Shown one piece after another: positions 1-20,083 of a stretch of 20,083 nucleotides of DNA. How positions within the stretch are numbered: position 1 is the first letter of the stretch; every line of letters starts with the position of its first letter. A program made the translations under genes and the position numbers. A model generated the notes under the pieces. The model was not told where the DNA came from. It was given only the letters and a program-made list of their open reading frames with translations, and ran no database searches. The DNA comes from a virus. The stretch is taken from the IMG/VR virus record IMGVR_UViG_3300003322_000165, positions 1 to 20,083 of that record, one strand, 5' to 3'.

Positions 1-2053
1 CAATATCAACTTCATCCCACGGACGACCGCTGCCGCCAACATTTCCACTGCCAGAATCTCCGCTCATATTGCTGTTGCTTTCTACCATCGATGGAGCATC
101 CGGAACACTCCAGTCTCCGTTAAGTATTTCATCGCTGCTGTAATCTCCTTGATCCACTTTATCCACGCCAAGTTCGCTGGGAGAGTAGTTAGTATTCTCC
201 AGGCCTTGCATGAAATCTTGTGGATTGATCGTACGAACATTTGTTCCCACATTGTTGTACAGGAACTTACCAGCAGTAATCAGCAGACCAGGAACACCAG
301 TCAGCTTGCCGATCGCCGTCAACGCCAGATTCTGCATCGGCGTGAGAGGATCATTCGTCTTTTGGAATCCTGCGTCCGTGCCAAAATTCGGATCGATGAA
401 ACCTTGATCCGTCGGAGAGTTATCTCCCCAGCCGGCGTCTACTATTGGAACTCCCCCAGCTGCGAAGCCGCTGAGATCGATTCCACCAGCGCCGCCAGCG
501 CCAGCATTCGCCAGGTTGCTACTTCCGTTTCCACCACCGCCTTCACCGTTACCGCTACCGCCGTTGAAGTTACGAGGAATCTTCACGTTCGGGCCACTAT
601 TGCTACCAGCGCTAGTAGCAGGATTCTTTCCACCACTGCTAGTGCTACCGAACAGATCGATAAGCATGCTGGGATCAAAGCTCATGCCAGTATCTGCACC
701 ACTGTCGCCAACACCCAGCGAGCCAATCAGAGAAGCAGGATTGATCATGCCAACATTGCTGTTGCTGGCACGAAGTTGTTGCACAGGAAGCAGAGAAAGA
801 TCCCCGCTACCAGGTTTACCACGATCCACGCTACCGCCATCTGCCCAGCCGAAGAGACCTCCAAGCCAATCGCTTCCTTCGTCTGCGCCGTCTACAACGT
901 TAGCAACGTCATCAGCAGTATCCGCAGCATCTATAGCATCGGTACCGTGCTGCACAGCTCCAGGAATTCCATTCAGCAAATCATCCAAATTTCCATAGTC
1001 CGTGCCATCAACTTTGCCAATATATTGTGGCAGGAAATCCAGCAGTGCAGGATCGATGTTCCCACCCATGAGAGTGGGAAGAATCTGTGCAATCTGCTCT
1101 TCGCTAACACCGCTATTGAGCAGCTTCTGAATCGTGCCAGCAACTGCACTGCCTGCGCTGCCGATATCTCCGAGACTGCCACCGCCCTTGACAGCTTTAA
1201 TCAGCTGACTCAGGCCAGCAAGTCCGCCGAGACCAGCGAGCGCACCAGCGCCGACCTTGCCAATTCGGCTAGTGTTCAGATGCTGATTGATGTCTTGATT
1301 CTCGTTCAGCGTCTGAGTTTGATTCTGATTCGTGTTGCTGACATTGCTGGTGTTACCAGTGATCGTGCCCAGCATGTCTTGCACAGTATTACTCTGCGTG
1401 CTGCCGAGAATCGTATTCACCAGATTCTGCGTCGTCGTGCTGTTCGTGCTTTCGCTGCCGCTAGTCGTGCTGCTGCGAGTCAGATCACCGATCTGGCCAG
1501 CGATTTGACTTGCGAGCTGAGCATACTGCAGCTTCTTGTTTGCTGCGATGTTCAGGATGTCACGGTTCAGCATATTCAAGCCAACAGCAGCAGGAGTGTT
1601 ATTCCCGCCACGAGCTCCCAGCGCCTGGCTTTGTGCCAGCATCACATTCGGAGCTTGCTCGTAACCCTGGCTGAAGATCGCAGAAAGTTCTTCCGGAGTG
1701 ATGCCAGCGTTTGCCTTGCCATACTGTTCCAGCAGCTTGCTCGTGTCAGCAGAATTTTGCGTGCTGCTACTGAAGCTGCGACCGCCGCTAGTGCTAGTCG
1801 TGCCAGTCTGCGTCTGCACTTGATTCTGCGACGTGTTCGTCTGACCAGTGCTGTGCTGATTCTGCACCTGGTTGCTGGTGCCAGTTTGCGTCGTGCTACC
1901 AGTAGCGGAAGTGGTGCCCGTGCTATTGGTATCCTTGGAAGTGGTGTTGCCAATTGCACTCTGCAGCATGTTCCCAAGCATGGATGCGACATCGAAGCCG
2001 CCAGTATCCTGGTACTTGCCGCTGCTGTCCAGAGTAGAAACTGCATCTGCCAT
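1..2053 (-). CDS. Large low-complexity virion protein, putative internal/ejection protein (3' end off window)
   Basis: An open frame runs from ATG at 2053 to the left edge with no stop, giving 684 codons. AAGGAG lies 6 bases before the ATG. Residues about 37-102 are almost entirely Ser, Thr, Gln, Asn and Gly. Residues 105-185 look helical, with NMLNRDILNIAANKKLQYAQ as the clearest stretch. A second Ser/Thr/Gln/Asn-rich stretch follows, then a Gly/Ala/Leu hydrophobic segment at about 267-281. The remainder is Gly/Asp/Ser-rich, with a nearly pure Gly-Asn-Ser run around residues 495-520. It follows the fibre and nozzle genes, where short-tailed phages often encode internal virion proteins that are ejected with the DNA; that role is inferred from position and composition only. 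No lysozyme or transglycosylase motif was seen in the visible part. A fibre or whisker protein is an alternative. Confidence 0.75.
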   Translation of the reverse strand, partial: MADAVSTLDSSGKYQDTGGFDVASMLGNMLQSAIGNTTSKDTNSTGTTSATGSTTQTGTSNQVQNQHSTGQTNTSQNQVQTQTGTTSTSGGRSFSSSTQNSADTSKLLEQYGKANAGITPEELSAIFSQGYEQAPNVMLAQSQALGARGGNNTPAAVGLNMLNRDILNIAANKKLQYAQLASQIAGQIGDLTRSSTTSGSESTNSTTTQNLVNTILGSTQSNTVQDMLGTITGNTSNVSNTNQNQTQTLNENQDINQHLNTSRIGKVGAGALAGLGGLAGLSQLIKAVKGGGSLGDIGSAGSAVAGTIQKLLNSGVSEEQIAQILPTLMGGNIDPALLDFLPQYIGKVDGTDYGNLDDLLNGIPGAVQHGTDAIDAADTADDVANVVDGADEGSDWLGGLFGWADGGSVDRGKPGSGDLSLLPVQQLRASNSNVGMINPASLIGSLGVGDSGADTGMSFDPSMLIDLFGSTSSGGKNPATSAGSNSGPNVKIPRNFNGGSGNGEGGGGNGSSNLANAGAGGAGGIDLSGFAAGGVPIVDAGWGDNSPTDQGFIDPNFGTDAGFQKTNDPLTPMQNLALTAIGKLTGVPGLLITAGKFLYNNVGTNVRTINPQDFMQGLENTNYSPSELGVDKVDQGDYSSDEILNGDWSVPDAPSMVESNSNMSGDSGSGNVGGSGRPWDEVDI

Positions 2054-2063
2054 GATTGGCTCC

Positions 2064-2495
2064 TTAAGGATAAGTGATGGAGAGCAGCAGCTCAGTTGCG
2101 CTGATTGCTCTGCCAATGCTCTGTTTGATTCCGGCTCCGGGAGCAGCTGCTAGCATCGCTCCACCATTTCCGGTCCAATATGTTGTTCCAGCAACGAGAC
2201 CGCTCAGCCGTTCTACGTAACCGTTCAGAAGCTGGTAAGTAACTTTCTTTCCGATTCCACCACTACTGATAGCAATTCCGTCAGCAGGTCTTGGAGCGTC
2301 TTTGTCTGCTAGCCGAAGCGTTCCGTCACTGTTCACGTTCACAAGCTGGCCACGGCTGATTGCGACTGCTGCAGGAAGCACACACTGGCCAGCAGAATGC
2401 GCAGCGTCAGAAATCTGCTGTCCAGCAAATGCCCGTGCGAACTCTTCGAAGCTGCTGATCTGACTGAACGCTGCTAGGATCCTACCGACGGCCAT
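2064..2495 (-). CDS. Small beta-rich virion protein (fibre/decoration-like)
   Basis: This 143-residue protein starts at ATG 2495 with CGGAG 7 bases upstream, and its start lies 14 bases inside the 3' end of the preceding nozzle-like gene. The N-terminal 35 residues look helical (FSQISSFEEFARAFAGQQI). The rest alternates Gly and hydrophobic residues in short strands (RGQLVNVNSDGTLRLADKD, TTYWTGNGGAML), like compact beta domains of phage decoration proteins and fibre tips. Its stop codon at 2064 is 10 bases before the next start, so the two are probably translated together. I do not recognise a named family. A virion role is inferred from position and the beta-type composition. Confidence 0.8.
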   Translation of the reverse strand: MAVGRILAAFSQISSFEEFARAFAGQQISDAAHSAGQCVLPAAVAISRGQLVNVNSDGTLRLADKDAPRPADGIAISSGGIGKKVTYQLLNGYVERLSGLVAGTTYWTGNGGAMLAAAPGAGIKQSIGRAISATELLLSITYP

Positions 2496-4107
2496 GATTC
2501 ACTCCGTTCAAAAGTCCGCTGCTGAGAACGAAACTTCCGAGAATCACGATGTCATGATTCAGCCCAGTGACTCGCGTATCGAAATCATAGACTTGGCCGG
2601 TGTTCTTTACCAAGTCCATTTCTGTTACCGTATCACGAGTATGCCCATCATCGCTGCTGAGTACCAGTACCTTAGGTACCGCAGAGCCCTTGAGAGCATT
2701 GAGTTTCAGATGAGTGATCGTAAGATTGTATTCTCGATGATCCTGGAAGTGTCCGAGAATCAGTACGCTAGTACTGCCGGAGACTGTAAAGTCCGTATTC
2801 AGCAGATTGAGCGTGCCGTCTCGCTGCATGAACGCGATGCCGCGCTTTGCAGGAGTTGCGAGACTCGTGGAAACTCCGAACTCGTCGTACGTTGTATCTC
2901 CGTAATCAGCCCACGGAAGATAGATCTGATCGTAATTGACAGGGCCGAACGTAGTAGGGTACGGATATTCACACACATCTGCGTGCGTAATCTTCACCTT
3001 GCCCCAGCGTTGAAGCGCGGTATCGTAAACCAGTGCGTACTGGAATTCATACCGGCTCATTCCGTAGCTGATGATAACGTACCGATTTACGAGATACGTT
3101 AGTTTTACAATGAACGGACCACCGGCATCCTGGCTTGTGACCATCTGCGAAACGGAATCCCAGAATTCAAAGCGGCCACCAACTAGGAAATCCGTGACAT
3201 CCGCGAAGATCGTTTCAGCTCCGCCAAGAGAAATTTTCTGCAGACCAGCAGTTGTAAATGCGTACTGAAAGCCTTCGCTAGCATCTGCTGCTACTTTCTC
3301 CCAGTTTGCTACACCGCCAGCGCTGTTGATCTGATCGAACACGAACGGGCTCTGGCTGTTATTCGTCAGTTGCACGCTGACAGCCAGTTTCGTCGTATAG
3401 ATGATTGCGCCCTTGCTGATCGGAAGGATAGCAACGATCTGGCCCTGAATTGCATTCGGAGTCTGATTGCCTGCCCCAGAATTCAGATCACTGAAATCCA
3501 GAATGTTCAGCGGGCTACACCAGTAAACTTCGATGTCCGTAAAGAACAGAAGATAGTTACCAGCGCTGCCGATTCCTCGCACATCTGCGATCGTCTTGCC
3601 AACCGGAAAAGTGAGAGCGATCGTATTCAGTACGTCTCCTGCGAAATCGTACTCTACGATTTTCGTCTTCTCATAGCATACAAACGTGCGGCCATTTACG
3701 TACGCACGAGTGACAAGACTACCAGAGAAGGCAAAAGGAGATTTACTAGCCCAGGCATTGGTCTCAGCGTTGTAAACATAATTTGCACCATCCGCTGGTA
3801 CAAAGAGTCTACGCTGTTCTTGAGTATTTCGGAGAACAATCCCTTGGTCTGCAACGGTGAGACCGCCACCAGGGCCGGGAGAGATTGCAGTAAAATTGCA
3901 GCTTGTAAGACCTTTTGCGATAGGTAGGACATTTTCTGCAAAGATGAGTTGAGGAACTGCAAGATCCTGGTTTTCCTTCGCGCCATAGAACGAACCGGGC
4001 ATCCGTGGTGCCAAGTCATTCGACTGCATCACAGATAGCCCGGCTTGTTCATACAGCCAAGGAAATGCTGCAGCGTTCAGCAGCAGCTTAGAATTGAGGA
4101 CGGTCAT
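2482..4107 (-). CDS. Tail nozzle / tail-tip protein, probable beta-propeller
   Basis: A 541-residue protein starting at ATG 4107, with GGGAG 6 bases upstream and a TGATG stop-start overlap with the preceding gene. The sequence is a chain of short beta strands with repeated aromatic positions (RRLFVPADGANYVYNAETN, NYLLFFTDIEVYWCSP, FQYALVYDTALQRWGKV). This pattern is typical of the propeller-type nozzle or stabilisation proteins that close the tail of podoviruses, and the length fits that class. It lies downstream of the adaptor and fibre genes and upstream of the putative ejection protein, as expected for a tail-tube closing component. The assignment rests on composition and order rather than on a catalytic motif. 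A receptor-binding role is possible. Confidence 0.72.
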   Translation of the reverse strand: MTVLNSKLLLNAAAFPWLYEQAGLSVMQSNDLAPRMPGSFYGAKENQDLAVPQLIFAENVLPIAKGLTSCNFTAISPGPGGGLTVADQGIVLRNTQEQRRLFVPADGANYVYNAETNAWASKSPFAFSGSLVTRAYVNGRTFVCYEKTKIVEYDFAGDVLNTIALTFPVGKTIADVRGIGSAGNYLLFFTDIEVYWCSPLNILDFSDLNSGAGNQTPNAIQGQIVAILPISKGAIIYTTKLAVSVQLTNNSQSPFVFDQINSAGGVANWEKVAADASEGFQYAFTTAGLQKISLGGAETIFADVTDFLVGGRFEFWDSVSQMVTSQDAGGPFIVKLTYLVNRYVIISYGMSRYEFQYALVYDTALQRWGKVKITHADVCEYPYPTTFGPVNYDQIYLPWADYGDTTYDEFGVSTSLATPAKRGIAFMQRDGTLNLLNTDFTVSGSTSVLILGHFQDHREYNLTITHLKLNALKGSAVPKVLVLSSDDGHTRDTVTEMDLVKNTGQVYDFDTRVTGLNHDIVILGSFVLSSGLLNGVNHGRR

Positions 4108-4424
4108 CAGTATCTCCCAAGAGGGCTGTTGTCCGTATCTTTCAGCGGCTCTTCCAAGCCAGCAAATTGCATGACACGCTTTCGCAATCTGACAACTTCC
4201 TTGCGGTGCTCTTCTAGCATAACTTCCAGTGCTTCGTTGCGAGCACTAAGGCGCTCCACTTCTTCTCGCAGCAGTTTAATAACTTCTGCAGTGGCGTCGC
4301 TTTTGTCTGCAGAAAGCTTGTCACTGTTCCAAACGCTGCGAACTTTCTGAAACCCGAACAGTGCAGCAGCGCCTGCACCGAAAGCCATGCCAAATTTGTC
4401 AGCCAGCTCGGTAATAATGCTCAT
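4107..4424 (-). CDS. Small protein with N-terminal hydrophobic segment and coiled coil
   Basis: A 105-residue protein starting at ATG 4424 in a 4-base ATGA overlap with the previous gene. Residues 11-25 (FGMAFGAGAAALFGF) form a short Gly/Ala/Phe hydrophobic segment. Residues 45-88 are a charged heptad-like helix rich in Glu, Arg and Leu, such as EVERLSARNEALEVMLEEH. The C-terminus is polar and ends at the start of the nozzle gene. The layout of one membrane-type segment followed by a long coiled coil resembles small inner-membrane lysis accessory proteins (i-spanin type) and also small tail-assembly proteins. No partner o-spanin lipobox gene was seen nearby, so the lysis reading is weak. Confidence 0.75.
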   Translation of the reverse strand: MSIITELADKFGMAFGAGAAALFGFQKVRSVWNSDKLSADKSDATAEVIKLLREEVERLSARNEALEVMLEEHRKEVVRLRKRVMQFAGLEEPLKDTDNSPLGRY

Positions 4425-4840
4425 GGTGCGCCCAACACTGCTGCACGCCCCACTGCGATAATCCCGTCAGTTTCCATGTCCAGGAGATACTGTGTCACCC
4501 AGTTCTTGGAAAGATTGACAGACCCATTGCGATCGATGTCGCGACGACGAAGTCTGCGTTCGGCAGAAGCTTTCTGCTTCGCATTCGTGTCAGCAGGATT
4601 GTGCTGCTCTGCGATGTCGAGAGCAATACGTTCCGCTTTCGTGAAGCGATCCCAGAAATCCTGCGCAGGAATGATCGGAGGACCTTGCACAGCCGGAGTG
4701 AAAACCCACGGCCACGCATCTCCTACAGCTTCCCTACCGTCAGCAAGAAGTTGCCAATTGCCAGGGATCGTAGGAACAGTGTCCGTTTCGACGATCTGGC
4801 GAATTGCTCCGTTCTTGATCAAGCCATACCGAATAGGCAT
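4421..4840 (-). CDS. Hypothetical protein in the tail-fibre cluster
   Basis: I place the start at ATG 4840, giving 139 residues. A TTG two codons upstream at 4846 is in frame, but the GAGGAG ribosome site is only 2 bases from TTG and 8 bases from ATG. The N-terminal half (MPIRYGLIKNGAIRQIVETD) looks like a small beta domain. The middle has FWDRFTKAERIALDIAEQHN, and a basic patch (AERRLRRRDIDRNG) precedes a helical C-terminus. It sits directly after the Gly-rich fibre protein with a 2-base gap and overlaps the next gene by 4 bases. I do not recognise the family. Its position suggests a fibre-assembly or fibre-accessory role, which is inference. Confidence 0.8.
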   Translation of the reverse strand: MPIRYGLIKNGAIRQIVETDTVPTIPGNWQLLADGREAVGDAWPWVFTPAVQGPPIIPAQDFWDRFTKAERIALDIAEQHNPADTNAKQKASAERRLRRRDIDRNGSVNLSKNWVTQYLLDMETDGIIAVGRAAVLGAP

Positions 4841-4842
4841 GT

Positions 4843-5364
4843 TCAATACTCCTCAACGAAGATGGTGCCAGGAGATCCGTTGCCACCAGTGGCACCACCG
4901 CCACCAGTTCCTCCACCACCAGCACCAAAACCAGAAGCAGATACGCTAGGATATGCGCCGCCTTTTCCATATGGACTGCTCATTCCGTGAGTCTCTCCAT
5001 AACTGTACGGATTAGCGTTTGGACTAAGTGCTCCATAACCGGTCAGCGTATCGAACGTAGTGTCGCTTCCTGCACCGCCAGGACCGCCAGCCGCGCCATT
5101 TCCAGCAGCGCCGACTGCGTATGCGTAGCTGCTCTTTGTGTTCTGGATCCAGTATGTAACTGGAATTGCAGCGTTGCCACCAGAACAAGAAGTAGCACCT
5201 GACGTGCTATTACCTCCAGCTCCGCCACCCAGCAGCGTGACTTTCAGCCACGTTGTACCAGCTTGCGGAATGAAGTTGCCAGTTCCAGCAAGCTGCCAAG
5301 TGTATCGTGGCGCGCCTACGATCGGAGTGTCCCGATTCGGCAAGCCAGCATCAAATTCGCTCAT
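4843..5364 (-). CDS. Glycine-rich tail-fibre tip / adhesin-like protein
   Basis: A 173-residue protein starting at ATG 5364, with GAGGT about 8 bases upstream. After a short N-terminal part (PRYTWQLAGTGNFIPQAGTT) the sequence becomes strongly Gly-rich: LLGGGAGG at about 45-52, GAAGNGAAGGPGGAGS near 91-106, and GFGAGGGGTGGGGATGGNG near the C-terminus. It ends in GSPGTIFVEEY. Gly-rich fibre tips ending in a hydrophobic-EEY tail occur in many phage receptor-binding proteins, where polyglycine helices pack into a compact tip. The neighbours on both sides are fibre-type genes, so it is probably the distal receptor-contact part of the fibre. Which receptor it binds cannot be told. Confidence 0.82.
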   Translation of the reverse strand: MSEFDAGLPNRDTPIVGAPRYTWQLAGTGNFIPQAGTTWLKVTLLGGGAGGNSTSGATSCSGGNAAIPVTYWIQNTKSSYAYAVGAAGNGAAGGPGGAGSDTTFDTLTGYGALSPNANPYSYGETHGMSSPYGKGGAYPSVSASGFGAGGGGTGGGGATGGNGSPGTIFVEEY

Positions 5365-5366
5365 GA

Positions 5367-6080
5367 TTAGTACCTCGCGATAGCTGCGTCGAAGCTAATC
5401 ACTGCCGGCAGCGCAGAAACTGCAGCTAGCGGCTGAGCAATCAGCAAAGAATCCGCGCCGAGATACCACTGCTTTGTGAGCACGCTCTTGTCGTTCGCGT
5501 TCGCGATCAGTCCGACGTTCGGAATCGCGTTCGTATTGCCAGCATTCACAGGAACCTGCACAACGAAGCGAGGAGTCACAGCGCAGATCAGGGAGCCACT
5601 AGCGAGAGCAGCAAGCACTGCGAAAGGAGCGCCATCCACCGTGAGCGTGCTAGCAGTGACGGCGGTAACAGTAGCAGGAATGCCATCGACTGCTGCATTC
5701 TCTGCAGATCCTTGCGGTGCGAACACCATCAGGCGCATGCCAGGACGCCAGCCTTCGCGAATCCAATCGCTACTAGCAGTGTTCGCACGCACAAGCGTGC
5801 TCGCAGTCGTGTTGATCGTGCCAGTCAGCAGAGCATCTTGGTACGAAATCTTATTTCCGAACCAGATCCTAAAGTCCCTGGCAGTGCCGTCGCTGCTACT
5901 GGCAGTAAATCCGATCAGGGCAGCGCCTCCGTAACGCAACGGAGAGGGGTCAGCAGCTGCTGCGGAGGATTGCGGAAACACCACCACTTTGGCTTTCGTG
6001 CCATCCGCAGCAATGAAGCTAGCATTGCAGTACGGACGGGTGAAATCCGCAGGAGTGTTTGCATAAATGGGAGCAGTCAT
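5367..6080 (-). CDS. Putative tail/fibre structural protein
   Basis: A 237-residue protein starting at ATG 6080 in an ATGA overlap with the upstream fibre gene. It is Ala/Thr/Val-rich with many short predicted strands. It opens with MTAPIYANTPADFTRPY, carries a possible carbohydrate- or trimer-type beta region around residues 70-160 (FRIWFGNKISYQDALLTG, TVTAVTASTLTVDGAPF), and closes with VISFDAAIARY. No enzyme motif was seen. The start overlaps the fibre gene upstream and the stop is 2 bases before the Gly-rich adhesin, so the three are likely made together as parts of one fibre or base structure. The family is not recognised. Confidence 0.8.
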   Translation of the reverse strand: MTAPIYANTPADFTRPYCNASFIAADGTKAKVVVFPQSSAAAADPSPLRYGGAALIGFTASSSDGTARDFRIWFGNKISYQDALLTGTINTTASTLVRANTASSDWIREGWRPGMRLMVFAPQGSAENAAVDGIPATVTAVTASTLTVDGAPFAVLAALASGSLICAVTPRFVVQVPVNAGNTNAIPNVGLIANANDKSVLTKQWYLGADSLLIAQPLAAVSALPAVISFDAAIARY

Positions 6081-6502
6081 TTTGTGTACCCCAGATAGTT
6101 AAGAACAGAGAGTGCGGAGCCAGCGCCGAATCCCCAGCCAGCGCTAGATCCGTCACTAGTGACTTCTTTCCACTTGCCACTGGTAGCGCCAGGGAAGGGA
6201 GTACCGAGAGCAAGACCGACAAGAAACTCCGTAGTTGCGAGCTTCTTGCTAGAATCTCCAGGAGGCGGAGTAACTCCGTATGCGTAGCCGTTGAAATTAC
6301 TGGCGCCGTTGACAACGAGAGTGTCTGTAGTCAGCTGACCAGAAACGACCGGATTCGCAACCGGAAGTTTGCCGACGATACCAGCAAGCAGCACATCCCG
6401 CATGTACAGCTTGATAGTGCGGAATTCTGCTGGAGCGCTGGCGCCAGGAACTCCGTTATCTGCAGGCTGATCAACCTGAGTTGCACTTGGAGTGTACGAC
6501 AT
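6077..6502 (-). CDS. Tail-fibre-like protein (N-terminal attachment type)
   Basis: A 141-residue protein starting at ATG 6502. It has phrases common in short phage fibre proteins: TQVDQPADNG near the start, SAPAEFRTIKLYMRDVLL at about 23-40, and DSSKKLATTEFLVGLALG near 83-100. The last phrase resembles the trimerising repeats of lambda-type and Mu-type side fibres, which usually sit in much longer proteins. The C-terminus is Gly/Ser-rich and ends in LNYLGYTK. It comes straight after the adaptor gene with a 1-base gap and overlaps the next gene by 4 bases. A likely role is to connect the fibre to the tail or adaptor ring; this is inferred. The ribosome site is weak (GGGGCG), so coupling probably helps. 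Confidence 0.82.
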   Translation of the reverse strand: MSYTPSATQVDQPADNGVPGASAPAEFRTIKLYMRDVLLAGIVGKLPVANPVVSGQLTTDTLVVNGASNFNGYAYGVTPPPGDSSKKLATTEFLVGLALGTPFPGATSGKWKEVTSDGSSAGWGFGAGSALSVLNYLGYTK

Positions 6503-6503
6503 G

Positions 6504-7079
6504 TTAACGCCCCAGAAGTTCGAGATTATCGGATTGCAGATCCGTCATGGCAATTGCTGCCAGACGTTCCACACGAGTCTTAATCTCCTGCTCTCCGATC
6601 ATACTCAAGACAGTTGCAGCTGCATCGCATACGATTGCGTCCACATGATTCGTATAGATCCAAGTATCCAGATTTGCAATCGCACCGATGATTGGCAGCT
6701 TCCAATACGTCATCGTGTACGTATCGCTGGGAGTGAGTGCACGAATGTTCAGTGTCGTGCCGATTGCGAAAGCAATGTCTCTCTTAAAGATTCCATCCGA
6801 ATCGACTTGATCGAAGATAGTTTCCACTGAGAGTGGCTTATCTTGCAGGGGAGATTGCAGAAGTGCAAGCTGCCGAAAGTCAGGAAAAACCGACAGGTCC
6901 GCAGTTTGCAGCTCCGCAACGGAGCATGTCAGCGGCACAGTAACGAGGTCGCGCCAGTACTTTCCAGACTTGTGCGCTTTCCGCACAGCTTGCTGGATTG
7001 CGATGTTCGTCTCACCCACAAGCTTCGGCTTGTTTGTGAAAGCAACAACTTGCGCAAAAATGTCCTCGTACTGTGTCAT
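6504..7079 (-). CDS. Head-tail adaptor protein (SU10 / T7 gp11-type)
   Basis: A 191-residue protein starting at ATG 7079. The N-terminal helices (MTQYEDIFAQVVAFTNKP, NIAIQQAVRKAHKSGKYWRD), the central strands (KPLSVETIFDQVDSDGIFK), and the C-terminal helices (DAIVCDAAATVLSMIGEQE) follow the usual helix-strand-helix layout of podovirus adaptor proteins. The length is close to that of T7 gp11 (about 196). Adaptors form a ring under the portal and dock the nozzle and fibres. Its position between the head genes and the fibre cluster supports this. The stop is 1 base before the next start. No catalytic residues are expected. The assignment is by fold pattern and context. Confidence 0.72.
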   Translation of the reverse strand: MTQYEDIFAQVVAFTNKPKLVGETNIAIQQAVRKAHKSGKYWRDLVTVPLTCSVAELQTADLSVFPDFRQLALLQSPLQDKPLSVETIFDQVDSDGIFKRDIAFAIGTTLNIRALTPSDTYTMTYWKLPIIGAIANLDTWIYTNHVDAIVCDAAATVLSMIGEQEIKTRVERLAAIAMTDLQSDNLELLGR

Positions 7080-7091
7080 GATGCTGATCTC

Positions 7092-7700
7092 TTAGAAAGT
7101 CTTCTCGCCAGCAGCCACCATGCGCTGATGATGGATTTCAGCGATTCGCTTCGCTTCTGCAGCAGCTTCGCCATCCACGAGGTGAGTCTGCGCAGCACGA
7201 GACTTCGCAGTGAAGATCAGGCTGCCAGGCTTGTCAGCAACCTTGCGCAGCTCTGCCAGTGCAGTCGGATTCGCAGTGCGAACGCGGCCACCGATGAACA
7301 TGAGTTCTTCCAGCAAGCCAGGACCGACTTGGTAGTGAAACTTGCTGCCAGGAATGCTGTGGAAGAATTCTTCGCCTTCCGTTTCCGATTGCTGGGCCAG
7401 CGAAACTTGTGCGGCACCTTGCATCAGAACGTTACTACCTTCCACCCACGGAGCATTCTCCGCAGCTTCCGGAGCACGAGTTTGCAGAGCTCTTGCGATG
7501 CCAGCATCGATCAGCGCTTGCAGCTCTTCCTGAGACAACGTAACTTTCGGAGCTTCTGCTACCAGAGTATCAGCAGCAGGAGCCAGCTGATGTTCCGGAT
7601 CCTTCTGATCTTCCGGAGCAGCAGCGGGAGCATTTGCAGCTGCCAGCTTTTCAGCAGCTTCGCGACGAATGCGTTCAACAATCGATTCTTGTGCGGACAT
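7092..7700 (-). CDS. Head-region protein following the major capsid
   Basis: A 202-residue protein starting at ATG 7700 with AAGGAA 8 bases upstream. Residues 1-65 are Ala/Glu/Pro-rich and look helical or disordered (VERIRREAAEKLAAANAPAA). The centre has a conserved-looking stretch (FHYQVGPGLLEELMFIGGRV). The last third is helical with a charged end (AAEAKRIAEIHHQRMVAAG). It lies between the major-capsid terminator and the adaptor. Possible roles are a head vertex or decoration protein or an assembly factor; no motif decides between them. Because a terminator separates it from the capsid gene and no promoter was seen in the 30 bases between, its expression probably depends on read-through. 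Confidence 0.78.
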   Translation of the reverse strand: MSAQESIVERIRREAAEKLAAANAPAAAPEDQKDPEHQLAPAADTLVAEAPKVTLSQEELQALIDAGIARALQTRAPEAAENAPWVEGSNVLMQGAAQVSLAQQSETEGEEFFHSIPGSKFHYQVGPGLLEELMFIGGRVRTANPTALAELRKVADKPGSLIFTAKSRAAQTHLVDGEAAAEAKRIAEIHHQRMVAAGEKTF

Positions 7701-7731
7701 GGTGAAAGTTCCTTATAGAAATCTGAACATG

Positions 7732-7763
7732 AAAAAAGGGAGGCAGCTTGCCTGCCACCTCCC
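7732..7763 (-). terminator. Rho-independent terminator after the major capsid gene
   Basis: On the minus strand GGGAGGTGGCAG, a GCAAG loop and CTGCCTCCC form a strong GC-rich stem, followed at once by six T residues (7732-7737). It lies 27 bases past the capsid stop. It probably ends most capsid messages while letting a fraction read through into the adaptor and tail genes, which would lower their dose relative to capsid. Confidence 0.85.
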
Positions 7764-7774
7764 AACACCGACAC

Positions 7775-7790
7775 AGCAACTTTCGTTGCT
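7775..7790 (-). other. GAAA-tetraloop hairpin at the capsid stop codon
   Basis: On the minus strand AGCAAC-GAAA-GTTGCT is a perfect 6-bp stem closed by a GNRA tetraloop, starting on the last stages of the capsid stop codon. A compact hairpin here could stabilise the capsid message 3' end together with the terminator 12 bases further on. The structure is seen; the role is inferred. Confidence 0.55.
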
Positions 7791-9001
7791 TAGCCCACCG
7801 CACCCGCGGTAAAGTTCAGCAGCTGAACATTCGCTGCCGGATTCTTCACGAGGCAGGTCAGTTCCGTAGTGAGCGTGCCACCGACAGCGTCGATGCCATT
7901 GTCCACTGCAGGAGCACCCTGGCCATTGAACTCCGCGTTGCGAGTCTTGCGACCTTGCATGTACGCCAGACCGAAGGTAGACAGATCGATACCGATCGCC
8001 ATCTTAGCCCAGGTAGTGGCAGCGCCATAAGCATTCAGCAGCGGATGCTCGATCAGATTGAACGTGCCACGCGGAGTCTTGATCGTATCGAACTGCAGAC
8101 CCCATTCCGTGGTTTGACCCTGGATGTAGTACGTGCTGTTCAGACGGCAGATCGCATGAATCACACGACGTGCGATGCCACCCACGAAGAGCGCACGCAT
8201 GTTCGGATTCTTCGGATCCGTCACCTGATTGAACGCAGGATCCAGAGCTGCTTCCAGCTGCGTCCACGTGGTGGTAGCACCGAGCGTGGTGATGTTGCCA
8301 GCAGCAGAAGTTGCCAGGATGTTCAGCAGGCCATCCATGGTATGGATCGGCTGGCTGTTCAGCGTGTTCTGGTACTTCTGTGCGTACAGCAGACCCTTCT
8401 CGATGTCCGTCGCATGGAACACAGCGCAATCCTGGCGGGATTCAGCATCTGCGGAGCCGCCAGCGATGGTAGCAGTAGCAGCTGCAGTGCCGCTCACCAT
8501 CCACGTGTTGCGGAAGATTTGCGTGTAGTTCGTGACACGAACCGGCAGAATCAGCAGCGAAGTCGGACGCACGGATGCTTCTTCGTACGCATTGCCGATC
8601 ATCCACAAGTTCACGGAGTTGCCGATTGCAGCACCAGCGACGGTACCGAAGCTGCGACGGACGGTGATCTGCGTCGAGTTCGGAACGGTCAGCACCAGAA
8701 CGTTCTCGCCAGTAGTGTCTGCACGCAGAACCATACCAGGAAGAATATTCGTGGTAGAAACCACCGTGAACGTCGTCGTGACGCCGTCAGCAATGGCACC
8801 GTTCAGAACCACGGACGGGAAGATCATCGTCTTCGCGAAGTAGCCGTGTTCATACTGGTACGCAGTTTCCTCCTTCAGCATCGAAGTGATGCCGTACAGA
8901 GGAGCCGTACCGTTCGGCATCAGCCGAGTAATTGCAGAAGAAAAGCTCTTCTTCGCCCAGTCGGTGGTGAAAGAAGAGGTGGAAAAAGCGCCAGTAGGCA
9001 T
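7790..9001 (-). CDS. Major capsid protein (SU10-type, DUF5309)
   Basis: A 403-residue protein starting at ATG 9001, with TGGAG 6 bases upstream. The sequence has features of the DUF5309 / SU10 major head protein family: an early LMPNGTAPLYGITSMLKEE region, a beta insert (VVLNGAIADGVTTTFTVVST, TQITVRRSFGTVAG), the motif VRVTNYTQIFRNTWMVSGTA, a long central helix (IEKGLLYAQKYQNTLN), and late strands with FNLIEHPLLNA. These proteins have the HK97 fold and build the icosahedral shell. It lies directly after the scaffold gene and before the terminator, the usual place. Length fits the family. There is no N-terminal protease or delta-domain fusion, consistent with a separate scaffold. Confidence 0.92.
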   Translation of the reverse strand: MPTGAFSTSSFTTDWAKKSFSSAITRLMPNGTAPLYGITSMLKEETAYQYEHGYFAKTMIFPSVVLNGAIADGVTTTFTVVSTTNILPGMVLRADTTGENVLVLTVPNSTQITVRRSFGTVAGAAIGNSVNLWMIGNAYEEASVRPTSLLILPVRVTNYTQIFRNTWMVSGTAAATATIAGGSADAESRQDCAVFHATDIEKGLLYAQKYQNTLNSQPIHTMDGLLNILATSAAGNITTLGATTTWTQLEAALDPAFNQVTDPKNPNMRALFVGGIARRVIHAICRLNSTYYIQGQTTEWGLQFDTIKTPRGTFNLIEHPLLNAYGAATTWAKMAIGIDLSTFGLAYMQGRKTRNAEFNGQGAPAVDNGIDAVGGTLTTELTCLVKNPAANVQLLNFTAGAVG

Positions 9002-9029
9002 GATTGACTCCAGTTAAGTTAAGAAACGA

Positions 9030-9815
9030 TCATTGAGCAGGAACTCCGAGAAGCGCACCCCAGTCAGGTTCTTGTTGCTGCTGCGGTTGTCCGTTCTGGC
9101 CTTGATTGCCATTCTGGCTAGTGCCAGCGATAGCTTGACCGAAACCAGTCAGATATTGTTCAGCACGCTGATTGATTTGGGCAGGAGTAAGATCAGGGTT
9201 GTTAGCCTTGATTTGTGCTCGTGCCAATTGCAGCAGAGGCTGCGCAGCAGGGTGAGCGAGAGCGGGGTTTTCCGGTGCCATCTGGCTGAGTTGAATGCTA
9301 TTCACGTGATTCGGAAGAGCTTCCATGATACGGGAGTTGTTAGCTCTCGTAGCATTCTCAACCATACCGGTAGAGAGTTGAGCAGCAGTCACGAGGGAAC
9401 GCTGTCCCACATGATTCAGAACTTGCAAGAAAGCTTGCGGGTCTTGTCCCGACATTGCTTTCTGCATCAGTTCTGGAGCGATGCCAGCCGTGAAATCAAT
9501 CTTGGCTGCAGCTGCTTGGAGTTTGGCAGGGTCGCTGTTGAGCAGCGGAGTTGCAAACGGATCGGCTTGCGGTGCCGGAGCGTTTGGAGGAGCTTGCCAG
9601 ATGTTTTGCAGCGTGTCCATCGGGTTAGGTTCTGCAGCAGGTGCAGCAACCGGAGCAGCCGGAGGCACAGCTCCAGGATTCTGTTGCGCAAGCGGAGCTG
9701 GTGCGGGCTGCGGTGCTTGCTGAATCGTTTGTTGCGGCGCGCCGGGAGCAGCTGCGACTTGCGTGCCGCCGTTGTTACCACCGAACATGTTCTTGATAGG
9801 TGCGAAGATATCCAT
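9030..9815 (-). CDS. Capsid scaffolding protein
   Basis: A 261-residue protein starting at ATG 9815 with GGAG about 9 bases upstream. Residues 19-90 are very rich in Pro, Ala and Gln (APQQTIQQAPQPAPAPLAQQ is typical). Residues 95-235 are Ala/Gln/Leu/Asn helices (PELMQKAMSGQDPQAFLQV). The C-terminus is Gln/Gly-rich and ends in DWGALLGVPAQ. Scaffolds guide capsid shell assembly and are removed later; they are usually helical, low in complexity, and encoded between portal and major capsid, as here. Composition and location agree, but there is no diagnostic motif and no visible protease domain. Confidence 0.85.
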   Translation of the reverse strand: MDIFAPIKNMFGGNNGGTQVAAAPGAPQQTIQQAPQPAPAPLAQQNPGAVPPAAPVAAPAAEPNPMDTLQNIWQAPPNAPAPQADPFATPLLNSDPAKLQAAAAKIDFTAGIAPELMQKAMSGQDPQAFLQVLNHVGQRSLVTAAQLSTGMVENATRANNSRIMEALPNHVNSIQLSQMAPENPALAHPAAQPLLQLARAQIKANNPDLTPAQINQRAEQYLTGFGQAIAGTSQNGNQGQNGQPQQQQEPDWGALLGVPAQ

Positions 9816-9830
9816 TTTGCTGTGCTCCGA

Positions 9831-10070
9831 TTAAATGAAAGCAGGAGGGTTGGGATTTGCAGGTTGATCCTGCGGTGCTTGCTCGGGAAATTCATCCGCG
9901 AGAAGTTCGTTCAGCAATTCCCACTTGCCGCTAAGATAAGCATGGCGACGAATGGATTGCTGGTCCTGTGCAGGATCTTGAAAGTTAAAGGAGAGAAGCT
10001 CCTCTCCGACTTTCTTTGCTGCCTGCGACAGAAGATGCTCTTGCATCGGTGTGAAGTTCAGAAGTTTCAT
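9831..10070 (-). CDS. Small head-region protein of unknown function
   Basis: A 79-residue protein starting at ATG 10070 in an ATGA overlap with the portal stop. The N-terminal two thirds look helical (MQEHLLSQAAKKVGEELLSF, RRHAYLSGKWELLNELL), and the C-terminus is Pro/Asn-rich (EQAPQDQPANPNPPAFI). The family is not recognised. Being between portal and scaffold suggests a head-assembly role, possibly a portal or scaffold partner; this is inference. Confidence 0.82.
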   Translation of the reverse strand: MKLLNFTPMQEHLLSQAAKKVGEELLSFNFQDPAQDQQSIRRHAYLSGKWELLNELLADEFPEQAPQDQPANPNPPAFI

Positions 10071-11995
10071 TGTAGGGGTGGCGTAGCGCCAGGTTGGCCA
10101 GGAATCTGTGCAGCTCCGGGAACTCCCATCGGAGCGGCTGGCTGTTGCTGAATCTTGAAGTCGTCAATCCAGTTGGCACCTTTCAGCTTCATCCAGTAAG
10201 CAAAAATACCCATGATGTCATACGACTGCATGACCATAGGATTCTGCCCTGCCATGTTGAAGAGCGCTTGGAAAGTTTCTTCGTTGATGTATTCGCTGCT
10301 CGGGATCAGGCCGTCTGCGATCTTGAATTCCAGAGACTGGTTTCGCAACGCAACCGGATCGATCTTCACCGCCTGTGCAGTCTTGCGGCTAGTGTACGTA
10401 TCCGCTTGCTGGTACTGCAATACATTCATCTTGATGATCGTCTTCACAGCATTGAAGAAGCGATACTCCAGCACCAGCGCAGTCATGCGAGGACGGCTGT
10501 CACTATTAGCCATCGTTTCTTGGAATTCCGTCCGAGTCTTGTTCCCTTTCTGAAACTGACCTTGCTGCACTCGATTCTGGCCATTCGCAATGTTCGCCAT
10601 CTCGACAACGCGATCGCTAGCAGCAAAAATTGCAGCCACTTGATCGTCTCGATATGGGACAGCTGCGAACGCTTCGGCAATCGGTTTTCCGTACCCTTCC
10701 GTCTTGATAGGAATGCGGGCGATTGCGCTTGTGTTGTCAATATCCGCTTTGTTGATTCGACTCGGATCGTAGAAAATGCGATCGTAAACTTTACGCCGCT
10801 GACTTTCCATGCCGCTGTTGAACAGTGCAGTCGCAGCGTTCTGGTACGGTTCCGCGTTGTTCACCAGCGACTTCGCTTGCCAGCCGGTACCATCTTCCAG
10901 AGGCTGGCAGCAGACGATCGGCAGCAGATTGTGAGCGTTGCTTTGACGCTGGAAATACACCAGGATCGAATCATTCACAACGATCAGCTTGAAGATCTGC
11001 GGCGTGTTCCTGTTTGCACCACTCAGACCCAGTTGGCTGGGAATGATGCGCATGTACAGCGTTGTGACTTTGTAGCTGTTATGATACTTGATTTTGCTGT
11101 CTGCGGCGGTGGAGATACCCATGTAGGTATCCCAGTTAGTTTCTCCATTCGTCTGCAACGTGCTAATATCCATCAGCGCAAACGAGTTAATTTGAGGAAT
11201 GAAATAACCCCCGGCACTAGCTTGGCCAGAGTACATACTCATACCGCCAGGACTGTTGAAAGCCTCTGCAGCGTTCATGGTAACTGTAGGATCCCACTCG
11301 GAGAATCGCTTCTTCAGTTCCACCCCTGAGATCATTTCGTGATAGCCAACGAATTCTCCCTTCGTATGCTGTTCATACGGGAGAACACGTTCGTCTACAA
11401 TCAGGTTATACGGATCGATCCTGCGAACCGCGTTCCCTGAGAATGTCGTCTCGGTAGCAGCGCCTTGTTTCATGCTGCGAGTCGCATCGTTCTCGACAGC
11501 AAAGACTTTCTTCGTTTCCCAGACGACTTCACACGCCATGAGATTGTGCTTGAGGCCATCTCGCATACTGCCTAGGAACTCCGCAGGCCAGCCAAATTGC
11601 GAGCACTGCTCGTCAATTACAGCTTCCATCATCTGCGCTGCATCGATCGCATCCGGCTTGCTCACCACTGGGAACATCGGAGTGGAGCTGAGAAAGATAT
11701 CTCGCAGTGTGTCCAGCATCGTCTCTACTTGCGGCATCACAACGGGAATCGTGATGTTCTGCAACTTGCTAGCGTCTCCGCTCTGAAGCGCGGCTCGATA
11801 ATATCGTTGCTTCGTCGTGAAATCAGTCTCACGCTGATAGACTCGATCGTTCCATTCCATGCGAGAACGCATGTTGAAGATTCCAGTGTTCCGCTGCTGA
11901 ACATTCCGAGCCAGCTGAATCACAGCTTCTTGCTGCTTCGGATTCAGAGGAACACCAACAGCAGCATTGCTTTGAAGAGCAGAAGTTTTTGCCAT
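10067..11995 (-). CDS. Portal protein
   Basis: I choose ATG 11995 (MAKTSALQ), giving 642 residues. A GTG four codons upstream at 12007 is in frame but lacks a ribosome site and lies just past the terminase stop. The N-terminus (NPKQQEAVIQLARNVQQRN) is helical. The core has portal-type phrases (ITIPVVMPQVETMLDTLRDI, GWPAEFLGSMRDGLKHNLMA, FNSGMESQRRKVYDRIFYD). The C-terminus is Pro/Gly/Ala-rich (APMGVPGAAQIPGQPG). Portals form the dodecameric ring at one vertex through which DNA is pumped; this one resembles the podovirus P22/SU10 class in length and helix content. It is directly after the large terminase and overlaps the next gene by 4 bases, as expected. Confidence 0.88.
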   Translation of the reverse strand: MAKTSALQSNAAVGVPLNPKQQEAVIQLARNVQQRNTGIFNMRSRMEWNDRVYQRETDFTTKQRYYRAALQSGDASKLQNITIPVVMPQVETMLDTLRDIFLSSTPMFPVVSKPDAIDAAQMMEAVIDEQCSQFGWPAEFLGSMRDGLKHNLMACEVVWETKKVFAVENDATRSMKQGAATETTFSGNAVRRIDPYNLIVDERVLPYEQHTKGEFVGYHEMISGVELKKRFSEWDPTVTMNAAEAFNSPGGMSMYSGQASAGGYFIPQINSFALMDISTLQTNGETNWDTYMGISTAADSKIKYHNSYKVTTLYMRIIPSQLGLSGANRNTPQIFKLIVVNDSILVYFQRQSNAHNLLPIVCCQPLEDGTGWQAKSLVNNAEPYQNAATALFNSGMESQRRKVYDRIFYDPSRINKADIDNTSAIARIPIKTEGYGKPIAEAFAAVPYRDDQVAAIFAASDRVVEMANIANGQNRVQQGQFQKGNKTRTEFQETMANSDSRPRMTALVLEYRFFNAVKTIIKMNVLQYQQADTYTSRKTAQAVKIDPVALRNQSLEFKIADGLIPSSEYINEETFQALFNMAGQNPMVMQSYDIMGIFAYWMKLKGANWIDDFKIQQQPAAPMGVPGAAQIPGQPGATPPLQ

Positions 11996-12009
11996 GATTG
12001 ATTTCACTT

Positions 12010-13494
12010 TTAAAATGCTGGTTGAAGATCTTCCGCGAATGCTGCAGTTGCAGACGACTCCGGAATTTCGTAGACGCGCATGAGCTGATATTTGTACTTC
12101 TCGATCACTTGGAACGCATACGTCGGTAGATCAAGAATGTCGTCTTTGTTATCATTCCGCATCGCATCGAAGTGCATCGCCTGATGCAACAGACGAGACT
12201 TCACACGCGGATGCACTAGAATCTTCTTATCCGGCGCTGTGATCTGCTTGAGCATCGCGTTGATGCGAGCATTCTTTGTGCCGCCAACTGGGTAGATCTC
12301 AAGCGGGATGAAACCTTTGATTCCTCGCTGCATCGCAATGTAATTGAACCAGAAGGCCAGAGTCGCTTGATACGCCACGCTCTCGATGACGATAGCACGA
12401 AGACCGAGCCGCATCCCCATTTCCATCGCAGTTGTAATGCATTGGAGCGGATTGAATTTCCCAACTTCGAGATCCCAAAAAATCGGGACAGCGTCGTAGA
12501 GGAGGAACGCTCCGATTGCGACATCGTCTGATTTTTTCTTGCCCACGCTAGGATCGATGATGATCCAGCCAGCCTCAGATTCAATTGCGTCGTGTCGGTG
12601 ATCGGAGTAATTGATCGCCGAAAGATCGACGCCCACACGGGCTCCAGCTTCCTCGTCATTCATCACCTCGCTGTAGAAGATTTCCGGATGCCCCATGCTC
12701 ATGTCATCTTGCAGCTCATCTAGGATGCTATCGACACTCCGCAGCTCCGGCCAGATGGATTCGCCGTCAGCAAGGATCGCACCGGTGATGAAAGAGAACC
12801 AAGCTGGATTGTGCTTCAGCTTCTTAAGAATGCTGCCTTCAAACGGGTACATGTTCCCGATGAACGCGTAAAGGCAACGCTTCTTATTGTTCGCTTTCAT
12901 CAACGTAGCGAGCATCCACACGAGACCTTTCGTGCTTTCTGTCGTGCTCTGAGCTTCCTCTCGACTTTGCATGTCATCCATCAGCATCACATCCGGACGA
13001 ACGTATTTAATATTCAGGCCGCGCAAGCTACCGAGATTTCCGAGTCCTGCTAGCGTGACTGGCCTGCCAGCAAAGAAGAACTTCTGCAGATCTTGACGTT
13101 CCGTTTCAGCGCGGCTTTGATAATTCCCATACAGACGGATGAAGTTCTCGCTCCGAAGAATATCCATCACGTCGGTAACGAAGTTCACGGCAAGCGGGAA
13201 CGTGTTGCAGATGATGAGAATGAATCGACGGTTGCTATAGACAATCAACCAGGCTACTAGCAGCTTCAGAACGATTGTCTTCCCGAATCCGCGCGGCAGA
13301 CCGAGAGCGATCTTGTCCAATCCTTCTCCTTTAAGCGCGGCTTCACAGAGAATCTGCCAGTACGCTTTGAAGATCGGAGGAAACGGAAACTCATAAACAT
13401 CCGGCAAGCAGATCATTGCGAAAGTGTCTAGGTCCCATTTCGCGGCATCAATGATCTCCTGCCGATTCGTCTTTGCGACAAAGATTTCGTTCAT
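12010..13494 (-). CDS. terL: Terminase large subunit (packaging ATPase-nuclease)
   Basis: A 494-residue protein starting at ATG 13494, in an ATGA overlap with the hydrolase gene. The ATPase half has a Walker A at 65-73 (GLPRGFGKT) and a Walker B at about 169-174 (VMLMDD). The nuclease half has the acidic set expected for the RNase-H fold: D314 in IIIDPSVGKK, D323-D324, E371 in VIESVAYQ, and D451-D452/D455 in NKDDILDLP. It powers DNA entry through the portal and cuts the concatemer. The ribosome site is weak, so its translation is probably coupled to the upstream gene. All key residues appear present. Confidence 0.95.
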   Translation of the reverse strand: MNEIFVAKTNRQEIIDAAKWDLDTFAMICLPDVYEFPFPPIFKAYWQILCEAALKGEGLDKIALGLPRGFGKTIVLKLLVAWLIVYSNRRFILIICNTFPLAVNFVTDVMDILRSENFIRLYGNYQSRAETERQDLQKFFFAGRPVTLAGLGNLGSLRGLNIKYVRPDVMLMDDMQSREEAQSTTESTKGLVWMLATLMKANNKKRCLYAFIGNMYPFEGSILKKLKHNPAWFSFITGAILADGESIWPELRSVDSILDELQDDMSMGHPEIFYSEVMNDEEAGARVGVDLSAINYSDHRHDAIESEAGWIIIDPSVGKKKSDDVAIGAFLLYDAVPIFWDLEVGKFNPLQCITTAMEMGMRLGLRAIVIESVAYQATLAFWFNYIAMQRGIKGFIPLEIYPVGGTKNARINAMLKQITAPDKKILVHPRVKSRLLHQAMHFDAMRNDNKDDILDLPTYAFQVIEKYKYQLMRVYEIPESSATAAFAEDLQPAF

Positions 13495-14651
13495 ACCAGG
13501 TACTGTGTACCGTTAATGATGCAAGCCAGCCCGTCACTCGTACCGACTTGATTGATTCGAGTGACAGTTGCACCGTTCAGCATTGCTGCGATGCTTCTAA
13601 TATACGCAGCTCGTTCATCTGTAGAACTCCATCCCAGCGGATACAGAGTTGCACGCTGCATGCCGATAGCAACATTCCAAAGGAAGAATCGCAACAGCGC
13701 TTTTGCACGATTAGCTTCTGTGCCTGTATATAGGCTGAAATCCGGATTGATGTATCCGAACTCAGTAGACCAGACAGGCATTGCTGCGATGCCGTTGTTT
13801 GCTTTCAGCGTCGTCACGTAGCCTTTGGTGACGTACATATTCGACAGCTTGTTCAAGCCGCTGTGTTCGTACGTGTGCAAGCTGATAGCATCAATCCACA
13901 GCTTTCCTGTCCCTGCTGCGCCATCGCTAGCTTTTAGGAATTGATCCGTGTAATCGATACCGAAACCAGCGGTGTTGTTATTCACGCCAGTGCATGCGAC
14001 ACCGAGAATCTTCACGCTTGGCTTGATTGCTTTCGCAGCCAGATTGATTGTACGCGCCATCTCCGCCAGCTTCGCAGGAGTGCCAGTGTAATATGTATTA
14101 CCGGCTGTCTGGGGCTCGTTCCAAACTTCGATATAATCGATATAGTCTCCACAAGTCAACATCAGCTGAGTAACGAATGTGCTGAGATACGCCATGTTTG
14201 CAGGCTCAGCCATACCACCTACGTCTGATGGGTAGACAGTATTTACTTCAGCTGGTCTAGCAGATGCCCAGGTTGGCGTGCTAAAAAGCGTCACTACCGT
14301 TTGAGAACCTACTGATTTGCAAGTGCGCAGCCAGTTTAGTATGCCGTCGAATCGGTACACGCCGTTTGCAGGATTCATCTGCGACCAGCGAGGTGCCATG
14401 TCATGGCTTCGATTCCAGCAACCTGCATAGCTAGCAGCAGATGCTTGAGGCACGTGCATGCCTACGAAATTCGAATCCAGAACTACGGGACCTTCCAGCA
14501 GATTCGTTCCCAGCGCAGCAGGAATTGCATTGATAAAAAGATCGCTCTGCTCGTAGCAGTCGAAGTTCGTACCATTCTGCTGAGCTAGAATGAACGGAGG
14601 ATAGTCGCTGCTGCGAGCATTCGCCGGAGTTGTCATCGGACGAGAGTACAT
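13491..14651 (-). CDS. Clan-A glycoside hydrolase (GH39/GH5-like), putative virion depolymerase
   Basis: A 386-residue protein starting at ATG 14651, with AAGGAG 8 bases upstream. The body is a TIM-barrel hydrolase: a substrate-loop region (PRWSQMNPANGVYRFDGILN), the strand TVVTLFSTPTWAS, the acid/base motif YIEVWNEPQ with E179, SLHTY with H259, and the nucleophile motif VWSTEFGY with E297. The 118-residue gap between the two glutamates and the WNEP motif fit retaining clan-A enzymes. There is no signal peptide, so it would leave the cell in the virion or by lysis. It probably cleaves a host surface polysaccharide; the substrate cannot be told. Its place between the two terminase genes is unusual. 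No separate fibre-attachment domain was recognised. Confidence 0.85.
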   Translation of the reverse strand: MYSRPMTTPANARSSDYPPFILAQQNGTNFDCYEQSDLFINAIPAALGTNLLEGPVVLDSNFVGMHVPQASAASYAGCWNRSHDMAPRWSQMNPANGVYRFDGILNWLRTCKSVGSQTVVTLFSTPTWASARPAEVNTVYPSDVGGMAEPANMAYLSTFVTQLMLTCGDYIDYIEVWNEPQTAGNTYYTGTPAKLAEMARTINLAAKAIKPSVKILGVACTGVNNNTAGFGIDYTDQFLKASDGAAGTGKLWIDAISLHTYEHSGLNKLSNMYVTKGYVTTLKANNGIAAMPVWSTEFGYINPDFSLYTGTEANRAKALLRFFLWNVAIGMQRATLYPLGWSSTDERAAYIRSIAAMLNGATVTRINQVGTSDGLACIINGTQYLV

Positions 14652-14663
14652 CGCAACAGCTCC

Positions 14664-15281
14664 TTACTGTTTCACCGAGATGGCAACAGCTCGCAGACGG
14701 TAGCTGTTCTGCGGAGCGCCAGCTGCAACTGCGCTGTTCCAGCCGACGTAGATGTTGAAATCCAGAGAGGTATCAACCGCTAGAGTCTGCGTTGCAGCAG
14801 CGTTGCTGGTGTACGGTTGCGCTTGCGCTGCCGGCTGTGCTTTCTGCGCGGTCGTGCTGTTATCATTCCAGATCACAGCTCCGTTACCGACGTGCTTTTG
14901 CGTAGTCAAGCCAGATTGCCCGCCGATTGCAGTAGCAGTCGCAAACGTGCCGCTAGCTGGGCCAATGCGGATTTCAATGTTCTTCGTGTCATTCCCAGTC
15001 ATTTCTGCAAACGCTTCGACCAGCAACATTGCAGTCTTCGTCAGCAGGCCGCCAGGGATCGTTGTGAACCAGACTTGCTGCATTGCAGTTGTGGTATCCG
15101 TAACCAACGCGTTAGGAACGCTTTGATGCAGAATCGCACTTACGCCTTGCGGCGAGGCACCGTTCGCTTGCATTCTTCCTGTCGTAGGATTCACCCAAGC
15201 AAGACTGGATTCGTTCACAGGAATGTCCATGACATTGCCGTTAGCGAAAGTCAAGCGAACGCGAGCATTGGTAAGATCCAT
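14664..15281 (-). CDS. Beta-rich virion-like protein upstream of the hydrolase
   Basis: A 205-residue protein starting at ATG 15281, with AAAGGA 8 bases upstream. It begins MDLTNARVRLTFANGNVMDI, then has a mid-region of alternating strands (MQQVWFTTIPGGLLTKTAML, KNIEIRIGPASGTFATATAI) and a late beta stretch (LDFNIYVGWNSAVAAG) ending in VAISVKQ. This resembles jelly-roll or sandwich domains of phage appendage proteins. Its stop is 12 bases before the hydrolase start, and the hydrolase ribosome site overlaps its end, so the two are likely co-made and may act together, for example as a carrier or attachment piece for the enzyme. The family is not recognised. Confidence 0.75.
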   Translation of the reverse strand: MDLTNARVRLTFANGNVMDIPVNESSLAWVNPTTGRMQANGASPQGVSAILHQSVPNALVTDTTTAMQQVWFTTIPGGLLTKTAMLLVEAFAEMTGNDTKNIEIRIGPASGTFATATAIGGQSGLTTQKHVGNGAVIWNDNSTTAQKAQPAAQAQPYTSNAAATQTLAVDTSLDFNIYVGWNSAVAAGAPQNSYRLRAVAISVKQ

Positions 15282-15319
15282 GATTTAAATCCTTTCTGAA
15301 TGAAATGACCCACGAAGGA

Positions 15320-15859
15320 TCACAGATTATTCGCTAGTGTCAGTTTCATTGGTGCAGCCACATCCAGGATCTGCTCTGTTTTCCGCGCTTCCAAGCGCTG
15401 AGCTAGCGTCTTCGCTGGCATCGTAACCATGCTGCGGCCTTCCACATCGATAACTTGCTTGTCGCTACTGAGCTCGATTGCGACGTGCAATTTTGTTGCT
15501 GCCTTCGGAAGCACGAGAGTGACAACATCTCCGGATTCCTGATTCTGACTGGCAGCGCCTTCGCTAGCGCGGCGATGAGCTGCGTTCAGAACACTGAACA
15601 CTCTGGCTGCTTCCACGGGTTTCGTAATCATTGGAATCAGAGCCTTCACACGCTTTAGAGCTGCACTCTCTGCATCTTCCAGAGTTTCATCTGCTTCAAT
15701 GAATTTAGCTGTCTTCGCAGCTCGCCCTGCTGCCACTGCAGAAGCAAACTCTTCCTCTGCCATCAGCTGGCTGACGTAACTGTCATCGCAGCCAACTGCT
15801 GCGGCTGCTTGCGTCTGAGAGAGTCCGTTGCTGAGAAGCTTTTGAATCTGTTCTTTCAC
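15320..15859 (-). CDS. Terminase small subunit candidate (HTH protein)
   Basis: A 179-residue protein starting at GTG 15859, with a very strong AAGGAGG 5 bases upstream. Residues 12-34 (GLSQTQAAAAVGCDDSYVSQ) form a helix-turn-helix. A long helical region follows (AESAALKRVKALIPMITKP, EAARVFSVLNAAHRRASEG), and the C-terminal part is beta/polar. DNA-binding HTH plus a central oligomerising helix and a C-terminal tail is the layout of small terminases, which recognise the packaging site and pass the DNA to the large subunit. It is the first gene of the late block. A transcription regulator is an alternative, but the length and position fit terminase better. Confidence 0.7.
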   Translation of the reverse strand: MKEQIQKLLSNGLSQTQAAAAVGCDDSYVSQLMAEEEFASAVAAGRAAKTAKFIEADETLEDAESAALKRVKALIPMITKPVEAARVFSVLNAAHRRASEGAASQNQESGDVVTLVLPKAATKLHVAIELSSDKQVIDVEGRSMVTMPAKTLAQRLEARKTEQILDVAAPMKLTLANNL

Positions 15860-16110
15860 GGGTGCCTCCTTGCGGGGCTGCTGTCTACGATAGCTGCTAG
15901 GATACCGCTCCCGCTAAAAATGTCTAGGTGATTAGAACTGCCAGGGAGCTAGTAGCGAGTTTGGAAAAAATTTATAAAAATATGGGAGGGTGCAGGAAGA
16001 TCTTAGGTCTAAAAAAGTGAAAAAGGCCCTTTACCCCCTGTCAATGACTGGTAGCAGCTGGCATCAGAAGTTGTAGGGTAGAACTGGTAGCAGTGTGAGT
16101 GAAGCATCTA

Positions 16111-16181
16111 GCGAAGCGCAGATGCGGAGCTTGGATTTCTAGATCGAGCGAAGCGAGACGAGGAGCGAAGCGACGAGACGA
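16111..16181. repeat. GCGAAGCG / CGAGACGA direct repeats near the small terminase
   Basis: GCGAAGCG occurs at 16111, 16148 and 16165. GAGCGAAGCGA occurs at 16146 and 16163, and CGAGACGA at 16154 and 16174, so the unit recurs about every 17-20 bases. An 11-base copy, CGAAGCGAGAC at 16149, has an inverted match at 16996-17006 on the other side of the isolated gene. The repeats are seen. A packaging or regulatory role is inferred from the closeness to the small terminase. Confidence 0.6.
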
Positions 16182-16210
16182 ATTTTTTGGTAGCGCTAAC
16201 ATAGCTGCTA

Positions 16211-16237
16211 ATAAGAAAGCCAGCGCTAAGGCTGGCC
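16211..16237 (-). terminator. Rho-independent terminator of the isolated gene
   Basis: On the minus strand GCCAGC and GCTGGC form a 6-bp GC stem (16231-16236 and 16219-16224) with a 6-base loop, followed by TTTCTTATT. It lies 30 bases past the stop of the gene at 16267-16908 and separates it from the late block. Confidence 0.75.
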
Positions 16238-16266
16238 TTGTGGATAGCGTGAGGCTATTTAGAAGC

Positions 16267-16908
16267 TCAGAACTCCGCTTCGATGCCGCTGCCAGCGATG
16301 ATGATTTGCAGCCGGTTTGCCAGCATCACAGCGTGCGGATCGCTCATGTCAGCATCTGCGAGCTTGGCAACGATCTGCGTTGCTTCGTTCACGGTGAATG
16401 CGTTGCGATAGAGCGGTGCCAGGATGCCAGGGAGGCGAGCTTGCCAGAGCTGGCGAGACTTCTCGGAGAGAGTGCTAGCAGTAGCAGAGCCAGCGAACCA
16501 GGACAGGAGCGATTCCTTGGTGATGCGGCTGCGTTCACGCTCTTCAGCCCAGTAGCCGAGCAGAGCATCCACGGTGAACATGCGCGGCTCGATCGCTTGC
16601 AGGCTCATGCCTTCCTCTGCCAGCAGGGCAGCAAAGCGTTCCTGTGCGATCTCGTGGATGCGTGCTTGCACCAGGGATGCAAACTTGCTGCTGATGCCAC
16701 CAGCATCGATCAGAAGCGGCTGCTCGGGAACGAATGCGACACGATAGCGATTGCTGGCTTCGACAGGGTTCTTTTCCGTGCTGCGTGCACGCTTCTCCAG
16801 AGCGTAGAAGCCAGCAGGCGTAGGAGTGGGAACGGTGTAGATGGGCACGAGTGCGCTGGCGCTGGTTTCGTTGGTGGACAGTGCAGCGATGGAAACAGTT
16901 GCGTTCAT
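16267..16908 (-). CDS. Isolated phage protein of unknown function
   Basis: A 213-residue protein starting at ATG 16908 with GGAG about 8 bases upstream. It has a Thr/Ser/Pro-rich N-terminus (IYTVPTPTPAGFYALEKRAR), a middle with AFVPEQPLLIDAGGISSKFA, and a long helical C-terminal two thirds (LVQARIHEIAQERFAALLAE, SRQLWQARLPGILAPLYRN). No enzyme motif or membrane segment was seen. It stands apart from the late block, with a hairpin in its leader and its own terminator, so it probably forms its own transcript, possibly expressed at a different time. Its nearness to the candidate origin could mean a replication or early role, but nothing in the sequence shows that. Confidence 0.82.
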   Translation of the reverse strand: MNATVSIAALSTNETSASALVPIYTVPTPTPAGFYALEKRARSTEKNPVEASNRYRVAFVPEQPLLIDAGGISSKFASLVQARIHEIAQERFAALLAEEGMSLQAIEPRMFTVDALLGYWAEERERSRITKESLLSWFAGSATASTLSEKSRQLWQARLPGILAPLYRNAFTVNEATQIVAKLADADMSDPHAVMLANRLQIIIAGSGIEAEF

Positions 16909-16927
16909 TTCGAACTCCGTAGGAAGA

Positions 16928-16945
16928 CACTGCGAAATTGCAGTG
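16928..16945. promoter_or_regulatory. Inverted repeat in the leader of the isolated gene
   Basis: CACTGC-GAAATT-GCAGTG is a perfect 6-bp inverted repeat 20 bases upstream of the start at 16908. An overlapping second one, ATTGC-AGTGAT-GCAAT, covers 16937-16952. The pair could be an operator or two alternative leader hairpins. The role is not shown. Confidence 0.45.
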
Positions 16946-17070
16946 ATGCAATCCTAGCTGGTTGCTTGCTTGCTTTGTAGCCTGTTATTAGTCAAGTCTC
17001 GCTTCGTGAGTTGCGAATGCTTTCTGGCACAGGATTTGCTTTCTGCTGCAGCGCATCAATTGAACACGAA

Positions 17071-17085
17071 TGCGAATCATTCTCA
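17071..17085. promoter_or_regulatory. Fur-box-like palindrome
   Basis: TGCGAATCATTCTCA is a 7-1-7 palindrome with 6 of 7 arm positions matching, and it agrees at 12 of 15 positions with the Fur consensus TGATAATCATTATCA. It is 163 bases upstream of the isolated gene. One site of this size can arise by chance, so this is only a candidate. Confidence 0.25.
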
Positions 17086-17228
17086 TTTACATCTGCATTC
17101 AGAGTGAGCACTAACTTCTTGTGCGATGCAAACGCTATTAAGATCCTTTCTAAAAAGCTTTTGCAGAGTAAAGATGCTTCTGAAAAGCTTCAGTTCTCGC
17201 TGGAATCAGCAAATCGCCTTCTAATGCC

Positions 17229-17531
17229 GTAACAGCTGTAACTCTTGTAACTCTGTAACGCCGTAACAGGGCACCCCTTTTCGCCCTCCTCTTCTGGCTT
17301 CTCTCGATCCTATCTTTCTGCACACTCTTCCTAGCTTCTCCACTGTCTTTATCTCTCCTGCTATCTCTTTTGTTTTTATTTTTAATAATTTTAAAGACCC
17401 CTGAAAAAAGACAGGAACCAGAAGAGATAGCAGAGAAGATAGAATCGCAAGGAGCCCCTGCGCGACGGCCTGGAAGGGGGTAGGAGTTACAGGATTACGG
17501 GGTTACAGCAGTTACGGCGTTACGGGGTTAG
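17229..17531. repeat. Inverted iteron arrays around an A/T core, candidate replication origin
   Basis: The left arm has GTAAC at 17229, 17238, 17247, 17255 and 17263. The right arm has GTTAC at 17486, 17502, 17511 and 17519, with ATTAC at 17494 and GTTAG at 17527. Spacing is 8 or 9 bases in both arms, and the arms are mirror images. Between them the left side is pyrimidine-rich and the right purine-rich. CTGCTATCTCTTTTG (17358-17372) pairs with 17419-17433 at 14 of 15 positions. The centre (17368-17396) is almost all A/T. Phased iterons beside an A/T-rich melting region are typical of protein-dependent origins. A partition site or packaging site is the alternative. Confidence 0.75.
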
Positions 17532-17920
17532 ATGGCCTAGCTGAGATGCTAACTCGAGCCTTCAGCCGTCGTGCTGCACGTTCTCAACGCAGCTAAGATA
17601 GCAGCACAAGCTCACGCTAGCAGGGTTCATCACCCTGCACCCCATTGTGATTCTGCGATTCTCGCTAGTAAATGGCAATGTAATTTCCTGACGGAAATTC
17701 CAACTCGCTACGCTCGGCCATTGACAAGCTGCGATTCTCAATCCCTGCGGGGCGCGGTGACACCCTTACGCGTGATCTCGTGCCTACAGCCGTCGTTAGC
17801 ATCCTCCTCAATTCTATATCCTAACTAATGCAGCACACACCAGCAGATGCTAACTCAAAGAGAAGCACGGCGTCCCAGAAAGAACGCAGGCCGCGTTAAA
17901 CAGACTAGGTAGAAACCCTA
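17532..17920. other. Gene-free region with hairpins and short repeats
   Basis: No convincing gene. A rightward open frame at 17571-17828 lacks a ribosome site and is not called. Visible elements are hairpins GCAGGG-TTCATCA-CCCTGC (17620-17638) and AATTTCC-TGAC-GGAAATT (17682-17699), the latter inside an outer AATGGC/GCCATT pair (17671-17676 and 17718-17723). There are also repeats of CTGCGATTCTC (17653 and 17729), CAGCCGTCGT (two copies) and GATGCTAAC (three copies). It probably has a replication or regulatory role next to the iteron arrays, or could encode a small RNA. Confidence 0.5.
17544..17856. repeat. GATGCTAAC motif, two direct copies and one inverted
   Basis: AGATGCTAACTC occurs at 17544-17555 and 17845-17856, and GTTAGCATC, the inverted 9-base core, at 17795-17803. 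Three copies in about 300 bases between the iteron arrays and the rightward promoter suggest a binding site for a phage regulator or replication protein. The copies are seen; the binding is inferred. Confidence 0.5.
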
Positions 17921-17958
17921 TAGACACAGCTCTCGCATTCATGGTATAAAGCGAGAGC
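17921..17958 (+). promoter_or_regulatory. Rightward early promoter with an operator over the -10
   Basis: TAGACA (17921-17926) and TATAAA (17945-17950), 18 bases apart, match sigma70 -35 and -10 boxes at 5 of 6 each. GCTCTCGC (17929-17936) and GCGAGAGC (17951-17958) form a perfect 8-bp inverted repeat that brackets the -10. Transcription would start near 17957, about 84 bases before the first rightward gene. The repeat could be an operator, or a hairpin at the very start of the message. Confidence 0.65.
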
Positions 17959-18040
17959 CTGGAGCGCTGCTGCGCGTGTGGCGCGGAAACAACACTTCCT
18001 GGCATCTCTGATTAGATAGTAACTTAACTAGGAGTTCGTA

Positions 18041-18313
18041 ATGAACAGATTCACTGAACAGCTTCTCTCTGACGAGTTCTTTTATAACGAAAGTTTTCAC
18101 ATCGTGAATGCTCTCGGTCATGTATTTCAAATGGGAAGTCGTGGAAGCAATCCTTATAGCTCTGCGCCATTTGAGGCTATGCAGAATGCTAGTCTCACAG
18201 TTAATTGGATTGAGTACAAACTCACATTCGTTTGCCTGCTCGCAGCAATGTCCGATGAAGACATCGATGCATTCGTTGCTAGCTTCGCAGAACAGCAAGG
18301 AGAACAAGCATGA
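18041..18313 (+). CDS. Small early protein of unknown function
   Basis: A 90-residue protein starting at ATG 18041 with AGGAG 6 bases upstream. It is the first gene after the rightward promoter. The N-terminal part (MNRFTEQLLSDEFFYNESFH) is acidic and aromatic. The middle, VNWIEYKLTFVCLLAAM, has a mildly hydrophobic helix, and the C-terminus is acidic helix (SDEDIDAFVASFAEQQGEQ). There is no recognised motif. Small acidic first-in-operon early proteins of phages often bind host enzymes, but nothing here shows a target. It overlaps the next gene by 4 bases. Confidence 0.82.
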   Translation: MNRFTEQLLSDEFFYNESFHIVNALGHVFQMGSRGSNPYSSAPFEAMQNASLTVNWIEYKLTFVCLLAAMSDEDIDAFVASFAEQQGEQA

Positions 18314-18669
18314 CTATCTCTCTTTCCATCCTCAGCTTCGCTGACATCCTGCACCATGCAGCAGATCACTGCCTTGCTACTGGCACAGAAAAAACTCTGG
18401 AAGAGTCTCAAGGCAAGAACGGATTCAGCTGTCTTGCAATAAGCCAAGCAGTCTATCAACTTACTGGCAAGTATCCAGAAACACCAGAAGAGCGGGCTTG
18501 CCAGAATTGGTACAAGGATAACTTCCTTGGCTGGGATGACTATCGAGGAGCTGCATTGTTTATGCCAGATGAGAACGCAGACAACGGATATCCGTATCCG
18601 CTGCGGCAACAGATTCGCTACGCACATCTCAAACTAGCTGCTCTCATTGCAGAGGAGGAGTGCCTGTGA
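18310..18669 (+). CDS. Small early protein of unknown function
   Basis: A 119-residue protein starting at ATG 18310 in an ATGA overlap, with AAGGAG 9 bases upstream. It is helical at the N-terminus (SILSFADILHHAADHCLATG), carries a Trp/Tyr/Asp-rich middle (WYKDNFLGWDDYRGAALFM), and ends in a helix (YAHLKLAALIAEEECL). Two Cys and several His are present but do not form a clear metal motif. The family is not recognised. Its 3' end overlaps the next gene by 4 bases, so it belongs to the same operon. Confidence 0.82.
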   Translation: MTISLSILSFADILHHAADHCLATGTEKTLEESQGKNGFSCLAISQAVYQLTGKYPETPEERACQNWYKDNFLGWDDYRGAALFMPDENADNGYPYPLRQQIRYAHLKLAALIAEEECL

Positions 18670-19193
18670 ACATCTTCGTTCTTGATCGCGATCCTGCAAT
18701 CGCAGCTGCAATGCACTGTGACCAACATTTGCATAAGATGATTCTGGAGAGCGCACAGATGCTCAGCACTGCTGTGCGTTATTACTGTAGCTATCTGAAG
18801 AACTTCAATGGCTACTATAAGCCTACGCACATCAACCATCCTTGTACTAGCTGGGTAGCAGATAGCCGTAAAAATGCAGCGTGGCTTGTGCAACTCTGCT
18901 ATGCATTGGAAGCTGAGCGTCAAGCAGCGTGCAACTGCGCAGAGCATGCAAGCATGCAAGTTATTAAGCTCTTTGAGAGTGATGCGCTTGAATATGATTG
19001 CACTAGCTGGCCAATGCCAACACGTTTCGTCTTCGCTTGCCCGGCTGGCCTTGTAACTGCTAGCTCAGAATCTGTGCCCGCGTTGTATCAAAGCTACTAT
19101 CGATTCAAGAATCGTCAATGGAGCATTAGCAATGTAGGTCCGATGACGTGGAAGAATCGCAGCGTTCCGCAATTCATGACTGAAGGAGATTGA
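18666..19193 (+). CDS. Phage-conserved early protein (MNIFVLDxDPxxAAxxHCD family)
   Basis: I choose GTG 18666 (MNIFVLDRDP), giving 175 residues, over GTG 18660 (adds two residues): the GGAGGAG site is 5 bases from 18666, and the start then forms a GTGA overlap with the previous stop. The sequence has AAAMHCDQHLHKMILESAQM at 13-32, YYKPTHINHPCTSWVADSR at 50-68 and a late SYYRFKNRQW. This is a pattern I know from many phage hypothetical proteins, with conserved His/Cys/Lys near the start. Some relatives carry a pyrimidine-dimer glycosylase label, but I see no proof here, and T4 endonuclease V is different. The function is therefore open. DNA metabolism or nucleic-acid binding is possible. Confidence 0.8.
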   Translation: MNIFVLDRDPAIAAAMHCDQHLHKMILESAQMLSTAVRYYCSYLKNFNGYYKPTHINHPCTSWVADSRKNAAWLVQLCYALEAERQAACNCAEHASMQVIKLFESDALEYDCTSWPMPTRFVFACPAGLVTASSESVPALYQSYYRFKNRQWSISNVGPMTWKNRSVPQFMTEGD

Positions 19194-19194
19194 A

Positions 19195-19608
19195 ATGAAT
19201 CCTATCAAAACCATCACCACAGCAGCAGATGTTCAAGATGATCCTGCGCTGCGCATTCTCAAACGTGCAGCTCGGATTCTCAGCAAGCCTGAAGCGTGGA
19301 CAAAAAAGGCAGAAGCGCGCACAGAAACTGGCAAGGAAATTTTTTACGATAGCAACAGAGCTGTATGCTTCTGCAGCATGGGAGCAATCTGGCGCGCTCG
19401 AAAAGACATTCTCGGTACACAAGATTGCGACGATGATTACAGCGTGCTCCGTAAAGTAGTAAAGGGAGCGCACACTGGAATTGGTATCGTTGATTGGAAC
19501 GACGCTCCAGAGCGCACGCATGCAGAAGTGCTCGCAGCATTTCAAGAAGCGATCGCACAGCGAGAGCAAGATCTGATTGACTATGCGAACGGAAAGGAAT
19601 CGCAATGA
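19195..19608 (+). CDS. DUF6197-like early protein
   Basis: A 137-residue protein starting at ATG 19195, with AAGGAG 7 bases upstream and 1 base after the previous stop. It has the marks I associate with DUF6197: an early helix (LRILKRAARILSKPEAWTKK) with W35, AVCFCSMGAIWRA at 56-68, and WNDAPERTHAEVLAAFQEAI at 101-120. The family is widespread in phages and actinobacteria, and its role is not known. The Cys pair at 58 and 60 is part of the family's usual CxC pattern. The C-terminus is acidic helix. Its last 4 bases overlap the next gene. Confidence 0.82.
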   Translation: MNPIKTITTAADVQDDPALRILKRAARILSKPEAWTKKAEARTETGKEIFYDSNRAVCFCSMGAIWRARKDILGTQDCDDDYSVLRKVVKGAHTGIGIVDWNDAPERTHAEVLAAFQEAIAQREQDLIDYANGKESQ

Positions 19609-20021
19609 CTACTCGCCGCTTCAAACTCAAAGATATCTCCGTCCATTTCGGCTTTCTTGCTCCTGCGCCCGTTCGCAGCCAAGAAGAAACTGCTGCAATG
19701 CACGCTTTAATCGAGCAAGCAATGTTCGCAGCAATGAACACTATTCTCACGATCTACCCTGAGATTCAGCAAGTGGATCTGGTAGCAAAGACTCCTGATA
19801 TGCTAGTCAGTGAAGAAGAATTCCGTAAGCTCTGCGCAGAGAACGGAGCAGATCCTGAAGCTAGCATCGCAGACATGATCCGGCGGGGTCGTGTTGTAGA
19901 AGAAGTGCTAGCAACTATTTACAAGGCTCAAGGACGCACCTGGGAAGAAGCAGAACAAGAAAGCGCGGTCTCTGCTGGCGCCAGCGATCAGCTGCCTCCG
20001 CCTGGAACGCTTCTGAACTGA
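19605..20021 (+). CDS. Small early protein of unknown function
   Basis: A 138-residue protein starting at ATG 19605 in an ATGA overlap. The N-terminus (MTTRRFKLKDISVHFGFLAP) is basic. The middle helices (TAAMHALIEQAMFAAMNTIL) may associate, and the C-terminal half is acidic helix (SEEEFRKLCAENGADPEAS, AQGRTWEEAEQESAVSAG) ending in a Pro-rich tail. No motif was recognised. The stop is 8 bases before the next start. Confidence 0.82.
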   Translation: MTTRRFKLKDISVHFGFLAPAPVRSQEETAAMHALIEQAMFAAMNTILTIYPEIQQVDLVAKTPDMLVSEEEFRKLCAENGADPEASIADMIRRGRVVEEVLATIYKAQGRTWEEAEQESAVSAGASDQLPPPGTLLN

Positions 20022-20029
20022 AGGCAGCT

Positions 20030-20083
20030 ATGACTTATACTAACGGTGACCTCATTTGGTATGTCACACTTGCCATGCTATTC
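20030..20083 (+). CDS. Partial early gene, cut by the window edge
   Basis: An open frame from ATG 20030 has 18 codons (MTYTNGDLIWYVTLAMLF) to the right edge with no stop. AAGG lies 5 bases upstream. The hydrophobic run from I9 to F18 suggests an N-terminal membrane segment. Too little is visible to say more. Confidence 0.6.
   Translation, partial: MTYTNGDLIWYVTLAMLF

Follow-up and report, generated by a model that had tools for sequence, protein, structure and literature searches.

Exchange of depolymerases behind an adaptor is known for phage tailspikes. In the tailspike systems of Escherichia coli phage K1-5, as the available text describes them, gp37 is an adaptor for separately encoded, exchangeable polysaccharide-degrading enzymes (PMC6966330). 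Characterised depolymerases are placed in tail fibres or tailspikes by a review, the available part of which names a pre-neck appendage as the exception (PMC5380687). A capsid-borne carbohydrate-active domain is found in HFTV1, whose capsid turrets carry a deacetylase-like domain with a proposed role in modifying the glycan layer of the host; HFTV1 is an archaeal virus with another enzyme class, and the available text describes no exchangeable two-gene slot (PMC12494034). Glycosidases of soil viruses are interpreted as carbon-cycle genes in the accessible part of one study (PMC6786970). Among bacterial enzymes, PslG of Pseudomonas aeruginosa is an endoglycosidase of GH39 type encoded in the locus for the Psl exopolysaccharide (PDB 4zn2, 5bx9, 9g17). 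Practical interest in a PslG-like fold comes from biofilm dispersal, which the text available describes for PslG (PMC7237758).

In this study, we describe a predicted PslG-like glycosidase and a partner gene in the head operon of an uncultivated virus and compare them with related loci in phages and prophages. We consider the two genes to be, more likely than not, an exchangeable exopolysaccharide-depolymerase cassette, consisting of the predicted enzyme and an adaptor that would dock it to the particle. As in K1-5, an adaptor and a separately encoded enzyme would be involved; here, however, the genes lie among packaging and head genes, and the enzyme is a PslG-type TIM-barrel glycosidase. What is new is the variant in which the swapped cassette consists of separate genes among head genes and can include a PslG-like enzyme. 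A search of the open-access literature found no head-operon cassette of this kind, which does not prove its absence.

The window, the whole stretch of DNA that was analysed, is 20,083 bases long and makes up the entire virus record. Portal and capsid are both of SU10 type (Pfam PF23899 and PF17236), and the terminase is 32-37% identical to those of Aeromonas phage P5, Polaromonas phage Tiera, EBPR podovirus 3 and PaMx41-like Pseudomonas phages. The head genes are carried by the minus strand in the order TerS, ORF205, enzyme, TerL, portal, capsid, with the following features:

15320-15859, minus strand: terminase small subunit (TerS), one border of the insertion; the ORF in the same place in locus L002 is 49% identical, and there is a weak PHROG terminase match (6.9e-5)
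14664-15281, minus strand: ORF205, putative beta-sandwich adaptor of 205 aa, with a counterpart in L009 and a profile match to Nitrosospira adaptors and L059
14660-14664, minus strand: AGGAG, likely ribosome-binding site of the enzyme gene, seen in the sequence and touching the ORF205 stop
13491-14651, minus strand: GH39/PslG-like clan-A glycoside hydrolase of 386 aa, from the ORF, its relatives, the AlphaFold model, and structure and profile matches
14115-14117, minus strand: codon of E179, predicted acid/base in the WNE motif; strand 4 (173-175) ends just before it, and it aligns with WNEP of PslG and GH39 xylosidases
13875-13877, minus strand: codon of H259, active-site histidine on strand 6 (255-259), invariant in 43 sequences
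13761-13763, minus strand: codon of E297, predicted nucleophile on strand 7 (293-298), aligned with the E of WSTEWGW in PslG
12010-13494, minus strand: terminase large subunit (TerL), the other border; PHROG 38, E 3.2e-46, and 59% identical in L002
10067-12007, minus strand: portal protein, SU10 type (PF23899, 2.7e-9; PHROG 15554, 2.8e-62)
7790-9001, minus strand: major capsid protein, SU10 type (PF17236, 5.6e-38)

An earlier note on this DNA had reported a clan-A glycoside hydrolase at 13491-14651, between the two terminase genes and overlapping the large one. The coordinates stand, and the strand is the minus strand: read on it, the interval is a single ORF of 386 aa with an ATG start, and the plus-strand reading is interrupted by stops. 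The overlap with TerL (12010-13494) is there as well and comprises the four bases ATGA. The gene does lie between the terminase genes but does not directly adjoin both, since the 205-aa ORF at 14664-15281 separates it from TerS. This partner gene, directly ahead of the enzyme, was overlooked, as were the recurrence of the cassette in further phages and the enzyme exchange seen in Nitrosospira prophages. Its stop is 12 bases from the start of the enzyme ORF, and the AGGAG lies 8 bases ahead of the enzyme ATG. To judge from the sequence, the spacing of ORF205, enzyme and TerL resembles that of translationally linked genes.

Searched on its own, the window enzyme had no meaningful match in Pfam or PHROGs, a sub-threshold unrelated Pfam match apart; it did not reach the curated Pfam cut-off for GH39 (PF01229), and its match to the 5z3k glucosidase was weak (E 0.29). 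For the fold, the best 80 of 195 relatives were taken, and these together with phage loci led to an alignment of 43 sequences. AlphaFold gave a pLDDT of 38 from the single sequence, and a pLDDT of 86 and a pTM of 0.87 with the 43 sequences; the latter model contains eight barrel strands, with residues 1-50 at low confidence. PslG occupied Foldseek ranks 1-3 (E 1.3e-13 to 3.4e-13). In VIA-align, ranks 1-13 were taken by 5z3k, PslG and GH39 xylosidase-type entries with Z scores of 20.9-25.4 (25.4 for the 5z3k glucosidase, 24.0 for PslG). The 43-sequence profile matched PslG over nearly its whole length (positions 17-385, E 3.3e-34), and a seven-sequence profile matched GH39 xylosidases (2.6e-17) as well as PslG (5.8e-15). 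GH39 enzymes are thus the closest solved structures by VIA-align, in line with the profile matches to PslG and GH39 xylosidases. The earlier note had named GH5, GH39 and GH30 as folds to compare; GH39 and PslG lead, and GH5 and GH30 rank below. It had also named no substrate family, and a family can now be given. We write 'GH39/PslG-like' and not 'GH39 member', as the window protein does not reach the Pfam threshold for GH39.

The model is a (beta/alpha)8 barrel whose best fold matches are clan-A enzymes, as is characteristic of clan GH-A (the 4/7 superfamily), and bears out the TIM barrel proposed before. The motifs WNEP (E179), SLHTY (H259) and WSTEFGY (E297), picked out by the earlier note, are equally well founded, as only ten columns are invariant in 43/43 aligned sequences: R81, W89, I171, E175, W177, N178, E179, H259, Y261 and E297. 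The two glutamates take up the clan-A arrangement in the predicted barrel, the NE-motif glutamate E179 after strand 4 and E297 on strand 7. The window enzyme is therefore predicted to be a clan-A endoglycosidase of the GH39/PslG kind, and to be retaining. Since a relative 47% identical over its full length exists in L009, the AlphaFold model is confident and PslG and GH39 lead the structure matches, the assignment goes beyond chance. As a TIM barrel in the model, the enzyme does not belong to the class of trimeric beta-helix tailspike depolymerases. An inactive barrel serving as a carbohydrate-binding protein is highly improbable: the chain, which has the longer N-terminal extension, does stop soon after the barrel and before that of PslG (386 vs 412-414 aa), yet none of the 43 sequences has lost either catalytic glutamate, the active-site histidine or the WNE motif. 

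The window enzyme thus shares fold and catalytic motifs with PslG at 13-15% identity. It differs in lacking a signal peptide, in an N-terminal extension of about 50 residues that is common to its phage relatives, and in having its gene next to that of a putative adaptor among phage head genes. A distant phage homologue (22-27% identity) is gp072 of Caulobacter phage Cr30, annotated as 'beta-1,4 xylanase', which unlike the window enzyme passes the Pfam GH39 cut-off (1e-10). Its gene, too, is preceded by an ORF in the same direction, but that neighbour has no detectable relation to the adaptors, and none of the genes annotated within 10 kb is a head gene. Other distant relatives, at 22-26% identity, are found in L001, L012, L010 and L011.

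Both genes of the cassette recur in the same order in L009, where a 188-aa ORF, 41% identical to ORF205 over 170 aa, precedes the 47% identical enzyme. The two adaptors diverge in their N-terminal portions; what accompanies the enzyme is the C-terminal stretch of 170 residues. In L009 the cassette follows an ORF that is capsid-like by eye and is itself downstream of a portal-like ORF; Pfam gave no match for either. Further enzymes are encoded in the Nitrosospira prophages L093 and L094 (34% and 30% identical to that of the window). The enzymes of the window, L009 and the Nitrosospira prophages match each other at 1e-41 to 1e-129, and among their portals and capsids no BLASTP similarity was found at E <= 0.1.

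ORF205 on its own had no match in Pfam or PHROGs, in phage records or in a viral scan, and a Nitrosospira adaptor had none in phage records; a scan of genomes, run with the close pair, gave 19 pattern matches, of which 0 were confirmed. When the 93 sequences of the initial set were searched with a profile of the type A Nitrosospira adaptors, a single ORF was hit, at 8276-9025 of L059 (5.1e-28). L059 is a TerL relative of the window, and this ORF directly follows its portal gene; between it and position 9627 there is no ORF of at least 110 aa on the same strand. Aligned by hhalign with the adaptor family including L059 and both adaptor types, ORF205 and its L009 counterpart matched over 119 columns with a probability of 78% (E 1.9e-5). 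Against a smaller adaptor set with L059 the score was 34.4 (probability 53%), and 100 column shuffles reached at most 22.3. A first, two-sequence hhalign comparison of the adaptors showed no similarity; more sequences and the bridging L059 ORF were needed. Because the comparison is negative or weak without such bridges, we rate the homology of ORF205 to the Nitrosospira adaptors as probable, not proven. By their sequence pattern, the adaptors are probably beta-sandwiches. ORF205 gave no match to the N-terminal stretch of ~48 residues that looks like an anchor in the Nitrosospira adaptors. We rejected the idea that a related adaptor stands beside every phage glycoside hydrolase of this family, as the partner ORFs of L001, L008 and L012 lack profile similarity.

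Nitrosospira prophages offer a series of such loci. A cassette-type enzyme (E 1e-130 or better) is present in 5/125 genomes of the family of G001, namely G001, G002, G111, G117 and G121; at E <= 1e-60, none was found beyond G001 in 399 genomes of its order and 398 genomes of its phylum. All five have the order TerL, portal, adaptor (193-201 aa), enzyme, scaffold, capsid, the names being given by position and look. The prophage portal occurs at no less than 76% identity in 26 copies from 23 genomes; G041 and G059 (portal 43-44%) were excluded, and G035 matched only at E 6e-4. At least one adaptor is found in 23/26 portal copies, and in the other three the slot is empty (199, 422 and 194 bases). 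Two tandem adaptor units are present in G105, G106 and one copy of G110. The scaffold gene lies outside the stretch examined in G105, G106, G114 and G115, and the first unit of G115, three ORFs without a recognised adaptor, was left out of the pairs counted below.

By BLAST clustering, the payloads of 26 adaptor-payload pairs are beta-helix proteins (12), GH39-like enzymes (5), TIM-like proteins (4) and others (5, in clusters of 3, 1 and 1). The beta-helix domain PF13229 was found in one of two proteins tested from the largest cluster, and the polysaccharide lyase domain PF14099 in one member of each of the three 'other' clusters (2.8e-17, 1.3e-12, 1.5e-12) and in a further protein, from G115 (1.7e-21). 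Two TIM-like payloads tested gave sub-threshold Glyco_hydro_42 matches only (0.011, 0.095). Payloads have switched repeatedly along the portal tree: five payload states take 9 changes, compared with a least possible 4, and the starred branches force at least 3 changes for the GH39 state. Since the 9 changes lie below all 200 shuffles (mean 13.8), the payloads are clustered as well as exchanged. The C-terminal parts of the adaptors match at E <= 1e-3 in 85/85 same-payload pairs and 76/240 different-payload pairs, the N-terminal parts in 75/85 and 151/240, respectively. This pattern suggests that the Nitrosospira adaptor is a common anchor ahead of a payload-specific dock. The Nitrosospira prophages thus keep an adaptor conserved while the enzymes beside it at the locus change, and the window is tied to this pattern only through the homology of both genes.

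The lack of a signal peptide, claimed in the earlier note, is borne out for the window enzyme, whose 12-residue mean hydropathy peaks at 0.32 in the first 45 residues; 63/78 chromosomal relatives reach at least 1.9 within the first 60. Signal-peptide-like starts are absent from 7/7 head-operon enzymes checked and present in the chromosomal Nitrosospira relatives. The latter sit amid glycosyltransferase-like genes with GDP-mannose-dehydratase-like neighbours (gene names by eye), surroundings that look like exopolysaccharide gene clusters; pslG, likewise, is located in an exopolysaccharide gene cluster. Signal-peptide-like starts also occur in the distant phage relatives in L010 and L011, and secretion is thus probable for other phage members of the enzyme family.

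These starts would suit an auxiliary metabolic gene or moron whose product degrades plant or microbial polysaccharide and feeds the infected cell or lysogen, as glycosidases of soil viruses are interpreted in the accessible text of two reports (PMC6786970, PMC9485262). For the window we regard this as improbable, given that the head-operon members have no signal peptide, that the enzyme is swapped with beta-helix and lyase-type proteins in one slot, and that the genomic context argues otherwise. Nitrosospira are, moreover, ammonia-oxidising autotrophs and hence a poor match to polymer feeding. A soluble depolymerase is unlikely too, albeit less so. Such an enzyme would be made late with the packaging genes and freed at lysis, and would loosen the matrix round neighbouring cells without being part of the virion. 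Release by lysis needs no signal peptide, and no anchor can be recognised in the enzyme itself, where residues 1-50 are the low-confidence part of the model; but the partner gene ahead of the enzyme in the window, L009 and the Nitrosospira prophages would be left unexplained, as would the tracking of payload type by adaptor type.

We therefore return to the docked depolymerase. The absence of an export signal, the adjoining adaptor and the exchange for lyases and beta-helix proteins are as expected of a particle-borne enzyme. The ORF205-type adaptor would dock the enzyme on the particle, the particle would take it outside the cell, and the enzyme would there open a way to the cell surface for the phage by cutting host exopolysaccharide or biofilm. 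The cassette would be a plug-in, as it has various positions in unrelated head operons and as one slot of the Nitrosospira prophages takes unrelated polysaccharide-cutting enzymes behind related adaptors. Overall, what the earlier note observed is confirmed, and its interpretation is in part supported, with the virion-borne state of the enzyme as a proposal.

A gene position in the head operon is no proof of a location on the head. The cassette could be an ordinary tailspike encoded in the head operon, and the head itself would then bear nothing; the docked depolymerase includes this variant, the confidences of the two overlap, and we hold the variant quite possible without expecting it. The beta-helix payloads, which we take to resemble tailspike domains, would fit. 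So would the precedent of gp37 of K1-5 as a known adaptor joining separate depolymerases to the virion, and the usual location of characterised depolymerases in tail fibres or spikes, as far as these sources go (PMC6966330, PMC5380687). On the other side, weak tail-fibre matches fall to another window gene at 6077-6502 (PHROG 4209, E 0.0017), and the adaptor-family member of L059 directly follows the portal, without an ORF of at least 110 aa thence to 9627 on that strand. More tentatively still, several unrelated phage lineages may have a head- or portal-mounted exchangeable slot for polysaccharide-cutting enzymes. On capsid or neck, a beta-sandwich adaptor would then present its enzyme, be it a PslG-like glycosidase, a polysaccharide lyase or a beta-helix enzyme, and matrix-cutting would be separate from the tail receptor-binding proteins. 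Some 'carbon-cycling' viral glycosidases of metagenomes would, on this view, be particle-borne depolymerases of this sort.

If the docked depolymerase holds true, phages swap matrix-cutting enzymes at a fixed slot of the head operon and not solely in tail fibres, and annotators gain a place to look for new depolymerases. There would also be a way to decide whether glycosidases of viral metagenomes are nutrition genes or entry tools. For that decision the Nitrosospira prophages provide named hosts and a natural payload series. The chief gain is the recognition of a cassette whose enzymes are exchanged, as the idea can now be tested in named bacterial hosts.

Concerning the origin of the enzyme, a tree of 54 sequences places the six head-operon enzymes and L001 on one side of a branch (94/99), apart from chromosomal copies belonging to the same host family. 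Recent capture from the host chromosome was rejected, as the Nitrosospira prophage enzymes group with the window, L009 and L001 (94/99) and not with the nine chromosomal Nitrosospira copies. A single clade of the six head-operon enzymes is not rejected (AU p 0.38). By these sequence comparisons, the head-operon enzymes seem to be a phage branch of the family that is old rather than recently captured. L001 forms a long branch in the enzyme tree. The 43-row profile found the enzyme in 0/12 contigs of TerL relatives, a search that had no positive control; a profile from the same alignment does recover the window and L009 enzymes in a separate search.

The earlier note had considered the position of the gene unusual, and the TerL relatives of the window agree. 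The best 80 of 398 confirmed relative loci were kept; the count rests on 78 rows, 77 of them distinct after a copy of the window (L003) was taken out, and leaves out 8 more TerL loci where TerS is absent from the stretch covered. The loci were not dereplicated and include near-copies. Cargo between TerS and TerL, as in the window, is unusual, because the gap is at most 273 bases in 71/77 loci. It exceeds 480 bases in 6/77, namely the window, L002, L016, L020, L065 and L006. We rejected the gap as a slot for sugar enzymes only, since L065, L020 and L006 carry other cargo, unlike depolymerases: that of L065 is methyltransferase-like by eye, and L006 has a metallopeptidase-like protein (4.6e-4, below the cut-off). 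The cargo is a 151-aa ORF in L002, and a DUF6772 protein (3.1e-6) plus a 152-aa ORF in L016. The largest TerS-TerL insertion is that of the window.

Distant relatives of the PslG-like glycosidase (22-26% identity) are encoded in two further phage loci, L010 and L011, in each case between TerL-like and portal-like ORFs and with a signal-peptide-like start:

L010, 5821-7824: PslG-like enzyme
L011, 5821-7791: PslG-like enzyme

As judged from sequence, these enzymes probably represent a secreted version of the PslG-like enzyme, placed at a different site of the head operon. The TerL ORFs of the two loci are unlike each other in appearance. The portal-like ORF comprises 961 aa in L010 (8811-11696) as compared to 574 aa in its relative L011 (8781-10505); by eye, the extra stretch resembles an intein, its first residues being CFSPDTEVLTRDGWK-like.

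On Nitrosospira chromosomes, two PslG-like genes are each followed by a glycosyltransferase-like gene, in surroundings that look like exopolysaccharide clusters:

L194, 9136-10245: PslG-like gene
L195, 9923-11212: PslG-like gene

In three Nitrosospira prophage loci, L225 (G106), L227 (G105) and L234 (G110), double cassettes composed of two consecutive adaptor-payload units are found, and within each tandem the payload type differs between both units.

Other cargo occupies the TerS-TerL site in loci of the terminase group of the window, including its close relative L016:

L016, 786-1616: DUF6772 protein
L006, 694-1701: metallopeptidase-like protein (DUF6782 match, 4.6e-4)
L065, 1168-1839: DNA methyltransferase-like protein, by eye

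From the position of the DUF6772 protein in L016, its family may act on the surface of the particle or of the host.

Within the window, a plus-strand open frame of 691 codons (2-2077) runs antisense to a co-located minus-strand ORF of 705 codons and is probably a by-product of codon use.

Follow-up and report, generated by a model that had tools for sequence, protein, structure and literature searches.

A conserved mirror-image iteron element with a changing word, a candidate replication origin in an uncultured phage group

The window analysed here, the entire 20,083-b IMG/VR record of an uncultured bacterial virus (a linear fragment), contains a mirror-image repeat of about 300 bases that has a conserved architecture and an evolving word. 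We propose, with a rough probability of 55%, that this element is the phage's replication origin, in which two head-to-head iteron arrays would surround an A/T melting core. An origin is the best explanation for the combination of the melting core, the conservation of the element, the DnaA-box clusters found in some relatives and the covariation of the word with a phage protein family, p340. The first-pass annotation had already named the region a candidate origin, and these four observations lend it indirect support, whereas GC skew proved inconsistent.

Anatomy of the element

The element occupies positions 17221-17531 at the point where the early and late genes diverge, a location that the first-pass annotation had noted and that the gene map bears out. 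The leftward late genes include those for the major head protein (7790-9001), the portal (10067-12007) and the large terminase subunit (12010-13494), the rightward early genes begin at 18041, and 1.1 kb without a convincing gene separates 16908 from 18041. The features of the region are as follows.

15320-15859, minus strand: late gene for the terminase small subunit (TerS), with an N-terminal helix-turn-helix
16267-16908, minus strand: p213 (213 aa), one of a family whose gene neighbours the element, in either orientation, in most relatives
17221-17225, plus strand: CTAAT, degenerate outer sixth unit of the left array, read from the sequence
17229-17267, plus strand: left iteron array, five GTAAC units starting at 17229, 17238, 17247, 17255 and 17263 (periods 9, 9, 8, 8)
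17268-17364, plus strand: pyrimidine-rich tract, ACCCC beside the array and then C/T-rich (80% pyrimidine over 17268-17370)
17358-17372, plus strand: inner inverted repeat, left arm (14 of 15 against 17419-17433)
17365-17394, no strand: A/T core, the probable melting region and least stable 30 b of the window
17395-17485, plus strand: purine-rich tract mirroring the pyrimidine tract (71% purine over 17395-17484)
17419-17433, plus strand: inner inverted repeat, right arm (14 of 15 against 17358-17372)
17476-17480, plus strand: G-block immediately inside the right array, seen in the sequence and of presumed role
17486-17531, minus strand: right iteron array, six GTTAC-type units (periods 8, 8, 9, 8, 8)
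18041-18313, plus strand: first early gene past the element, an ORF with a ribosome-binding site and a product without assigned function

The units of the right array start at 17486, 17494 (ATTAC), 17502, 17511, 17519 and 17527 (GTTAG), four of them exact and two with one change, and 218 b separate the two arrays. The left arm likewise has six units if one counts the degenerate CTAAT at 17221, which mirrors the degenerate outer CTAAC of the right arm (the reverse complement of GTTAG at 17527). The first-pass description of five units facing six at these periods, about 220 b apart, is confirmed. Neither GTAAC nor GTTAC exceeded 2 copies per 45 b in any of 200 dinucleotide-shuffled versions of the window, compared with the 5 and 4 observed. 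The inner inverted repeat, CTGCTATCTCTTTTG, and the almost pure A/T centre (90% A/T) were likewise found as described, as was the layering of the whole into one imperfect palindrome with pyrimidine-rich and purine-rich flanks. Melting, which had been suggested as a check, was computed as duplex stability over the window and reached its 30-b minimum in the core and its 100-b minimum at 17346-17445. As single-stranded DNA, the whole element is predicted to fold far better than its shuffles (z = -5.2). A similar G-block occurs in five relatives (L002, L083, L057, L012 and L164).

Three further observations concern the genes of the window. The start contexts of the two genes that flank the element, GGAGTTCGNAATGAAC, are nearly identical in opposite orientations (15 of 16 bases between 16903-16918 and 18031-18046). 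A 386-aa ORF between the two terminase genes (13491-14651, minus strand) recalls glycoside hydrolases by eye and had no match in Pfam; at its position, the relative L002 carries a different, shorter ORF. The early gene at 19195-19608 (plus strand) belongs to the DUF6197 family (Pfam PF19698, E 1e-19).

Conservation of the architecture and turnover of the word

An alignment of TerL (A1) retrieved 80 viral contigs, and a detector for mirrored arrays was then run on their loci. In L002, whose TerL is 59% identical, five TGTACC units at 487-527 (periods 9, 9, 9, 8) face five GGTACA units at 794-834 (periods 8, 9, 9, 9) at the place equivalent to the window's element, such that the architecture is shared while one base of the word is altered in every unit. 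Mirrored arrays with an 8-9-base period scored at least 9, and above all 40 dinucleotide shuffles of the same site, at 32 of 46 homologous sites beside packaging genes; the 32 include the window and the near-identical pairs L016/L017, L023/L024 and L034/L036, which somewhat lowers the count of independent phages. When whole loci were scanned, all hits scoring at least 12 fell at the element's site. A second fetch of contigs, by TerS, added about a dozen elements, with the words CATAAC, TGTGTA, AACTTC, ATGCCA, TGTATC, AGACTG, GTGCTA and TATTAC and with TGTAAC arrays of six plus seven units, a count that leaves out low-complexity detector hits in L133, L159, L189 and probably L172.

Across the family we counted at least 20 different words (for example TGTAAC, TGTACC, GTAGCA, TTGTGC and TATCCT), and both arms of an element always share the word. 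Comparison of these sequences indicates that the architecture is kept while the word turns over, both arms changing together. The idea that the arrays are kept in relatives thus stands for their architecture, but the GTAAC word itself is not kept. Elements in relatives mostly span 240-430 b, and the asymmetry between a pyrimidine-rich left and a purine-rich right side is common (mean 62% vs 33% pyrimidine), with 22 of the 32 elements exceeding the 99th percentile found for random stretches.

Close relatives sit on contigs of about 42-44 kb or on fragments binned into metagenome assemblies, and since the contigs come as such bins and fragments, the host has no reliable assignment. Used directly as a nucleotide query against phage records, the element gave no match, and portal and p213 searches of viral contigs returned nothing or L002 only. 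Mirrored arrays of this kind were not found described for this phage group in the open-access papers covered. Among more distant phages, the counterpart intergenic region of Fredfastierviridae (PaP2, PaMx41, Neko) and of Caulobacter phage Kuura holds mirrored arrays of short words (CAAGGT; GGGCAGT). This region shares with the element its genome position, the mirrored short-word arrays and an A/T-rich interior, but its arrays are weaker, a p213 homologue is not detectable, and a p340-like protein was found only in Aeromonas phage P5, as a weak homologue (E 7e-5) next to the helicase. Neither p213 nor p340 was detectable in Kuura, a profile comparison of both with the neighbouring proteins of PaP2 and Tiera did not show homology, and tblastn of isolates with one member each of p213 and p340 found none; the broad alignment of p213 proved too diverse for use as a query.

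A candidate initiator and a model for replication

The p213 family was single copy in 19 of the 20 records searched. Its AlphaFold2 model is good (pLDDT 90), yet no family, sequence or fold match was found. On the early side, families of p340 (300-450 aa) and of a Dda-like helicase recur in 20-21 of 25 loci. In relatives p340 is encoded 1-6 kb from the element, adjoining the helicase, and each of the 17 near-complete relatives (17 of 17) has one copy; the window's fragment stops short of its own p340. The p340 model is moderate (pLDDT 80) and gave no clear structural match, nor was a family match found. No recognisable DNA-binding or initiator fold, including the Rep winged helix, was found in either protein, and the fold searches gave only low-Z helical matches, which are not informative on fold novelty.

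We correlated word distances, with words taken from detector output and by eye, with protein distances in Mantel tests. All proteins tested correlate with the word, because all follow phylogeny. p340 alone keeps its correlation under control for each other protein, with r = 0.256 controlling for TerL (p = 0.0013), 0.32 for p213 and 0.31 for TerS in 22 loci, and 0.37 for the helicase (p = 0.0007) and 0.33 for the portal in smaller sets, values to be read in light of the fact that Mantel tests are prone to false positives and can be anticonservative, and that p340 may simply follow phylogeny better. The helicase control matters because the helicase lies on p340's side of the genome. The five other phage proteins tested fall to about zero correlation once p340 is controlled. 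On this statistical association, p340 appears to be the best candidate for a word-specific initiator; sliding windows along it did not single out a specificity region. With TerL controlled, p213 retains a near-zero correlation with the word and was therefore rejected as its reader; we do not rely on segment 25-70 of p213 (p = 0.017, uncorrected).

L023/L024 and L028 carry clusters of DnaA boxes (at least 3 per 250 b) next to the element; in L063 and L155 the cluster lies beyond p213, as seen from the element. Within the 1.53 Mb scanned (duplicate copies included; L155 was found later), such clusters are confined to the territory of the element, p213 and TerS. In the first set of loci, 7 exact boxes (TTATCCACA) occur near the element vs 5 in 512 kb elsewhere (7 of 12 in 9% of the sequence), and the associated p = 3e-5 treats boxes as independent, an assumption that clustered boxes and related phages violate. 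In the second set exact boxes are not enriched (1 near vs 6 elsewhere), and the window's own element has no DnaA box nearby within one mismatch. Given clusters in several loci and no enrichment in the second set, DnaA may take part in only some of these phages. As an observation of its own, the boxes of L063 (five DnaA-type boxes at 1941-1990) and L155 (six at 5321-5564) lie between the p213 and TerS genes.

Cumulative GC skew reaches its extreme near the element in P5, in contig G013 and roughly in Neko, and 8-13 kb off the element in contigs G002, G008 and G010. We discarded skew as an origin marker, as it is inconsistent among relatives and confounded by gene direction, and a skew extreme at the junction, proposed at first pass, fails as general support.

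As a working model of the origin, a phage-encoded, word-specific initiator, for which p340 is the best candidate, would fill both arrays cooperatively at their 8-9-base spacing. The mirrored arrangement would place two oppositely oriented complexes, one on each side of the core, which would then open and allow helicase to be loaded outward on either side, leading to bidirectional replication. In some relatives, host DnaA may be recruited through the boxes beside the right array.

Plasmid iterons are about 17-22 b long, and DnaA boxes are common, not universal, in iteron-type origins. Like the iteron-type plasmid origins of RK2 (oriV), P1 and pSC101 (PMC4980987), the element would combine tandem direct-repeat initiator sites with an adjoining A/T unwinding region, but it differs in its pentamer-hexamer words at 8-9 b, in having two mirrored arrays that flank the core, in candidate initiators that show no known Rep fold, and in that nearby DnaA boxes are found only in some relatives and not at the window. 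The tandem direct-repeat array is present in the window's element, and the A/T-rich unwinding region beside the repeats is predicted from the 30-b and 100-b stability minima. The core origin of the SV40 type has T-antigen pentamers around an A/T element and resembles the present element in that oppositely oriented pentamer sites adjoin a melting core. Here, by contrast, arrays of 5-6 units stand about 220 b apart rather than forming a compact core, and no T-antigen homologue was found.

We tentatively suggest, at clearly less than even odds, that these elements constitute an undescribed class of phage origin, with twin head-to-head arrays and a melting core, a new initiator family (p340) accompanied by a Dda-like helicase, a word that has changed at least 20 times inside a single phage group with the arrays in step, and some members that also hold the packaging terminus. 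If the origin reading is true, the family would supply naturally varied pairs of DNA word and initiator sequence, making the specificity code of a new origin-binding protein directly testable. A large uncultured group of podovirus-like phages, relatives of Fredfastierviridae, would gain an origin and perhaps also a packaging site, and mirrored arrays at the early/late junction would become a marker for such origins in metagenomes. One may also ask why both arms turn over together; avoidance of cross-replication between co-infecting phages might be one cause.

Packaging and other readings of the element

The element might instead serve packaging or concatemer processing, with TerS or a helper such as p213 binding the arrays and the end being cut between them near the G-block to yield direct terminal repeats. 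We consider this somewhat unlikely, and it could coexist with an origin in one intergenic region. The first-pass annotation had set a purely packaging role against an origin, and it is Kuura that keeps this rival in play: its 606-b direct terminal repeat, mapped by PhageTerm (PMC9959647) and confirmed in its record, has its left boundary at 43208, between a left array at 43037-43073 (GGGCAGT x4) and mirrored right units at about 43220-43247, and the mapped genome end falls in a G-block. However, Kuura is a distant relative without detectable p213 or p340, its right array is weak, and no array was noted at its second cut (606). The records of PaP2, 119X and several PaMx phages begin between their CAAGGT arrays, although such starts may be conventional, and the non-circular contig G002 (42,952 b) has its break within the element, at the G-block. 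Contigs G008, G013 and G004 self-close with 123-127-b overlaps, which fit terminal redundancy or circular forms and do not place the ends. The element lies close to the gene for TerS, with its N-terminal helix-turn-helix, yet the TerS-word correlation vanishes, and TerS divergence adds nothing to prediction of the word, once TerL or p340 is controlled. In T7 and T3, arrays of short repeats flank the terminal repeat; the likeness is that short tandem arrays lie near an end of the genome, whereas here the arrays are mirrored and variable in word, and only the distant relative Kuura has a mapped terminus inside them.

The position at the early/late divergence, in a 1.1-kb intergenic region with an equivalent in relatives, would also suit a divergent control region in which the arrays are operator or activator sites of a phage regulator for the leftward late and rightward early transcripts. 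A scan of 16900-18100 for promoters and terminators, limited to the sigma-70 type, gave none above chance, and a regulator by itself would not need mirrored arrays round the weakest duplex of the window, leaving this reading improbable. Plasmid centromeres can be iteron arrays, and a small protein bound to the arrays might make the element a centromere-like partition site for an episomal carrier state. Episomal persistence has been reported for Shea, a PaP2-like phage (PMC13348215), but no ParA/ParM-like partner was identified among the proteins scanned and the related contigs look like free phage genomes, so that we give this reading very little weight. Slippage does make short words recur in some loci, yet chance or neutral repeat expansion without function is contradicted by matched mirrored arms at one place, with at least 20 words and above all shuffles, and its probability is close to negligible.

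Two minor observations concern the distant phages. Tandem duplications of about 70 b lie in or near the element-equivalent region of Kuura (L007, 43244-43379) and Tiera (L005, 43930-44075), possibly an assembly artefact, both genomes coming from one laboratory. The right terminal-repeat boundary of Kuura (600-612) and the start of the PaP2-like records (PaP2, L088, 1-15) lie at or next to TATAATGG-like sequence.
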